Of a stretch of DNA of 64,000 bases, positions 1 through 64,000 are shown piece by piece; position 1 is the stretch's first letter; each line of letters begins with the position of its first letter. The notes under the pieces are model-generated. The model saw only the letters and a list, made by a program, of their open reading frames with translations. It did no database searches and had not been told where the DNA came from. The DNA is from an uncultured Coriobacteriaceae bacterium. Lineage in GTDB: Bacteria; Actinomycetota; Coriobacteriia; Coriobacteriales; Atopobiaceae. The translations under genes and the position numbers were made by a program. The stretch lies in contig CACYGL010000007.1 of NCBI GenBank assembly GCA_902773995.1, positions 1 through 64,000 on the forward strand, given 5' to 3'.

Positions 1-529
1 CCACGTCTGCCAGGGGAATCTCCACGCGCCCCTCGTCCGCGCGCTCGACGTTGCAGGTGGTCTGTATCGTCTTGGCGAGCGCCGCCGCGGCGTCGTCGCT
101 CTTGCCCTCCTGCACGAACCTCAAAGTGCCGGAGACGGCGATCATTGCGAAAATGATGATGAAGGTCGAAGGGTCGCGCTCGGCGGGTGCAGCCAGGATC
201 ACATCAGTGACAAGAGACACCACGGCGAGAAGCGCGAGGATTCCCGTGAAGGGGTCCACGAAGGCCTTCGCAAAGCGCACCGGCACAGGGTCGCGATGGG
301 CGTGCGCGACCTCGTTTGAACCCCATGCAGCACGGGACAGCTCGACCTTCTCGGCAGAGAGGCCGTCATGGCTGGTGTTGAACTCGTTGAGAAGCTCTTC
401 CGTTTCGAGCGAGGAGACACGGCGCAGCCAATCGAGCTGGGACGACTTCCCCGTTTGCGTCTCCGCACGGTGAGCGATAAGCCCCGTCCTTGTCAGCCTG
501 GACAGGAACCCGTTGGTGAGCAGCCTCAT
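1..529 (-). CDS. mgtA: Magnesium-translocating P-type ATPase, N-terminal part (runs off the window)
   Basis: Only the first 176 codons are present. The start at 529 is an ATG preceded by GGAGGTG. The N-terminal helical region matches MgtA/MgtB-type transporters: a segment reading NEFNTSHDGLSAEKVEL, then DPFTGILALLAVVSLVTDV as first membrane helix, then ERDPSTFIIIFAMIAVSGTL as second helix, followed by the RFVQEGKS stretch that leads into the actuator domain. The phosphorylation motif DKTGT lies beyond the window. Known MgtA proteins import Mg2+ across the cytoplasmic membrane. A 5' leader of about 250 nt with a short ORF lies upstream and may regulate it. A calcium-type P-ATPase is the main alternative, but the VTDVILA-PAERD order is typical of MgtA. 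Confidence 0.82.
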   Translation of the reverse strand, partial: MRLLTNGFLSRLTRTGLIAHRAETQTGKSSQLDWLRRVSSLETEELLNEFNTSHDGLSAEKVELSRAAWGSNEVAHAHRDPVPVRFAKAFVDPFTGILALLAVVSLVTDVILAAPAERDPSTFIIIFAMIAVSGTLRFVQEGKSDDAAAALAKTIQTTCNVERADEGRVEIPLADV

Positions 530-647
530 GGGCCACCTCCGATCCGGGGATGCGCGCAGGGACGCAGTACGACGTCATCTGCGTAGGAACCGGCGGCAAG
601 GCGGGCACACAATAGGCTTGAATGAGCAGGGTGGGGCCGCGCCAGCG

Positions 648-731
648 CTACCGGCGGCGCCCGTCTCCCCTTTTGGCAGGCGCCAACCTCACTGAGCTTG
701 CGTTTTCTCGAGCATGACTACCGTCGCTCAT
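648..731 (-). CDS. Candidate 27-residue leader peptide upstream of mgtA
   Basis: An ATG at 731 is preceded by a strong ribosome binding site (AAGGAGGTGCC) and opens a 27-codon frame ending in TAG at 648, 118 nt before the mgtA start. The peptide ends PAKRGDGRRR. The stop codon falls inside GC-rich sequence able to pair (GCGCC with GGCGC), and TTGGC-GCCT-GCCAA can form a hairpin inside the frame. Enteric mgtA has a translated leader (mgtL) that couples translation to transcription; a similar role here is inference from position only. The sequence does not resemble mgtL, and I could not recognise an M-box. Confidence 0.5.
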   Translation of the reverse strand: MSDGSHARENASSVRLAPAKRGDGRRR

Positions 732-785
732 GGATGGCACCTCCTTGGCGTCAGGGGCTCCCGCCCCTTTGAATCAGTTACTCTC

Positions 786-791
786 ACTATA
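786..791 (-). promoter_or_regulatory. -10 element of the mgtA leader promoter
   Basis: TATAGT on the minus strand lies about 55 nt upstream of the leader ATG. No good -35 hexamer is visible at the proper distance, because the position is occupied by the 18-bp tandem repeats. Start-site and activity are inferred. Confidence 0.4.
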
Positions 792-880
792 CCCCACCCT
801 CTTTAGCTAGCCCTCCCTCTTTAGCCGGTCTCCCTTCTTTACCCAACCCCCCTTCTTTATCCTCCCTCCCTTCTTTATCG
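791..880. repeat. Five tandem 18-bp repeats upstream of mgtA
   Basis: The pentamer CTTTA recurs at 801, 819, 837, 855 and 873, exactly every 18 bp, each preceded by a C-rich run (for example TCCCTCCCTTCTTTATCG at 863-880). The repeats abut the putative mgtA promoter. Because 18 is a multiple of three, the minus strand stays open as a hexapeptide repeat (KEGGLA-like), but codon content and lack of a ribosome binding site argue against a protein. Copy-number variation between strains would be expected for such an array. Confidence 0.75.
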
Positions 881-957
881 GTATCTGTGAATCTTGTTAG
901 CCGGCAACTGGGCAAACGTGAAGTCTGTCTCACAGATACCGATAAAGAAGGGAGGGA
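863..957. repeat. Perfect 28-bp inverted repeat with 39-nt spacer
   Basis: Bases 863-890 are the exact reverse complement of 930-957. The left arm contains the last 18-bp tandem unit plus GTATCTGTGA. The intervening 39 nt hold no recognised feature. The structure could act as a factor-independent terminator-like hairpin, or be a remnant of a small mobile or REP-like element. The stretch 958-1030 shows nothing else. Confidence 0.7.
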
Positions 958-1030
958 AGGGGTGAGGGGGATACCAGGGAACGAGAGAAAAGAGGACCCC
1001 GCGGCAACAACCGCAGGGCCCTCGAACATG

Positions 1031-1106
1031 TGGTGGAGACAATGGGGTTCGAACCCACGACCTCAGGCTTGCAAAGCCCGCGCTCTCCCAGCTGAGCTAT
1101 GTCCCC
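1031..1106 (-). tRNA. tRNA-Ala (anticodon TGC)
   Basis: Full cloverleaf on the minus strand: acceptor GGGGACA pairs with the 3' strand, D arm GCTC...GAGC, anticodon loop CTTTGCAAG, T loop TTCGAAC, and an encoded 3' CCA at 1031-1033. It lies 17 nt after tRNA-Ile and is probably co-transcribed with it, the same pair that is found in many rRNA spacers, although no rRNA is seen here. Confidence 0.95.
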
Positions 1107-1123
1107 TTATAAATAATCACCCC

Positions 1124-1197
1124 AGCGGCTGACAAGGTTCGAACTTGTGACCTCCCGGTTATCAGCCGGACGCTCTGACCAACTGAGCTACAGGCCC
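1124..1197 (-). tRNA. tRNA-Ile (anticodon GAT) with a mismatched acceptor stem
   Basis: D arm, anticodon arm (TCCGG-CTGATAA-CCGGG) and T arm (ACAAG-TTCGAAC-CTTGT) all fold. The acceptor 5' strand GGGCCTG faces CAGCCGC instead of the expected CAGGCCC, so pairs 2-71 and 4-69 are broken. The discriminator would be U and no CCA is encoded (GGG follows). A promoter lies directly upstream. It may be a decaying copy or contain sequence errors. Confidence 0.8.
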
Positions 1198-1210
1198 AAC
1201 GCAAGAAAGA

Positions 1211-1240
1211 ATACTACACCCCCGTCCTAGGCTAGGTCAA
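1211..1240 (-). promoter_or_regulatory. Promoter of the tRNA-Ile/tRNA-Ala unit
   Basis: On the minus strand TTGACC (1235-1240) is followed after 18 bp by TAGTAT (1211-1216), about 13 nt before the first base of tRNA-Ile. The fit to a housekeeping-sigma promoter is good. Confidence 0.7.
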
Positions 1241-1457
1241 CAACATATATCGAGAAATTTTGGGGGATTCGTAGTGGTGCAACAAAGGAGATTGAAGACG
1301 GTGCTCCCTCCTCGTGCTTCTGGCACCCGCCTGGGCCATCCACTCTGCTCCGTTGTTCCAGTTTTGGTAGCTCTACGTAGAAGTTTTCGTGACCTCCGTT
1401 GTATGTTTTCGCAGTTTGGGTAGGATAGGCGGGCAACAGCACGACAGGGGGTACCGC

Positions 1458-1994
1458 ATGCTCGTAGAAATGGATATCAAGACAGTGGTGATTGGCGGGG
1501 GCCCGGTCTCCTCACTCATCGTCCTCATGCCATCGAAACAGGATGAGAAGGAGCCGCTCAGCCTTCCCATCCGCATTGGATCGGTAGAGGCAACGGCTAT
1601 CAGCATGGGCGTGAACCCCGACAGCAGCGCTCGGCCCATGACGCATGACCTGCTCAAGTCCGTGCTTGAGTCCCTAGGCGGACACCTGCGCAGCGTCATC
1701 ATTAGTGACGTCTCTGGAACCACGTTTTTTGCGCAGCTCGACATTGTGAACGAGAAGGGCAGCCAAGTTCTTGTCGACTGCCGCCCATCAGACGCAATCG
1801 CCCTGGCTGTTCGCTGCGGGGCGCCGCTCTTTGCCGAGCAGGCGGTTCTCGACGTGGCTGCCATGCCGGACTTTGGCGCCATCGAGGACCAGGAGCATGA
1901 CCAGGAGATGAAAGACTTCCACGACTTTGTTGAGGGCCTCTCGCCGGATGACTTCAACGTAACCGACGGCGGCGACGGCGCACCGCAAAAATGA
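1458..1994 (+). CDS. Bifunctional nuclease family protein (DUF151)
   Basis: A 178-residue protein. The start at 1458 (MLVEMDIKTVVIGG) is chosen because AGGGGG precedes it by about 8 nt; the frame is open further upstream without a ribosome binding site. The core V-IGGGPVSSLIVLMP, LPIRIGSVEATAI, RPMTHDLLKSVLESLGG and VDCRPSDAIALAVR matches the bifunctional nuclease family, whose members bind nucleic acids or act as DNase/RNase; the physiological role in bacteria is poorly defined. An acidic tail rich in Asp and Gly follows (last 40 residues). It converges with gyrA, and its TGA stop lies inside a 31-bp palindromic repeat. Confidence 0.88.
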   Translation: MLVEMDIKTVVIGGGPVSSLIVLMPSKQDEKEPLSLPIRIGSVEATAISMGVNPDSSARPMTHDLLKSVLESLGGHLRSVIISDVSGTTFFAQLDIVNEKGSQVLVDCRPSDAIALAVRCGAPLFAEQAVLDVAAMPDFGAIEDQEHDQEMKDFHDFVEGLSPDDFNVTDGGDGAPQK

Positions 1995-2021
1995 GACAAA
2001 GGGACAGTCCCTCTGTCTCAT
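1991..2021. repeat. 31-bp imperfect palindrome, copy 1
   Basis: GAGACAAAGGGACAGTCCCT continues into CTGTCTC to form a near-perfect palindrome that contains the stop codon of the nuclease gene. The second copy is at 2077-2107 in the same orientation, differing at the centre and at the last base. Confidence 0.75.
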
Positions 2022-2036
2022 CGAGTCACAAGAAAA

Positions 2037-2070
2037 GGACCCGGCAGCCAGCTTACCGGCTGTCGGGCCC
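2037..2070. terminator. Bidirectional terminator between the nuclease gene and gyrA
   Basis: GGACCCGGCAGCC pairs with GGCTGTCGGGCCC across an 8-nt loop (one wobble, one mismatch). An A-rich run (AGAAAAGG) on the left gives a U-tract for gyrA transcripts, and TCTTGT follows on the right. Confidence 0.75.
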
Positions 2071-2076
2071 TCTTGT

Positions 2077-2107
2077 ATGAGACAAAGGGACTGTCCCTCT
2101 GTCTCAC
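2077..2107. repeat. 31-bp imperfect palindrome, copy 2
   Basis: Direct copy of the element at 1991-2021; here it contains the TGA stop of gyrA (2104-2106). The two copies bracket the terminator hairpin. Confidence 0.75.
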
Positions 2108-4897
2108 TCGTCCTCGTCGAGAAGGTCGGGCGAGACCTCTTCGTCACCGCCGATGTCGACGGACTCCTCCTCGTCGGCATCCTTGGCACCGGCCGCCGCA
2201 AGGTCGAGCATGCCCTGGTTGGCGTCGTGCTTGGGTGCCTTCTTCTTGTGGGCGACCATGCGCGCCACCGCCGAGACGTGATCGCTCTCGGAGAGATTCA
2301 TGACCTTCACGCCCTGCGTGGAGCGACCGAGCTTGGGGATGTCGCTGGTCTTGACGCGGATGACCACGCCGTCGACCGAGACGATCATGAGCTCGTGCTG
2401 GGGCCCCACCACGCGGCAGGCCACGAGGTTGCCCTTCTTGGCCGTCATGGCAATGGTAAAGACGCCCTGGCCGCCGCGCTTGTGCTCGGGGTAGTCGGCC
2501 ACCGGGGTACGCTTGCCGTAGCCGTTCTCGGTGATCACGAACAGGTCTCCGTTGCCGTTGGAGATCTCCATGCCCAGCATGGAGGCGTCGCCCTTGAGGT
2601 TGATGCCACGCACGCCGGAGGTGTCCCTGCCCATGGCACGGACGTCGGACTCGTCAAAGAGGATGGCCTTGCCATCGGTGGTCACGAGAATGACCTTGTC
2701 GCCGGGGTGCACGCGTCTCACGTTGACAAGCTCGTCGCCGGCCTTGAGGTTGATGGCGATAAGCCCGTCGCGACGGGTGCGGTCGTACTCGGCCATCGCC
2801 GTCTTCTTCACCATGCCGTTCTTGGTGGCGAACATGAGGTAGTCGTCGACCGGGAAGTCGCGGCAGGTGATCACGGCGGCGGGGTGCTCGCCCTCGGCGA
2901 GCGAGAGCACGTTCACGATCGCCGAGCCACGTGCCTGACGGCTGCCGATTGGCAGCTCGTGGACCTTCAGGCGGTAGACGCGCCCGAAGTTGGTGAAGAA
3001 CATCACGTAGTCGTGGGTCGAGGCCACGAAGAGGTCCTCAACGAAGTCGTTGTCCTTGAGCGAGAGGCCCTGGACGCCCTTGCCGCCGCGGCGCTGAGAG
3101 CGGTAGGTCGCAACCGGCAGGCGCTTGATGTAGCCGGAGTGGGTGACCGTGACCACCATGTCCTCCTCGGCGATGAGGTCCTCGACGTCGAGGTCCTGGG
3201 CCTCCTGGGAGGAGATGCTGGTGCGGCGTTTGTCGGCGAAGCGCTCCACGATCTGGCCGAGCTCGTCCTTGATGACGCCGAGAATCTTTTCGCGGTGGGC
3301 GAGAAGGTCCTGGTAGTAGGCAATGAGCTTGTGGAGCTCGTCGATTTCGGCGGCGAGCTGCTCGCGGGCCAAACCGGTGAGCTTGCGCAGGCGCATGGCG
3401 AGAATGGCGTCGCACTGCGGGTCGTCCAGGCCAAAGCGCTCGTTCATGCGGTGCTTTGCCTCGGCCTCGGTCTCGGAGGAGCGGATGATGTGCACTATCT
3501 CGTCGATGTTGTCGACGGCGATGAGCAGGCCCTCCTTGATGTGGACGTCCTTCAGCGCCTTGTCGAGGTCGAACTGGGTGCGCCTGGTCACCACGTCAAT
3601 CTGGTGGTCGATGTAGTACTGCAGCATCTCGCGCAGCGTGAGCGTGCGGGGCACGCCGTCGACCAGGGCGATGTCGATGGCGTTGAAGTTGGACTGCAGG
3701 GCCGTCTTCTTGTAGAGGTTGTTGAGCACCACCTGCGGGACGGCACCCTGCTTGAGGTCGATGACGATGCGCATGCCCTTGCGGTTGGACTCGTCGCGCA
3801 TGTCCGAGATACCCTCGATCTTCTTCTCGTTGACCGCCTGGGCGATCTTCTCCTGGAGAAGCCCCTTGTTGACGGCGTAGGGAATCTCGGTGACCACCAG
3901 GCGCTGGCGGCCGTTCTTGACCTGCTCGACGTGGACCTTGGCGCGCACGGTTATGCAGCCGCGGCCGGTCTCGTAGGTGTCGCGAATGCCCTCGGTGCCC
4001 ATGATGACGCCGCCGGTGGGGAAATCCGGCCCGGGAAGCACGGTCATGAGTTCGTCGGTCGTTGCCTCAGGGTTGTCGATGAGCATGTTCACGGCTGCCG
4101 CGACCTCGCGGAGGTTGTGGGGCGGCACGTTGGTGGCCATACCCACGGCGATGCCCGAGGAGCCGTTCACGAGGAGGTTGGGGAGCCTCGACGGGAGGAC
4201 GGCGGGCTCGGTGAGCGACTCGTCGTAGTTGGGCTGGAGGTCGACGGTCTCCTTGTTGAGGTCGGCGAGCATCTCCATGGCCGCACGCGTGAGGCGGCTC
4301 TCGGTGTAACGCATGGCCGCCGGGGGGTCGCCGTCGATGGAGCCAAAGTTGCCGTGGCCGTCGATGAGCGGCAGGCGCATGGAGAAGTCCTGCGCCATGC
4401 GTACCATCGAGTCGTAGATGGCTGCGTCACCATGGGGGTGGTACTTACCCATGACCTCGCCGACCGTCCAGGCCGACTTCTTGTGGGGCTTGTTGGGCGT
4501 GATGCCCGCCTCGTTCATGGCGTAGAGGATGCTTCAGGCCGTCGCGCACGTCCGGGAGGGCTCGCGCCACGATGACCGACATGGAGTACTCGAGGAAGGA
4601 CTGCTTCATCTCGGTTGCCATGTCGGTGGGCTTGAGCGTGCCGCCGTGGATGTCCGTGAGGTCGAGGCGCGTGCCTGCCTCGTCAGAGATCGTGTGGTCG
4701 AGGTCTGCACCGGCGAGGTGACCTACGTCCTCGGAGTCATCGTCGTCATCGTCCGAGTCATCATCGTCGGCGACGTCGTAGTCCTCGTCGTCCGTCTCCT
4801 CGTCCTCGAGGTCATCGTCCTCGTCGGGCGTAAGGCCGTTCTCTAGGTCGTCCTCGTCATCGGCGGGACCATGGTTCCTGTTGTTATCGTCTGCCAC
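2104..4897 (-). pseudogene. gyrA: DNA gyrase subunit A, reading frame broken by a 14-nt deletion near 4530
   Basis: GyrA cuts and religates DNA in the GyrA2B2 gyrase. The frame starts with GTG at 4897 (AAAGG upstream), reads through [18 protein letters not shown], then shifts: the next conserved residues PVHRR are missing and ILYAMNEAG continues in another frame to 2104. The remainder is intact: [12 protein letters not shown] (Ala where E. coli has Ser83), catalytic Tyr in AAMRYTESR, GyrA box QRRGGKG, and six-bladed C-terminal domain. Unusual features are an N-terminal extension of about 80 residues with 32 acidic residues among positions 13-57, and an acidic tail. It follows gyrB by 44 nt. 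Since gyrase is essential, a sequence or assembly error is the likely reason for the frameshift. Confidence 0.93.
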
Positions 4898-4941
4898 GAG
4901 TTGCCTTTCTCATCTCTCGCTTATAGCGCCTGGTGAAGGCC

Positions 4942-6900
<1,959 letters not shown>

Positions 6901-6995
6901 TCAAGTGTACTCCATGGGCACTTTCCTTCTCGGCACGCAAGAATTTGGGGGGTCTAAAACAGAATCCCTGCGCATCAGCGCCACGGAGAGGCGTG

Positions 6996-7532
6996 TTAGG
7001 GCCGAGAAATTCCGTCGTTCGTGTCTCTGCTCTTTTCGCGCCTAAATGACAGGCTCATGGCCTTATAGACGCTCCCCCTGAGAGATTCCGGTACGGATTC
7101 TGCAAGCTTCTTGACAGTATCCTGCTCGCTTCCGGTAAGTTCCGGCAGAGGTGCCTTGGGCGTCTCGCCCGTGGCGGCACCACTTACGCGTTCCTTGCGC
7201 GGTGCTGCCCCGTGCCCGTACTGAGAGACGATGAACTCAATCTCAGAGACCTCAAGGCCACCCATGGAGAGGCGCGCCCTGTAGACCTCGCGGTTCGCTC
7301 TAAAGTCCACGGCTCGCATGCGCGAGTCCACGTAGACGCCCAGTATGGGAGCAGCACCCTTCACGTGCGGCTCCTTGAGGAAGACACCGGTGGTGTGGGC
7401 GCGTTCCACATCGCCGTTCACGTTGTGCCACACGTAGGCCGCACGCTGGTTAGCGCTCATCGAGCGTCGCGCCCCGGGACTTGAGAACATGCCCTTGAGC
7501 AGCGACGATATGCCCTCGTAGTCCTCACTCAC
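6996..7532 (-). CDS. DciA-type DUF721 protein (predicted replicative helicase loader)
   Basis: A 178-residue protein starting with GTG at 7532, overlapping the end of recF by 8 nt. DUF721/DciA proteins sit between recF and gyrB in many Actinobacteria and load or stimulate the DnaB helicase. The family core is seen as ANQRAAYVWHNVNGDVERAHT, ILGVYVDSRMRAVDFRANREVYRARL and LEVSEIEFIVS. The C-terminal third is charged and probably disordered (PLPELTGSEQDTVKKLAES). Translational coupling to recF is suggested by the overlap. No dnaC-like loader is seen in the window. Confidence 0.8.
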   Translation of the reverse strand: MSEDYEGISSLLKGMFSSPGARRSMSANQRAAYVWHNVNGDVERAHTTGVFLKEPHVKGAAPILGVYVDSRMRAVDFRANREVYRARLSMGGLEVSEIEFIVSQYGHGAAPRKERVSGAATGETPKAPLPELTGSEQDTVKKLAESVPESLRGSVYKAMSLSFRREKSRDTNDGISRP

Positions 7533-8613
7533 CAAACTCCACCACCTTCGAGCGCCCAAGGAGCTCGTCCGAGAAGTACCCAAGGTTAGTGGTGGTGACC
7601 ACCGTCTGGATGCCGCTCTGGGCAAACTCGATCACGGATTGCCGGCGTGTCTCGTCCAGCTCGGACATCACGTCGTCCAGAAGTAGCAGCGGCCTGGAAC
7701 CGGTAACGTCTTCCGAGACAAGCACCTCGGCCATCTTGAGCGCCAGGACGATGGAGCGCTGCTGACCCTGTGAGCCAAAGCTGCGGGCATCTCTGCCGTC
7801 GATGGCAAAGACCACGTCATCGCGGTGAGGTCCCACCGTGGTCTGCTGACGGCGCAGGTCATCCGGACGCGCGTCCTCAAGGCGTGCAAGAAAGCGCTCA
7901 GCCAGCCCCTCGCGCGAGAGCGCGAGGGGGTCGTCGCAGACGGTGCTCTCGTAGGTGCAGGTGAGCTCCTCGCCGCCGGCAATGCTCCCGTAGACGTCCA
8001 GGATCTTCTCGCGCAGGCGCCTAAAGAGGCGCACGCGGGCCTGGAGCAGGGTCGCTCCGCCCACGGCCACGGACGAGTCCCACGCACTCAGCAGCGAGAG
8101 ATCGGGCCTCTCGTCCTTGAGCAGGCGGTTTCTCTGCTCGATGGCACGGGTGTAGGCGGCGAGGAGCTTTGAGTAGCCCACGGCCGCCTGGCAGCCAAAG
8201 CCATCCAGCTCCGCGCGACGGAAGGACGCCCCACGCTTAACGAGCGAGAGGTCGTCTGGGCAGAAGAGCACGCTCATGAGCGAGGTGGGCATGTCCGCCG
8301 CCTGGCAGTGCTTGCCGTTGCGCGAGAACTGCCTGCGCTGCGGGGTGATGTCGCAGGCAACATCCACCACGCGGCCGTCTCCTGCGAGCCGGGCGCGAAT
8401 GCGGGCGCGCTCACAGCCAGCAAGGATGAGCTGCGACGGCGTGGGGTGCCTGAACGACGCCCCCGCCGTAAGCATCTGCAGCGCCTCGACGGTGTTGGTC
8501 TTGCCCACCGCGTTTCTCCCCACAAGAATCGTGGTCGTGGGCGAGAAGGATACCTCGCGCTCGCGGAAGTTCCTGAACTGCTCGAGCCCTAGGCTCTCTA
8601 CGAGAAGACCCAC
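7525..8613 (-). CDS. recF: DNA replication and repair protein RecF
   Basis: A 362-residue SMC-like ATPase that loads RecA at single-strand gaps. Walker A is GRNAVGKTNTVEAL near residue 33, the signature is FGSQGQQRSIVLALK, and Walker B is PLLLLDDVMSELDE. The start is GTG at 8613, one nucleotide after the dnaN stop, so the two are translationally coupled. Length is normal for the family. Confidence 0.96.
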   Translation of the reverse strand: MGLLVESLGLEQFRNFREREVSFSPTTTILVGRNAVGKTNTVEALQMLTAGASFRHPTPSQLILAGCERARIRARLAGDGRVVDVACDITPQRRQFSRNGKHCQAADMPTSLMSVLFCPDDLSLVKRGASFRRAELDGFGCQAAVGYSKLLAAYTRAIEQRNRLLKDERPDLSLLSAWDSSVAVGGATLLQARVRLFRRLREKILDVYGSIAGGEELTCTYESTVCDDPLALSREGLAERFLARLEDARPDDLRRQQTTVGPHRDDVVFAIDGRDARSFGSQGQQRSIVLALKMAEVLVSEDVTGSRPLLLLDDVMSELDETRRQSVIEFAQSGIQTVVTTTNLGYFSDELLGRSKVVEFGE

Positions 8614-8614
8614 G

Positions 8615-9712
8615 CTACATCCGGACGGGCATCAGCATGTAGAGGTAGTTGACCTTGCCATTGGTCTTGAAGATGCCGGGCTGCATGTTGCTCTGCAGCT
8701 CCAGGACCAGCTCCTTCTTGTCGGAGATGGCGTTCACGCAGTCGAAGACGTAGTGGTAGTTGAGCGCGATGGAGAGGCTCTGGCCCTCGACCTCCACGGG
8801 CAGAAGCTCGGTGGACTCGCCTTGGTCGGGCGAGGACGCCGAGAGACGCATGACCTTGCCATCTGCATCGATGTCAAAGCGCACGGAGGCGTTAGAGATG
8901 GCCACCACAGAGACGCGCTTGAGCGCCGCGGCAAAGGCCTCGACCTCAATGTGGACCGAGGTGTTGCAGCTCGAAGGCAGGAGCTGGCGGTAGTCGGGGA
9001 AGTTCCCCTCGATCTTGCTCGAGATGAAGGTCGTGTTGCCAAAGGTGAAGACCACCTGGCTGTCGGTGGTGCCAATGGAGATGCGCTCCTCGAGGTTGGG
9101 CATCGAGAGCACGTCGTGGAAGACGGAGCCAGGTACGATGGTGCGGAACTCGCCCTCGCCGGTCTCGGCGGAGGCGTCGCAGACGGCCAGACGGTAGGAG
9201 TCCGTGGCAACAAGGCGAATGGTGTTGTTAGAGGCCGTGAGCAGGATGCCCTGCAGGATGGGGCGCGTGGTCTCCTTGGAGGTCACCTTGTAGACCTTGT
9301 CGACCATGCTGGAGAGCAGCTCGCTCGGGAGCTCCGTGGCGTCCTCGAGGGAGTACTCGGGGAACGCCGGCCAGTCAGCGGGGTTCAGGGTGTTCAGGCG
9401 GAACGAGGACTTCTCACATGAGATGGAGATGGTACGCTCCCCGCCGTCAAAGGTCACCGCAGCGTCGTCCAGCGTCTTCACGATGCTCGTGAGCATCTTG
9501 CCCGAGACGACCGTCTCGCCGGACTCCTCAACGTTTGCAGGGATGCGATGGCGGATCGTGATGGTGAGGTTGTTAGTCTGGAACTCGAGGGTTCCCTCCT
9601 CGGCCTTGATGTAGATGCCCGAGAGCAAGGGAAGGGTTGAGTTTGTCCCCATGCCCTTGGCAACGACTGACAGTGCCTTGAGAAGTGAAGACTGACTTAC
9701 GGTGAACCTCAT
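8615..9712 (-). CDS. dnaN: DNA polymerase III subunit beta (sliding clamp)
   Basis: A 365-residue clamp that tethers the replicative polymerase. The N-terminus MRFTVSQSSLLKALSVVAKG and the C-terminal LNYHYVFDCVNAISDKKELV and YLYMLMPVRM are diagnostic; three clamp domains of about 120 residues each are present. ATG at 9712 follows GAGAGGGCAGCC. It is separated from dnaA by 154 nt, AT-rich near 9720-9770, so it may have its own promoter as well as dnaA read-through. Confidence 0.97.
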   Translation of the reverse strand: MRFTVSQSSLLKALSVVAKGMGTNSTLPLLSGIYIKAEEGTLEFQTNNLTITIRHRIPANVEESGETVVSGKMLTSIVKTLDDAAVTFDGGERTISISCEKSSFRLNTLNPADWPAFPEYSLEDATELPSELLSSMVDKVYKVTSKETTRPILQGILLTASNNTIRLVATDSYRLAVCDASAETGEGEFRTIVPGSVFHDVLSMPNLEERISIGTTDSQVVFTFGNTTFISSKIEGNFPDYRQLLPSSCNTSVHIEVEAFAAALKRVSVVAISNASVRFDIDADGKVMRLSASSPDQGESTELLPVEVEGQSLSIALNYHYVFDCVNAISDKKELVLELQSNMQPGIFKTNGKVNYLYMLMPVRM

Positions 9713-9866
9713 GGCTGCCCTCTCTTATCTATTAGTTTAACAAATCTTTTTGCTCGTTTTCTTTGAGCCTGCGGTTCTCGACGGTCGAAGGCGTGTCGAT
9801 AACTCTCTCTACATTGTGCGCCCACTTTTCGAGGGTTTTCTTACGCCTTTCTCCCATCTTTTTGAC

Positions 9867-11429
9867 TTACGTGTTCTCGGTGATGTTGTCGCGGATCTGT
9901 ACTAGGCGGTCGTGATAGATCTTGTCCTCCTTGCGCTTCTTGTCCACCACACGGATGCTGTTGAGCATCGTGGCGTGGCTCCTGCCGCCAAAGTGCTCGC
10001 CAATCTCGGCGTAGGTGGCGTCGCAGAGTTCCTTGGAGAGCCACACGGCGATGTGGCGGGCATTCATGATGTCCTTGTTGCGCTTCTCGCCCACGAGGTC
10101 CGAGTGTGAGATGTCGAAGTACTGCTCCACTGCGCGCTGGATCTCCTCGATCTTGTATTGCTTCTCGCCGTTTGGCCACGACTCCTTGGCGAGCCGGTTG
10201 ATGTCCTCGCGCGAGAGTTCTTCGCCACGCTGCTCGCGGTGGGTCTCGGCGATGAGGCAGCGCTGGCAGAAGCCCTCGATCACGCGGATGTTGGTGCCCG
10301 CGCGCTCGGCCATGTAGCTTATGTTCTCTTTCGAGATGGTGCCCGTGATGGCGAGCCCCACGTGTCCCTCGGCTGCGTCCTCGTGCATGCGCTCGCAAAA
10401 GGTGGTGATGAGCCGCAGCTTGAGCTCATAGTTTGGCACCTGGATTGACGTCGAGAAGCCCGAGTCCAGGCGGCTCGTCACACGCTCGTCGAAGGCCGCC
10501 TCGGCGCCCAGTTGCGAGGGCGAGCGGTCCGCTGCCAGAACAATCTGCTTGCCGGCGCTGGTGAGATGGTTGAAGGCGTCGAAGAAGAAGTCGATGGTGC
10601 CTGCCTTACCGGCGAGCTTCTGGATGTCGTCGATGATAAGGACGTCGATGTCGTAGTAGTGGTCGCGCAGGATGTCCGGCGCCGACCTCTCGCGGTGCGA
10701 CATGGCTGTGGTGTAGTCGGTGATGAAGGACGAGCCGTCCTTGTACACGCACACGCGCGTGGGGTCGTTCGCTGAGATGTAGTTCTGGATGGCACGCAGG
10801 AGGTGCGTCTTTCCCAGGCCACTCTTGCCGTAGATGAAGAGGGGGTTGTAGGTGCGGTTCTCGCCGTTTGCCACCTGGAGCGCGGCCTGGTAGGCGAAGG
10901 TGTTCTCGTCGCCCACGACAAAGCGGTCGAAGGTGAGCTTTGAGTCCATCTCAGAGATGTCGTCCACCAGGGGGTTGGCCGCGCGGCGCTCATGGCCCGC
11001 GGCCTCGCGCGCGGCGTTCTCGTCGAGCCACGCGTCCTCGGGGGCTCGTGGCTGAGGCGTGGGCACCGCGGCCGGCGCAGGTACAGCTGCCTGCGGCGAT
11101 GGTGCCATCCACCTGCGTGCCTCCTCGGGGGTCACCGCCGAGCTTGTCGTGAGCGGCGCCGCGTCAGGATCCTGCACAAAGGAGATGTCGAGCGTGGTTG
11201 GCTCGAATGCGGCTTCGGTGAGGCATTCGTTGATAACGTTAAGGTTCTTCGAGAGGCGGTTCTTCACCGTGCGACTGTGCGTCTCTACGTGGAGCACGCC
11301 GGGATCAAGTGACACGGGCACGCAACTGCGCAGCATTGCCATGACCGAGCCAGGCAGGTGGCGTTTGCTCACCAGGTCGAACATGTCCTGCCAAACTGCC
11401 TCGGTATCTGAGTCGATCTCTGGTTCCAT
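9867..11429 (-). CDS. dnaA: Chromosomal replication initiator DnaA, divergent
   Basis: A 520-residue initiator. Domain I is about residues 1-90, a Pro/Ala-rich linker runs to about 165, the AAA+ domain carries Walker A GKSGLGKTH (201-209) and Walker B VLIIDDIQ (263-270), and domain IV is the last hundred residues. Two conserved elements deviate: the arginine-finger region reads SRLDSGFS instead of SRFGWGL, and the DNA-recognition signature is GGRSHATML (481-489) instead of GGRDH(T/S)TVL. Base-contacting positions equivalent to E. coli Asp433 and Thr435 are Ser and Ala, so a different DnaA box is expected. ATG at 11429 follows GAGAGGGACAC. A perfect -10 lies upstream. Confidence 0.95.
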   Translation of the reverse strand: MEPEIDSDTEAVWQDMFDLVSKRHLPGSVMAMLRSCVPVSLDPGVLHVETHSRTVKNRLSKNLNVINECLTEAAFEPTTLDISFVQDPDAAPLTTSSAVTPEEARRWMAPSPQAAVPAPAAVPTPQPRAPEDAWLDENAAREAAGHERRAANPLVDDISEMDSKLTFDRFVVGDENTFAYQAALQVANGENRTYNPLFIYGKSGLGKTHLLRAIQNYISANDPTRVCVYKDGSSFITDYTTAMSHRERSAPDILRDHYYDIDVLIIDDIQKLAGKAGTIDFFFDAFNHLTSAGKQIVLAADRSPSQLGAEAAFDERVTSRLDSGFSTSIQVPNYELKLRLITTFCERMHEDAAEGHVGLAITGTISKENISYMAERAGTNIRVIEGFCQRCLIAETHREQRGEELSREDINRLAKESWPNGEKQYKIEEIQRAVEQYFDISHSDLVGEKRNKDIMNARHIAVWLSKELCDATYAEIGEHFGGRSHATMLNSIRVVDKKRKEDKIYHDRLVQIRDNITENT

Positions 11430-11491
11430 GCCTGTGTGTCCCTCTCGGCGTCAGCGGACGCATGCAGCGCCCTTCTCTCGTGCAAGAGCCC

Positions 11492-11564
11492 ATTATAAGG
11501 AAAATGTTGAAAACTCTGGCTTATGAACCCCGCGAGCGTCGAGAACCACGAGAAATGTTGAAAA
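11492..11564 (-). promoter_or_regulatory. dnaA promoter with putative DnaA boxes
   Basis: On the minus strand TATAAT (11492-11497) is a perfect -10, about 63 nt before the dnaA ATG. The nonamer TTTTCAACA (11505-11513) sits in the spacer upstream of the -10, and a second identical copy lies at 11556-11564. If these are the boxes recognised by this divergent DnaA, they would allow autoregulation. The box assignment is inference. Confidence 0.55.
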
Positions 11565-11591
11565 CCCTACATTTAGGCTGGCGAGAAGGGC

Positions 11592-11645
11592 GAACGACCT
11601 ACAGAAGGTTGAACGGCCTACAGAATGACGAGCGGCCTACACGAA
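11592..11645. repeat. Three direct repeats with 19-bp period next to the origin
   Basis: GAACGACCTACAGAA (11592), GAACGGCCTACAGAA (11611) and GAGCGGCCTACACGAA (11630) are spaced exactly 19 bp apart, with a weaker CCCTACATTT at about 11565. The last copy overlaps the end of the ATPase gene. They look like iterons, perhaps initiator-binding. Confidence 0.6.
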
Positions 11646-12740
11646 ATTCTGCCCCAGCTGTGTGAGGTAGTACTTTTGGCCGACTTTCTTGAGGATTCCC
11701 ATCTGCACCATGTTGGCAAGCTCTCGTGACCACGTGGGCGCAGATCTGCCGTAGGTCCGTACGAGCTCCGTGGGGCCGGCCATCTCGTGTGCCGAGAGGT
11801 ATTCGAGAATGGTCTGCGAGCGATCTGAGAGGTTAATGCGGCCAAGCTCCGCCGCCCACGCGGGAGGCTGCTGCTCCGGCGCGGGCGCGGCTGCTGGCGT
11901 TGCAGCTGGCGCTGGTGCGGGCATGGGCGCCTGCTGCTGGTAGGCCGGCTGCGGATAGCCCTGCTGAGGGTAGAACCCCTGTTGGACCTGGGGCTGCACT
12001 GGCTGATAGTACTGCTGATACCCCGGCATGTAGGGCTGCGGATAGCCACCTGGTGCCTGTTGGGAGGGGTAAGGAACCTGCCCATAGCCCAGCGGCATCT
12101 GTGGCTGTGCTGCCTGTGGTGCGGTACCCGCGGGCTTGCCAGGCGCCGCGCACCTCTCGGCGTCCTCCTTGGGCCTGGTGGAGATGGTCACCACCGTTCC
12201 GCCGGAGATGTTGTCCTCTATGGTGAGGCTGCCGCCCTTGTCGGTCATGTACTGCTGCACGTAAGGAAGACCCGACCCAACGCCACGAATGTAGTGCTTC
12301 ATCTCCTCGGTTGCGGAGGTCGTGCCATACTCCATGGCCAGGTCCTTCTCCTGGATCCCTGGTCCCTGGTCCGAGAAGCGCAGCGTGTTGCCCCCATCGA
12401 GAATCGTGATGGTGGGTGCGATGAAGTAGGCGTGGATGAAGTTCTCGACAATTTCGCGAATCACGGTGAAGGGAATCTGGCTTCCCTGCTCGTGCGCGAG
12501 GCGGTTTACGGTTGCCGTGATTTCCTCGAGGTAGCTGCGGATGTCCGTAGGTTCGATGACCACCACGCGAGGGGCCGCCGCCGCGTCGTCGTAGATGGCA
12601 ATGCGTGCGGGATAGCGCACGGCCCCAAGCTCACCCTGGGAGGCACTGCTGCCATCTTGGGAGCTCTCTGGGGACTTCTCGTCCTTCTCGCCCGCATCTT
12701 GGGGTGTGTTGTCGACGAACGGATAGAACGCGTGGTCCAT
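11637..12740 (-). CDS. GHKL-type ATPase domain protein with a C-terminal winged-helix domain, between dnaA and rpmH
   Basis: 367 residues. An acidic, Ser-rich N-terminus (1-40) precedes a histidine-kinase-like ATPase fold: N box REIVENFIHAYF (95-106), G1 FSDQGPGI (122-129) and G2 GVGSGLPYV (153-161). No dimerisation/phospho-acceptor His domain and no membrane segment are present. Residues 200-297 are a Pro/Gln/Tyr/Ala linker with PQPY-type repeats. The last 70 residues (SDRSQTILEYLSAHE ... YYLTQLGQNFV) look like a winged helix-turn-helix. ATG at 12740 has AGAGG upstream. It separates the two clusters of candidate DnaA boxes, so a role in origin control or transcription is possible. Function unknown; an anti-sigma-like ATPase is the alternative. 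Confidence 0.75.
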   Translation of the reverse strand: MDHAFYPFVDNTPQDAGEKDEKSPESSQDGSSASQGELGAVRYPARIAIYDDAAAAPRVVVIEPTDIRSYLEEITATVNRLAHEQGSQIPFTVIREIVENFIHAYFIAPTITILDGGNTLRFSDQGPGIQEKDLAMEYGTTSATEEMKHYIRGVGSGLPYVQQYMTDKGGSLTIEDNISGGTVVTISTRPKEDAERCAAPGKPAGTAPQAAQPQMPLGYGQVPYPSQQAPGGYPQPYMPGYQQYYQPVQPQVQQGFYPQQGYPQPAYQQQAPMPAPAPAATPAAAPAPEQQPPAWAAELGRINLSDRSQTILEYLSAHEMAGPTELVRTYGRSAPTWSRELANMVQMGILKKVGQKYYLTQLGQNFV

Positions 12741-13054
12741 CCCGCTTTACCTCTTGATTCTTTTCACCAGCTCTGACTTTTCAACCTCGTTTGAACCTTG
12801 GATGAAAACTTTCACTCGGATTTCTATGTGAACGAAAGTTTTCAACAACGGATGAAACATGGTTGATAACTGGGTCTAAACGTGAAATACCGGCTGGAAA
12901 ATCATAGCATCAGGAAGAAAGTTGTCAGTAGGTTGGCATGGTCTTTTCGCTCCATGGAAGATTTCTTGCAAAGCTTTTCTGCGGGGAAGCGGCTGGCGCC
13001 GAGCCCTACCATGAGACAACCCACCGAGAATCCGTGCAGTTATTCTGCATTAAA
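12741..13054. other. Candidate origin of replication region (oriC part)
   Basis: 314 bp without a gene, more AT-rich than its surroundings. It contains TTTTCACCA (12761), TTTTCAACC (12778), GGATGAAAA (12800), TTTTCAACA (12839), GGATGAAAC (12850) and GGTTGATAA (12861), that is six near-matches of TTTTCAACA or its complement within about 110 bp. No TTATCCACA box was seen. Position between the dnaA operon and rpmH and the change of gene strand support an origin. The exact unwinding site cannot be told. Confidence 0.55.
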
Positions 13055-13084
13055 TTGACATCTTGACGGAGAGACCCTTACAAT
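13055..13084 (+). promoter_or_regulatory. rpmH promoter
   Basis: TTGACA (13055-13060) is followed after 18 bp by TACAAT (13079-13084), 49 nt before the rpmH ATG. Strong consensus match. Confidence 0.8.
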
Positions 13085-13133
13085 CTTTGGGCTTAGTGCT
13101 CAAGACATTAGACCCGTATGGGAGGAATACATC

Positions 13134-13268
13134 ATGAAGCGTACGTATCAGCCCAACAAGCGTAAGCGCGCCAAGACCCACGGCTTCCGCGCCCGTATGG
13201 CCACCAAGGGTGGCCGCAAGGTTCTCGCACGTCGTCGTGCCAAGGGCCGTAAGCAGCTCACCGTCTAA
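13134..13268 (+). CDS. rpmH: 50S ribosomal protein L34
   Basis: 44 residues, beginning [18 protein letters not shown] and ending [10 protein letters not shown]: the highly basic L34 of the large ribosomal subunit. GGGAGGAATACATC precedes the ATG. It is the first gene of the rightward unit rpmH-rnpA-yidD-yidC and has its own strong promoter. Confidence 0.98.
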
Positions 13269-13277
13269 CACAGCATC

Positions 13278-13607
13278 ATGGAGACCATCAAATCGCGTGC
13301 CGAATTTGAGAGGGTCTTCTCGCGCGGGAAGCGCTACAACGACGCATTACTGCGCATTCGAGTGGTGCCAACGAGCGAAGGCGACCTGCCGAAGGTCGCC
13401 TTCGTTGCGCCAAAAAGGCTTGGAAACGCCGTCTACAGAAATAGGTGCAAGCGCGTCCTGCGAGAGGCAGCACGCGCTTGTTCGCTACCGCATGACGGCT
13501 ACGACGTAATCCTCTTCTCGACCGACAAGACCCATGACAGCTCCCCCGAGCGCGTGGCGACGTCCCTTGAGAGGTTGCTCGAGAGGGCCGGTGTGGTGTG
13601 TGGCTGA
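13278..13607 (+). CDS. rnpA: Ribonuclease P protein component
   Basis: 109 residues. The protein subunit of RNase P, which matures tRNA 5' ends with the catalytic RNA. The RNR motif region [18 protein letters not shown] is clear, along with FSRGKRY near the start. It begins 9 nt after rpmH, as in most bacteria, and its end overlaps the yidD start. Confidence 0.97.
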
Positions 13608-13836
13608 GGCCAAGGGGGAGTCTGCACTTTCACGTGCTGCTACAAGAGCCATTAGGTTCTACCAGCGGCGCATCTCGCCCCTGTTCCTGCCGCACTGCAT
13701 CTACACGCCAACCTGCTCGGAGTACGCTCGACAGGCCATAGCCAAGTACGGTCTGGCGAAGGGTGGGTGGCTTGCCGTGAAGCGCATCCTGCGGTGCCAT
13801 CCCTTCCACGCCGGTGGATACGACCCCGTTCCCTAA
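13600..13836 (+). CDS. yidD: Membrane protein insertion efficiency factor YidD
   Basis: About 78 residues with the family motif [17 protein letters not shown] and [24 protein letters not shown] small membrane-associated protein thought to assist YidC. The start is taken as GTG at 13600 overlapping the rnpA stop (GTGGCTGA); GTG at 13591 has a closer GAGAGGG and is also possible. It precedes yidC by 27 nt. Confidence 0.9.
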
Positions 13837-13863
13837 CAGTCTGGGGACACACACGGAGGAACC

Positions 13864-14628
13864 ATGTGGGATTGGATTATTGACTTTCTCGCCGGCGTGC
13901 TCGCGGGCATTGAGGGATTCTGCGGGGACTGGGGCCTCGCGATCATCATCCTCACCGTCATCATCCGCGTGCTCATCATGCCGCTGATGAACAAGCAGGT
14001 TGAGTCTTCGGCTCGTATGCAGGCCGCACAGCCCAAGATCATGGAGCTGCAGGCCAAGTATGCCGATGACCCCGAGCGCCAGGCCCAGGAGATGCAGAAG
14101 CTCTACTCTGACATCCACTTCAACCCCGTTATGGGTTGCCTGCCTGTGCTACTCCAGATGCCCGTCTTCTTTGCACTGTTCACGGTTGCTCGCGACCGCA
14201 TCCCCTCGGATGCAAGCTTCTATGGCATCATTCCCTCGCTTGCTGGTTCTGCGGGCGGCATGATTAGTTCCGAGGGCTGGGGTCCCGCTGCTATCTACAT
14301 CTTCTTTGTCATTCTCTTTGGTGTCCTCACGTTCCTACAGATGGCCATTAACTCCGGCCAGGTCTCTGAGGACCAGCGCAAGCAGCAGCTTGGTATGGGC
14401 GCCATCATGGCCGTGATGATGGCCTGGTTTGGCTGGAGCATCCCTGCCGGTGTTGTTCTTTACTACAACGCCTCTGCGCTGTGGGGCATTGTGCAGCAGT
14501 ACTTCGTGACGCGTAAGGTCATGGAGAAGGCCAAGGCAGAGGCTGAGCAGAGCATGCAGAACCAGTCCTCCGTCACTGTTGATGTGGTGCGCAAGGAGAA
14601 GAAGCCCCGTCCGCACAAGAAGAACTAG
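13864..14628 (+). CDS. yidC: Membrane protein insertase YidC/Oxa1
   Basis: 254 residues. It inserts membrane proteins alone or with SecYEG. The start is ATG at 13864 after CGGAGGAACC. Membrane segments include WGLAIIILTVIIRVLIMPLM with the conserved Arg of the hydrophilic groove, CLPVLLQMPVFFALFTV, the segment around AIYIFFVILFGVLTFLQMAI, and MMAWFGWSIPAGVVLYY. The basic tail (RKEKKPRPHKKN) may contact the ribosome. The short, Gram-positive form lacks the periplasmic domain. Confidence 0.96.
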   Translation: MWDWIIDFLAGVLAGIEGFCGDWGLAIIILTVIIRVLIMPLMNKQVESSARMQAAQPKIMELQAKYADDPERQAQEMQKLYSDIHFNPVMGCLPVLLQMPVFFALFTVARDRIPSDASFYGIIPSLAGSAGGMISSEGWGPAAIYIFFVILFGVLTFLQMAINSGQVSEDQRKQQLGMGAIMAVMMAWFGWSIPAGVVLYYNASALWGIVQQYFVTRKVMEKAKAEAEQSMQNQSSVTVDVVRKEKKPRPHKKN

Positions 14629-14683
14629 CTTAGGGCTGTATTACTCAGCAAATTTCAATATTCTGCTGTGAATATGCATAATT

Positions 14684-14704
14684 TAAAGTACTTTTCGTAC
14701 TTTA
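14684..14704. promoter_or_regulatory. AT-rich 8-bp inverted repeat upstream of jag
   Basis: TAAAGTAC, loop TTTTC, GTACTTTA. It lies between yidC and jag, 26 nt before the jag start. It could be an operator or a weak hairpin; there is no other feature in the 100-bp gap. Confidence 0.4.
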
Positions 14705-14729
14705 TACCTACCTGCTTAGGAGGTTTGTG

Positions 14730-15332
14730 ATGGAGGAAGGAATCCTCGACGAGGTTGTCGAGTCTGAGGAGGTTGTATCGGCTGATGCCGATGTACAGGA
14801 CTCCTCTACTGATGAGTTTGCGCAGATTCGTGAGCACTATGAGGCTGGCGTTGCTCTGACTGATGACGAGACCGACCGCATTGCCGATGTTGCCGTTGAA
14901 TACCTGCGCGGCATTCTCAATCTCTTTGGTGAGACACACTCCTCCATTGATGAGTACGATGGCGATGAGGGTGAGCTCATTCTTGATGTGAGCGGTGGAG
15001 ACCTTGCCGTTCTCATTGGCCGCCACGGCCGCACGCTTGAGGCTCTGCAAACGGTTATCTCCACGCTCGTGAGCAGTCGTCTCAAGTTCTACTATCCCAT
15101 TGTTGTTGACATTGAGAGCTACCGCAGCCGGGCAAAGAAGAAGATTGAGCAGATGGCCCTCAACGCTGCTTCTCGTGCCAAGAGTCATGGTTCCAGCGTC
15201 AAGCTCGCTCCCATGAATGCATACGACCGTCGTTTGGTTCACCTTGCACTGCGTGATGATCCCGAGGTCACCACACACTCTGAGGGCGATGACCCTGACC
15301 GGTACGTAGTGGTAACGCCGGTTAAGCTGTAG
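14730..15332 (+). CDS. jag: RNA-binding protein Jag/KhpB (KH and R3H domains)
   Basis: 200 residues. ATG at 14730 follows AGGAGG by 6 nt; an in-frame GTG at 14727 is less well placed. The N-terminus is very acidic (EEGILDEVVESEEVVSADA). The KH-like domain contains LAVLIGRHGRTLEALQTVIS, and the R3H motif region is PMNAYDRRLVHLALRDD. Jag binds RNA and is linked to cell division and elongation control, often as a substrate of PASTA kinases, one of which (pknB) is in this window. It follows yidC as in most Gram-positives. Confidence 0.93.
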   Translation: MEEGILDEVVESEEVVSADADVQDSSTDEFAQIREHYEAGVALTDDETDRIADVAVEYLRGILNLFGETHSSIDEYDGDEGELILDVSGGDLAVLIGRHGRTLEALQTVISTLVSSRLKFYYPIVVDIESYRSRAKKKIEQMALNAASRAKSHGSSVKLAPMNAYDRRLVHLALRDDPEVTTHSEGDDPDRYVVVTPVKL

Positions 15333-15367
15333 TCCATCTCTCATTGGTTCTACATGCGCTACAGTTT

Positions 15368-15398
15368 GGGAGGGTGAGGAAGTCACCCTCCCTTTTTT
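15368..15398 (+). terminator. Intrinsic terminator after jag
   Basis: GGGAGGGTGA, loop GGAAG, TCACCCTCCC, then six T. A perfect 10-bp stem. Confidence 0.95.
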
Positions 15399-15480
15399 CT
15401 TGCCAAAACCTTCTGACTCGAGAGTTTTTGGCAGTATGTAATACTCTATGGAATCGTATGTCTTGCTATAAGGAGTGAAG

Positions 15481-16236
15481 ATGGACCAAAACTCCCATGA
15501 GATTCTTAAGGATGAGCTCCTTGAGCTTCTCGCCTCCGATACAGATCTTTCGATGCTTACCGTGACCAAAGAAATGGCCGAGCTACTCATTCAACATCTA
15601 GAGCTCGTTGTTGAGAAGAACAATAGCCTTAATCTCACGAGGATTACCAACGAACATGAGGCAATTGTCCTCCATATTCTCGACTCTCTGTTGTTTATTG
15701 CTCATAACCCCACTGTATTGGGGCCAGGTGAGAAGCTATTGGATATTGGTACTGGAGCTGGCTATCCAGGACTGCCTCTCACAATTGTGAGTGGTTGTCA
15801 GAGCACTCTCATTGACTCTGTTGGCAAGAAGGTCAATGCCGTTAAAGAGTTTACTGAAGCGCTGGGGCTCTCTGATCGTGTTTCATGTCTGCATGCTCGT
15901 GCGGAGGAAGTCCCCGAAGTTTGTCACTCTCGATTTGATGTTGTTGTTGCTCGTGCTGTTGCCCAAACGAATGTTCTGATAGAGTACGCTACACCCTGTT
16001 TGAGAAGGAATGGCACTCTTCTTGTTGGCAAGGGCAACCCTAGCGATGAGGAGACTCAAGCTGCTTCTCGTGCTGCAAAGATTTGCGGGCTTGAGGAATC
16101 AGGGCGGTTTGAATATGATCTCCCTCATGAGCTTGGACACAGAACCATTCTTGCATATACAAAGACTGGCAACCCTCGTATTAAGCTTCCACGTCAGAAC
16201 GGCATGGCAAAGAGGAGCCCCCTTGGACTCCAGTAA
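15481..16236 (+). CDS. rsmG: 16S rRNA (guanine-N7) methyltransferase RsmG
   Basis: 251 residues, SAM-dependent. ATG at 15481 is preferred (AAGGAG 6 nt upstream) over the GTG at 15475. Motifs are LNLTRITNEHEAIVLHILDS, the SAM-binding LLDIGTGAGYPGLPL, and FDVVVARAVAQTNVLIEYA. It methylates G527 of 16S rRNA; loss gives streptomycin resistance in other species. Codon use is clearly more AT-rich than neighbours to the left. A terminator follows. Confidence 0.95.
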   Translation: MDQNSHEILKDELLELLASDTDLSMLTVTKEMAELLIQHLELVVEKNNSLNLTRITNEHEAIVLHILDSLLFIAHNPTVLGPGEKLLDIGTGAGYPGLPLTIVSGCQSTLIDSVGKKVNAVKEFTEALGLSDRVSCLHARAEEVPEVCHSRFDVVVARAVAQTNVLIEYATPCLRRNGTLLVGKGNPSDEETQAASRAAKICGLEESGRFEYDLPHELGHRTILAYTKTGNPRIKLPRQNGMAKRSPLGLQ

Positions 16237-16284
16237 GATGCTGTAAGAATCTTATTACTTCTCAGCACTTTGGATGTATCTGTT

Positions 16285-16318
16285 GCGGTCCTCATCGAAT
16301 CGCTTTGATGAGGACCGC
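16285..16318 (+). terminator. Intrinsic terminator after rsmG
   Basis: GCGGTCCTCATC pairs perfectly with GATGAGGACCGC across a 10-nt loop, followed by TATTCT. Confidence 0.85.
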
Positions 16319-16344
16319 TATTCTATGACGCAGCAGAATTCCGC

Positions 16345-16360
16345 CGTTTCACGTGAAACA
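16345..16360. promoter_or_regulatory. parS site 1
   Basis: CGTTTCACGTGAAACA, 15 of 16 to consensus. Confidence 0.93.
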
Positions 16361-16433
16361 CGACTCTTGAATGGCTGCATAACAATACAGTCCAAATCTT
16401 TAGATTTTCATTGTCTTCTGTGCGCATTCAACC

Positions 16434-16449
16434 CGTTTCACGTGAAACG
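16434..16449. promoter_or_regulatory. parS site 2
   Basis: CGTTTCACGTGAAACG; the 14-bp core palindrome is perfect. Confidence 0.93.
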
Positions 16450-16626
16450 TGAAACACTCTAGCTCAGACTTACAATCCGAGGTAGTTGCATATTGTTTGA
16501 TTTCAACTACGGCTAGAGATTGATTTTTCATGTTTCAAGTGGAACTGCTTCCTTGTAGATCAGACTCGCAATTGAAAGTTGTTGTAGTTGGATAAATCCA
16601 AATAACCCCAGAGAGCGAACTTTGTA

Positions 16627-16642
16627 TGTTTCACGTGAAACG
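16627..16642. promoter_or_regulatory. parS site 3
   Basis: TGTTTCACGTGAAACG, 15 of 16. Confidence 0.93.
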
Positions 16643-16783
16643 CAGTTTATTGACAATGATAGGAGTAAGTCTCAGACATTGATCATTTGCGATATGCATT
16701 CATTTCAAACGAAGACTCTAAGCCAGTATTGTTTCACATGAAAAGGCAGCAAACACCATGATGAATGTAGAGATAAACAAGAA

Positions 16784-16799
16784 TGTTTTACGTGAAACA
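16784..16799. promoter_or_regulatory. parS site 4
   Basis: TGTTTTACGTGAAACA, one mismatch inside the left half. Confidence 0.85.
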
Positions 16800-16853
16800 A
16801 GCATGTTGACAAACCAGAGTAGAAAACATGGCTGATTCGAAAAAGATTCTCGA

Positions 16854-16869
16854 AGTTTCACGTGAAACA
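16854..16869. promoter_or_regulatory. parS site 5
   Basis: AGTTTCACGTGAAACA, 80 bp before the chosen parA start, so ParB binding could also repress parAB. Confidence 0.93.
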
Positions 16870-16949
16870 ATACCCTATGATTGTCACACACCACATTGGT
16901 GAGCAAACACAGTATAGACGTAAACATACTCGGCAATTGGGGGTCATTC

Positions 16950-17750
16950 GTGGGCTTTCAAGACGTAAAACGCGGATTTACCAATAGAGACCCGAAAGTA
17001 TTTGCGATTATCAACCAAAAAGGCGGCGTTGGAAAATCAACGACGGCGATAAACCTTTCTGCAGCGCTTGGAGAGGCTAAGAAGAAGGTACTTGTAATCG
17101 ATTTAGACCCTCAGGGGAACACAACAAGCGGATATGGCATCGAGAAAGAAGATCTTGAGCACGATATGTATGATGTCTTGCTCCAAGACTTCCCAATTGA
17201 GGATGTAATTATCGATACAGTTGAGGATAGAGTCTTTGTAGCTCCTGCGACGATCCAACTAGCGGGCGCAGAAATAGAGCTTGTATCTGCAATGGCGCGC
17301 GAAAGCATCCTCAAAAGCGTTGTCGAAAACATTAAAGAAGAATTTGACTACGTCTTTATCGACTGCCCCCCATCGCTTGGATTACTCACAATCAATGCAC
17401 TTGTTGCTTCAGATCAACTGCTAATTCCTATACAGTGCGAGTATTACGCCCTAGAGGGAGTTACAAAGCTCATCGAATCAATGAAAATGGTTAAGAGTCG
17501 CCTTAATCCATCACTTTCGATATTTGGTGTTGTCATGACTATGTATGACACGCGCACAACGCTCTCTCACCAGGTTGTCGAGGAGTGCGAGAACTATTTT
17601 GGACAGCAGATTTTCAAGACGTACATCCCTCGCAATGTCAAAATTGCTGAGGCACCAAGCCATGGTTTGCCAGTAACGATGTACGCAAGAATGAGCAAGG
17701 GCGCTTCTGCCTATACAAAACTTGCTAAGGAAGTGATTCGCCGTGGCTAA
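16950..17750 (+). CDS. parA: Chromosome partitioning ATPase ParA (Soj)
   Basis: 266 residues. GTG at 16950 is chosen because TGGGGG lies about 7 nt upstream; a TTG at 16881 opens the frame further but has no binding site. The deviant Walker A is INQKGGVGKST, followed by VLVIDLDPQGNTT and FIDCPPSLGLLT. ParA forms ATP-dependent gradients on the nucleoid that move ParB-parS complexes. It overlaps parB by 8 nt. GC content is markedly lower than in the window average. Confidence 0.95.
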   Translation: MGFQDVKRGFTNRDPKVFAIINQKGGVGKSTTAINLSAALGEAKKKVLVIDLDPQGNTTSGYGIEKEDLEHDMYDVLLQDFPIEDVIIDTVEDRVFVAPATIQLAGAEIELVSAMARESILKSVVENIKEEFDYVFIDCPPSLGLLTINALVASDQLLIPIQCEYYALEGVTKLIESMKMVKSRLNPSLSIFGVVMTMYDTRTTLSHQVVEECENYFGQQIFKTYIPRNVKIAEAPSHGLPVTMYARMSKGASAYTKLAKEVIRRG

Positions 17751-18597
17751 GAAATCAGGTTTGGGCAAGGGACTGGAATCACTGATGGGCGAAGCGAACG
17801 CAGAGGTAGGTGCTCCAGCCGCAGATTCGACATTGCCAATTTCCAAGATTAAACCGAACAGAGGTCAGCCACGCAAGAACTTCAATCCTGATGAGCTTGC
17901 CGAGCTTGCTGATTCCATCAAGCAGAATGGCATACTCCAGCCAATCATTGTTCGCAAAAAGGGAACTACGTATGAGATCGTCGCGGGTGAGAGGCGCTAT
18001 CAAGCGGCAAAACTTGCTGGTCTAGATGAAGTACCTGTTGTCATCAGAGACATTAGTGATGAGGACGTATTCAAGCTTGCTCTTATCGAGAACCTCCAGC
18101 GCTCTGACCTCAACCCTATCGAGGAGGCACAGGGATATAAGCAGCTGCTTGATAAAAACGGCCTAACTCAGGAAGAGGTAGCCCGTCTCGTATCTAAGTC
18201 GAGGTCAGCAATAACTAACACGCTCCGACTGCTTGACCTTCCAGACGAAGTCCAGGAGCTCATGAGTGAAGGTAAGCTGACGGCTGGACATGCGAGGGCA
18301 ATTCTCGCCGTCCCCTCTGAAGAGGGACGAGTTCGTCTGGCAAAGAAAGTAGTAGACCAGGGTTTGTCAGTAAGACAGACAGAAACCCTTGCTCCATTGT
18401 TTTCTGACAACAGCCAGGCGGAGCCTGTCCATCGACAACCTGTGCCTCAGTCCTTCAAGCGGGCAGCTAGGCAGATGAGGCTTGCTCTAGACACCAACGT
18501 AAAGGTGAAGACCGTACGTGGAAGGAACAAGGTGGAGATCGAGTTCGAAGACGAGGATGCGCTCGCCCACCTTGTCGACCTTCTCACGAGGGACTAG
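17743..18597 (+). CDS. parB: Chromosome partitioning protein ParB (Spo0J)
   Basis: 284 residues from GTG 17743. The N-terminal CTPase/ParB domain carries GERRYQAAKLAGLDEVPV and LIENLQRSDLNPIEEAQGY; the HTH is GLTQEEVARLVSKSRSAITN; and the C-terminal dimerisation segment is KVEIEFEDEDALAHLVDLL. It binds the parS array directly upstream of parA. It overlaps the parA stop, so the two are coupled. Confidence 0.96.
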   Translation: MAKKSGLGKGLESLMGEANAEVGAPAADSTLPISKIKPNRGQPRKNFNPDELAELADSIKQNGILQPIIVRKKGTTYEIVAGERRYQAAKLAGLDEVPVVIRDISDEDVFKLALIENLQRSDLNPIEEAQGYKQLLDKNGLTQEEVARLVSKSRSAITNTLRLLDLPDEVQELMSEGKLTAGHARAILAVPSEEGRVRLAKKVVDQGLSVRQTETLAPLFSDNSQAEPVHRQPVPQSFKRAARQMRLALDTNVKVKTVRGRNKVEIEFEDEDALAHLVDLLTRD

Positions 18598-18605
18598 GAG
18601 CAGGA

Positions 18606-18851
18606 ATGAAGAAGCTACTTCGTGGTGTGGTAGTTATCGCGACTGCAGCAGGCGTTGGCTATGTGTTCTACAAAGAGGTTCTCTCTGATGAGGCCAAGCA
18701 GAATATCAAGAAAATGGTAGAGACGGTCGAGACCTCCTATGAGCGTATAAACGAGGTTATCAACTCGGTGAGAGGCGACGTTATGCCGGACGATGGACCT
18801 CTACCTAACGTCCAGACAACCATGCAGCAGTGGAAAGACCTTGGATACTAG
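18606..18851 (+). CDS. Small membrane-anchored protein of unknown function
   Basis: 81 residues: an N-terminal helix (LLRGVVVIATAAGVGYVFY) anchors it, then a coiled, charged segment (EAKQNIKKMVETVETSYERINEVINSV) that resembles YtxH-like stress proteins, then a Pro-rich tail. The ATG is 8 nt after parB, with AGGAGCAGGA upstream, so it belongs to the parAB unit. No defined function. Confidence 0.75.
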   Translation: MKKLLRGVVVIATAAGVGYVFYKEVLSDEAKQNIKKMVETVETSYERINEVINSVRGDVMPDDGPLPNVQTTMQQWKDLGY

Positions 18852-18884
18852 GGAATCTGCGGGAACGGTAAGAAGATAAACTTA

Positions 18885-18898
18885 AGAACACGTGTTCT
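18885..18898. promoter_or_regulatory. LexA-like palindrome (SOS-box-like)
   Basis: AGAACACGTGTTCT is a perfect 14-bp palindrome with the GAAC(N4)GTTC core of actinobacterial LexA sites. It lies between the small gene and the terminator, not in front of a recognised gene. Confidence 0.45.
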
Positions 18899-18904
18899 AA
18901 TAAA

Positions 18905-18936
18905 GAGGGGCGATCACCAGCGGGTGACCGCCCCTC
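18905..18936. terminator. Bidirectional terminator between the parAB unit and rlmN
   Basis: GAGGGGCGATCACC pairs with GGTGACCGCCCCTC (one mismatch), with A-rich sequence on the left and ATTCTAAC on the right. Confidence 0.85.
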
Positions 18937-18959
18937 ATTCTAACAAAGCGTTAAGAGGA

Positions 18960-20018
18960 TTAAAGCTCCTGCATGCGCTGCCTTAGCTGCCCGCATGCAG
19001 CGTCAATGTCTGCGCCCCGGGAGTTTCTGATGGTAGCCTCAACACCAACGGAAGCCAAACGAGCAACAAACTCCTCGGCTCGCTCAGGACTTGCGGGCTT
19101 GAGCTTAGAACCGGGAACCTCATTGAGCTGGATGATGTTGACGTGTGCCAGAGTGCCGCGACAGAAGTCGCACAGCGCGCCAAGCTCGTCCTCGTTGTCA
19201 TTGACGCCCTGAATGAGCGCATACTCGTAGGTAGGCCGGCGTCCAGTCTTGTCAACATACTCGCCCATCACGTCATAGAGGTGAATAAGGGAGTACTTCT
19301 TGACGCCAGGCATGAGGATGTTGCGCGTGCTCTGGTTGGCGGAGTGAAGCGAGACGGCGAGTGTGAACTGCTCGGGCTCGTTTGCAAAACGCTTAATCAT
19401 GGGGATAACGCCGCAGGTGGACACCGTGAGGTGGCGCGCGCCAATCCCCGCACCTTCAGGAGAGTTGAGGCGCCGCAGCGCGGCGAGCGTAGCATCGTAG
19501 TTCATCATGGGCTCGCCCTGCCCCATCATCACAACGCTGGTAACGCGCGTGTTGAAGTCATCGCGAACATGCATGACCTGCTCGTAAATCTCGCCAGCCG
19601 TCAGCGAGCGGGTAAGACCCGAGGCGCCGGTTGCACAGAACGCGCAGCCCATGGCACAGCCCGCCTGTGTAGAGACGCACACGGCAAGCCGGTTCTTTGA
19701 GGGCATGCCAACGCACTCCACGGCCACGCCATCTGGGAAGCGAAGCAGGTACTTGCGGCTGCCGTCCATAGAGACCTGCCGCGCGACCTCCTCGACACCT
19801 CCGAGCGTGACGTAGTCCGCAAGCTCGGCTCGCAGCGCCTTCGACAGGTTGGTCATCTGGTCGAGTGAGGTGGCGTTCTTGACCCACACCCAGTCCTCGA
19901 TCTGCTTTGCACGGAACTTGGGCTGACCCAGCTCTGCGAGAAGGGTCTCAAGCTGGCCGCGCGTACAGTTTCTTAGGTCGAGCTTCTCGTTGTTTCGGTT
20001 GACGTCTTCCGTCTGCAT
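18960..20018 (-). CDS. rlmN: 23S rRNA (adenine-C2) methyltransferase RlmN
   Basis: 352 residues, radical SAM enzyme that methylates A2503 of 23S rRNA and A37 of some tRNAs. ATG at 20018 has AAGGGG upstream. The cluster motif is CAMGCAFCATGASGLTR; MMGQGEPMMNYD, LHSANQSTRN and the catalytic Cys near the C-terminus (DIDAACGQL) are present. It is divergent from ddl, with a shared intergenic region of 108 bp. Confidence 0.96.
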   Translation of the reverse strand: MQTEDVNRNNEKLDLRNCTRGQLETLLAELGQPKFRAKQIEDWVWVKNATSLDQMTNLSKALRAELADYVTLGGVEEVARQVSMDGSRKYLLRFPDGVAVECVGMPSKNRLAVCVSTQAGCAMGCAFCATGASGLTRSLTAGEIYEQVMHVRDDFNTRVTSVVMMGQGEPMMNYDATLAALRRLNSPEGAGIGARHLTVSTCGVIPMIKRFANEPEQFTLAVSLHSANQSTRNILMPGVKKYSLIHLYDVMGEYVDKTGRRPTYEYALIQGVNDNEDELGALCDFCRGTLAHVNIIQLNEVPGSKLKPASPERAEEFVARLASVGVEATIRNSRGADIDAACGQLRQRMQEL

Positions 20019-20126
20019 TTCTGGCCCCTTGCCCTTGTCGTATGGTGTGGTGGAGTATCCTCTTTGAGTTACTGTCTCCGTGTGAGTTGAGTCTACCGCA
20101 CGGCGGAGAGATGCGAGGGAGAGCAC

Positions 20127-21098
20127 ATGACAAGTCAGGACGTGTTGGGCCTCAAGGTTGTCGTTATCGCCGGCGGCTGGTCTGACGAGAAGGAAATTTC
20201 CCTGGACTCTGGGCGCGCGTGCCAGAAGGCGCTCACCGAGGCGGGTTTCAAGGGCGTTGACCTGCTCGATGCCGCAGATGGCGAGTTTGTGTCAAAGCTC
20301 GTTGCCGGCGGTTACGACGTGGCCTTTGTCGCCATGCACGGACACTACGGCGAGGATGGGTGCATCCAGGGGCTCCTCGAGATTCTGCACATGCCCTACA
20401 CCTTCTCGGGTGTGCTTGGGAGCGCCGTGAGCACCGAGAAGGAGGTCGCCAAGACCCTCTATCGCCAGGCGGGCATCCCCACGCCGCGCGGAACCGACGT
20501 TGCAGCCGGCACAAAGCTCACAGATGACGATATCGACCGCATCGTGGACGAGCTTGGGCTGCCGCTCTTTGTGAAGCCTGCGGCAAACGGCTCGAGCTAC
20601 GGCGTCACGCGTGTGACCAGTGCTTCTCAGCTTCGCGATGCCGTGGACCGCGCGTCGGCAGGCGGAGATCGCGCCCTAATCGAGGAGTGCATCACCGGCA
20701 CCGAGATTACCGTCCCCGTGATTGGCAACGATGACCCCAAGGCACTGCCTATCGTCGAGATCGTGACCGGCGCAGAGTTCTATGACCTCAAGGTAAAGTA
20801 CGAGCCCTCGTCCATGCACCACGTGATTCCTGCTCGCCTGGAGGCTGGCGTCTACGCCCGCGCCCAGGAGCTGGCCGTTCGCGCCCACCGCGCCCTTGGC
20901 TGCCTTGGGGCTTCGCGTAGCGACTTCATTGTGCGCGAGGATGGCACTCCGGTGATTCTCGAGACCAACACCATTCCGGGCATGACCGAGACCAGCCTCC
21001 TGCCCGATTCCGCCCGTCACGGTGGCATTGAGTTCCCCGAACTCTGCAAGAAGTTCGTGGAGTATGCGCTCGAGGCTCACGGGAAGTCGGAGGAATAG
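20127..21098 (+). CDS. ddl: D-alanine--D-alanine ligase
   Basis: 323 residues, ATP-grasp enzyme making D-Ala-D-Ala for peptidoglycan. Motifs: VIAGGWSDEKEISLDSG, AMHGHYGEDGCIQGLLE, PLFVKPAANGSSYGVT, and the metal-binding DGTPVILETNTIPGMTETS. ATG at 20127 follows GAGGGAGAGCAC. It is directly followed (1 nt) by the DinG-type gene. Confidence 0.96.
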   Translation: MTSQDVLGLKVVVIAGGWSDEKEISLDSGRACQKALTEAGFKGVDLLDAADGEFVSKLVAGGYDVAFVAMHGHYGEDGCIQGLLEILHMPYTFSGVLGSAVSTEKEVAKTLYRQAGIPTPRGTDVAAGTKLTDDDIDRIVDELGLPLFVKPAANGSSYGVTRVTSASQLRDAVDRASAGGDRALIEECITGTEITVPVIGNDDPKALPIVEIVTGAEFYDLKVKYEPSSMHHVIPARLEAGVYARAQELAVRAHRALGCLGASRSDFIVREDGTPVILETNTIPGMTETSLLPDSARHGGIEFPELCKKFVEYALEAHGKSEE

Positions 21099-21099
21099 C

Positions 21100-24078
21100 A
21101 TGGCCCTTGCCAGTGCTGGCGGGCGAGAAGAGAACACGGAACGAGCTGCAGCCGCCCTCGAGCGGCTGCTTCTTCCTGGAACGCCCGAGGACATTCGTGC
21201 CAACTATAAAAGTCTTGCCGAGCGGGCTCGCACCCATGAGTTTGACCTGCTTGAAGAGGATATCGTGGTGCTCGATACGGAGACTACGGGCCTCTCGTTC
21301 AAGGACTGTGAGCTCATAGAGATATCTGCCGCAAGGATCTCGGGCCGCGAGGCTGTGGAGCGTTTCGAGACCTTTGTTGATCCCGGCAGGCCAATCCCGC
21401 CCGAGATTCAGCGCCTCACAGGCATACGCGACATAGACGTTGCTGGCGCACCCACCCCCGAGGAGGCCGTGAGCGCCCTGGCGGACTTTGTGGGCGGTTC
21501 TCCTGTGCTGGCGCACAACGCCACCTTCGACCGCACCTTCATCGAGGGTGTGCGCGGCGGCTCCGAGGTGTCTGACACCTGGATTGACACGCTTGCGCTC
21601 TCTCGCATTGCGCTCCCGCGTCTCTCGTCCCACCGGCTCTCGGACATGGCGGAGGCGTTTGGCTGCGATTCTGTCACGCACCGTGCGGGCGATGACGTCG
21701 ACGCGCTCTGCGGCATGTGGCGCATCATCCTGCTTGGCCTCTCTGACCTGCCGGCGGGGCTCCTGGGCAAGCTCTCGGAGATGCACCCCGAGGTAGAGTG
21801 GCCTTTTAGGCCTGTCATTGCACACCTTGCCGCCGAGAGGGGCCCAGAGACCTTCTCGCTCAAGGCGCTTCGTCACGGGCTAGTCTCCCGCGAGGAGACG
21901 CACCAGCGCGCGGACGCCGCCGAGAGCGACGAGGCCCTTGTCGCCCCAACCCCTGAGGCCATTAGGGACGAGTTCACGCCTGCGGGTGTTGTTGGGCACA
22001 TGTACGAGAACTACGAGACGCGCCCGGAGCAGGTCTCGATGGCGCTCGAGGTGCGAGACGCCCTTGCCACCTCGACGCACCGCACGATAGAGGCTGGCAC
22101 AGGCGTTGGAAAGTCCATTGCCTACCTGCTACCCGAGGTCCTTTTCGCCCAGCGCAACAACGTAACCGTGGGCATTGCGACAAAGACCAACGCCCTCACC
22201 GACCAGCTTGTCTCCCACGAGCTGCCGGCGCTGGCCCGCGCGCTGCCAAAGGGGCTCACCTTCCACAGTCTGAAGGGCTACGAGCACTATCCGTGTCTGC
22301 ACAGGCTCGACCGCGCCGCTGTGGAGGACCTGCCGCTTGAGCTGGCGCGCAACGACGGGCGCTCTGACAATGCCATCGCGGGTGACATGCTCACCGCCAT
22401 TGCCGTGACGTATGCGTACGCCTGCCAGTCTCCTGACGGCGACTTGGACGCGCTGGGGATCCGCTGGCGGTACGTTCCGCGGCAGATGCTCACGACCACC
22501 CCCAACGAGTGCCTGCGCACGCGATGCCCGTACTTCCCCAACGAGTGCCTGGTCCATGGCGCGCGCCGTCGTGCCGCTAGCGGCGACGTGGTGGTGACCA
22601 ACCACTCGCTGCTGCTGCGCAACGTTGCAGCTGAGGGAAAGATTCTGCCGCCCATTCGCCACTGGGTGATCGATGAGGCCCACTCCTTCGAGAGCGAGGC
22701 ACGCCGCCAGTGGGCGCACGAGGTCTCCGGTGACGTGGCTCGTGCGGCGTTTGAGCTGCTTGGCGGCACCAAGAGCGGTGCGCTGCACGCGGTGATGACA
22801 TCTGTCTCGGTGTCCAAACTCGAAGGGGCCACGCTTGTGCAGGGTCTGCTCACCAAGACTGCGGCGTCCGTCTCGCGCGCTGCCGTGTCCACGGCCGACC
22901 TCTTCATGGCTGTGCACGAGCTCGGCTCGCTTGCCAGGGGCGATGGCGGCTACGACATGGTGACCCTTTGGATTGACGAGAAGGTCCGCGAGACGTCGCA
23001 GTGGAGTGCCGTTGCGGAGGCCGGGTCTGCTGCCGTTGCACACCTGGATGAGGCGGCAAAGAACCTGGGCGAGGCCGAGGAGAAGCTTGCCGAGGTCGCG
23101 CCGCAGCTTGCCGCGGATCTCACGGAGTCCGGACGCTTTGTGTCTGAGCTGCTCGAGAGCCTGCGCCTCATCCTGGGCGGAGAGGACCAGACATACGTGT
23201 ACTCCGCGGAGCTGTACCGCTCCAAGAGACGCATTGGTGCCGAGAAGCTCCTTGCCGAGAAGCTCGACGTGGGTGCGGACCTTGCCCAGAACTGGCTGCC
23301 AGAGATGAAGAGCGTGGTGTTTACCTCGGCCACCATGGCAGTGAGGGACGACTTCTCGCACTTTGACCATGCGGTTGGTCTCGACCGCCTGCCCTCAAGC
23401 ATGCACAAAGACGTGCGTCTTGATTCAAGCTTTGATTACGATAAGAGTATGTCGGTCATTGTGACCAAAGATATGCCCGCGCCAAACGATGGCAACTACC
23501 TGGACGCACTTGTTGAGCTTCTCTACAGCGTGCATCGTTCTATGGATGGCTCGGTTCTCACGTTGTTCACAAATAGGCGTGACATGGAGCGCGTGTACGC
23601 AGAACTTGAGCCACGCCTGACCAAGGTGGGACTGGCGTTGGTGTGCCAGGAGCGTGGCTCCTCTCCGCGACGTCTGCGCCAGCAGTTCCTGGCTGAGAAG
23701 CGCACGTCGCTTCTCGCGCTGCGGTCGTTCTGGGAGGGCTTTGACGCCACGGGTGACACGTTGAGGTGTGTGGTCATCCCCAAGCTGCCGTTTGCAAGTC
23801 CCAATGACCCCATCGTGCGCGAGCGCGACCTGCGCGAGGACCGCGCATGGTGGCGCTACTCGCTGCCCGAGGCGGTCATCTCGGTGAAGCAAGCTGCGGG
23901 TCGTCTTATCCGCACGTCGAGCGACTGCGGCGTGCTGGTGCTTGCGGACTCGCGCGTGGTGCAGAAGCGCTACGGACGGGCGTTCACCGGATCGCTGCCC
24001 TCTAAGAGCGTGACTACGCTCGAGATGCAGAACGTGGGCCGCTACATAGAGATGTGGCGCTCGACGCACGAGCGATAG
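21100..24078 (+). CDS. dinG: DinG-type ATP-dependent helicase with N-terminal DEDDh exonuclease
   Basis: 992 residues. ATG at 21100 follows CGGAGGAATAGC. The exonuclease domain (about residues 40-210) has VVLDTETTGLSF, LAHNATFDRTF and HRAGDDVDAL. The helicase has Walker A EAGTGVGKSIAYLLP, DEAH box VIDEAHSFES, and motif VI QAAGRLIRT. Cysteines in CLRTRCPYFPNECLVHG could ligate a 4Fe-4S cluster as in XPD/DinG proteins. The arrangement equals the Gram-positive DinG with fused 3'-5' exonuclease. The role is probably repair of collided replication forks or R-loops. The WYL regulators downstream, on the other strand, may be part of the same DNA-damage theme. Confidence 0.9.
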   Translation: MALASAGGREENTERAAAALERLLLPGTPEDIRANYKSLAERARTHEFDLLEEDIVVLDTETTGLSFKDCELIEISAARISGREAVERFETFVDPGRPIPPEIQRLTGIRDIDVAGAPTPEEAVSALADFVGGSPVLAHNATFDRTFIEGVRGGSEVSDTWIDTLALSRIALPRLSSHRLSDMAEAFGCDSVTHRAGDDVDALCGMWRIILLGLSDLPAGLLGKLSEMHPEVEWPFRPVIAHLAAERGPETFSLKALRHGLVSREETHQRADAAESDEALVAPTPEAIRDEFTPAGVVGHMYENYETRPEQVSMALEVRDALATSTHRTIEAGTGVGKSIAYLLPEVLFAQRNNVTVGIATKTNALTDQLVSHELPALARALPKGLTFHSLKGYEHYPCLHRLDRAAVEDLPLELARNDGRSDNAIAGDMLTAIAVTYAYACQSPDGDLDALGIRWRYVPRQMLTTTPNECLRTRCPYFPNECLVHGARRRAASGDVVVTNHSLLLRNVAAEGKILPPIRHWVIDEAHSFESEARRQWAHEVSGDVARAAFELLGGTKSGALHAVMTSVSVSKLEGATLVQGLLTKTAASVSRAAVSTADLFMAVHELGSLARGDGGYDMVTLWIDEKVRETSQWSAVAEAGSAAVAHLDEAAKNLGEAEEKLAEVAPQLAADLTESGRFVSELLESLRLILGGEDQTYVYSAELYRSKRRIGAEKLLAEKLDVGADLAQNWLPEMKSVVFTSATMAVRDDFSHFDHAVGLDRLPSSMHKDVRLDSSFDYDKSMSVIVTKDMPAPNDGNYLDALVELLYSVHRSMDGSVLTLFTNRRDMERVYAELEPRLTKVGLALVCQERGSSPRRLRQQFLAEKRTSLLALRSFWEGFDATGDTLRCVVIPKLPFASPNDPIVRERDLREDRAWWRYSLPEAVISVKQAAGRLIRTSSDCGVLVLADSRVVQKRYGRAFTGSLPSKSVTTLEMQNVGRYIEMWRSTHER

Positions 24079-24086
24079 AAGCGCAG

Positions 24087-25031
24087 CTACTGTTTTCCCA
24101 GCTTACGGTGGGCATAGGCGACGGCGAGGGCTTTGACTTCGCCGTCACTTGTGAATGCAGCGCCGGCACAGGCCGCAATGCGCCGCGGTAGCCATTCCCC
24201 GCCGTAGTAGGGAATGCGCGTAACGACAACGGAGCCGTCATCGCGTTCTACGTGCAGGCCAGGCCAGGCGAGAAGCTCAAGGTAGTGCCTGTCACGAAAG
24301 GTGATGCGCACCTCGCGCTCGGGACTGGTCTGCCGTGGCTCTGGCGGAAGCTCTTCTGCCGGCGCAATGAGCACATCCGTCATGCGGTCAAGGCGAAAGA
24401 CGCGCTCGCCCTGGCGCGAGGGGTCGTAGGCGTCAAGGTACCAGACGCCATCTGCGTTGCGCAGCCCGCGCGGATCCACGTGCCGCCTCCGCGGAGCCTT
24501 GTCAGTCACGCCCTGGTACGAGAAGTCGAGCATGCCGAGCTGGGCTATGGCCTTGGAGCACTGGAGGAGGGCCTCGGCCGTGCGGTGGTTGCCCGACTCG
24601 TCGCTGCCCTCGCTAGGCGCCGCCGGCGCCTGGGCCTCGGTGGAGTGCTGGGACGAGAGCGATGCCGCGATCTTTTGGCGCAATGGGGCGTCTGCTGGGA
24701 TTTCCATCTGATCGAGGGCCGCCTTAACGGCGACGGTCTCGGACTTGGTGAGGCGAAGCCTTCTTGCGTGGCTGCCTGAGCTGCCCTCGAGCGTGAGGCG
24801 GTCGTTGTCCTGGCCTTCGGAGAGCGGGAGAACCGCCGCACCCTCGCCGCCCGCGGCAAGGATGAGGTCCATGCGATGGCGTGCGTCCTGCTCACTGATT
24901 CCCAGACGACCAGCTATGGTCTCCACGTCCAGGCTGTCACCCGCGTGGTCGAGCGACGAGATAATGGCGACAAGCTCGCGGGCCTCCTGCAGGCCTCCCT
25001 TGCGGCCGGCGCCCTGCCTGCGACTAGCCAT
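24087..25031 (-). CDS. WYL-domain transcriptional regulator (second of a pair)
   Basis: 314 residues from ATG 25031, overlapping the upstream partner gene by 8 nt. It has an N-terminal winged helix (DVETIAGRLGISEQDARHRMDLIL) and a WYL domain (RRRHVDPRGLRNADGVWYLDAYDPSRQGERVFRLDRM). It resembles PafC. PafBC in mycobacteria sense single-stranded DNA and activate the LexA-independent DNA-damage response; the same role here is inferred from pairing and architecture. Confidence 0.85.
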   Translation of the reverse strand: MASRRQGAGRKGGLQEARELVAIISSLDHAGDSLDVETIAGRLGISEQDARHRMDLILAAGGEGAAVLPLSEGQDNDRLTLEGSSGSHARRLRLTKSETVAVKAALDQMEIPADAPLRQKIAASLSSQHSTEAQAPAAPSEGSDESGNHRTAEALLQCSKAIAQLGMLDFSYQGVTDKAPRRRHVDPRGLRNADGVWYLDAYDPSRQGERVFRLDRMTDVLIAPAEELPPEPRQTSPEREVRITFRDRHYLELLAWPGLHVERDDGSVVVTRIPYYGGEWLPRRIAACAGAAFTSDGEVKALAVAYAHRKLGKQ

Positions 25032-26049
25032 ATGCAACGACCCCCTTGAGCTTGGAACGCCAGGCAGAGACCAGCTCTGACGGCGCGATGGGCGTGATGT
25101 CCTCCGCGATGGCCCACGAGGCGGCGTCATCCAGGCTGCTTATCTCGATGCGCCAAAGGAGGGAGGCGGGAGAGTGGCTCGTAGTCGCGACCTCATTGGC
25201 ACCAAGGGTGTCATCAGGCTCGAGGAACGTGCCTTTGCCAAGCGTGACCTTGGAAAACTCCTGTGCCGCCTGCACCGGCACGGCAAACACCCCATCGCAT
25301 GTGACCGGCCCAATCTGGAAAGGCAACTTCTGCCAGTCACGAACGTCGAAGTCCTCCGGGATCTCGAAGGACGGCCCCACAACCTTGGAAGCTCGTCGAA
25401 CACGGTCGATGCGATACGTGTGTGCCGAGCCCTCGATGACCGCGCCGCTCTCGTCAATAGATGCCGCCACCATATAGAGATGACCGCGCATGCCAAAGAA
25501 GCCATAGGGAGCTACCCGACGCTTGACCGTGGTTCCATCGGCGCGCACGTAGTCTATCTGCGCGACTAGCCCGGAAAGGCTGCATTCCTGGAGAGTTGCA
25601 AGCTGTCGACTGGGTGCTCTCTCCTCGGCGGGCAGGGAGACCGATGCGGGATAGTCGAAGGCGTCATCGATCTTCGAGAGCGCAATGCGAAGCTCGGCGC
25701 CGTAGGGGAAGTCCGGATCATCGACAAGCGGGAGACATGCAACGTCAAGGGCCATGGCGTCCTCGTCCGAGAGCTCGGTGCTCTCGACGAACGAAGCACT
25801 ATCTACGCACCAGAGCGTCTCCGGGCCGTCAGCACGGCTCACCATAATGCCGCATTCGGCGAGCGCAGCCCTATCCCGCCGAAAGGCAGTGCGATATGAG
25901 TCTGGCTTGGTGAGGTCCGGATAGAACGAGTGCCAGATGGTGTCATCGCTTATGGTGTCCGAGCTCATGAAGGCAAGTGCGAGCGAGGCAATCCTCGTTG
26001 CCTGCTCGTCATCCTTCGAAAGCGCCGAATAGCCTTCTCGTTCGTCCAA
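25024..26049 (-). CDS. WYL-domain transcriptional regulator (first of a pair)
   Basis: About 341 residues. TTG at 26049 is preferred as start, since GGGAGG lies 6 nt upstream and the protein then begins DEREGYSALSKDDEQATRIAS; an ATG at 26118 is the alternative but lacks a binding site. HTH region: MSSDTISDDTIWHSFYPDL, FRRDRAALAECGI. WYL segment: RRVAPYGFFGMRGHLYMVAAS and AHTYRIDRVRRASKV. It resembles PafB. Coupled to the second gene. The region 26050-26359 between it and the divergent M28-like gene carries TATACT at 26289-26294 and nothing else recognised. Confidence 0.85.
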   Translation of the reverse strand: MDEREGYSALSKDDEQATRIASLALAFMSSDTISDDTIWHSFYPDLTKPDSYRTAFRRDRAALAECGIMVSRADGPETLWCVDSASFVESTELSDEDAMALDVACLPLVDDPDFPYGAELRIALSKIDDAFDYPASVSLPAEERAPSRQLATLQECSLSGLVAQIDYVRADGTTVKRRVAPYGFFGMRGHLYMVAASIDESGAVIEGSAHTYRIDRVRRASKVVGPSFEIPEDFDVRDWQKLPFQIGPVTCDGVFAVPVQAAQEFSKVTLGKGTFLEPDDTLGANEVATTSHSPASLLWRIEISSLDDAASWAIAEDITPIAPSELVSAWRSKLKGVVAYG

Positions 26050-26359
26050 CCCAGTCCTCCCACTTCTGCTTTGGTGGCCCACGTAGACGCGTGGCCCATG
26101 CCGTTGCGTGTGCGCCATCACGTTTAGACGATAGTCGAAAGGAGGGAACCCGGCGAGTTGTGCGCGCGGAGAAATATGCAGGACCCGAGCACCATGATGA
26201 ACGGTGCCGCATGTGGTCTCGTTGTGGGGGAATTGCCGTGCAGACGACCGTCCAGGGGGTGCCGGGGTGATATCGCTGTCCCTCAAGACGTATACTCAAT
26301 ACCGCATATGCGCATTCTCGCGACCTAAACGGCTGCGTGACCAGCGGAGGACGTACAGC

Positions 26360-28894
26360 ATGGCCATGACACATGATTATTTGGACTACCTGGAGGACCA
26401 GATTGGCATCTCCCCTGCGAACAGCCAGGAGGAGCTCCAGGCGGCTCAGACTATTGCGGACCTCATGAAGAAGCATGACGTCGACGTTAACGTCGAGGAG
26501 TTCGATGCTCCCGGCAGCGGACGCTTTGTGCGGTGCGTGCTTCTCGTGCTGATGTTTGTGGGGGTCATCCTCTCGGGCACGGGCATCTCTGTCCTGGGAG
26601 TCGTACTGGCACTGGTTCCGGGCGTCCTGCTCATTCTTGATGTCCTTGGAGTTGGTGGGGACTTTCTCTCCAAGCTTGGCCCTGCGGCACGCAGCCAGAA
26701 CGTGGTTGCGGTGCACCATGCCACGGGCGAGCTGGTCGCCAAGGGCAACAGGCCAATCGTCGTTGTTGCCCACTACGATTCTCCGCACGACAGTTTCCTG
26801 TACGGAAGCCCACTCTCCCGCTACATACCCATGCTTCGAAAGGCGCTCAAGTGGCTTGTTCCTGCGGTCGCCTTTTGTGCGTTGCTCCAGGCGTTCTCCT
26901 TCCTGCCCGCACCCCTTCGCTCGGTTCTCTGGGTTGCCGGCATCCTGCTGGCCATTCCGCTTGTAGCGTTTGGCGCGGATGGCATCTATCAGAAGTTCTC
27001 TACCTGCTCGCTGGGCTCTAACGACAACAAGTCCTCTGTTGCGGCGCTTCTCGGCATCCTTGAGAACGTCCGCCCGTCTGGCGATAAGCCTGTCTCTCAG
27101 CGCGCCATCGAGAGGGAGCAGCATGAGAAGGAGGCCGCCCAGGCCGAGGCCGAGCAGGCAGCTGCAGCCGCGCAGACTCCTGCGCCAGCGCCGCAGGCCG
27201 AGGAGATCGTCGGCGTCCGTCACGGCAAGGACGTCATTGCTGCCCTGGGCATTCTTCCTGCTGACTGCGAAATCGAGTATGTTGACTCCTCCAAGGACAT
27301 GAGATCGTCCTCGATTGACGCCGACGAGACCAGTGAACTCCCCGGCAGCCCCGTGCGTGCCAGCGCCCGCATCGACGTCCAGACCAAGGTTGACGCTGCG
27401 GACTCCACTGAGAGTCTCCCTAGGCCTTCGGCTCCCCGCACTACAGATGCGAGCACCGAGCCTGTTGCTGCTCCTACGGACAGCACAGACTCCACGGCCG
27501 CCGCACCTGCCCCTATCGACGCTCCTACAGACGCCGACGCAACCGCCGCCACGCCCGAGAAGACTCACTTCTTTGACCGCAAGAAGCTTGCAAGCATGTT
27601 CGACCGCTTCGAGAGCCGCGGCGTTGGTGAGAAGGATGATTCCGGTCTTACCGCCACGCCTGACGACGACCTTGGCTCCACGCGTCCAACGGCCCCGACC
27701 CCGCGCAAGCGTCCCGAGAAGCCCGATGACCCTAACTGGGGCAAGTCGAGCTTCAAGCCCCAGGTCTCTGACGTGGCACGTCGCGCAGCCCTCTTTGACC
27801 TTCCTGACCCCTCTGAGCTGTCTGACCCCCTTGCGTCCGATTCCGATGCAACCCAGCTCGCGCCAGCCCACCCAGCTGCGACTCCTTCCCGGAGGAGCAT
27901 GGGGAACCTGCTGAGCGACGCAGACGCCAGAAACGCCCAGCGCATTCGCGGCGGTGCCACCGAGGCGGACGTGCCTGTGATTACCCCTGGCACCACTGCC
28001 GCGGCGCCAGCACAAAACGTTGCCAGTGGCGAGCAGGACGGCCTTGATGTCATTAGCGCAGATGACCTGGGGATGCAGGAGGAGGTACCCGAGCATCCTG
28101 CCGAGAAGCATCACTTTAGCCTGTTCAACCGCAATAAGGACAAGGGTGGACGCTCTCGCGGTCAGGGCCGCGGCAGTTGGCTGAGCGAGGATCCCGAGAA
28201 CTGGGACGAGAGCTCTGATTCTGACCCCTGGAAGGGCGGCGCCACCACGAGAAGTGGCCTTCGCCTTGTCGAGGACGTTCCTTCCGAGGCGCCGGAGCCT
28301 CCCTATGAGGGCGACCAGGCAAGTGCCGCACCCCTCTCTGACGTGACCGCCGAGCCCGTTGCTGACGGTGAGCCCCCCGTCGACGTACCTGCTGACGTTC
28401 CCACCGAGGATGACCTTCGTGCCGCCGTGCTTCATATGGGTGACGACGAGCTGGTCTGCCACGACATCTGGTTTGTCGCCCTTGGCGCTTCCGACCTTGA
28501 CCATGCCGGCATGCGCTCCTTCCTCTCCGAGCACCGCTCTGCCATTCGCGGTGCGTTCCTCGTGAACCTGGACTGCGTGGGTGCTGGCAACCTCTCGCTT
28601 CTGACGCACGAGGGCTTCGAGCCCACCCGTCGCGCGGACAGAAGGCTCCTCAGGCTCCTCACCGGTACGGCCTCTGACCTCAACGTGAATCTCAAGACCC
28701 AGCCGTTCGACTGGGCGGACACCGATGCCTCCGTGGCCATGCGCACGTCCGTCCGTGCCGTCACGGTCATGGGCATGGGCGACAACGGGCTGCCTGCCCT
28801 CTCGCGCACCGAGCAGGACGCGCCCGAGAACGTTGACGGTGACCAGGCTGCCTCCGTCGCCGAGCTGGTCACGGAGATGATCCGCCGCTCGTAG
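26360..28894 (+). CDS. Membrane M28-peptidase-like protein with a 450-residue insert
   Basis: 844 residues from ATG 26360 (GGAGG 9 nt upstream). Two hydrophobic regions (58-98 and 166-205) flank the start of an M28 fold (VVVAHYDSPHDS). The fold continues with GSNDNKSSVAALLGILE (219-235), is interrupted by a Pro/Ala/Ser/Asp-rich, low-complexity insert (about 240-690), and resumes at DIWFVALGASDLDHAGM, AFLVNLDCVGAG and RTEQDAPENVD. First His-Asp and two Asp ligands remain, but the catalytic Glu pair is replaced (GASDLDH) and the last ligand His is Arg or Ser, so activity is doubtful. The neighbour genes give no functional clue. Confidence 0.75.
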   Translation: MAMTHDYLDYLEDQIGISPANSQEELQAAQTIADLMKKHDVDVNVEEFDAPGSGRFVRCVLLVLMFVGVILSGTGISVLGVVLALVPGVLLILDVLGVGGDFLSKLGPAARSQNVVAVHHATGELVAKGNRPIVVVAHYDSPHDSFLYGSPLSRYIPMLRKALKWLVPAVAFCALLQAFSFLPAPLRSVLWVAGILLAIPLVAFGADGIYQKFSTCSLGSNDNKSSVAALLGILENVRPSGDKPVSQRAIEREQHEKEAAQAEAEQAAAAAQTPAPAPQAEEIVGVRHGKDVIAALGILPADCEIEYVDSSKDMRSSSIDADETSELPGSPVRASARIDVQTKVDAADSTESLPRPSAPRTTDASTEPVAAPTDSTDSTAAAPAPIDAPTDADATAATPEKTHFFDRKKLASMFDRFESRGVGEKDDSGLTATPDDDLGSTRPTAPTPRKRPEKPDDPNWGKSSFKPQVSDVARRAALFDLPDPSELSDPLASDSDATQLAPAHPAATPSRRSMGNLLSDADARNAQRIRGGATEADVPVITPGTTAAAPAQNVASGEQDGLDVISADDLGMQEEVPEHPAEKHHFSLFNRNKDKGGRSRGQGRGSWLSEDPENWDESSDSDPWKGGATTRSGLRLVEDVPSEAPEPPYEGDQASAAPLSDVTAEPVADGEPPVDVPADVPTEDDLRAAVLHMGDDELVCHDIWFVALGASDLDHAGMRSFLSEHRSAIRGAFLVNLDCVGAGNLSLLTHEGFEPTRRADRRLLRLLTGTASDLNVNLKTQPFDWADTDASVAMRTSVRAVTVMGMGDNGLPALSRTEQDAPENVDGDQAASVAELVTEMIRRS

Positions 28895-28932
28895 TTGCAT
28901 TTGCGCCACTCTCCAATGAGGTTTTCGAGCCC

Positions 28933-28960
28933 GAGGGGGCCGGCCATCGCCGGCCCCCTC
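28933..28960. terminator. Terminator between the M28-like gene and the surface protein gene
   Basis: GAGGGGGCCGGC, loop CATC, GCCGGCCCCCTC: perfect 12-bp stem with TTGCGCATTTT after it. Serves the plus-strand gene and possibly both. Confidence 0.85.
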
Positions 28961-29013
28961 TTGCGCATTTTCTACACGCGCACCCGTCCGTACTGGGATG
29001 CCGCTCTTTCTCG

Positions 29014-32000
29014 TCAGCCTTTCCTTCTGCGCCAGAGTGCAAGGATGATTCCGGCGCATCCGAGTGCAGCGCAGGCTCCGATGGCAACTCGAGCCGTCGT
29101 GTCTCCCGTTTGGGGAATTCCGCTTGCTTCTCGTTGGGTTTTGCCGTTGGACTGTTTGGACTCCGGCCCGCTTGGTTGAGCCTCCCCGCGATAGTCCACG
29201 GTCTGGCTCGCTGCATTCAGATCCATGTGAGATGCAACCTCCTGCCCATCGCGATAGAGGGTCTCGAAGATAACCACCCTCTTTCCATCGACAGCAGCGC
29301 CTGCAACTTCAAATGGCATAGCGACGGTATCGTCTGCCTCTGCGGGGACAAACTGCTGCGTCGCCTCAACGGGATTCCCGTTTGTGTCGAGAATCGGCTT
29401 GCCACTCTCGGCGTCCATGAGAGTGCCGTGAAGCTCATAGCTTGTGCCGGGGAGAAGCCCCTCAAAGGCCACAACGTCCACGATGCCGGTACTCTCCTGG
29501 ACCTCGCCCTCGTGCCTGCCGGTCTTCTCGTCTGTTGCGGTTGTTTGGATGGAAGGCGCGCTCTCCTCGCGGTTGTCTATGGTGCCCAGGTCAAGGACGG
29601 CGTTGTGACGTGACTGGGGGAACTCGGTGGTGAGCTCGAAGGAGACAAGCTCATGCCCGCGGTTGGCATCGCACCGGAGCTCTTGCACCTCGTAGCGGTC
29701 ATACGGAAATGCTGCGAGGCCCTCGATAGCCGTTCCGTTGGCATTCGCGGCGCTCCCAAACCACACGCCGCTTGAGGGGTCGAGCTTGGTTGAGTCTATC
29801 AAGGGCTCCGAGGAGTCTGCGCCGTTCTCGTTAAGTGCTGCATCGTTAGCGTTCGTGCGCTGCTCGAGGGCATAGACGGAGGAGTCAAAGATTCCGTTCT
29901 CATCCGTCACTGCAACGTGCTGTTCTCCCGTGGTAAGGCTGGTGATGAGAAACGCAACATTGGCCATGGGCTTCTGGGAGTTCTCGTCCCGCTTCACAAG
30001 GCGGATGTCCGTGCGTACAACCTGGTCGTGTACCGCGTCGGCAGGGTTCGTGAGGTCTATGGTCTTCCCGTCTTCCTCCACCTGGAACGTTGCCGACCAG
30101 AGCCTTGCCTCGCTGTCCAGGAGGTATCCCGCCGGAGCGGCGGTCTCTCGAACGGTGTAGGTCCCATACGGAAGCACGTCTGTGCTGGTAGATGCAATGC
30201 CGTTCTTATCTGTGGTTAGCGTGAGGGCGACCTCGCCTGGGCCTACCGTGGCATCGCCGATAAGAACGGGATGTGAGGAGTCGTTGGTCACCGTGAACGT
30301 GGCCCCCGCAAGCGTGGCGGAGCCTAGGGGAACGTTGCCCAGGGTCTCCCGGTCGATCTTGCCAACACGAACGCCGCCACGGATGACCTGGTCATCGACG
30401 GGACTCTGTGCCGAGACCACTGTCCCGTTCTCGGTGATGCTCACCTCCGCCTTCCAGGTCTCATTGAGCAGGTATCCCTCTGGCGCCGCGACCTCGCGCA
30501 CGGAGTACCTGCCATAGGGCAGCTGGTTAGCCGTTGTCGTTGCGTGGCCGTGAACGTCGGTGACAAGATCAATGCCTGTAATGGCCTCGCCTGGCGCGTA
30601 GGCAACACCCGCAATTACCACGGGACGCTTGGACTCGTTTGTTATCTGGAAGTGCGCTCCCTCAAGCGACGCATCTCCCTGGGGATCGGCTACTGCAAGC
30701 TCGCGGTCGATCTTGTCGAGGCAGAGTCCTCCAGTGACAGGAGTGTCCGGAAGTTCAACGGTCTCCTCGCTCTCCTCGTGGAGCTCGATGGTCCTAGCCC
30801 ACTGTTCGTTGAGAAGGTAGCCCTCGGGGGCCTTTGTCTCCCGGAGTACGTACGTGCCATAGGGGAGCTGGATGACGGGGAACTCTCCCTCAGCGTTGGC
30901 AGTGAGCGTGCATACTACCTCGCCTGGAGCGATGATCTTGTCGTTGTAGACCACATTTCCCTCGGAGACGTTGGTTATGCTCACCTCGGTTCCCTCGAAG
31001 GTGGCGTCTCCCTGAGGACCATCCGAACCCAGGTTGATGTCCACCTTCACCAGGGGCGGTGTGTGGGGCCTTTCGACAGTCTCGTCTACGGTGCCGGAGT
31101 TGGCCGGGTCCTGCGACCCGGTAACCGTGGCAACGCCTACCCAGCTAGAGTTGAGTTCGTAGCCCTCCGGAGCTTGGACTTCTCGCAGCTCATAGGTGCC
31201 GTAGGGAAGGACGTTCCCGCTTGTTGCCGTACCGTTGGCATCCGTTACGAGCTCAAGGCAAGAGATGATTTCTCCAACGGCATAGGTGGCGTTACCCACG
31301 CATACGGGGTGATCAGAGACGTTGCGTACCTGGAAGCGTGCCCCCGCCAGGGTGGCGTCGCCCTGTGCTACGCCCTCCTTGAGCTGGTGGTCTATCTTGC
31401 CCACACGTATCGACCCGAGAAGAACCTCATCGTCTACGCCCCTACCCTGCACGTCCTTCACGGCGCTGGTGTTGTTCCATCCGTCGAGGGACTTCCAGAT
31501 GGCAGCGCCATTCTCGAGCGTGACCACGGCCGCGTGCGTGGACGAGTCCGTGAGCACATAGCCCTCGGGTGCCTTGGTCTCTGTGATGCCATAGGTGCCC
31601 AGGGGGAAGACCGCCTCTCCTTGCGAGTTGGCAAAGAGCTGGTCGCCGGAAACGAGCTGGGAGCTGCTGTAGGTTGCCACGCCAGACTCGTCCGTCGCAA
31701 AGACCCAGGTTCGAAGCGGGTTGCCAGATACATCTCCCGTGGTGTTTCCGTAGTAGGAGACGGTGAACTGCGCCCCTGCCAACGAGCCGTTGCCCTGTGC
31801 TGCTCCTCCCGTCTTGGTGTCGAGCTTCTGCACGATGGCGCCGCCCGGCGCACTTGCTGGTACCTCCTCGACGGGTGCGCCGTGCACCTGCGCTGTTGAT
31901 CCCGCGCTCACAGAGACGGGGTAGATTTGCTCATCGAGCAGGTAGCCCTTTGAGGGGTGAATCTCGCGCACGTAGTAGTTGCCCGTTGGCACGCTTGCGA

Positions 32001-33069
32001 AGGTGGCATGGCCGTTCTCGTCTGTAGTCGCAGATTGCACCAGCTGAGTGCACTGTTCGTCCGAGTAGAGGCCGTAGCGCGCACCCTGGAGCGAATAGCT
32101 GCCATTGCCATCCGTGATTGACTTGTTGGCCGACTGCTTGACAAGCTCTACCTGGCCGTTTGCCGGTCCCATGGGGAACAGCACCCAGCATGACGGATAG
32201 CACTTAGGCGAGATGGCAGAGATCTGGTTTCCGTTGATGAGCGACTCTCCGGAACTTATACCGTTTGAACGGTGTGCGGAGTGCCAGAAGAGATCCTCGT
32301 CAGAAGAGCTGCCCCAGAAGAACCCCACGTGGTCGTCGGCGGTGTTGCCGTAGGCGTCCTTCCCAGCCTGTAGCACAGACGAGTATGGAACCGCACAGAT
32401 GATGTCGCCCTTCTGAAGCAGACCCGACGCCAGTAGCTCCTCCTTCGAGTCAAACGTGTATGAGACCACGTCGTTGTTGCTGCAGACGGCAAACCAGTTG
32501 AGCAGCGACGTCCAGTTCCCACGGTGACCGTTGGTGTTTACAAAGGTCTGGTATGGCGTGCCTCCCACCTTGTTGAGGACGTAGGCGACAAATCCGTTGC
32601 ACTGCATGCCGGGAGAGTAGGCGCCTGGGTCGCCGTTGGGCCGGGGCATGCTGCCTGTCTCCTGGACTCCCTTGTAGGGAGTCCCCAGGTAGTAGCTGTC
32701 ATGCTCGTGTGCGTTGAGCTCGTCCACAACCTGCTGCCGCGTAACGCCGAGGAGGTCGCTGATGTACCTGCTGCCATCGGGGTTGTGCAGGTACCCAATG
32801 TTCTTGTTGCCCGCAGCGGGCGACTGAGCCAGGGCAATGCCGTTGAACGCCGTGCCGCCACCCAGGAGCTGCTCAACGGTGAGGATGGCTGCCAAGGCGA
32901 TGGCCAGAACCCCCTGCCACAGAGAGCGCCTCCCAGCATGGCCTGGTCCCACGTGGGGACCTCCCCGTAGCTTGTCTCCACCAATGAGCCTCGAGCGCGG
33001 TGCGTTTCCCCTCACGTGGGCGCGCCGCTCGCCCCTCTCGACTTCTCGTGCCTGTTGCTCTTGTCTCAT
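29014..33069 (-). CDS. Large Cna-B/SpaA repeat surface protein with NlpC/CHAP-like domain and sortase signal
   Basis: 1351 residues. GGGAGGACGT precedes ATG 33069. A basic N-terminus and hydrophobic stretch (49-70) form a signal. Residues 90-300 resemble a cysteine peptidase/amidase: MQCNGFVAYVL (Cys157) and DDHVGFFWG (His247). About seven SpaA-type domains follow, each with a VxKxD start and LPYGTY.(V/L)RE(T/V).APEGY end. A VaFE-type repeat (GIVDVVAFEGLLPGTSYELHG, near 1190) precedes the sorting signal IPQTG, hydrophobic helix and RRRKG tail. It is probably a sortase-anchored adhesin or pilin-like protein; Lys-Asn isopeptide bonds are expected in such domains. The 33070-33290 leader can form an 8-bp hairpin (CCGGCTGT-CAT-ACAGCTGG, plus strand). 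Confidence 0.85.
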   Translation of the reverse strand: MRQEQQAREVERGERRAHVRGNAPRSRLIGGDKLRGGPHVGPGHAGRRSLWQGVLAIALAAILTVEQLLGGGTAFNGIALAQSPAAGNKNIGYLHNPDGSRYISDLLGVTRQQVVDELNAHEHDSYYLGTPYKGVQETGSMPRPNGDPGAYSPGMQCNGFVAYVLNKVGGTPYQTFVNTNGHRGNWTSLLNWFAVCSNNDVVSYTFDSKEELLASGLLQKGDIICAVPYSSVLQAGKDAYGNTADDHVGFFWGSSSDEDLFWHSAHRSNGISSGESLINGNQISAISPKCYPSCWVLFPMGPANGQVELVKQSANKSITDGNGSYSLQGARYGLYSDEQCTQLVQSATTDENGHATFASVPTGNYYVREIHPSKGYLLDEQIYPVSVSAGSTAQVHGAPVEEVPASAPGGAIVQKLDTKTGGAAQGNGSLAGAQFTVSYYGNTTGDVSGNPLRTWVFATDESGVATYSSSQLVSGDQLFANSQGEAVFPLGTYGITETKAPEGYVLTDSSTHAAVVTLENGAAIWKSLDGWNNTSAVKDVQGRGVDDEVLLGSIRVGKIDHQLKEGVAQGDATLAGARFQVRNVSDHPVCVGNATYAVGEIISCLELVTDANGTATSGNVLPYGTYELREVQAPEGYELNSSWVGVATVTGSQDPANSGTVDETVERPHTPPLVKVDINLGSDGPQGDATFEGTEVSITNVSEGNVVYNDKIIAPGEVVCTLTANAEGEFPVIQLPYGTYVLRETKAPEGYLLNEQWARTIELHEESEETVELPDTPVTGGLCLDKIDRELAVADPQGDASLEGAHFQITNESKRPVVIAGVAYAPGEAITGIDLVTDVHGHATTTANQLPYGRYSVREVAAPEGYLLNETWKAEVSITENGTVVSAQSPVDDQVIRGGVRVGKIDRETLGNVPLGSATLAGATFTVTNDSSHPVLIGDATVGPGEVALTLTTDKNGIASTSTDVLPYGTYTVRETAAPAGYLLDSEARLWSATFQVEEDGKTIDLTNPADAVHDQVVRTDIRLVKRDENSQKPMANVAFLITSLTTGEQHVAVTDENGIFDSSVYALEQRTNANDAALNENGADSSEPLIDSTKLDPSSGVWFGSAANANGTAIEGLAAFPYDRYEVQELRCDANRGHELVSFELTTEFPQSRHNAVLDLGTIDNREESAPSIQTTATDEKTGRHEGEVQESTGIVDVVAFEGLLPGTSYELHGTLMDAESGKPILDTNGNPVEATQQFVPAEADDTVAMPFEVAGAAVDGKRVVIFETLYRDGQEVASHMDLNAASQTVDYRGEAQPSGPESKQSNGKTQREASGIPQTGDTTARVAIGACAALGCAGIILALWRRRKG

Positions 33070-33329
33070 ACGTCCTCCCTTGCATGTCGATGGGCCAAAT
33101 CAGGGAGGCCAAGGCTATCGAGAGGGACTTGCACCAACTTGACCCCCAGCAGGCATCCGGCTGTCATACAGCTGGCACCGTTCTTTCAGGCGATACGTCT
33201 GAGCAGGGAAAACTCACGTGCCTTAAGGAGGCTTCAGTCCGCCAAAACTCGTAGCGAGAAAGTTACCGTGGCGACGGGTATATCTATCGCGTGCCATTGT
33301 TCGCGACGTCTCGAGAGAGAGGAACCAGA

Positions 33330-33704
33330 ATGGATAAGGAACTGCTCGACTACACCGCCTCGAAGGTTGACGAAATGCTCGCCGCGCCGTCGGCCTCGGC
33401 GGAGACCAAGCGTGCCGCGCAGGCATGGAGGGACGCCATCGCCAAGGGCGACGACGCTGACGCCGCCACAAACACGCTGCTCGACGCCATTAGCGCGCAC
33501 CAGACCACCATCGACGACCTTATCGGCTTTGTGGGTTCCGACACGGGCAAGCAGGTCTTTGGCGAGGAGGGTGCCGCCAAGATGCTGGCCCACTCCGAGG
33601 AGCGCAAGAAGGCCGGTGCCAAGTTCTGCGACTGCGCGGCCTGCAGGCCCTGTCACGAGCTGCTGCACAAGTTTGGCCGCGAAGAGGCGGATGTCTACCT
33701 GTAG
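33330..33704 (+). CDS. Conserved-looking small protein with a CxCxxCxxC motif, unknown function
   Basis: 124 residues. ATG at 33330 follows GAGAGGAACCAGA. The protein is helical (DKELLDYTASKVDEMLAAP...), and near the C-terminus has KFCDCAACRPCHELLHKFG, four Cys that could bind zinc or an Fe-S cluster. Single-gene unit with possible promoter GTATAT around 33278. Not recognised. Confidence 0.7.
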   Translation: MDKELLDYTASKVDEMLAAPSASAETKRAAQAWRDAIAKGDDADAATNTLLDAISAHQTTIDDLIGFVGSDTGKQVFGEEGAAKMLAHSEERKKAGAKFCDCAACRPCHELLHKFGREEADVYL

Positions 33705-33832
33705 GCGTGTGAATCGTAGCAGTCCGAGCAGCCGGCGGCCTCTCGGTCCAGCGGCGCTTTGTGCAGGTCCAAACGGCCAACTTGTGGAGTAAGTCCACCC
33801 TGGCCGTGGGCTGTGATAGAATCACCACGCAT

Positions 33833-33907
33833 GCGGGCATCGCCAAGTGGTAAGGCAATGGCTTCCCAAGCCATCATCCGCGGGTTCGAATCCCGTTGCC
33901 CGCTCCA
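33833..33907 (+). tRNA. tRNA-Gly (anticodon CCC)
   Basis: Acceptor GCGGGCA pairs with TGCCCGC; anticodon arm ATGGC-TTCCCAA-GCCAT; T loop TTCGAAT; encoded CCA at 33905-33907. A -10-like GATAGAAT lies about 15 nt upstream, the same TAGAAT form as found before tRNA-Lys, tRNA-Arg and purB. Confidence 0.95.
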
Positions 33908-33916
33908 GAATACGCC

Positions 33917-33939
33917 GGGCCCCTTCGGGGGCCCTTTTT
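33917..33939 (+). terminator. Terminator after tRNA-Gly
   Basis: GGGCCCC-TTCG-GGGGCCC followed by TTTTT. Confidence 0.95.
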
Positions 33940-34010
33940 ATGGGTACCAACCCATATGAGAGCAAGCGTCCGAGCATTGGGCGCACGTACCAAACCCGAA
34001 GGGAACCACC

Positions 34011-35262
34011 ATGACTGCCATCCCCATGACGGACGAAGAATGCCGCCTGGCAACCGAGGCCATCTCGGAGCAGCTCGACCGCTATGCAAATCTGCTGGTA
34101 AAGAAGGGTGTTGCCCTTCATCCCGAGCAGGAGCTGGTGCTCTCGGCGCCTGTCGAGCGCGCGGACTTCGCGCGCAGGGTTGTCCGCGCGGCGTACCGAG
34201 TTGGCGCAGGCCACGTGACGGTCATCTGGCACGACGACCAGGTGACGCGCCTTACCTACGAGAACGTCCCCACTGCGTGGTTCGAGACGGTTCCCTCTTG
34301 GCAGCGCGAGCAGCTCAACTCCCTGGCGGAGGGTGGCGCCGCGTTCCTCTTCCTCGAAGGGTCTGACCCGTCGTCGCTCAAGGGCATCGACCCCGCAAAG
34401 CCGGCTACCGCGTCGCGCGCTCGCAACGAGCAGTGCAAGTCGTTCCGCGACGGAATGGACTTTGGCCGCAACGCCTGGTGCATTGCTGGCGTTCCCGTAG
34501 CTCTCGCCGGCTGAGGCGGTCTACCGTCTGTGGGTGGCCATCCTTGAGACCTCTCGTGCCGAGGGCGACGATCCCGAGAGTGCTTGGGAGACGCATAATG
34601 CCTCGTTCGAGCAGACCAAACGCATGCTCAACCGCAAGCACTACTCGGCGCTGCGCTACGAGTCCTCCAACGGCACCAACCTTACCGTTGGCCTCACCGA
34701 GGGTCATATCTGGGAGGGTGGTGCAGGCAAGCTCCAGGACGGCACGGTCTTCTTCCCTAACATCCCCACCGAGGAGGTCTTTACCTCGCCAGACCGTATG
34801 CGCGTTGACGGCATCGTGTACTCCGCGCTGCCGCTGGTGCATAACGGGCAGACCGTGCGCGACTTCTGGCTGCGCTTCGAGGGCGGTGCCGTGGTGGACT
34901 ACGGTGCCAAGGCGGGCAAGGACGTCCTGCAGCATATTCTCGAGACGGACGAGAATGCCGTGCGCCTGGGCGAGGTCGCGCTCGTCTCCAAGAACACGCC
35001 CATCCGCCAGAGCGGGATCCTCTTCTACGACACCCTGTACGACGAGAACGCTAGCTGCCACCTTGCGCTTGGCATGGGGTTCCCCGAGTGCGTTAAGGAC
35101 GGCCTCTCGATGAATAAGGACCAGCTCATGGCTGCGGGCGTCAACCAGAGCCACACGCACGTGGACTTCATGGTTGGCTCCGACGACCTCAATATCTGGG
35201 GCGTCTCCGCCGACGGCACCGAGACCCCGGTCTTCATCAACGGCCAGTGGCCATGGGAGTAG
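34011..35262 (+). pseudogene. M29-family aminopeptidase (AmpS/PepS type), frameshifted near 34500
   Basis: The first part (ATG 34011, AAGGGAACC upstream) reads ANLLVKKGVALHPEQELVL to FGRNAWCIAGVPVA and then stops at 34514. The second part continues in another frame from LSPAEAVYRLWVAILETS to INGQWPWE at 35262 and holds the catalytic-domain motifs (NLTVGLTEG, FFPNIPTEEVFTSPD, SHTHVDFMVGSDDLNIWG). Between them about 10 residues expected in the family (AWAKKVFPDL-like) are missing, so a short deletion has broken the frame. M29 enzymes are metal-dependent cytosolic aminopeptidases. It may be a real pseudogene or the same artefact as in gyrA and argG. Confidence 0.88.
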
Positions 35263-35325
35263 GGATCAGTCCCGTGTCCGGTACGTGGTAGAATTGCGCT
35301 GCTACCGTGGCTTTGCCCACGTCAC

Positions 35326-35401
35326 GCGCTCTTAGCTCAGTTGGTAGAGCAGGGGACTTTTAATCCCAAGGTCGAGGGTTCGACCCCCTCAGGGCGCACC
35401 A
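35326..35401 (+). tRNA. tRNA-Lys (anticodon TTT)
   Basis: Acceptor GCGCTCT with AGGGCGC, anticodon loop CTTTTAA, T loop TTCGACC, encoded CCA at 35399-35401. TAGAAT at about 35289 is a likely -10. Confidence 0.96.
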
Positions 35402-35404
35402 CGC

Positions 35405-35444
35405 AAAACAGCAGGTCACAGCCCATGCGGCTGTGGCCTGTTTT
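35405..35444 (+). terminator. Terminator after tRNA-Lys
   Basis: AACAGCAGGTCACAGCC pairs with GGCTGTGGCCTGTT (bulges), followed by TTCATG; T-rich on the right arm. Confidence 0.75.
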
Positions 35445-35518
35445 CATGTAGCGCGTCTGCCTGACGCCTTGCCCCGTACCCCCTTTTGTTTCAAGCAGAA
35501 ATCTTTTCTCGTTCGCGC

Positions 35519-35548
35519 TTGCCAGCCCACCCCGTGCGGGCCTATAGT
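35519..35548 (+). promoter_or_regulatory. argG promoter
   Basis: TTGCCA (35519-35524), 18-bp spacer, TATAGT (35543-35548). The RNA would start near 35555, giving a leader of about 300 nt. Confidence 0.6.
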
Positions 35549-35610
35549 CGCGCATAGCAACGACAGCCGCGCGAGATATCGCGCGCCACTTTTGAAGGGG
35601 TGACCAACGC

Positions 35611-35700
35611 ATGATTTGCACCGCACGCAGCCATGGCATGGTCTCCCTTCGACGCCAGAACCGACGAATCAGCCCCGCGATGTCGCGCGCGCTGGCATAG
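35611..35700 (+). CDS. Candidate arginine-rich leader peptide upstream of argG
   Basis: ATG at 35611 is preceded by GAAGGGGTG (8 nt). The 29-residue frame has six Arg (residues 6, 14, 15, 18, 19, 26), including the cluster LRRQNRRI encoded with CGA/CGC codons, and ends with TAG at 35698. It lies between the promoter and argG, as expected of an attenuation leader that senses charged tRNA-Arg. No clear terminator/antiterminator pair could be drawn in 35701-35861, where nothing else is recognised; TTTGCATGTCTGCAA near 35811 might be an ArgR-like site. Confidence 0.5.
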   Translation: MICTARSHGMVSLRRQNRRISPAMSRALA

Positions 35701-35861
35701 GTTCTTGTCGTCTCTCTCGTCACAGACAGTTCTAGACAAGGCACCCAGCAGCGCCCGGCACGATCGGGGGCTCTTCGTGACGTCGCGGCACAACCACGGC
35801 GCTCGTTCGTTTGCATGTCTGCAAGGGGTATCAAGGCCCAACAACAGAAAGGTGCACCAAC

Positions 35862-37021
35862 ATGGCTGAGAAGGAAAAGGTCGTCCTCGCGTATTCCGGT
35901 GGTCTGGACACGTCCGTCATCGTGAAGTGGCTGCAGGTCGAGAAGAACATGGACGTGCCCTCGACATGGGCGCTATCGCCTCCGAGGCCGTCGACATGCG
36001 CGAGGAGTACGCCGAGACCATCGTCTCCAAGGCCATCTGGGCAAACGGCAAGTACGAGGGCATCTACCCTCTGCTCTCTGCGCTTTCTCGCCCCATCATC
36101 TCCAAGCACCTCGTGGACATTGCGCACGAGTACGGCGCCAAGTACATCGCCCATGGCTGCACCGGTAAGGGCAATGACCAGGTGCGCTTTGAGACCTCCA
36201 TCCGTGCCCTTGACCCGTCGCTCGAGATCATCGCACCGGTGCGCGAGTGGGACCTCACCACGCGTGACTCCGAGATGGAGTGGGCCAAGGCCCACGGCGT
36301 GCCCGTGCCCACCACTCACAAGAAGCCCTACTCCATCGACGACAACCTGTGGGGCCGCGCCATCGAGTGCGGCGTGCTTGAGGACACCTGGAACGAGCCA
36401 CCCGCGGACATCTGGACGATGACCAAGAACCCCGAGGACTGCCCCGCCGACCCCGAGACCGTGGTTATTGGCTTTGAGGGCGGCCTGCCCGTCTCGATCA
36501 ACGGCGAGAAGATGTCGCTGCTCGACTGCATCATCAAGGCCAACGAGATCGCCGGCCGTAACGGCTTTGGCCGCATCGACATGATCGAGGACCGCGTCGT
36601 GGGCATCAAGAGCCGCGAGTGCTACGAGTGCCCCGCCGCGCTGCTGCTCATCCAGGCCCACCAGTCGCTCGAGACGCTGTGCCTCGACGCCGAGACCCTG
36701 AAGCAGAAGGCCAAGCTCGACGTTGAGTGGGCCTCCACAGTCTACCGTGGCCTCTGGTACTCGCAGAACCGCGAGGCCATCGACGCGTACAACGCCTACA
36801 CGCAGAAGTACGTCACCGGCGAGGTGCGCATCAAGCTCTGCAAGGGCGGCCTGTTCGTCGACGGCCTGCGCTCGCCGTATAGCCTGTACGACTACAACCT
36901 GGCCACCTATGACGAGGGCGACACCTTCGACCACACGGCCTCCAAGGGCTTCATCACCATCCACGGCCTGCAGTCCAAGACCTGGTCTCGCGTCCAGGGC
37001 CCCGGCTCCAAGCTGCAGTAG
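35862..37021 (+). pseudogene. argG: Argininosuccinate synthase, frame broken by an internal deletion near 35958
   Basis: It ligates citrulline and Asp in arginine synthesis. ATG 35862 (GAAAGGTGCACCAAC upstream) gives [19 protein letters not shown] (PP-loop) and KNMDV; the next block (VGDVGQ and about 20 residues) is missing and the text resumes out of frame at [20 protein letters not shown]. The rest is intact to 37021: [45 protein letters not shown], and RSPYSLYDYN. The lost part contributes to the nucleotide-binding domain. Followed by argH. Confidence 0.93.
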
Positions 37022-37031
37022 ATTCGCTGCT

Positions 37032-37107
37032 GGGCGGAACAGACTCGGTCCGCCCATGAAGCGCGTGGGAAGCGATGCCGCCGTCGGGGTTCCCGGCGGC
37101 GGCTTTT
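37032..37107 (+). terminator. Two hairpins between argG and argH
   Basis: GGGCGGA...TCCGCCC (37034-37055) and GCCGCCG...CGGCGGCGGC with TTTT (37077-37107). The second has the form of an intrinsic terminator, so argH may need its own promoter. Confidence 0.7.
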
Positions 37108-37179
37108 CTACCAGCTCGTATGCGCGAGCTGTTGCGGTAAGCTAGCAGGCACACTGGCACGGTATCGAGAGGGGCTCGC

Positions 37180-38565
37180 ATGGCACTGTGGGGCGGTAGG
37201 TTCGAGAAGGGCGTCGATGCCTTCACGCAGGAGTTTGGTGCGTCGCTCGAGGACGACAAGGCCATGGCGCAGGAGGACATCAAGGGCTCGCGCGCGCATG
37301 CCAAGATGCTGGCCAAGCAGGGCATCATCTCCAACGATGACGCCGCGGCCATCGATGCCGGGCTTGAGAGGATCTCTGGCCAGATCGCGGACGGCACCTT
37401 TGCCTGGGACGTGAACGACGAAGACGTCCACATGGCCGTTGAGAAGGCCCTTACCGCAGACATTGGAACGCCCGGCGCGCGCCTGCACACGGGCCGCTCG
37501 CGTAACGACCAGGTAGCAACCGACATCCGCCTCTATTCCAAGCGGCTCTGCGCGGAGCTTCTCGAGGGTAATGTAGAGCTGCGTCGTACCCTCTTGAACG
37601 TTGCCGAGAAGAACCTGGGCGTGGTAATGCCGGGCTATACGCACCTGCAGCACGCGCAGCCGGTGCTCTTCTCGCACCACATGCTGGCGTACTTCTGGAT
37701 GTTCTCGCGCGACTATACGCGCCTTGTCGCCGCTCGCACTGCAGCCGATGCCAACCCGCTGGGATCGGCGGCGCTCGCCGGCACCACCTATCCGCTCGAT
37801 CGCGACTACACCACCCAGCTCCTAGGCTTTGACCACGCAATCCCCAACTCGATGGATGCCGTCTCGGACCGCGACTACCTGCTGGACCTTGACTACGCCT
37901 GCGCCGTGAGCATGATGCACCTCTCGCGCCTGTGCGAGGAGATCGTGCTTTGGAGCAGCACGGAGTTTGGCTTCATCACGCTCTCTGACAGCTACTCTAC
38001 CGGCTCGTCCATCATGCCTCAGAAGAAGAACCCAGACTTTGCCGAGCTCACGCGTGGTAAGACGGGGCGCGTCTACGGAGACCTCATGGCGCTGCTCACA
38101 ACCATGAAGTCGCTGCCGCTGGCCTACAACAAGGACCTCCAGGAGTGCAAGGAGGGTCCGGCCGACGCGGCCAAGACCCTGCTCGACTGCATGGCCATTG
38201 CCTCTGGCATGCTCGAGACCATGACCGTGAACGCTGATGTCATGCTCAAGCAGGCGGGCAAGGGCTTTACGGCGGCCACGGACGTTGCCGACTACCTGGC
38301 AAAGAAGGGCATGCCGTTCCGCGAGGCGCACGAGGTGGTTGGCAAGCTTGTTCTGTACTGCGAGAAGCGCGGCAAGGGGCTCGAGGATTTGACCGCGGAG
38401 GAGTTCAAGGAGGCGAGCCCCCTCTTTGGGGAGGACATCGCGCAGGACCTTGACCCAGCTGGAATTGCCAACGCCCGCACCACCTACGGCGGTACTGGCG
38501 AGAAGGCCGTGCGCGTCCAGCTCACCGAGGCCAAGGAGCGCCTAGGGGCGGACGAGCGCCGGTAA
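37180..38565 (+). CDS. argH: Argininosuccinate lyase
   Basis: 461 residues; final step of arginine synthesis, cleaving argininosuccinate to arginine and fumarate. MALWGGRFEKGVDAFTQEFG at the start, HTGRSRNDQVATDIRLY, GYTHLQHAQPVLFSHH, and superfamily signature GSSIMPQKKNPDFAEL. GAGAGGGGCTCGC precedes ATG 37180. Full length, frame intact. Confidence 0.97.
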   Translation: MALWGGRFEKGVDAFTQEFGASLEDDKAMAQEDIKGSRAHAKMLAKQGIISNDDAAAIDAGLERISGQIADGTFAWDVNDEDVHMAVEKALTADIGTPGARLHTGRSRNDQVATDIRLYSKRLCAELLEGNVELRRTLLNVAEKNLGVVMPGYTHLQHAQPVLFSHHMLAYFWMFSRDYTRLVAARTAADANPLGSAALAGTTYPLDRDYTTQLLGFDHAIPNSMDAVSDRDYLLDLDYACAVSMMHLSRLCEEIVLWSSTEFGFITLSDSYSTGSSIMPQKKNPDFAELTRGKTGRVYGDLMALLTTMKSLPLAYNKDLQECKEGPADAAKTLLDCMAIASGMLETMTVNADVMLKQAGKGFTAATDVADYLAKKGMPFREAHEVVGKLVLYCEKRGKGLEDLTAEEFKEASPLFGEDIAQDLDPAGIANARTTYGGTGEKAVRVQLTEAKERLGADERR

Positions 38566-38651
38566 GGTGACTCGAAAGGACAGCGAGGTAGGCGGCTGAA
38601 GCGCCTGGCGGAAGAAGACCTGGTAACCCATGCCTCCTTCCGGTCTAGGAG

Positions 38652-38870
38652 CTAGTCCCCAAAGAGCTTGTGCGTGCGAGAGCGCATGGTGGAAGTGCGC
38701 TCGCCGGTTGCCGCGGCGTCTTTGCGGTACGTCCGCCCGTCAAACAGCAGCACATCGCCCTCGCGCGTGCCCAGTGGCAGCTGCGCACGGGGTACGTTGC
38801 GCATGCGGCCCAGACCTGCCTCCACAACAGCGAAGCTGCCTTCAAAACGGTCCACGATGACTCGTTCCAT
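38652..38870 (-). CDS. DUF3006 family protein
   Basis: 72 residues: MERVIVDRFEGSFAVVEAG, then GDVLLFDGRTYRKD, matching the small beta-barrel DUF3006 family. The start has AAAGGAGCACCGC upstream. DUF3006 genes often accompany ComEC/metallo-beta-lactamase genes, as here (45 nt after the upstream gene). Function unknown. Confidence 0.82.
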   Translation of the reverse strand: MERVIVDRFEGSFAVVEAGLGRMRNVPRAQLPLGTREGDVLLFDGRTYRKDAAATGERTSTMRSRTHKLFGD

Positions 38871-38915
38871 GCGGTGCTCCTTTCTGAGTGCGCTACCAAC
38901 CAGGCGGGTTTGGCA

Positions 38916-40529
38916 CTAGGTTGGCGGGTGGCACTTCGAGCAAGGCTCGAGACCGGCGCTCTTTGCCTCGGAGAGGCTCATAGGAATTTTGCTCTTCTTG
39001 AGGTACTGGCATCCGTCTCGATGGTACTTCTTGCCGGTTTTTGTCACGTATACGGTTGGGTCAGAACCATTGCCGGTATCAGCCTGGGCCCCGGACGATT
39101 CTGCCGCGGCCGCAGCGGAAGAGGCGCTGGTTGCTGCCGTGTCACCGGCCACCACGGCTCCGTCCTTCTCGTTGCTGACCGAGAGGTTTGTCCCATCTGA
39201 CTCGATGGTCACGGTTCCGTTGGCTCCCGTTCCGTACACCGTCGTGCCCGAGAGAGCATCGAGCGCCTCTTGGGTTGGATGCCCGTAGGAGTTGTCAACG
39301 CCGTAGGAGATAACGGCATAGGTTGGGCTTAGCTCCGCCACCAGGCTTGAGTTGGTCGAAGTCCTGCTCCCATGGTGCCCCACTTTAAGGACGTCTACGT
39401 GAGAGTTGCATGCCTGGGAGATAAGGCTGGAGGAGGCATCGCCCGTGAAGAGGAAGGTGTTCTGCCCAAACGTTACCAGCACGATAGCGGAGACGTCGTT
39501 GAGGTCATCGAATGAGGCGCCGCTTTGCGGCCCCAGAATCTGTATCGAGTACGCGTCGCTGTTGCCAATGGCCTTGCCGGCGGACGCGCCATGCGTCTCT
39601 ATGCCGCGGGACTCGATTGCATCGAGGAAGTTCTCGAAGGTCCGTGTGTTGGTGGAAGCGTCGGGCGCCCAGATCTCGCCCACTTCGAGGGAGGAGATGA
39701 CCGTGGTCAAGCCTCCAATGTGGTCCTCGTGTGGATGCGTGGCAACCACGTAATCTATACGGGAGTATCCCAGATCCTTGATGTACGAGAGGACCTTCCC
39801 GCCAGCGTCCGTAGGGCCACCGTCTATAAGGAGGCTCTTGCCATCCGGCAGCTCGATGAACTCCGAGTCCCCCTGCCCAACGTCGATGAAGTGCGCCTTG
39901 AGCGTCCCCACAGGTTGGGGTGTGGGTTTCTTGGCGAGGGCAGCAGCCTTGAGGGAATCTACCTCGCTGGCGTCCATGTACTTGGACATGAAGGATGCCG
40001 CGCTCTCGATGGCTGAATCGATGTCCGCGTCGCTCATGGCAGAGAGATCGCTTGCCGAGTAGGAAACCTCCGCACGAGCGGACGCTTCGTTATCGATGGT
40101 GACGCTCGTGCGCGAGGTGCTTTCGATGAGCGTTCCGTCAGTGGCCAGGAGGTAGTGGCTTGCGGGGGTTACGGTGTACGTTCCAGTCTCAAGGTTCTTG
40201 GCGGTATCGCTCGAGAAAGAGACCTCGATGGTTTGGGCTCCTCCGCCCTTCTTGGTCACGGTGGCCCATGCCCGGGAGCCAGTGGCGTCAAACGACTGGT
40301 CGCCGCTTGCGGTGAGCGCTAGCGTTCCAGTGTGCGTGGGCGTCACTTCTCGCGAGACCTGCGTAGGCTGGGGGTCTGGGCTAGCGTCCTGCGGGGTTCC
40401 GGCTCCTGCGCTCCCTACGATGCACAGGAAGACAAAGAGCATGAGGGCTACGAGCAGCCCCTTCTTCTTAAGAAGCTTGCCTCGCGTGCCTTTTGCACGC
40501 CTTGTATGCAGCGATTTTCTCGCCTTCAC
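38916..40529 (-). CDS. ComEC-like secreted metallo-beta-lactamase hydrolase
   Basis: About 537 residues. GTG at 40529 (GGGAG upstream) is preferred over the TTG at 40544. The N-terminus is basic with a membrane helix (GLLVALMLFVFLCIVGSAG), then a beta-rich domain, then the MBL domain: HFIDVGQGDSEFIELPDG, ATHPHEDHIGG, FLFTGDASSSL and VLKVGHHGSRTST. This matches the nuclease-like domain of ComEC without the channel part. The C-terminal 45 residues (YHRDGCQYLKKSKIPMSLS ... CSKCHPPT) look like a small metal-binding domain with three Cys. An extracellular nuclease or phosphodiesterase is likely. Confidence 0.85.
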   Translation of the reverse strand: MKARKSLHTRRAKGTRGKLLKKKGLLVALMLFVFLCIVGSAGAGTPQDASPDPQPTQVSREVTPTHTGTLALTASGDQSFDATGSRAWATVTKKGGGAQTIEVSFSSDTAKNLETGTYTVTPASHYLLATDGTLIESTSRTSVTIDNEASARAEVSYSASDLSAMSDADIDSAIESAASFMSKYMDASEVDSLKAAALAKKPTPQPVGTLKAHFIDVGQGDSEFIELPDGKSLLIDGGPTDAGGKVLSYIKDLGYSRIDYVVATHPHEDHIGGLTTVISSLEVGEIWAPDASTNTRTFENFLDAIESRGIETHGASAGKAIGNSDAYSIQILGPQSGASFDDLNDVSAIVLVTFGQNTFLFTGDASSSLISQACNSHVDVLKVGHHGSRTSTNSSLVAELSPTYAVISYGVDNSYGHPTQEALDALSGTTVYGTGANGTVTIESDGTNLSVSNEKDGAVVAGDTAATSASSAAAAAESSGAQADTGNGSDPTVYVTKTGKKYHRDGCQYLKKSKIPMSLSEAKSAGLEPCSKCHPPT

Positions 40530-40747
40530 TGGTTGTGCTCCCAACGGTCGACTGCTAACTCACGGGTGCATTGGTTTAGGTATTTATAAGCCTTCCCCAA
40601 GGGCGCGGCGGGGGTTCTACTGACGTGAAGTTAAGGGCAATGAATGTATCGCGTGCTCCGGCGAGTCTCTGTGCGTTGGGTACCGTTTACCTTAAAAGTC
40701 GGCCGTCCATCTAACATGGGCAGAGCAATGCTGTAGGATAAGGAATG

Positions 40748-40761
40748 AGAACACATGTTCT
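40748..40761. promoter_or_regulatory. LexA-like box upstream of the membrane protein gene
   Basis: AGAACACATGTTCT has the GAAC(N4)GTTC core of actinobacterial LexA sites and lies 27 bp before the ATG at 40789, where it would cover the -10 region. Otherwise 40530-40747 shows only AT-rich promoter-like sequence (minus strand TATAAATACC near 40585). Confidence 0.5.
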
Positions 40762-40788
40762 ACTTAGTCCACCGGGATAGGAGGGCGC

Positions 40789-41814
40789 ATGGATAGCAAC
40801 CGCAACGAGGATAAGTTGCAGAGGGTAGTCCCCGCCGTCGAGGAGCTCGAGGTGTCGGAGCCAGAGTACATGGTGCCCCAGCAGTCGGGAAACAGCCTCT
40901 TTGAGTTGAGCAGGCGGGCGCGCGTAATCGTGACGGTGGTGCTTGTAGTGCTGGCGATTGTCTCGGCATTTCCCCTGGCAACGCACTTCTCGTCCCCAGA
41001 GACCTACGCCGGTGTCACCCAGACCCTTGAGGAACAAAAGAGCACCGCTCTGGGACTTGTGGCAACTGCTACAACGGCATCCGTTGCGGTCTCGGCAATT
41101 CCAGATGACGTGGGCACGCCCATCGCTAACCAGCTGGCAGACCTCTCTGGAAAACTCGCGGTGGTTCTCGCCATCATCTACCTTGAAAAGTTCCTCCTTA
41201 CCACTTTTGGGCTCATCGCTTTTAGGTGGCTTGTGCCTATGGGCATTGGGCTTCTGTGCGTGTGGCTGTGGCTTCACGGGAAGTGGAGCCCCAGCCGGGT
41301 TCTTTTTGTCTGGGGTGTCAAGCTCCTGTTTGTTGCCTTGGCGCTGGCAACGCTTGTGCCGGTGAGCGCTCGTATCACCCAAATCATCACCACCCAGTAC
41401 CATACGTCTTTGGCAGCAGAGGAGGTAAGCCAAGAGGCAGACCAGACGAGCGAGACCGTCTACGAAGACAATGCCAACCAAGACACTGGGGAGAGCCAGA
41501 ACATCCTCGAGATGCTGGGGTCTGCTATCTCCAGCGGGATCGATGCGCTGGCCTCCGGCGCGGCGGATGCCGCCAATGCCGTTGGCGAGCAGCTCAACAA
41601 GCTGATTGATAAAGTGGCCGTGAGCATCGTGACGTCCTGCCTGGTGCCCCTTGCCGTGCTCCTGCTCTACTTCTGGCTTATCAAACTGTTCACCGGCGCA
41701 GATCTCACGGGCTACGTGTCAAAGGCCCAGGGGGTGGCAGGTTCGGCCGTGCGCGGGGCGGGCTCTGCCGCGCGCGGAGCCGTCAAGCGGCACCGTGCCT
41801 CCACATCCAAGTAA
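40789..41814 (+). CDS. Multi-pass membrane protein of unknown function
   Basis: 341 residues, GGATAGGAGGGCGC before ATG 40789. Membrane segments: VIVTVVLVVLAIVSAFPLAT (45-65), LAVVLAIIYLEKFLLTTFGLI, WLVPMGIGLLCVWLWLHG, VLFVWGVKLLFVALALATLV and SIVTSCLVPLAVLLLYFWLI. Between the last two lies an acidic, helical extracytoplasmic or cytoplasmic segment (EEVSQEADQTSETVYEDNANQ). The C-terminal tail is basic with repeated (V/G)AGSA(V/A)RGA units. The LexA-like site suggests damage induction. No family recognised. Confidence 0.75.
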   Translation: MDSNRNEDKLQRVVPAVEELEVSEPEYMVPQQSGNSLFELSRRARVIVTVVLVVLAIVSAFPLATHFSSPETYAGVTQTLEEQKSTALGLVATATTASVAVSAIPDDVGTPIANQLADLSGKLAVVLAIIYLEKFLLTTFGLIAFRWLVPMGIGLLCVWLWLHGKWSPSRVLFVWGVKLLFVALALATLVPVSARITQIITTQYHTSLAAEEVSQEADQTSETVYEDNANQDTGESQNILEMLGSAISSGIDALASGAADAANAVGEQLNKLIDKVAVSIVTSCLVPLAVLLLYFWLIKLFTGADLTGYVSKAQGVAGSAVRGAGSAARGAVKRHRASTSK

Positions 41815-41866
41815 GCCGCCGCGGTAGAATCAAGGCAACAAAGACCTCGCTGCGAAAGGAACGCAG

Positions 41867-43213
<1,347 letters not shown>

Positions 43214-43265
43214 GTAGCAAGACTGTTGCCACCCGCGCTACGCACGACCAACAAGAAGGGGACTC

Positions 43266-43532
43266 ATGTTCCACTACGACTTCAGGCCGCGGGGTGTCTG
43301 CTCGCAGGCTATCCACGTAGACCTTAGCGACGACGGCACCACCATCGAGGGCGTAGCCTTCGAAGGTGGCTGCAACGGCAACCTCAAGGCCATCGGCAAG
43401 CTGGTCAAGGGTCAGCCTGTAGACCAGATTGCCAATACCCTCGAGGGCAACACCTGCGGCCCCCGTCGCACCTCCTGTGCAGACCAGCTGAGCCACGCCT
43501 TGCGCGAGGCCCAGGCTGCAGCGCGCGCCTAG
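43266..43532 (+). CDS. TSCPD domain-containing protein
   Basis: 88 residues: FRPRGVCSQAIHVDLSDDG, VAFEGGCNGNLKAIGKLV and CGPRRTSCADQLSHAL. Matches a small family named for its TSCPD motif (here TSCAD), also found at the end of vitamin-B12-dependent ribonucleotide reductase. The function is unclear. RBS AAGGGGACTC. Confidence 0.85.
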   Translation: MFHYDFRPRGVCSQAIHVDLSDDGTTIEGVAFEGGCNGNLKAIGKLVKGQPVDQIANTLEGNTCGPRRTSCADQLSHALREAQAAARA

Positions 43533-43542
43533 GGGGCTCGAC

Positions 43543-44784
43543 GTGCTGGGCCATCGCCACACACAAGCATCTCGCCATGCGGGCATCTCTCGGCGCTCGT
43601 TCTTCAAGACGGGCGTCGTGGCCGCCTCTGCCGCCGCAACCATAGGCGTCCTCTCGGGCTGCACAAACACCGCGGAGGATACGGCAGACACGGCCGAGCC
43701 CGTCAACGTCTCAGAGGACACGGGCACGAGTGTCCTCGACACCTTCACTTCGGTCAACCTGCCCTATTCCGCGAGCAACCAGTGGACGCTTCCCCTGGGC
43801 AACGTCCTCCACCCGGCAGAGGGCGTGTGGCTTCCCGTCACTACGGCAGGGGCTTCTGCCAACCCCATGGTAATCGCCTCGGCGTTCTCTACCTCCTCTG
43901 GCGAGCTCAAAGAGGTGGTCACCAAGACGGTTACGGGCACCACGACCTCGGTCATCTACAGCGTGGCCTGCTCGGACTCGGTCTATGCCTGGGTCGAGCT
44001 GGACATGATTACCCGCGAGTGGAGCCTCTTTGCCTCTGCGTTCTCGAATGGTGCCCTCACGGGTGAGACCAAGACCCTCTGGCAGGCGGATTCAGACTGG
44101 GATCCTGCGCCGGTTGCCTGTAGTGGCACGTCGGTCATCTGGCAGGTGCAGCCATCTTCCTCTGGCTCAAAGACTGCCGAGAGCTCTTACTGCTACCTGT
44201 GGACCGTTGGCGCCTCGGACGCCCAAGCGGTCGTCGAGTCTCCGGGTCGCTTTGCCACGGCGCCTACCGTCTGCGGAGACTGGGTGGTCCTTACGCCCCG
44301 CGTGCGCGCAAGTGAGGGCACCTACTACGGCGTCACTGCCTACACCATCGATGATGGCCTTAAGACCAAGGTGGACCAGCTAGTCATGCCCGCCTCGGTA
44401 AAGCCCTTCCGCGCCTGCCGCATGGGCGAGAAGTTCGTGGTCTCTGTTGAGGCAAACTACAGCTCGGGCGGGCTTCTTGGCAACATGGGCACCTACATTG
44501 GCTCAAGCGACGGCAGCGACTTCCTCTACCTCTCTCGCGAGCCCTTCGAGTGCGCGGCCGCCGGCAAGAACGACGTCTACTTCATAAAGAGCCGCTCTTC
44601 CTACATTGTGATCAACGCAACGGACCAAACGTACAGCGTGCTCTCGTCGGTCGACCGAAGCGTGGACTATGGCGAGTACCCGGCGCGCGTGGGCGAGTGC
44701 AACACCTTTGTGACGTTCTCATCGGTCAAGGACGCCACCACCGGCTATCCCGCTGCCGTAATTGTGAGAACCTTCCCCCTATAG
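43543..44784 (+). CDS. Tat-exported lipoprotein with beta-propeller-like body
   Basis: 413 residues, GTG start 43543 (10 nt after the TSCPD gene). The signal has SRRSFFKTGVVAASAAATIG with twin arginines and lipobox LSGC, so the protein should be exported folded and lipid-anchored. After a Thr/Ser/Asp-rich spacer, repeated short beta motifs (DWDPAPVACSGTSVIWQV; GRFATAPTVCGDWVVLTPR; EFPFE-like blocks with YLSREPFECAAAGKNDVYF) suggest a beta-propeller. No enzymatic motif. Unknown role; probably a surface sensor or scaffold. Confidence 0.75.
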   Translation: MLGHRHTQASRHAGISRRSFFKTGVVAASAAATIGVLSGCTNTAEDTADTAEPVNVSEDTGTSVLDTFTSVNLPYSASNQWTLPLGNVLHPAEGVWLPVTTAGASANPMVIASAFSTSSGELKEVVTKTVTGTTTSVIYSVACSDSVYAWVELDMITREWSLFASAFSNGALTGETKTLWQADSDWDPAPVACSGTSVIWQVQPSSSGSKTAESSYCYLWTVGASDAQAVVESPGRFATAPTVCGDWVVLTPRVRASEGTYYGVTAYTIDDGLKTKVDQLVMPASVKPFRACRMGEKFVVSVEANYSSGGLLGNMGTYIGSSDGSDFLYLSREPFECAAAGKNDVYFIKSRSSYIVINATDQTYSVLSSVDRSVDYGEYPARVGECNTFVTFSSVKDATTGYPAAVIVRTFPL

Positions 44785-44887
44785 CTTGGTTGGACTTGGG
44801 GCCGAGTGGGGTACACTACTATGGAACTAGTATGGAAACGGTGGGTTTATCTAACCGCCGAGCACATCTAAGCTTAAAGGAGGCCGC

Positions 44888-45625
44888 ATGGCTTCGGACG
44901 AGAAGAAGATTCTGCTGGTAGAAGACGAGAAGGCAATTCGTGACGTTGTGGCTGCCTATCTCGACCACGAGAACTATATCGTGCGTGGCGTCGGCGACGG
45001 CCAGAGTGCCGTCGAGGAGTTCGAGAAGCACTCGTTTGACCTCGTGATTCTCGACCTCATGCTTCCCAAGCTCTCTGGCGAGCGTGTGTGCCGCGCCATC
45101 CGCGAGACGTCCAATGTGCCTATCATCATGCTCACCGCAAAGGGCGAGGTTGAGGACCGTGTTATTGGCCTTGAGCTTGGTGCCGACGACTACCTGATCA
45201 AGCCCTTCTCGCCGCGTGAGCTTATCGCCCGCGTGCGCGCGCTGCTCCGCCGCGCCCACACCGAGACCGAGCCCCAGCTCGAGGTCCTGGACTTTGGCGA
45301 CCTGGTCATCGACATCTCCGGCCACAAGGTCATGGTCGAGGGCAAGGAGGTCGACCTCACGGCCTCCGAGTTCAAGCTCCTCACCACGCTTGCGCGCTAT
45401 CCCGGCCGCGTTTACACCCGCATGGAGCTGGTCGAGAAGGTTCTTGGCTACGACTTCGAGGGCTATGAGCGCACCATCGACTCCCACGTTAAGAACCTGC
45501 GCGCCAAGCTGGGCGACGATCCGCGCAACCCGCGCTGGCTCTACACCGTTCATGGCGTGGGCTATCGCTTCGAGGCTCCCCAGGCCGATGACAAGGCCAA
45601 GGCGGCCAAGGCCAAAGCCGAGTAG
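44888..45625 (+). CDS. OmpR-family response regulator
   Basis: 245 residues. Receiver with phospho-acceptor Asp56 (LVILDLMLPKLSG), IIMLTAKGE and LIKPFSPRELIARV; winged helix with EVDLTASEFKLLTTLARYPG and SHVKNLRAKLGDDPRNPRWL, YTVHGVGYRFE. The start has AAAGGAGGCCGC. TACACT near 44813 may be the -10. It forms a pair with the kinase 9 nt downstream; the target is unknown. Confidence 0.95.
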   Translation: MASDEKKILLVEDEKAIRDVVAAYLDHENYIVRGVGDGQSAVEEFEKHSFDLVILDLMLPKLSGERVCRAIRETSNVPIIMLTAKGEVEDRVIGLELGADDYLIKPFSPRELIARVRALLRRAHTETEPQLEVLDFGDLVIDISGHKVMVEGKEVDLTASEFKLLTTLARYPGRVYTRMELVEKVLGYDFEGYERTIDSHVKNLRAKLGDDPRNPRWLYTVHGVGYRFEAPQADDKAKAAKAKAE

Positions 45626-45634
45626 GAGGCCAGC

Positions 45635-47173
45635 GTGGCCTCGCATGAACCAAGCAACGATCGCGCGGCCAATGGCGGCTCTGATGTCGCCACGGGCCGC
45701 GGTTCGTTTAACACGATAAAGCCGGATCCCAAGCACAGCTGGACCTACTCCACCAAGATGGCCATCTCGTTCGCACTTACCGCGGTCATGACGGCAGCCA
45801 TCTTCGTGATGGTCCTGGCTGTTGTGTGGGAGAGCCAGTTCAAGGCCTATACCAGGAGCAACATGCAGTCGCTGGCCCAGTCGGCTGCAGACACGCTTGC
45901 CATTGGGTATGACACGGCCGGGGGCTGGACGCCAGAGGTCATTGCCAACGCGTCGTCCTTCTCGGTTTCGTCGCCAGACGTGAGCCTCCAGGTACTGGAC
46001 GAGGACGGCAACATTCTCTACGACGATTCGGTGGGATTGTCTCGCCACGGTGATTCCGGCGTCACCACGGGAACAACCACGGTACCCACGGCATCTGAGT
46101 CTGTGGTCACTGCCAGCGTGGTTGACTCCGAGGGCGAGACGGTGGGAATGGTGCGGCTGTGGGCCTTTGGCTCGGATGCGCTTCTCACCTCCTCTGACGC
46201 CAAGTTCCGCGAGAGCTCCTACAGCGCCATCGCCGCGGCCGCCGCTATTGCCGTGGTGCTCGCGGTGATCATTGGCTACTTTGTCTCGCGCTCGCTCACC
46301 AAGCCCATCCAGCGCATCACGCGCACCGCCTCGCAGATCAGGAACGGTGACCTCACTGCCCGTACGGGCGTGCGCGGCACGGACGAGATTGGCCAGCTGG
46401 GCGAGACCTTCGACGACATGGCAACGTCGCTCGAGAAGGACCTCAAGCTCGAGCACCGTCTTACCAGCGACGTTGCGCATGAGCTGCGCACGCCGCTCAT
46501 GGCCATCCTCGCAACCGTCGAGGCCATGCAGGATGGCGTGCTGCCAGCAGACGACGAGCACCTGGAGACCCTTGCGTCCGAGACGCGCCGTCTTTCTCGC
46601 CTTGTCGACGCCATGCTCAAGCTCTCGCGCCTCGAGAACGGTACGACCGAGCTCAAGGTCGAGCGAACCGACGTGGTCTATCTGGTAAAGAGCCTTGTGA
46701 GCTCCCAGCACCAGCTCTTCCACGAGAAGGGCCTGCACCTTCGCTTCAAGGACGACACCGCCCACGGCGAGTGCCAGGCAGACGTGGATCCGGACCTCAT
46801 TCGCGAGGCCGTGGTCAACCTCATGAGCAACGCCATGCGCTACACCGACGAGGACGGCTGGGTTGTTGTCTCGGTGGGCTCGGACCACTCGGACGCCATC
46901 ATCTCGGTGCGTGATACGGGCATTGGCATTGCCAAGGAGGACATCCCGCAGACCTTCTCGCGCTTCTGGCGCTCTGACGTGAGCCGCGAGCGCGTCTCCG
47001 GCGGCCTGGGCGTGGGCCTCTCGATCACCAAGGAGATTGTGGACCGGCACAACGGCACCATCTCGGTCGACTCGGAGCTTGGCAAGGGCACCACGTTCAC
47101 CATTCGCGTGCCGCTCAACCGTGGTCGCCGCAACCTCAAGCAGGCGCTGCAGGAGAAGCAGCAGGAGAAGTAG
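45635..47173 (+). CDS. Sensor histidine kinase
   Basis: 512 residues from GTG 45635 (AGGAGG upstream). Two membrane helices (about 43-65 and 197-217) flank an extracytoplasmic PAS-like domain (LQVLDEDGNILYDDSVG); HAMP (LTKPIQRITRTASQIRNGDL), phospho-acceptor His282 in SDVAHELRTPLMAIL, N box LMSNAMRYTDEDG, G1 SVRDTGIGIAKEDI and G2 GGLGVGLSITKEI. The ligand is not predictable. Confidence 0.94.
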   Translation: MASHEPSNDRAANGGSDVATGRGSFNTIKPDPKHSWTYSTKMAISFALTAVMTAAIFVMVLAVVWESQFKAYTRSNMQSLAQSAADTLAIGYDTAGGWTPEVIANASSFSVSSPDVSLQVLDEDGNILYDDSVGLSRHGDSGVTTGTTTVPTASESVVTASVVDSEGETVGMVRLWAFGSDALLTSSDAKFRESSYSAIAAAAAIAVVLAVIIGYFVSRSLTKPIQRITRTASQIRNGDLTARTGVRGTDEIGQLGETFDDMATSLEKDLKLEHRLTSDVAHELRTPLMAILATVEAMQDGVLPADDEHLETLASETRRLSRLVDAMLKLSRLENGTTELKVERTDVVYLVKSLVSSQHQLFHEKGLHLRFKDDTAHGECQADVDPDLIREAVVNLMSNAMRYTDEDGWVVVSVGSDHSDAIISVRDTGIGIAKEDIPQTFSRFWRSDVSRERVSGGLGVGLSITKEIVDRHNGTISVDSELGKGTTFTIRVPLNRGRRNLKQALQEKQQEK

Positions 47174-47284
47174 GGGTACTGCGACACAGCTGCCCTGATG
47201 TGCTCGAGTCCGTCGGCCGTGCGCTACACTACTCACTGCGTGCCTGACCAGCGGGCGCATTATCAACAGGAAACGAGGTCTATC

Positions 47285-48181
47285 GTGGCAGACATCGAGC
47301 TTCGCCCGGATTCCCATGGCAAGGTTCGCGACATCTATGACTGCGGGGACGCCCTGCTCATGGTTGCATCGGACCGCATCAGTGCGTTTGACTACATCCT
47401 TCCGGACGAGATTCCCTACAAGGGTGAGATTCTCACGCGCATCTCGGCCTTCTGGTTCGAGCGCTTTGCCGACCTCATGCCCAACCACATGATCTCGATG
47501 GACGTGGCCGACTACCCGGCCGAGTACCACCGCTACGCCAGCTACCTGGCCGGCCGTTCCATGCTGGTCAAGAAGGCCAAGACCATCCCCATCGAGTGCA
47601 TCGTGCGCGGGTATCTCACTGGCTCTGGCAAGAAGACCTACGATGCCAACGGCACCGTCTGCGGTATCAAGCTGCCCGATGGCCTGGTGGAGGCCTCCAA
47701 GCTTCCCGAGCCCATCTTCACCCCGTCGACCAAGGCGGCCCTGGGCGACCACGACGAGAACATCTCCTTTGAGCGCTGTGCCCAAATTGTGGGTGAGGAG
47801 ACTGCGGCCCAGCTGCGCGATGCCTCTCTCGCCATCTACAAGGCTGCTGCCGAGTACGCTGCCACGCGCGGCATCATCATCGCCGACACCAAGTTCGAGT
47901 TTGGCTTCATCGACGACAAGCTCACGCTTATCGACGAGTGCCTGACGCCGGACTCCAGCCGTTTCTGGCCTGCAGAGGGTTACCAGCCCGGCTGCGTCCA
48001 GCCCAGCTACGACAAGCAGTACGTGCGTGATTGGCTCAAGGCAAACTGGGACATGACCGGCGAGCCGCCCCACCTGCCTCAAGACGTCATCGAGGGAACG
48101 TCCAGCCGCTACCAGGAGGCGTTCCAGATTATCACCGGCCACGAGTTCGAGCCCATGAAGGAGTCCCATGTCACTGCGTGA
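47285..48181 (+). CDS. purC: Phosphoribosylaminoimidazole-succinocarboxamide synthase
   Basis: 298 residues, purine synthesis. GTG 47285 is chosen with ACGAGG upstream. GKVRDIYDCGDALLMVASDR, SAFDYILPDEIPYKGEIL, IVRGYLTGSGKKTYD, EPIFTPSTKA and LTLIDECLTPDSSRFWP are characteristic. A -10 (TACACT near 47225) lies upstream. It overlaps the next gene by 14 nt. Confidence 0.96.
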   Translation: MADIELRPDSHGKVRDIYDCGDALLMVASDRISAFDYILPDEIPYKGEILTRISAFWFERFADLMPNHMISMDVADYPAEYHRYASYLAGRSMLVKKAKTIPIECIVRGYLTGSGKKTYDANGTVCGIKLPDGLVEASKLPEPIFTPSTKAALGDHDENISFERCAQIVGEETAAQLRDASLAIYKAAAEYAATRGIIIADTKFEFGFIDDKLTLIDECLTPDSSRFWPAEGYQPGCVQPSYDKQYVRDWLKANWDMTGEPPHLPQDVIEGTSSRYQEAFQIITGHEFEPMKESHVTA

Positions 48182-48929
48182 TACCATCGACGGCGCCCGT
48201 AAGGAGGCGCAGGAGGCCGGTGGTCTGACCGGCAACGTTAAGACCGCTGCTCCCAAGGCCGAGAAGCCCGAGCGTGGCGCAAAGGCCGAGAAGCCCGGCA
48301 AGGACGAGGCCGAGAAGCGCGACCCCATGACCACCAGGAGCTATCACAGCTCCGCGGCCGGTGCCAAGCCCAGCCGCGAGGCCGCCTCGACGGTTCGCGC
48401 GGCGTCTTCCAGCTCCTCCGCAGGCATGGGCGGAATGGGCGGCGGTCTCTTTGGCGGTGGCGGTACACCTGCCGAGAAGGAGGCCCGCAAGGAGGAGAAG
48501 CGCCGCCAGCGCGAGGAGGAGGACTTCCGCCAGCGTGGCTACGACCTTATCCTTCGCTCCAACGAAGAGTACCGTCGCACCGACCGCACGTGGTGGATTC
48601 TTATCGGCGTGGGCTTTGGCATGACCATTGTGTCGCTGATCCTTGTGTGGGCGTTCCCCGCTGACAGCACGAACTACCAGACCATTGTGGGCATCGCGTC
48701 CGTGGCATCGCTGGTGCTTGCGTACGGCCTAATTATCGGCGCGTTTGTGTACGACTGGCGCGTGCGTCGTCCCGTTCGCAAGGCGGCTGAGCGTAAAGTT
48801 GCTAGCTACAGCGACAAGAAGCTCGCCGAGCTCTTCGAAGAGCAGCGCCGCCGCGAGAATGCTGCAGATGCCGCACGTCAGGCCGAGAAGGAAGCGGCCA
48901 AGCAGCGCCGCGCCAACAAGAAGAAGTAG
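48168..48929 (+). CDS. Membrane protein with charged N-terminus, unknown function
   Basis: 253 residues overlapping the purC end (ATG 48168). The first 130 residues are Lys/Glu/Ala-rich and Gly-rich (GMGGMGGGLFGGGG) and probably disordered; two membrane helices follow (WWILIGVGFGMTIVSLILVW and IVGIASVASLVLAYGLIIGA); then a basic coiled-coil tail. No catalytic motif. Translation is coupled to purC. Confidence 0.75.
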   Translation: MSLRDTIDGARKEAQEAGGLTGNVKTAAPKAEKPERGAKAEKPGKDEAEKRDPMTTRSYHSSAAGAKPSREAASTVRAASSSSSAGMGGMGGGLFGGGGTPAEKEARKEEKRRQREEEDFRQRGYDLILRSNEEYRRTDRTWWILIGVGFGMTIVSLILVWAFPADSTNYQTIVGIASVASLVLAYGLIIGAFVYDWRVRRPVRKAAERKVASYSDKKLAELFEEQRRRENAADAARQAEKEAAKQRRANKKK

Positions 48930-48981
48930 CGCGCGTACCGTGGCATATGCCGTTTTTCGATGGTAGAATGTCTTCTCGCAC

Positions 48982-49057
48982 GCCCTCGTAGCTCAGGGGA
49001 TAGAGCACAGGTTTCCTAAACCTGGTGTCGGCCGTTCGAATCGGCCCGGGGGCACCA
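48982..49057 (+). tRNA. tRNA-Arg (anticodon CCT)
   Basis: Acceptor GCCCTCG with CGGGGGC, anticodon arm CAGGT-TTCCTAA-ACCTG, T loop TTCGAAT, encoded CCA. GGTAGAAT at about 48962 is the likely -10. Confidence 0.96.
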
Positions 49058-49066
49058 CGAATTGTC

Positions 49067-49106
49067 GCAGGCCAGGGCCTTCAGAGGTTCTGGCCTGCTT
49101 GCTTTT
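49067..49106 (+). terminator. First terminator after tRNA-Arg
   Basis: GCAGGCCAG pairs with CTGGCCTGC across 14 nt, then TTGCTTTT. Confidence 0.85.
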
Positions 49107-49180
49107 GTGCCGTCGCGCCTGGTGCGAGGCCGTGCGAGAAGCGCGCCTGCGGGAATCGCCACTCCTTACTTGCAGGAATT

Positions 49181-49219
49181 GCCCTTCGGGCGAGATTTTG
49201 CCGCCCGAAGGGCCGTTTT
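49181..49219 (+). terminator. Second hairpin terminator before the AlbA_2 gene
   Basis: GCCCTTCGGGCG, 9-nt loop, CGCCCGAAGGGC (perfect 12 bp), then CGTTTT. The interval 49107-49180 has no gene I recognise; the remaining leader to 49402 carries a TACACT near 49347. Confidence 0.85.
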
Positions 49220-49402
49220 GTACGTGATTGCTTCGATAACGCTCTCTCCGGCGCCGTTTTCTCGCCCGAGAGAGTTTCCGCAGGAGGACGTGGGCAAACC
49301 CCCTCGGCGTCATGCGCCTCCCTACGGCTGGTACCGCATGAGCGCTACACTCAAGTTGCGGCCGTTGGCCGTTGCCCCGCAATCACCGGCGAAGGGGGAG
49401 AC

Positions 49403-50665
49403 ATGTTCAGCCCGTTTCGCGATGACCAAGGTCGTCCAAAGGCAATCGCCAATGTGACCTGGGAGGATCTGTCCCAGCTCTCGGAGCTCGAGGAAGGCTT
49501 TGCCCTCGAGTTCAAGCAGACCTTTGGGCCCAGTGTGCGTAGGAAGATTCCCAAGATCGTGGCCTCGTTCTCAAACTCGCGCGGCGGATGGCTGGTGATT
49601 GGTATTGCGGATGACTCACGCGAGGTCGTACCCGTCCCTCGAGGCACCGCAGACGTTAGTCAGGTGATTGGCGAGCTCTGCCGCCGTCACGTCTCGCCTG
49701 CGCCCCACTTTGAGGTCCGCTTCCTAGCGGATCCCTCGGATGACAGCCATGGCGTAATCCTGGTACGCGTGGACGAGGGGGACTTCCCGCCGTACGTTGC
49801 CGACGGCATCGTCGAGATACGCGAGGGTTCAACCTCAGGGCCGGCGGACGGAACGGCGCTGGTTGATCTCTACGACCGCGCTACCAGTCGTCGCCTGGAC
49901 GTGCGCCGGTTCTGTCGCCGCACGGTCTACTATCCCATGGCAGATGACGCGGCAGACCCCGTTGCCCTCTTTGACCTGTACCTCTTTAGGCTCGGTCCGG
50001 AGGAGGACGAGGCAAACTCGCGCGCGAGCATCAACGAGGGAGCCGCCGCAATGCGCGCGGCCTTCGAGTGCTATGGGATTGGCTGCCGCGTCCAGCATGC
50101 GCACGATAGTCTGGTATTTAGAACGTCGCAGAGAGACGAGACGGTCGTTGCGCACTCGGCCATTGAGCTCTTTCCCAACGAGTCGATGAAGCTCTCGGTT
50201 CCCGCCGTAATGGTCACGGGGGAGGAACGCGAGCAGGCCCTGCGATCGCTCTCCCAACGCACGCTCTTCTCGCCGCGGCCAGATGCGCGCCTGATGGACG
50301 CTACGGCCACGCTTCGTCGTGTGACGAGAATGGCGTCGCTGCTTGATCGCTACGTTCGTCTGCGTGGGTTGTCCTGGCGAGAGTACGCGGTAGCCTACGA
50401 GCTCGAGCATATGGCCGGGGTTACGCTGTGGTCGGCAAACGAGACGTACCTCAGCTACGCCGCGCGGCACGGGGCCCTCTACTGCGCGACAGCCGACTGC
50501 ATATCACGCATCCGCTATCTCGACGACGGCGCACACGACACGTTCCGTGCGCGCCAGTTTGCCGGAAGCCACTTCTTCGAGGCATGCGGCTTGCCGCTTG
50601 GCTCGCCCGACCCCGAGGACGTGGAGCTGGTTAACGCGCTGCTCAGCACCAGTGGGGAACGATAG
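49403..50665 (+). CDS. AlbA_2 (Schlafen-like) putative DNA-binding protein
   Basis: 420 residues. ATG 49403 follows GAAGGGGGAGAC. The N-terminal domain matches AlbA_2: EEGFALEFKQTFGPSVRRKIPKI, ASFSNSRGGWLVIGIADD, and VILVRVDEGDFPPYVADGIVEIREG. The central and C-terminal parts (residues 190-420) are helical and not recognised (LMDATATLRRVTRMASLLDRY). Such proteins are used as transcription regulators and occasionally in defence. Its location beside a restriction-modification pair is notable, but the GC content is like that of the core genome. Confidence 0.75.
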   Translation: MFSPFRDDQGRPKAIANVTWEDLSQLSELEEGFALEFKQTFGPSVRRKIPKIVASFSNSRGGWLVIGIADDSREVVPVPRGTADVSQVIGELCRRHVSPAPHFEVRFLADPSDDSHGVILVRVDEGDFPPYVADGIVEIREGSTSGPADGTALVDLYDRATSRRLDVRRFCRRTVYYPMADDAADPVALFDLYLFRLGPEEDEANSRASINEGAAAMRAAFECYGIGCRVQHAHDSLVFRTSQRDETVVAHSAIELFPNESMKLSVPAVMVTGEEREQALRSLSQRTLFSPRPDARLMDATATLRRVTRMASLLDRYVRLRGLSWREYAVAYELEHMAGVTLWSANETYLSYAARHGALYCATADCISRIRYLDDGAHDTFRARQFAGSHFFEACGLPLGSPDPEDVELVNALLSTSGER

Positions 50666-50756
50666 GGGAGAGACCCAAGACGGCGTTGCGCCTGGCGCTG
50701 CCTGCGTGGCCGCCTTGGTTGGCGAAGCGTTGGGCCAACGTACCTTACAATTGTGG

Positions 50757-50903
50757 AGCTTGCTACTCTGCAATTTAGGAAGCTTCTGGGCGAGGTGTAG
50801 CAAGCTTGCCGGATAACCGCCGAGCGAGAACTACGCACGGTCGAGCGCTGACCTCGCAGATAACTGGACTTTTGTTCGTCTCGTCCTCAGCCGTGCGTAG
50901 TTC
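50757..50903. repeat. Inverted repeats in the AlbA_2-methyltransferase gap
   Basis: The 271-bp gap (50666-50936) holds AGCTTGCTAC (50757) with GTAGCAAGCT (50797), and GAACTACGCACGG (50828) with CCGTGCGTAGTTC (50891), both perfect. They may be terminators or ends of a transferred segment. No gene is seen in the gap. Confidence 0.5.
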
Positions 50904-50936
50904 CTTGTTGATGTGGATTGGCGGCAGGACAGCCGG

Positions 50937-52226
50937 CTAGTTCATTTCCTCTTGGGACGAGAGCTCCTTTGCCACTTCGATGCCTATGCGGTGCGGTATG
51001 CCAACGACAAGTGCGTTGCCCATGCAGAATGCGCGCTGGCCATCAGTCATTCCCGTATTTGTCCAACCCTTTGGAAAACACTGGAGCTGGTCGAGCTCAT
51101 CCGGAACTAGTCTGCGGAGCCGCCCGTCCTCGCATTGCACAACATGCTTGAATCGAGACGCTCCTCGACCGCCCTCGCCGGTAAGAATTGTTCGAGAAGG
51201 CTTGTCCGTTGGATCAGGGAAGGACATGGCACCTTCGGAATAGCTGTATTCGAAGCCAGTGGCTTTGTTGGTGCGCTTCTCCTTCTTGGACCCCTTGAGG
51301 TACTCCCATTTCTCCCTCTGCGACTCGGGAACGAAGAACTCCTCGGGTACTTCCGCTTCGGGTACAAGAACGTCCCCCAGAGTCTTCCGAAGGCCGTTGT
51401 AGGCCTCCAATACCCTGCAGGTAATTGCCCTGTTTCCAACCATGACACCTGCATCCGCGAAAGGCGATATTTTACCGCCCACGTTGAAGGACTGTGAGGC
51501 AACATAGGGATCAGCTGGGATATCGACATAGCTGACTGCCTCGGGCGCCTCCATAGGGAAAGCGCTCGCCATCGCGCCATGCAGGAGCCTCTTCTTGAGA
51601 TCCCACTTCACGTTGCGCTCGGCAAGTATATAGACACGCTTCCTTCGCTGGGGAAAACCGTATTCCGCGCTGTTGACAACGCGCCACTCCGCCGAGTAGC
51701 CAAGCGAAGCCAGGCAAGAGAGGATAATCGCAAAGTCTCGGCCTCTCTGCTTCGCCGGGCTCTTGAGAAGCCGGTCCACGTTCTCAAATATGCACCAGCG
51801 GGCATTGTTGGGGGACTTGGCGAGCTGGATGCGCAAGAAGCGATAAATTGACCACCACAGCACGCCCTTCTTACCTTCGATTCCATCAGCTTGCGAGAGA
51901 GGGCGAGCAACCGAGTAGTCTTGGCAGGGAAATCCGCCAACCACCATATCGACGTTGGGGATAGCTCGCTTGCCAGCGTCATACTCGTCCAGGACGACGG
52001 CAATATCCTCGTTTACTACGGAGCCCTTTCCAAAGCGGTCTTTGTAGCATCGAGCAGCAAACTGTCTCTTGTCGGAGCCTGGCTCCCATTGGTTTGCCCA
52101 TATGGTTTTGTAGGGACCTGCTGCAGGGAGCTGCCAGCCCTTTGCGCTGTCGCTATAACCCTCAAGGCCAAGCCTAAACCCACCGACTCCTGCGAAGAGC
52201 TCGGCTACCGTAATCTGCTGGTCCAC
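50937..52226 (-). CDS. DNA (cytosine-5) methyltransferase of a type II system
   Basis: 429 residues. Motif I ELFAGVGGFRLGLEGY; motif IV with catalytic Cys in GGFPCQDYSVA; motif VI FENVDRLL; motif VIII PQRRKRVYILA; motifs IX-X near RRLVPDELDQLQCFP and GNALVVGIPHRIG. It methylates cytosine C5. Companion to the endonuclease gene 63 nt upstream; the pair is more AT-rich than its surroundings, a sign of transfer. By analogy with Sau3AI systems the target would be GATC (inferred). Confidence 0.93.
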   Translation of the reverse strand: MDQQITVAELFAGVGGFRLGLEGYSDSAKGWQLPAAGPYKTIWANQWEPGSDKRQFAARCYKDRFGKGSVVNEDIAVVLDEYDAGKRAIPNVDMVVGGFPCQDYSVARPLSQADGIEGKKGVLWWSIYRFLRIQLAKSPNNARWCIFENVDRLLKSPAKQRGRDFAIILSCLASLGYSAEWRVVNSAEYGFPQRRKRVYILAERNVKWDLKKRLLHGAMASAFPMEAPEAVSYVDIPADPYVASQSFNVGGKISPFADAGVMVGNRAITCRVLEAYNGLRKTLGDVLVPEAEVPEEFFVPESQREKWEYLKGSKKEKRTNKATGFEYSYSEGAMSFPDPTDKPSRTILTGEGGRGASRFKHVVQCEDGRLRRLVPDELDQLQCFPKGWTNTGMTDGQRAFCMGNALVVGIPHRIGIEVAKELSSQEEMN

Positions 52227-52289
52227 GTTTCTCCGTTCGCTGTCTGTGGACTAATTCCTAGGCGATCATGATAGCCGATCCCCGTGGCG

Positions 52290-53696
52290 TTAATTGTGGC
52301 TATCTGTGCCCAACGCTCCTTCGATTTCTTTCTGCATGTATGACGCGTTGAGCCAGAAGCACTTCTTAACTACTGGAGCACCGTGAGGCTGGGGACGTGT
52401 ATCCCGCGCATTGCGTGCATGTGGGCGTACGTGGCAGCAGCGGTTTTCGGTCGCCTTAACCGAAATCTCTGCATGTCCGCGGCGCACGTTTGCCTGCATC
52501 TGTTCGTAGCAGCGTCGTGCCTCCGGGATGTCCCTCTCAGGCATCTGCCAGAAAGTTACGTCGGAGAGCTTGTAGATTCCGTCACGATCTTCTCGGTAGA
52601 TAACGAGGAGCCACATCTGTTGAAGGTACCCAAGGAAGTCCGAATCCTCAAAAGGTGTCTTCTCGAGCTTGACGTAGTCGAACGGCGGAAAGGAGATAGC
52701 CTCTTTCGGACGCCCGTTCTTCTTGAGACGTATGGTTTTGGGTTGAATGCCTGCCTTAGCGAACTCATCAATCTTGGCATCCCTGGCAACTCCAAGAATT
52801 GATTTGGTCACGAGTGCGCATGAATCCTTTGGCAGATTCTTTCCCGACGTGCCAATGCCGAATCTCCGGCATAGCTCTTCTTGGGTCATGCCAAAGTAGG
52901 GCTTGAACCGCTTGCGTACGAGTGCAAGGAGGCCAAGTCCGTTCTCGTCCTCAGTTCGCGTAATCGCCTGGCGCTTTTCGCGCAATTTGTTCTCTGCTGC
53001 GGTCATGTAGGAAGCTTTGAGCGCCCACGCACGAGGTTTTGCCTCTACATCGGAATAAGGTTGAGGAGTTCTTACCGTAGAGTTGGCCGCCTTGGTACAA
53101 GCTTCGAGGTAGAGGGTGTCGGAGCCCGAGATGTCCTCGGCATGCCCCGCACGAACCTTATTGACGACCGTTTCCCAGTCAATCTTAAATTGGGGCATAT
53201 CCTCTTCGGGGAGACCCCACAGTTCGGCCATCTCAACCTTGTAGTCAAGCGGGTCGGCGTCCTTCTCCCACACATAGGAGACGAGAAGAATCTTTCTTGC
53301 CTTCTTGAGAAGATGGCTGGTCTCAAACGTCTCGTGCACCACGGTCATGTAGTTGATTTGCATGAGAACGAGACGCTCTTTAGCGACTAGCTCGCCGCTC
53401 TTGTTCTGCTTTACCGGAGTCGACTTTAGTTCGAGCCCGGCATCAGGAAAGTCCGGTGCAGATTCGCTGTTTGGGCTATAGCGAAAGTAGTACTCCTCGA
53501 GGGCATTTCCAAATGATCCTCGCCGACGTTTTGGACTTTGGAGCTCGGGTGCACTTGTCTTCTCGCGAAGCGTGTGGCCCACGAGGTTCCCTGCGTACTC
53601 GACGATTGACTCGATCTTTGTGGGGTTGTATGGAAGGCCGTTCTTGTCCACGATTGCCTCCGGTACGAGAAGCCCTGGCAACGGAGCATCTAACAT
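52290..53696 (-). CDS. Sau3AI/MutH-family type II restriction endonuclease
   Basis: About 468 residues. The MutH-like active site is DFPDAGLELKSTPV (Asp, then Glu at +7 and Lys at +9), preceded by GSFGNALEEYYF and followed by KERLVLMQINY. A second, related half (RFKPYFGMTQEELCRRFGI ... PPFDYVKLEKTPFEDSDFL) fits the duplicated fold of Sau3AI, as does the total length. The start is ATG 53696 or TTG 53702; neither has a clear binding site, so a leaderless message is possible. It is transcribed toward the methyltransferase. Confidence 0.88.
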   Translation of the reverse strand: MLDAPLPGLLVPEAIVDKNGLPYNPTKIESIVEYAGNLVGHTLREKTSAPELQSPKRRRGSFGNALEEYYFRYSPNSESAPDFPDAGLELKSTPVKQNKSGELVAKERLVLMQINYMTVVHETFETSHLLKKARKILLVSYVWEKDADPLDYKVEMAELWGLPEEDMPQFKIDWETVVNKVRAGHAEDISGSDTLYLEACTKAANSTVRTPQPYSDVEAKPRAWALKASYMTAAENKLREKRQAITRTEDENGLGLLALVRKRFKPYFGMTQEELCRRFGIGTSGKNLPKDSCALVTKSILGVARDAKIDEFAKAGIQPKTIRLKKNGRPKEAISFPPFDYVKLEKTPFEDSDFLGYLQQMWLLVIYREDRDGIYKLSDVTFWQMPERDIPEARRCYEQMQANVRRGHAEISVKATENRCCHVRPHARNARDTRPQPHGAPVVKKCFWLNASYMQKEIEGALGTDSHN

Positions 53697-53761
53697 AGCC
53701 AAATCAGCATACAGCTAGGACAGTGTCCCAGTCATCGCATGACTCTGACCGCCCTCCACAA

Positions 53762-53800
53762 CAAAGTCCCCGGCCGCATTGCTGCGACCGGGGACTTGTC
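53762..53800 (-). terminator. Terminator of the kinase operon
   Basis: AAGTCCCCGG pairs with CCGGGGACTT across 14 nt, just after the pknB stop (minus strand). Confidence 0.75.
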
Positions 53801-53816
53801 CCACCGCCAGCCTTCC

Positions 53817-55844
53817 CTACGTCCCGCTGGTTGTAGAGCCAGAGTTGGTGCTTTCGCCGGTGCCCGAGTTGGTCCCGCCGTTTGTGTTCGACGAGTTGCT
53901 GCCGCCGTTGCTGTTCGAGCCGTTGTTGGTGCCCGAGTTGGTGCTGCCGGACCCGCTCGAAACCACAATCGTGATGGTCGATCCCGCCGTCGCGGAGGTG
54001 GCGGACTGCGAGATGACCTTGCCCTTTGCAACTGAACTGCTCGCCTCGGTGGTTACCGTCACGCCGAAGCCCGCGTTCTTGAGTGCGCTCTCGGCGGAGG
54101 ACTGGTCCTCGCCCACAACGTTGGGCACCGAGACGGAGGACGGGCCGGTCGATACCGTGATGGTCACAGTGCTGCCCTTGTCGGCGCTCGTGCCGGCGGA
54201 GGGGTTGGTGCTAATGACGTTGCCCTTCTCGACGCTGGACGAGGAGGACTGCGTGACGCTCACCTCAAAGCCCGCGCTCTGGAGCGCGCTTGTTGCGGTG
54301 GACTGGGAGTCGCCCACCACGTTGGGAACGGAGACCTGCTCAGCGCCCTGCGAGAGGTGATAGGTGATGGTATCGCCGGCCTTGGCGGAGGTCCCGGCAG
54401 CAGGCTCCTGCTCGGCAACGTGGCCAACCTCGACGTCGGCGTTGTAGACGGAGTCACCCGCCTGCCCCTTGAGCCCGTACTTGTTGAGCAGGTCCTGCGC
54501 CTCTGAAGGCGTGCAGTTGGTGAGGTCTGGCACCGTGACCGAGGCTGCTGGCTCCTCGCCCTTCGAGACCACGATGTCGATGCTCGAGCCCTCGGTTGCC
54601 GTGCGGCCGGCTCCAGGAGTCTGCTCGATGATCTTGCCTTCCTCGACGGAGGAGGAGTACTGCTCGGACACGTTGCCTATCTGGAAGCCGTGGCCATCGG
54701 AGTCGAGCTGGGCTTGGGCCTCGTCCTGCGTGAGGCCAAGGAGGTTGGGCACCGAGTAGGCCTTGGAGCCAGACCCCAGCACGCTTGCGATGATGAGCGC
54801 CACAACCACAATACCTGCGATGGCGCCAACAATGGCAAGTACGCGGTTGCGCTTCTGCTTCTTCTGGCGCTCCTCCTCTTCCTGCGCCGCCTGCTCGGTG
54901 GCGGACTGAGGGCGCATTCTGCCGGTACTCTGCGCGCGCGGCAGGCTCTGCGTGGAGCCGTTCCCACGCGACAGCGGGGTGGTGGGGGTGGCGGGCAGCA
55001 TAGCCGTGGCGTTGTTAACCGCCTGCATGCGGCCGGCAAGGTAGTCATGCAGCGTGTGGTAGAGCTCGTCGGCCGTCTGGAAGCGGTCCTTGGGGTCCTT
55101 CTGCATGCACTTGAGGATGATTGCCTCAAGCTGCGGGTCCACGTTGGGGTTGATCTGGCTGGGTGGCACGGGCTGCTCGGTGACCTGCTTCATGGCTACG
55201 GTCACGGCGTTGTCGCCGTCAAACGGCACGCGGCCAGTGGCGGCCTCGTACATCACGATGCCCAGGGAATAGAGGTCGGTGGTGGGGCCAAGGGGCTTGC
55301 CCTGGGTCTGCTCGGGTGAGACGTAGTGCGCCGTGCCAAGCACGGAGTTGTCGGTGGTGAGGTGGCTGTTCTTTGCGCGCGCGATGCCGAAGTCCATCAC
55401 CTTGATGTTGCCGTCGGGCTGCACCATGATGTTCTGCGGCTTGATGTCGCGGTGGATGATGTCGTGGTTGTGGGCCACGGAGAGTGCCTGGGCGATCTGC
55501 GACCCAATCTGCGCGACCTTCTTGCAGTCAAGCGCGCCATGCTTGCGGATGCCGCTCTTGAGGTCGGTGCCGCGCAGGTACTCCATGATGATGTAGTAGG
55601 TGTCGCCATCCTTGCCCCAGTCGTAGACCGAGACAATGTACGGGCTGTTGAGCGCTGCCGCTGCCTGCGCCTCCTGCTTGAAGCGCGCGGCGAACGAGGG
55701 GTCCGTTGCGTACTGGGGCAGCATCGTCTTGATGGCGACGGTCCTCCCCAGAACCTGGTCCATGCCACGGTACACCGTGGCCATGCCTCCCGTGCCCACC
55801 TTGTCGAGGACCTGGTACCTTCCACCAAGGACCCTGTCTGCCAT
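53817..55844 (-). CDS. pknB: PASTA-domain serine/threonine kinase (PknB type)
   Basis: 675 residues. Kinase: GTGGMATVYRGMD, VAIKTML, HRDIKPQNIMV, DFGIARA, and GTAHYVSPEQ; TM helix near 338-360 (VLAIVGAIAGIVVVALIIASV); then four PASTA domains (SVPNLLGLTQDEAQAQL, TVPDLTNCTPSEAQDLL, SVPNVVGDSQSTATSAL, SVPNVVGEDQSSAESAL) outside the cell, which bind muropeptides or lipid II; and a Ser/Gly/Asn/Thr-rich end. ATG 55844 has GGAGAGGCAG. It is the last gene of the operon and follows the RodA-PBP2 fusion by 115 nt. Controls cell-wall synthesis and division. Confidence 0.96.
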   Translation of the reverse strand: MADRVLGGRYQVLDKVGTGGMATVYRGMDQVLGRTVAIKTMLPQYATDPSFAARFKQEAQAAAALNSPYIVSVYDWGKDGDTYYIIMEYLRGTDLKSGIRKHGALDCKKVAQIGSQIAQALSVAHNHDIIHRDIKPQNIMVQPDGNIKVMDFGIARAKNSHLTTDNSVLGTAHYVSPEQTQGKPLGPTTDLYSLGIVMYEAATGRVPFDGDNAVTVAMKQVTEQPVPPSQINPNVDPQLEAIILKCMQKDPKDRFQTADELYHTLHDYLAGRMQAVNNATAMLPATPTTPLSRGNGSTQSLPRAQSTGRMRPQSATEQAAQEEEERQKKQKRNRVLAIVGAIAGIVVVALIIASVLGSGSKAYSVPNLLGLTQDEAQAQLDSDGHGFQIGNVSEQYSSSVEEGKIIEQTPGAGRTATEGSSIDIVVSKGEEPAASVTVPDLTNCTPSEAQDLLNKYGLKGQAGDSVYNADVEVGHVAEQEPAAGTSAKAGDTITYHLSQGAEQVSVPNVVGDSQSTATSALQSAGFEVSVTQSSSSSVEKGNVISTNPSAGTSADKGSTVTITVSTGPSSVSVPNVVGEDQSSAESALKNAGFGVTVTTEASSSVAKGKVISQSATSATAGSTITIVVSSGSGSTNSGTNNGSNSNGGSNSSNTNGGTNSGTGESTNSGSTTSGT

Positions 55845-55959
55845 CTGCCTCTCCTATCACCCAAGCGGCAACACCGCGTCTTGCGTCTACGTTTGAAGTG
55901 CTCTGCGGTTCGCGTTCGTAACAGCTAGCTCGTAACGTGAAGTGGTCGTGCGTTTCTCA

Positions 55960-58836
55960 TCAGCTTGCGCCTAGTGCCTGAATGTTGAGGCAGCTCGCAA
56001 GGACCTGCCCCGCCACGCCGGCGGCGTATCCCTCCACGTCGGTGCCGTCCTCTCCCTCAATCACAGCGGAGATGACGAGCGTGGGGTTGTCGTACGGCGC
56101 AAAGCCGATGAAGAACGAGTTGATCTTGCCATTCTCGATCTGGGCGGTACCGGTCTTGCCGGCCACCTGAACGCCCTGGACCTTGGCCCTCACACCGGTG
56201 CCGTGGTCAACAACGCCGAGCATGGCCTCCTTGACCTTGGATGCGGTGTCGGCCGAGATAGCCTGTCCCAGGGACTTGGGCTGCGTGGTGGAGATGACGG
56301 CGCCCTCGGGGGAGAGAACGTGATCCACCAGGTAGGGGTTCATGACCACGCCGCCATTGGCAACGGCCTGGGCCACCATGGCGTTCTGCATGACCGTCAC
56401 CTGAGGGCCGGCGGGGCTTGCGTGCTGGCCAACGGGCTGGCCGCAGGCCGCCCATGCGGTCTCCCACTCGGTCATCTCGGAGGGGTCGGGCATGAGCGAT
56501 GGCAGCGTGTTGAAATCCTGGCCTATGTTGGTCCCGTAGCCAAAGGCGTCGGCGTACTTCACCAGGTTGGAGGCACCAACCTGCACGCCCACCTGGCCAA
56601 AGACCGTGTTGGACGAGAGGGCGAAGGCCTCCTTCAGGGTGGGGGTGCCGTAGTCGTTGTAGCCGTAGTTGCTCACCTCGGCGCCGCCGATGGTCAGTGC
56701 CGGCTCGGCGTCATAGACCGTGTCGAGCGTGGTGGTGCCGGTGTCGAGCGCGGCAGAGAGCGTGACCGCCTTGAAGGTGGAGCCAGGCGAGTAGAGCGCC
56801 TGTGTGGTGCGGTCGAGCAACTGCGAGCCCGAGCCGCCGGAGCTCATGATGTCATCCAGCTGGTCGTAGGAGTACGTTGGCGCGCTGGCCTTGGCGAGAA
56901 CGGCCCCCGTGGACGGGTCGAGCACTACCACGGCGCCCGTGTAGCCCTCGAGGGCAGATTCTGCCGCACGCTGCATCTGGGAGTTGATGGTAAGCGCCAC
57001 GGTGTTGCCAGGCTCTTGTACGCCGGCCAGCGAGTAGAGCGCGCTCTTCCAATCCGAGTAGTTGGAGCTGCCCGTGAGCGTGTCGTTCATGGTGGACTCG
57101 ATGCCCGAGGTGCCGTAGCGCGTGGAGATGTAGCCAACCGTGTGCGCCGCAAGCGAGCCCTGCGGGTAGGAGCGCAGGTAGGTGCCGTCCTCCTGGCGCA
57201 GGCTCTCGGCCAGCGTCACGCCGTCGGAGGTGATGATGGCGCCGCGCTGCACGTAGGCGCTCTTGGCAATGGTGTGGTTGTTGGACGACATGTGCTGGAT
57301 GGTGCTCGCGTTGATCACCTGCAGGTAGGTGAGGTTGGCGATGAGTGCCGCAAAGAGCACCGCAAAGGCAGTGATGAGGGCGGTGAGGCGCTTGCCCAGG
57401 GCCACGCGGCCAAGGACACCGGACTCCTCGCCCTGTACCTCAAAGCGGGCGCGGGCGTGCGAGCCGTGGACAAAGGCGGACGCCTGGGCGCCCAGCAGCG
57501 ACACGCGGCCGTTGCCGGTATCGGGAGCGCTGGCAACAAGCTGCGCCTCGCGGCCTGTGCCTTCGTCGCCTGCGCGCAGGAGCAGGCCCACGATGATGAA
57601 GCTCGAGAGCAGCGAGCTGCCGCCCTGGCTCATGAAGGGGAGCGTCACGCCCGTGAGGGGCAAGAGCTTGGTGACGCCGGCGATGATGAGGAACGCCTGG
57701 AAGCCTATGACCGTGGTAAGACCCACCGCGGCAAAGGCGGAGGAGTCGGACTTTGCGCGTGCTGCGGTCGCAAAGCCGCGCACGCAGAAGAGCATGTAGA
57801 GAATGATGACGGCGCTGGCACCCAGAAGGCCCATCTCCTCGGCGATGGCCGAGAAGAGAAAGTCGCTCTCGACAAAGGGGATGAGAGTGGGCATGCCCTT
57901 GCCAATTCCGGTGCCCACCAGGTCGCCGTCGGCGATGGAGTAGAGCGACTGCACAATCTGGTAGCCGCTGTTCTGCGCGTCGGACCAGGGGTCAAGCCAG
58001 ATATCCACACGAATCTTCACGTGCGAGAAGAAGTGGTAGCAGAAGAAGAAACCAATGACGAGAAGGCCAATGGCAATGAACACGTAGCTCCATCGACCGG
58101 TGGCAACGTAGAGCATGACCACGAAGTACATGAAGAAGAGAAGCGCGCTGCCCAGGTCGCGCTCGAAGATGACGATGAGCAGGCTGATGCCCCACATGAT
58201 GAAGAGGGGGAGCAGCATGCGGAAGCGCGGGATGCGGAAGGGGCCCACGCGGTGCGCGGTGACGGAGAGCGCCTCTCGGTTGGAAGCCAGGTAAAAGGCC
58301 AGGAAGAGAACGATGAGGATCTTTGCCAGCTCACCCGGCTGGAACGAGAAACCGCCAAACGTGAGCCAGAGTTTGCTGCCGTTCTTCTCGGTACCAATGA
58401 TCATGGGCAGGATGAGCAAAATCACGCCGATAAGCCCCAGCGTGTATTTGTAGTCCGCCAGCTTGTCGAGGTTGCGCACAAAGAAGAGCGTCGCAATCAT
58501 GGCCGCAACCGAGATGAAGAGCCACAGGACCTGGTTCTCGGCCAAGTCTGGGGCAAGGCGCGTGACAAAGGCGATGCCTATGCCCGAGAGCAGGAAGACC
58601 ACGGGCAAGATCACGGGGTCTGCGTCGGGCGCAAGGATGCGCACGGCCACGTGTGCCGCGGCAAACGCCACAAAGAGCCCTACGGGTACGGCGAGCGTGC
58701 TCAGCGAGAGAGCAACATTGTCGTTCACGATGTAGAGGGCGTAGAGCAGGACCACCGGCACGGCTGCCAGGCAGAGGAAGAGAAGCTCCATGTTCCTGCG
58801 GTTGCCACCGCGGATTCTCTCGTTGGCCACGGTCAC
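55960..58836 (-). CDS. Fusion of a SEDS glycosyltransferase (RodA/FtsW) and a class B penicillin-binding protein
   Basis: 958 residues in one frame. GTG 58836 overlaps the pstP stop (GTGA). Residues 1-410 form the SEDS polytopic domain ([38 protein letters not shown]). A linker (410-465) leads to a further TM helix ([20 protein letters not shown]) and the PBP: transpeptidase motifs STFK (686-689), SSN (741-743) and KTG (894-896). It combines glycan polymerisation and cross-linking, normally two genes (rodA, pbpA) in this operon. No linker deletion is needed to explain the fusion. This assignment is supported by operon order. Confidence 0.93.
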
Positions 58837-60362
58837 TCACCCCCGTTTGTCTGCGTCGTGTCCCCAGTAGTTCCAGTAGCGTCGGTGCTTGTCGCGGTAT
58901 CTCCGCTTGCGGAGTCTGTGCCGGAATCTGCGCCGGACTCACCTGTCTGGGTGCCGCTCTCTGGCGCCGCCTCGCCGGTCGGGTTGCCCTCGGCCGTGAC
59001 CTCGGCGGCCTTCTCAGCGGCCTTGGTCTTCTCGGCGTCAATCTGCGAGCGGTACGACTCTACGGTGGAGAGGGCCTCCTCCTCGCTGTCCACGCGAACG
59101 CCGCCGTTCTCAAGCTGCGTGGCCACGTTTGCGGGCAGGTCGCTTACCTCCACTGCTGTGGTCTGCACCAGGTTGGAGAGCGAAATACCAAGAAGTTCTC
59201 CGTCAATTCCCTGGTAGATGCCTACGGTGTCGCCATCGACCCCCAGGTACCACTCGTTTTTTGCAAAGGCGAAGATCCCGCCGAGAATAACGACGGCCAC
59301 CACTACCATGGCCACCACTACGCGGAGGGCAAAGCCCACCGAGTGCTTGCGCGCTGCTGCGGCAACGCCGTCATTCAGGATGTCGACCACAATGACAGTC
59401 ACGTTGTCGGCACCGCCCGCTGTGAGCGCGGCCGAGACCAGGTTGTCTGCAGCCTGCTGCGGCGTGGCGCTCGAGACGGCCACCGACTCTATCTCGCTGT
59501 CGGGGACCATGCTGGAGAGGCCGTCGGAGCAGATTATTACGCGGTCGCCATTGGCCACCTCGATGGAGAAGTGGTCGGCGTACATGTCCGGGTCGGAGCC
59601 CAGGGCGCGCGTGATGATCGAGCGCGAGGGGTGCACGCGGGCCTCGTCGGCGGTTATCTGCCCGGCGTCCACGAGCTCCTCGACGTAGGAGTGATCGCGC
59701 GTCACGCGTACCAGCGTGCCCGCGTGGAGGAGGTAGATGCGAGAATCGCCCACGTGGGCAATGGCCATGCGGTTGCCGTCGATGAGTGCCGCCGAGGCCG
59801 TGCAGCCCATGCCGGGCTTGCCGCGGCCCTCCTCGGCCCCCTTGATGACGGCCAGGTTGGCGGCCTCAATCGCGGCGCCCAGAAGGGTGTCATCTGCGGT
59901 TGCGGGGGCCTTCTCGCCAATGGTCTCTACGGCGATGGAGCTTGCTACCTCGCCGGCAGCGTGGCCACCCATGCCGTCACATACGGCAAAGCACGGCGTG
60001 CGAACGAGGAACGAGTCCTCGTTGTGGCTTCTTACCAGGCCCACGTCGGAGCGGGCGCCCCATGAGATGAACGCGTTCTTGCCGCAGGTGGCATCGGCCC
60101 CCGCACGACCTTCCACGGGGATGGTCGCGCGTCCGGGAGCATTGACGGGTTCCTGGGGCTGCGTTGTGTCTGCGGACCCCTCATCGCGGGCGGTGTTGCT
60201 CGCGGTCTGTGCGCTTGCACTTGAGGCGGGCTGGCCTGCGGCAGCATGCACGGGCTGCTCGGCAGCAGCGTGCTTGCCTACCACGGCTGCGGCGGGGACA
60301 TCGGGCACGGCCGTATCGAGCGGCGCGTCCCTGAGCGGGGTCTGTGGGTCCTCGGCGGCCAT
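58833..60362 (-). CDS. pstP: PP2C-type serine/threonine phosphatase PstP
   Basis: 509 residues. A 95-residue Ala/Pro-rich N-terminal extension precedes the catalytic domain ([63 protein letters not shown]) with metal Asp residues. One TM helix ([19 protein letters not shown]) and a Thr/Ser/Gly-rich outside tail follow. The start overlaps the fhaB stop by 1 nt. It dephosphorylates substrates of the PknA/PknB kinases. Confidence 0.93.
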
Positions 60363-60775
60363 TATTGGCGGCTCACTCGCATGACGGTGTCGCCAACCTG
60401 CACCTCGTCGCCGTCACGAAGGGTAACGGGCTGGTCGATGGCATGGCCATTGACCATGGTCCCGTTGGTGGATCCAAGGTCCTCCAGGACGAGGGCGGGC
60501 CCCTGGATGGTGAAGCGTGCGTGCGTGGCCGAGACGTACGGCTCGTCAATCACGATGTCGGACGAGGGCGAACGGCCCACAACCACGGGGCCAAGCACGT
60601 CCACGTGCAGACCGCGCATGGCGCGCGAGCCCTTCTCGACGTCCACGCACCAGATGGCGGTGTCTCTGCGCTGGCCGCGCACCAGACCCACGCCGGCACG
60701 CATAGCGGCAAAGAGGAACACGTAGAGCAGGACCACCAGGATGATTCGCCCGGCAAAGAGGATTAGGTCGATCAT
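60362..60775 (-). CDS. FHA-domain membrane protein FhaB
   Basis: 137 residues: N-terminal TM helix (LILFAGRIILVVLLYVFLFA), then the FHA domain (VVGRSPSSDIVIDEPYVSATHARF, LEDLGSTNGTMVNG), which binds phospho-threonine peptides. It is the FhaB/FipA-like member of the kinase operon and probably docks substrates. 3 nt after the FhaA stop. Confidence 0.92.
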   Translation of the reverse strand: MIDLILFAGRIILVVLLYVFLFAAMRAGVGLVRGQRRDTAIWCVDVEKGSRAMRGLHVDVLGPVVVGRSPSSDIVIDEPYVSATHARFTIQGPALVLEDLGSTNGTMVNGHAIDQPVTLRDGDEVQVGDTVMRVSRQ

Positions 60776-60778
60776 GGC

Positions 60779-61984
60779 CTAGCTCTCCCTGAACTCGAGG
60801 TTCACGAGGCCAACGGTGATGAGGTCGCCGTCGCGAAGGACGCACTCATCCACGTCGACATCGTTGACGAGCGTGCCGTTGGTGGAGTTGAGGTCCACGA
60901 TGTGCCAGTTGCTCCCGTCATAGGAGAGCTCGGCATGGCGGCGCGAGACGTTGGGATCGCGCAGGTAGATGCCGCACTGCGAGCGCTCGCGGCCAATGAG
61001 GCACGAAGGCGCTTGGGCGGCGTAGGTACGACCGCTCTGGCGGTCGATGAGCATGCAGGTTGCGGCACGCGTTGCGACCTGCTGGGGTGCGGCTACGTGC
61101 GCGGGGGCGTTGCCGCGTCGGCGCGTGTCGGGCACGGCGCGAGACGCCTGGTGTGCTGCCTGCTGCTGCGGGGCGGGCGTGGGGAAGTTGGCCGGCTGGG
61201 GCGTTGCCTCCATGACGGCCTGGGCTCGCTGCTGAAGCGCCGGGGAGACAGGCTGGACCACCGGCTGCATGCCGGCGGCGGGAGTCGCAACCGGCACGGC
61301 AACGGGTGCCACGACCTGTGATGGGCTAGCGTCCACGTAGGGCACCGGCATGGGCGTGGACGAGGAAGGCGAGGCCACCGCGGGAATCACGCCGCCGGCG
61401 GGCTCGACATAGTCCATGGGCATAACGTCCAGCCCGGCGTCGGTTCCGCTGGGGGCTGCCTGCGGGGCAGGGGCGGGTGCGGGCGCCACGGGCTGTGGGA
61501 TGGGGTTAAGGTGGCCGGCAGACGAACGACGAGGCCTGCCCATGGCCGCAGCGCCGCCCATGCTGGAGTTACCGCCGAGAAACGCGCGCTCCTCCTCGCG
61601 AAGGCGAGCGAGGGTCTGCTCGTTGACGTTCTCTGCGTCGACGTAGAACTTGCCGGACTTGAGGGACTCATCCACCATGAAGCGCACGAGCGGCCTGCCT
61701 ACCAGGGCGTAGCCCTTCTTGTTGGCGGACTCGGTGATGAACTCGCCAAGTTCGTAGTCAATGCGCTCGTAGAGCGGGCGCATGAGAGAGTCGTCCTCGG
61801 CCGAGACCAGCACCGTGTAGAGAGCGGGCGCGGTGTCCACGCCATCTATGCGGTACGTCTCGCTCTCCATCTTGCGGGCAGCATGCTTTGCGAGCTTCTT
61901 GAACGAGAACGGCTCTGCATAGCCCTGTGGGGCAGACTCGAAGACCGAGCTTATTCGGCCCTCAAAATCACTGAGAAAGCTCAT
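60779..61984 (-). CDS. FHA-domain protein FhaA with DUF3662 domain
   Basis: 401 residues. The N-terminal 120 residues match the FhaA N-domain (SDFEGRISSVFESAPQG, MRPLYERIDYELGEFI). Residues 130-300 are a Pro/Ala/Gln linker. The C-terminal FHA has CLIGRERSQCGIYLRDPNVS, RRHAELSYDG and LNSTNGTLVNDVDVD. FhaA is known to bind phosphorylated MviN and PBPs in mycobacteria. The start overlaps the end of the upstream kinase gene by 17 nt. Confidence 0.93.
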   Translation of the reverse strand: MSFLSDFEGRISSVFESAPQGYAEPFSFKKLAKHAARKMESETYRIDGVDTAPALYTVLVSAEDDSLMRPLYERIDYELGEFITESANKKGYALVGRPLVRFMVDESLKSGKFYVDAENVNEQTLARLREEERAFLGGNSSMGGAAAMGRPRRSSAGHLNPIPQPVAPAPAPAPQAAPSGTDAGLDVMPMDYVEPAGGVIPAVASPSSSTPMPVPYVDASPSQVVAPVAVPVATPAAGMQPVVQPVSPALQQRAQAVMEATPQPANFPTPAPQQQAAHQASRAVPDTRRRGNAPAHVAAPQQVATRAATCMLIDRQSGRTYAAQAPSCLIGRERSQCGIYLRDPNVSRRHAELSYDGSNWHIVDLNSTNGTLVNDVDVDECVLRDGDLITVGLVNLEFRES

Positions 61985-63710
61985 CTGAGTCCTCGCCTTC
62001 CTGGTCCTGGCTTAAAGGACCTCTCAGGACGGTTTCTACACACAAAAACACACTCAAGAATACAGCAAGGCCACAGCCGTCCAATATGCGGCCAAACCAA
62101 TAACCGCTAGATTCCATCCTGCAGGCGAGAAGCCAAAACAAGGTGATGGAAGCGGCGCCCAGAACCTGGCCAACAATTCCCGAGGCAACGCTCCCGCGCA
62201 TGGCCACGGCGGAGGCGACGAGTGCCGAGATGCCGCACCCCACAACAATGATCCAGGTGGCGGGACTTGCGAGCAGGGGAGTCAGCGCCGCGATGGTGGC
62301 CTGCGCCGAGAATCCGCTGGACGCTGCGGCGCCAGCTACGAGCGAGATGAGCGCCCCTACGGCACCCGTTGCACCCGCGGGCAGTGGATCCATGCCATAG
62401 CCTGCCAACGCAACCCCCGCTGCTGGTGAGTGGAGGCATGCTGGGGCAAGAGCCGCCGCGGTGGAGACGTGGTCGGTGTGTCCGCAGGTAACCCACCACG
62501 TTGCAAGGCACGCCGCAACTGCCAGGGCAAGCGGGAACGACGCCGAGGTGACGTTTGCCGTTGCAAGGGCAACCACTAGGGATACTCCGGCGAGCGCCGA
62601 GCCAATGGGTGGCCAGGCGGCGCATGCCGCTGCAGAGACAAGAGCGCCTATCAGCGAAAACGCTTCTGTGGCGCCGGGGAGCGCGGGAAGCGTGGCGTAC
62701 ATCGCGAAGAACGTGCACACGGCGGATGCTGCCCGTTCGAGCGCGGGGGCAAGCCAGGGTAGCCGCACGTGTGCGGGCAGGTCGGAGGGCTCGGAGGCAA
62801 CCGAGGGGTCGTCATTCTCGGATTGATCAACCAGCTCGCGCAGCGACTCCGCGCCTGCGGCCCCGTCGCCCAGCGCGGGAAGAATGCCGCGCGCAAACTC
62901 CTTCACGGACGAGGTGCGCTCTGCCGCGGTGGGGGACAGGGCGTGGAGCAGGGCCATTTCGGCTTCTGGCGCGAGGTCGGGATCAAGCTTGGAGATTGGC
63001 GGCTTGGGACCACGGATAATTGCATCGAGCGAGCCCTTGGGCGTCGCGGAGGCAAACGGACTTCTCCCCGTGAGCGCCTGCCAAGTTACAACGGCAAGCG
63101 AGAAGACATCCGTGCGCTCGTCGACGAGAAGGCCTTGGATCTGCTCGGGCGGCATGTAGCCAACGGTGCCGCCGCGCGCTCCGCCGTAGCCAGCGGCCGA
63201 GGCGAGCGTTGCCATGCCAAAGTCTGCCAGCTTAACGGTGCCCTGGCGGTCAATCATGATGTTCGTGGGCTTGATGTCCAGGTGGAGCACGCCGTTCTCG
63301 TGTGCATAGGTGAGAGCGGCCGCCACCGAGCGCAGCACATGGGCGCACTCCTCGTGCGTGAGGACGCCGTCCTCCACGCGGGCAAGAAGCTCGGCCAGGT
63401 TGAGCCCGTCGACGTACTCCATGACCAGGTAAGCGTAGGTGCCGTCGGACTCAAAGTCGTAGACCGTCACGATGTTGGGGTGGGCGAGAAGGCAGGCGGT
63501 GCGGGCCTCGGCTAGGGCTTCGTCGGCGGTGGACGCAGAGATGCCGCTCGCATCATCGCTGGTCAAAAGGGGTATGCGCTTGATTGCGACCCGACGCTGC
63601 AGGCGCGTGTCCCAGCAGGTGCACACGGTGCCAAAGCCACCGGCGCCGCGCCGCGCGAGCACGCGGTAGCGTCCGAGGAGCGTTTCCTCGGGGATGGCGG
63701 TGCTGCCCAC
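61968..63710 (-). CDS. Serine/threonine kinase with a polytopic membrane C-terminus
   Basis: 580 residues from GTG 63710 (AGGAG upstream). The kinase spans 1-280: GAGGFGTVCTCWD, VAIKRIPLL, HLDIKPTNIMI (Leu instead of Arg, hence non-RD type), LADFGMATL, GTVGYMPPEQ. The remainder is an Ala-rich, polytopic region with about nine or ten hydrophobic helices and no PASTA domain. First gene of the operon, in the place of pknA in other Actinobacteria. The non-RD catalytic loop suggests a different activation mode. Confidence 0.9.
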   Translation of the reverse strand: MGSTAIPEETLLGRYRVLARRGAGGFGTVCTCWDTRLQRRVAIKRIPLLTSDDASGISASTADEALAEARTACLLAHPNIVTVYDFESDGTYAYLVMEYVDGLNLAELLARVEDGVLTHEECAHVLRSVAAALTYAHENGVLHLDIKPTNIMIDRQGTVKLADFGMATLASAAGYGGARGGTVGYMPPEQIQGLLVDERTDVFSLAVVTWQALTGRSPFASATPKGSLDAIIRGPKPPISKLDPDLAPEAEMALLHALSPTAAERTSSVKEFARGILPALGDGAAGAESLRELVDQSENDDPSVASEPSDLPAHVRLPWLAPALERAASAVCTFFAMYATLPALPGATEAFSLIGALVSAAACAAWPPIGSALAGVSLVVALATANVTSASFPLALAVAACLATWWVTCGHTDHVSTAAALAPACLHSPAAGVALAGYGMDPLPAGATGAVGALISLVAGAAASSGFSAQATIAALTPLLASPATWIIVVGCGISALVASAVAMRGSVASGIVGQVLGAASITLFWLLACRMESSGYWFGRILDGCGLAVFLSVFLCVETVLRGPLSQDQEGEDSDELSQ

Positions 63711-64000
63711 GGCAACTCCTCGTTGTGCGTTTGTGGTTTGGTTTCTGCTGGCCGTGATGAGGACATTCTACCTAATCGGGTTGGGCTGCAGTCTTGGGGG
63801 TGCGCGTATGTGGCGATTGGCTGCTTCTGGAGGGCCAGTTGGGGTCCCGCCGGTCTGATTCCGTTGCGGATCCGCGGCGGTCCCGTTGCGTTCCGCGGTG
63901 GCCCCGTAGAGGTTGATTTCCGATCTCAGCCGAACACATTGAGCTGATGGCTCGCTCCCGCAGTTAACCGAACGCCCCCGCGGCCCCTCTCGGGCCCCGG
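63711..64000. other. Upstream region of the kinase operon
   Basis: 290 bp with no gene recognised. It should carry the operon promoter, but no good hexamer pair is visible. An imperfect 22-bp tandem repeat occurs at 63861-63904 (CCGTTGCGGATCCGCGGCGG, then CCGTTGCGTTCCGCGGTGGC). Confidence 0.4.

Follow-up and report, generated by a model that had tools for sequence, protein, structure and literature searches.

Few protein-DNA pairs in bacteria are as conserved as the initiator DnaA and its box, and the dnaA locus described here raises the question of which box is recognized when the helix that reads it has changed. The window, i.e., the complete stretch of 64,000 nucleotides that was analyzed, constitutes the entire contig C7 of a 2.2-Mb assembly (G000). 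Its DnaA protein, which combines an AAA+ domain III with a DnaA-type HTH domain IV and is encoded beside dnaN, is 97-99% identical to DnaA proteins from Tractidigestivibacter/Olsenella genomes (Atopobiaceae, Coriobacteriia). In the following, the Atopobiaceae (f1), the family of the window, are compared with the sister families f3 and f2, which we infer to be the Coriobacteriaceae and the Eggerthellaceae, respectively, and with deeper families of the Coriobacteriia (cls). Features are compiled in the table.

Features of the dnaA region in the window and of the rplI-dnaB gap in the same genome (coordinates refer to the window unless stated otherwise)
Feature	Position	Strand	Evidence or remark
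dnaN ORF	8615-9712	minus	adjoins dnaA
Possible weak box TTATCGACA	9794..9802	minus	dnaA-dnaN gap; single site
dnaA, 520 aa	9867..11429	minus	ORF; Pfam Bac_DnaA 8e-47, Bac_DnaA_C 2.5e-22; DnaA relatives in PDB
Recognition-helix signature GGRSHATMLN (E. coli GGRDHTTVLH)	9960..9989	minus	sequence; alignment to E. coli numbering
N439 codon	9960-9962	minus	E. coli His439 equivalent
A435 codon	9972-9974	minus	E. coli Thr435 equivalent
S433 codon	9978-9980	minus	E. coli Asp433 equivalent
Ala codon, E. coli Pro423 equivalent	10008..10010	minus	alignment; contact list in PMC7561715
Box VII SRL (SRF elsewhere)	10467..10475	minus	sequence; only Phe lost, arginine-finger Arg kept
Predicted DnaA box TTTTCAACA	11505..11513	minus	dnaA upstream region; top enriched word in Atopobiaceae
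Predicted DnaA box TTTTCAACA	11556..11564	minus	51 bp from box at 11505
HATPase gene	11637-12740	minus	HATPase_c and C-terminal winged-helix-like match
Divergent AT-rich gap, rpmH to HATPase gene, likely replication origin	12741..13133		box cluster; class-wide boxes at same distance from dnaA
Probable weaker box TTTTCAACC	12778..12786	plus	
Predicted DnaA box TTTTCAACA	12839..12847	plus	AT-rich gap, rpmH to HATPase gene (likely oriC)
Probable weaker box TTATCAACC	12861..12869	minus	
rpmH	13134-13268	plus	
Boxes in rplI-dnaB gap	L122 2272-2326 = G000 contig C4 61770-61825		

An earlier sequence-only reading had proposed that the signature GGRDH(T/S)TV is replaced by GGRSHATML in this protein and that the altered Asp and Thr correspond to residues contacting bases in E. 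coli. Both statements hold: the altered signature is encoded inside the dnaA reading frame, and D433 and T435 belong to the six residues named as base-contacting in E. coli DnaA, i.e., R399, P423, D433, H434, T435 and H439 (PMC7561715), the recognition helix reading TnCACA (PMC5742627). The changed residues align to solved DnaA proteins without gaps, and the alignment assigns them as D433 to S, T435 to A, P423 to A and H439 to N, such that R399 and H434 are the only members of the contacting set kept in the window. The replacement of SRF by SRL in the AAA+ domain, reported in the same reading, is likewise present. It provides no evidence against ATP-dependent assembly because the arginine itself is retained, and it extends to the family, Box VII reading SR[LMIV] in 36 of 36 readable Atopobiaceae DnaA proteins and SRF in all readable proteins of f2 and f3.

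The canonical pattern TTWTCCACA does not occur anywhere on the contig, dnaA neighborhood included, just as had been claimed for the vicinity of dnaA. Its 10 scattered copies in the genome, compared with seven of the reversed control pattern, amount to background. The alternative nonamers said to cluster near dnaA are indeed found there in the form of TTTTCAACA, a word that differs from TTATCCACA at positions 3 and 6 and lies within the limit of at most two mismatches from TTATCCACA used as a criterion for DnaA boxes (PMC4285127). The genome contains eight copies: three flank dnaA, two precede dnaB and three lie at other places. At this genome rate, the Poisson probability of at least three copies within 2 kb is 6e-8, or about 7e-5 when corrected for all 2-kb stretches.

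Counting all 9-mers in dnaA flanks without assuming any motif, with a second-order Markov model of the same DNA supplying the expectation, placed TTTTCAACA first in the Atopobiaceae (69 seen vs. 0.78 expected, in 28 of 30 loci), which confirmed the anticipated enrichment of the alternative nonamer at origins; relative to neighboring DNA, the figures are 76 vs. 0.3 expected. The word also ranks first in f3 (27 in 10 loci), while it stands lower in f2, where GTTTTCCAC and TTTTCCACA lead, and TATCCACAG, TTATCCACA and TTTTCCACA are the leading words in the deeper families. Single-mismatch neighbors, each far above nearby DNA, yield the Atopobiaceae profile TTTTC(A over G, T, far over C)(A over T)CA, so that positions 6-9 read AACA, also GACA and TACA, and not the CACA core, with C at position 6 (C6) in seven of 164 sites. 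GC-rich members of the family have 4-13 copies of TTTTCAACA per genome, of which 1-4 lie at dnaA; the rplI-dnaB gap usually holds additional ones. The word is thus a 9-mer repeated in the gaps adjoining dnaA far above background. That it arises merely from the AT-richness of the intergenic DNA next to dnaA is extremely improbable: the gap between rpmH and the HATPase gene does have a GC content of 45%, compared with about 62% around it, but the excess over the Markov model of the same DNA is about 90-fold, the reversed control pattern is rare, and the spacing of the sites is conserved at a second locus.

This second locus, the gap between rplI and dnaB, contains two abutting boxes in conserved spacing, accompanied in most cases by a third one at a distance of about 33 bp. 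The site words are TTTTCAACGTTTTCAACAA in the Atopobiaceae, TTATCAACGTTTTCCACAA in f3, TTTTCCACTTTATCCACAA in f2 and TTATCCACGTTATCCACA in the class member G040, i.e., the same boxes carry CCACA in relatives and CAACA in the Atopobiaceae, which makes TTTTCAACA very probably the DnaA box of the family. One site with clade-specific letters is the strongest evidence for TTTTCAACA as the predicted DnaA box. The site is not present in every genome, several gaps in f2 and in the deeper families being short and empty. The order-wide conservation of these boxes suggests that DnaA regulates expression of the helicase gene dnaB or that the gap is a second locus bound by DnaA. In the assembly of the window, dnaB (L122 803-2124, minus strand) consists of two ORFs that overlap (803-1666 and 1663-2124), a split that could be an assembly frameshift.

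The region beside dnaA is likely the replication origin because GC skew in the complete relative G179 changes sign at dnaA: it stays positive as far as about 1.8 Mb, and along the other arm the values are for the most part negative or close to zero. Placement by GC skew, as suggested in the sequence-only reading, was clearer in G179 than in contig 1 of the relative G312, where the skew is too noisy to locate the origin. In 89 of the 90 Coriobacteriia dnaA loci examined, an origin-linked gene for a HATPase_c protein separates rpmH from dnaA. As this gene adjoins the boxes throughout the class, TTTTCAACA might be the operator of another regulator, e.g., the HATPase/winged-helix protein itself, with DnaA using some other site. 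We regard this as very improbable, given that the same sites hold canonical DnaA boxes in relatives with the same HATPase gene and that the 9-mer count revealed no other enriched word able to replace a DnaA box. Overall, TTTTCAACA can be taken almost with certainty as the DnaA box of the Atopobiaceae, and the DnaA protein of the window would accordingly be one that binds TTTTCAACA.

With regard to the protein, alignment of domain IV across the Coriobacteriia, the check proposed at the outset, established that the deviating signature is real but not peculiar to this genome. None of the 38 Atopobiaceae DnaA proteins fetched (25 genera) has D at residue 433, this position being occupied by S, T, K or V, and D433 is kept in all other families sampled, except for three f3 lineages with Asn. 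Of the 38 proteins, 33 have A at residue 435, four (genus g6) have T and one has P. On a tree of DnaA sequence without domain IV, the Atopobiaceae and f3 are sisters, and D433 was lost independently only four times. In the four g6 relatives (L218-L220, L066), residues 433-435 read SHT; TTTTCAACA boxes are scarce there and TTTTCGACA is commoner, which may reflect additional drift of the box. In the complete-looking relative G244, the sole DnaA_C match (contig C1, 513230-513361) is partial and contains an internal stop codon, representing a pseudogene, an error or a displaced dnaA.

Correlation of residue 433 with position 6 of TTWTCNACA at dnaA gave C124 A80 G8 T1 in D433 lineages, C3 A12 G4 in N433 lineages and C7 A96 G33 T28 in S/T/K/V433 lineages. 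With the loss of Asp433, C6 declines from 58 to 4%, and G or T at this position increases from 4 to 37%. The rplI-dnaB gap shows the same picture (A33 G10 T3 C0 in the Atopobiaceae, C19 A11 T1 in the others). Fisher tests return P values of 1e-16 and smaller, although such count tests ignore kinship; in an independent-pairs test, 2.5 pairs agree and 0.2 oppose, which is not significant. A6 predates the loss of Asp433, as D433-keeping sister families use both C6 and A6. An origin of the box together with the loss of D433 was therefore rejected, A6 boxes being older; T435A alone was also rejected as sufficient for the switch, f3 lineages with DHA still using C6 (6/16).

Cytosine and adenine share a major-groove amino group from which Asp can accept a hydrogen bond, while G and T have a keto group at this place. 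The counts fit an Asp433 that would read the amino group common to C and A. On this basis we propose that in an order-level ancestor A came to be tolerated beside C at position 6, with Thr435 changing to Ser or Ala, and that Asp433 was then lost in the ancestor of the Atopobiaceae. With this hydrogen-bond acceptor gone, C would no longer have been preferred and G and T would have become admissible, and the boxes at the origin and the dnaB promoter would have drifted along. The change at Asp433 would not have created the new box, since sister families with D433 intact already employ TTTTCAACA together with TTTTCCACA. Atopobiaceae DnaA binding should then center on TTTTCNACA at dnaA and dnaB, and the protein should prefer A6 and discriminate against C6 among TTTTCAACA, TTTTCGACA, TTTTCTACA, TTTTCCACA and TTATCCACA.

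Alternatively, TTTTCAACA may be the DnaA box of the family with the change at 433 incidental, the box having drifted first through order-wide relaxed recognition and residue 433 having changed for another reason or once it was unimportant. D433-keeping sister families already use TTTTCAACA, the D433 lineages L104, L224 and L085 have few or no C6 boxes, and the independent losses of D433 number only four, all of which would agree with this course of events. It is nevertheless unlikely, because C6 is nearly absent and G or T common only where D433 is lost, and because two of the three independent f3 N433 lineages also lack C6 (L086 keeps it). We therefore favor, as a likely reading, that TTTTCAACA is the main box of the organism and of the Atopobiaceae, replacing TTATCCACA, and that it is read by a helix with Asp433 changed to Ser, Thr or Lys and Thr435 to Ala. 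A causal role of residues 433 and 435 in the change at position 6 is probable, if slightly less so. The strongest form of this reading, which we put forward tentatively and with some doubt, is that Asp433 acts as a specificity gate for C or A at position 6, that its loss reset the replication code such that Atopobiaceae DnaA no longer recognizes the canonical box, and that the mixed C/A sister families represent the intermediate step. As to the suggestion that box and protein co-evolved, the top-ranking 9-mer, the letter switches at orthologous sites and the vanishing of C6 where Asp433 is lost speak well for it, while the causal order has to be revised.

The resulting series, with C6, then C6 plus A6, and finally A/G/T6 without C, is phylogenetically graded and tied to named contact residues. 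It opens the question of how the specificity of an essential initiator can change without any origin site ceasing to work, and offers a natural example, from gut bacteria of the Atopobiaceae, of a start switch that changed along with its key. Atopobiaceae origins will receive poor scores from origin finders whose default is TTATCCACA; TTTTCDACA is advisable instead. The literature searched yielded no papers on DnaA boxes of Coriobacteriia or Atopobiaceae origins.

Among known systems, DnaA from E. coli and M. tuberculosis, with TTATCCACA and TTGTCCACA as boxes, resembles the present case in domain layout, HTH, R399, H434 and clustered 9-mers beside dnaA, but in the Atopobiaceae D433, T435 and P423 are changed (H439 too in the window), position 6 is A/G/T and not C, and the core reads AACA in place of CACA. 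In the high-affinity 9-mer boxes that have been reported, CAC is retained at positions 6-8 (PMC4285127; PMC5043019), the exception found being the Mollicutes consensus TT(A/T)TC(C/A)ACA, as quoted in PMC3322544 from Cordova 2002. This consensus, in the form quoted there, allows A6 and includes TTTTCAACA; it belongs, however, to AT-rich organisms and keeps the C6 alternative, which the roughly 62% GC genome of the window nearly excludes. The joint use of C and A at position 6 is a feature of the D433 sister families and not of the Atopobiaceae, where seven C stand beside A96 G33 T28. The epsilonproteobacterial DnaA proteins with their TTCAC-core boxes likewise exhibit a clade-specific shift, with changes at residues 435 and 438-439, but they keep their own 433-434 dyad, the shift concerns position 5, and CAC is intact (PMC5043019). 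Thermotoga maritima DnaA also combines Ser at 433 (RSHPVV) with a divergent box, the 12-mer AAACCTACCACC; this 12-mer ends in ACCACC, and residue 435 is Pro and not Ala (PMC4285127). The occurrence of Ser433 with a C-containing box in this organism counts against the residue-433 reading, as do the retention of C6 in the N433 lineage L086 and the scarcity of A6 boxes in genus g6. Compared with these systems, A6 alone is not new; what is new is the near-exclusion of C6 and the acceptance of G and T, matching the loss of a residue.
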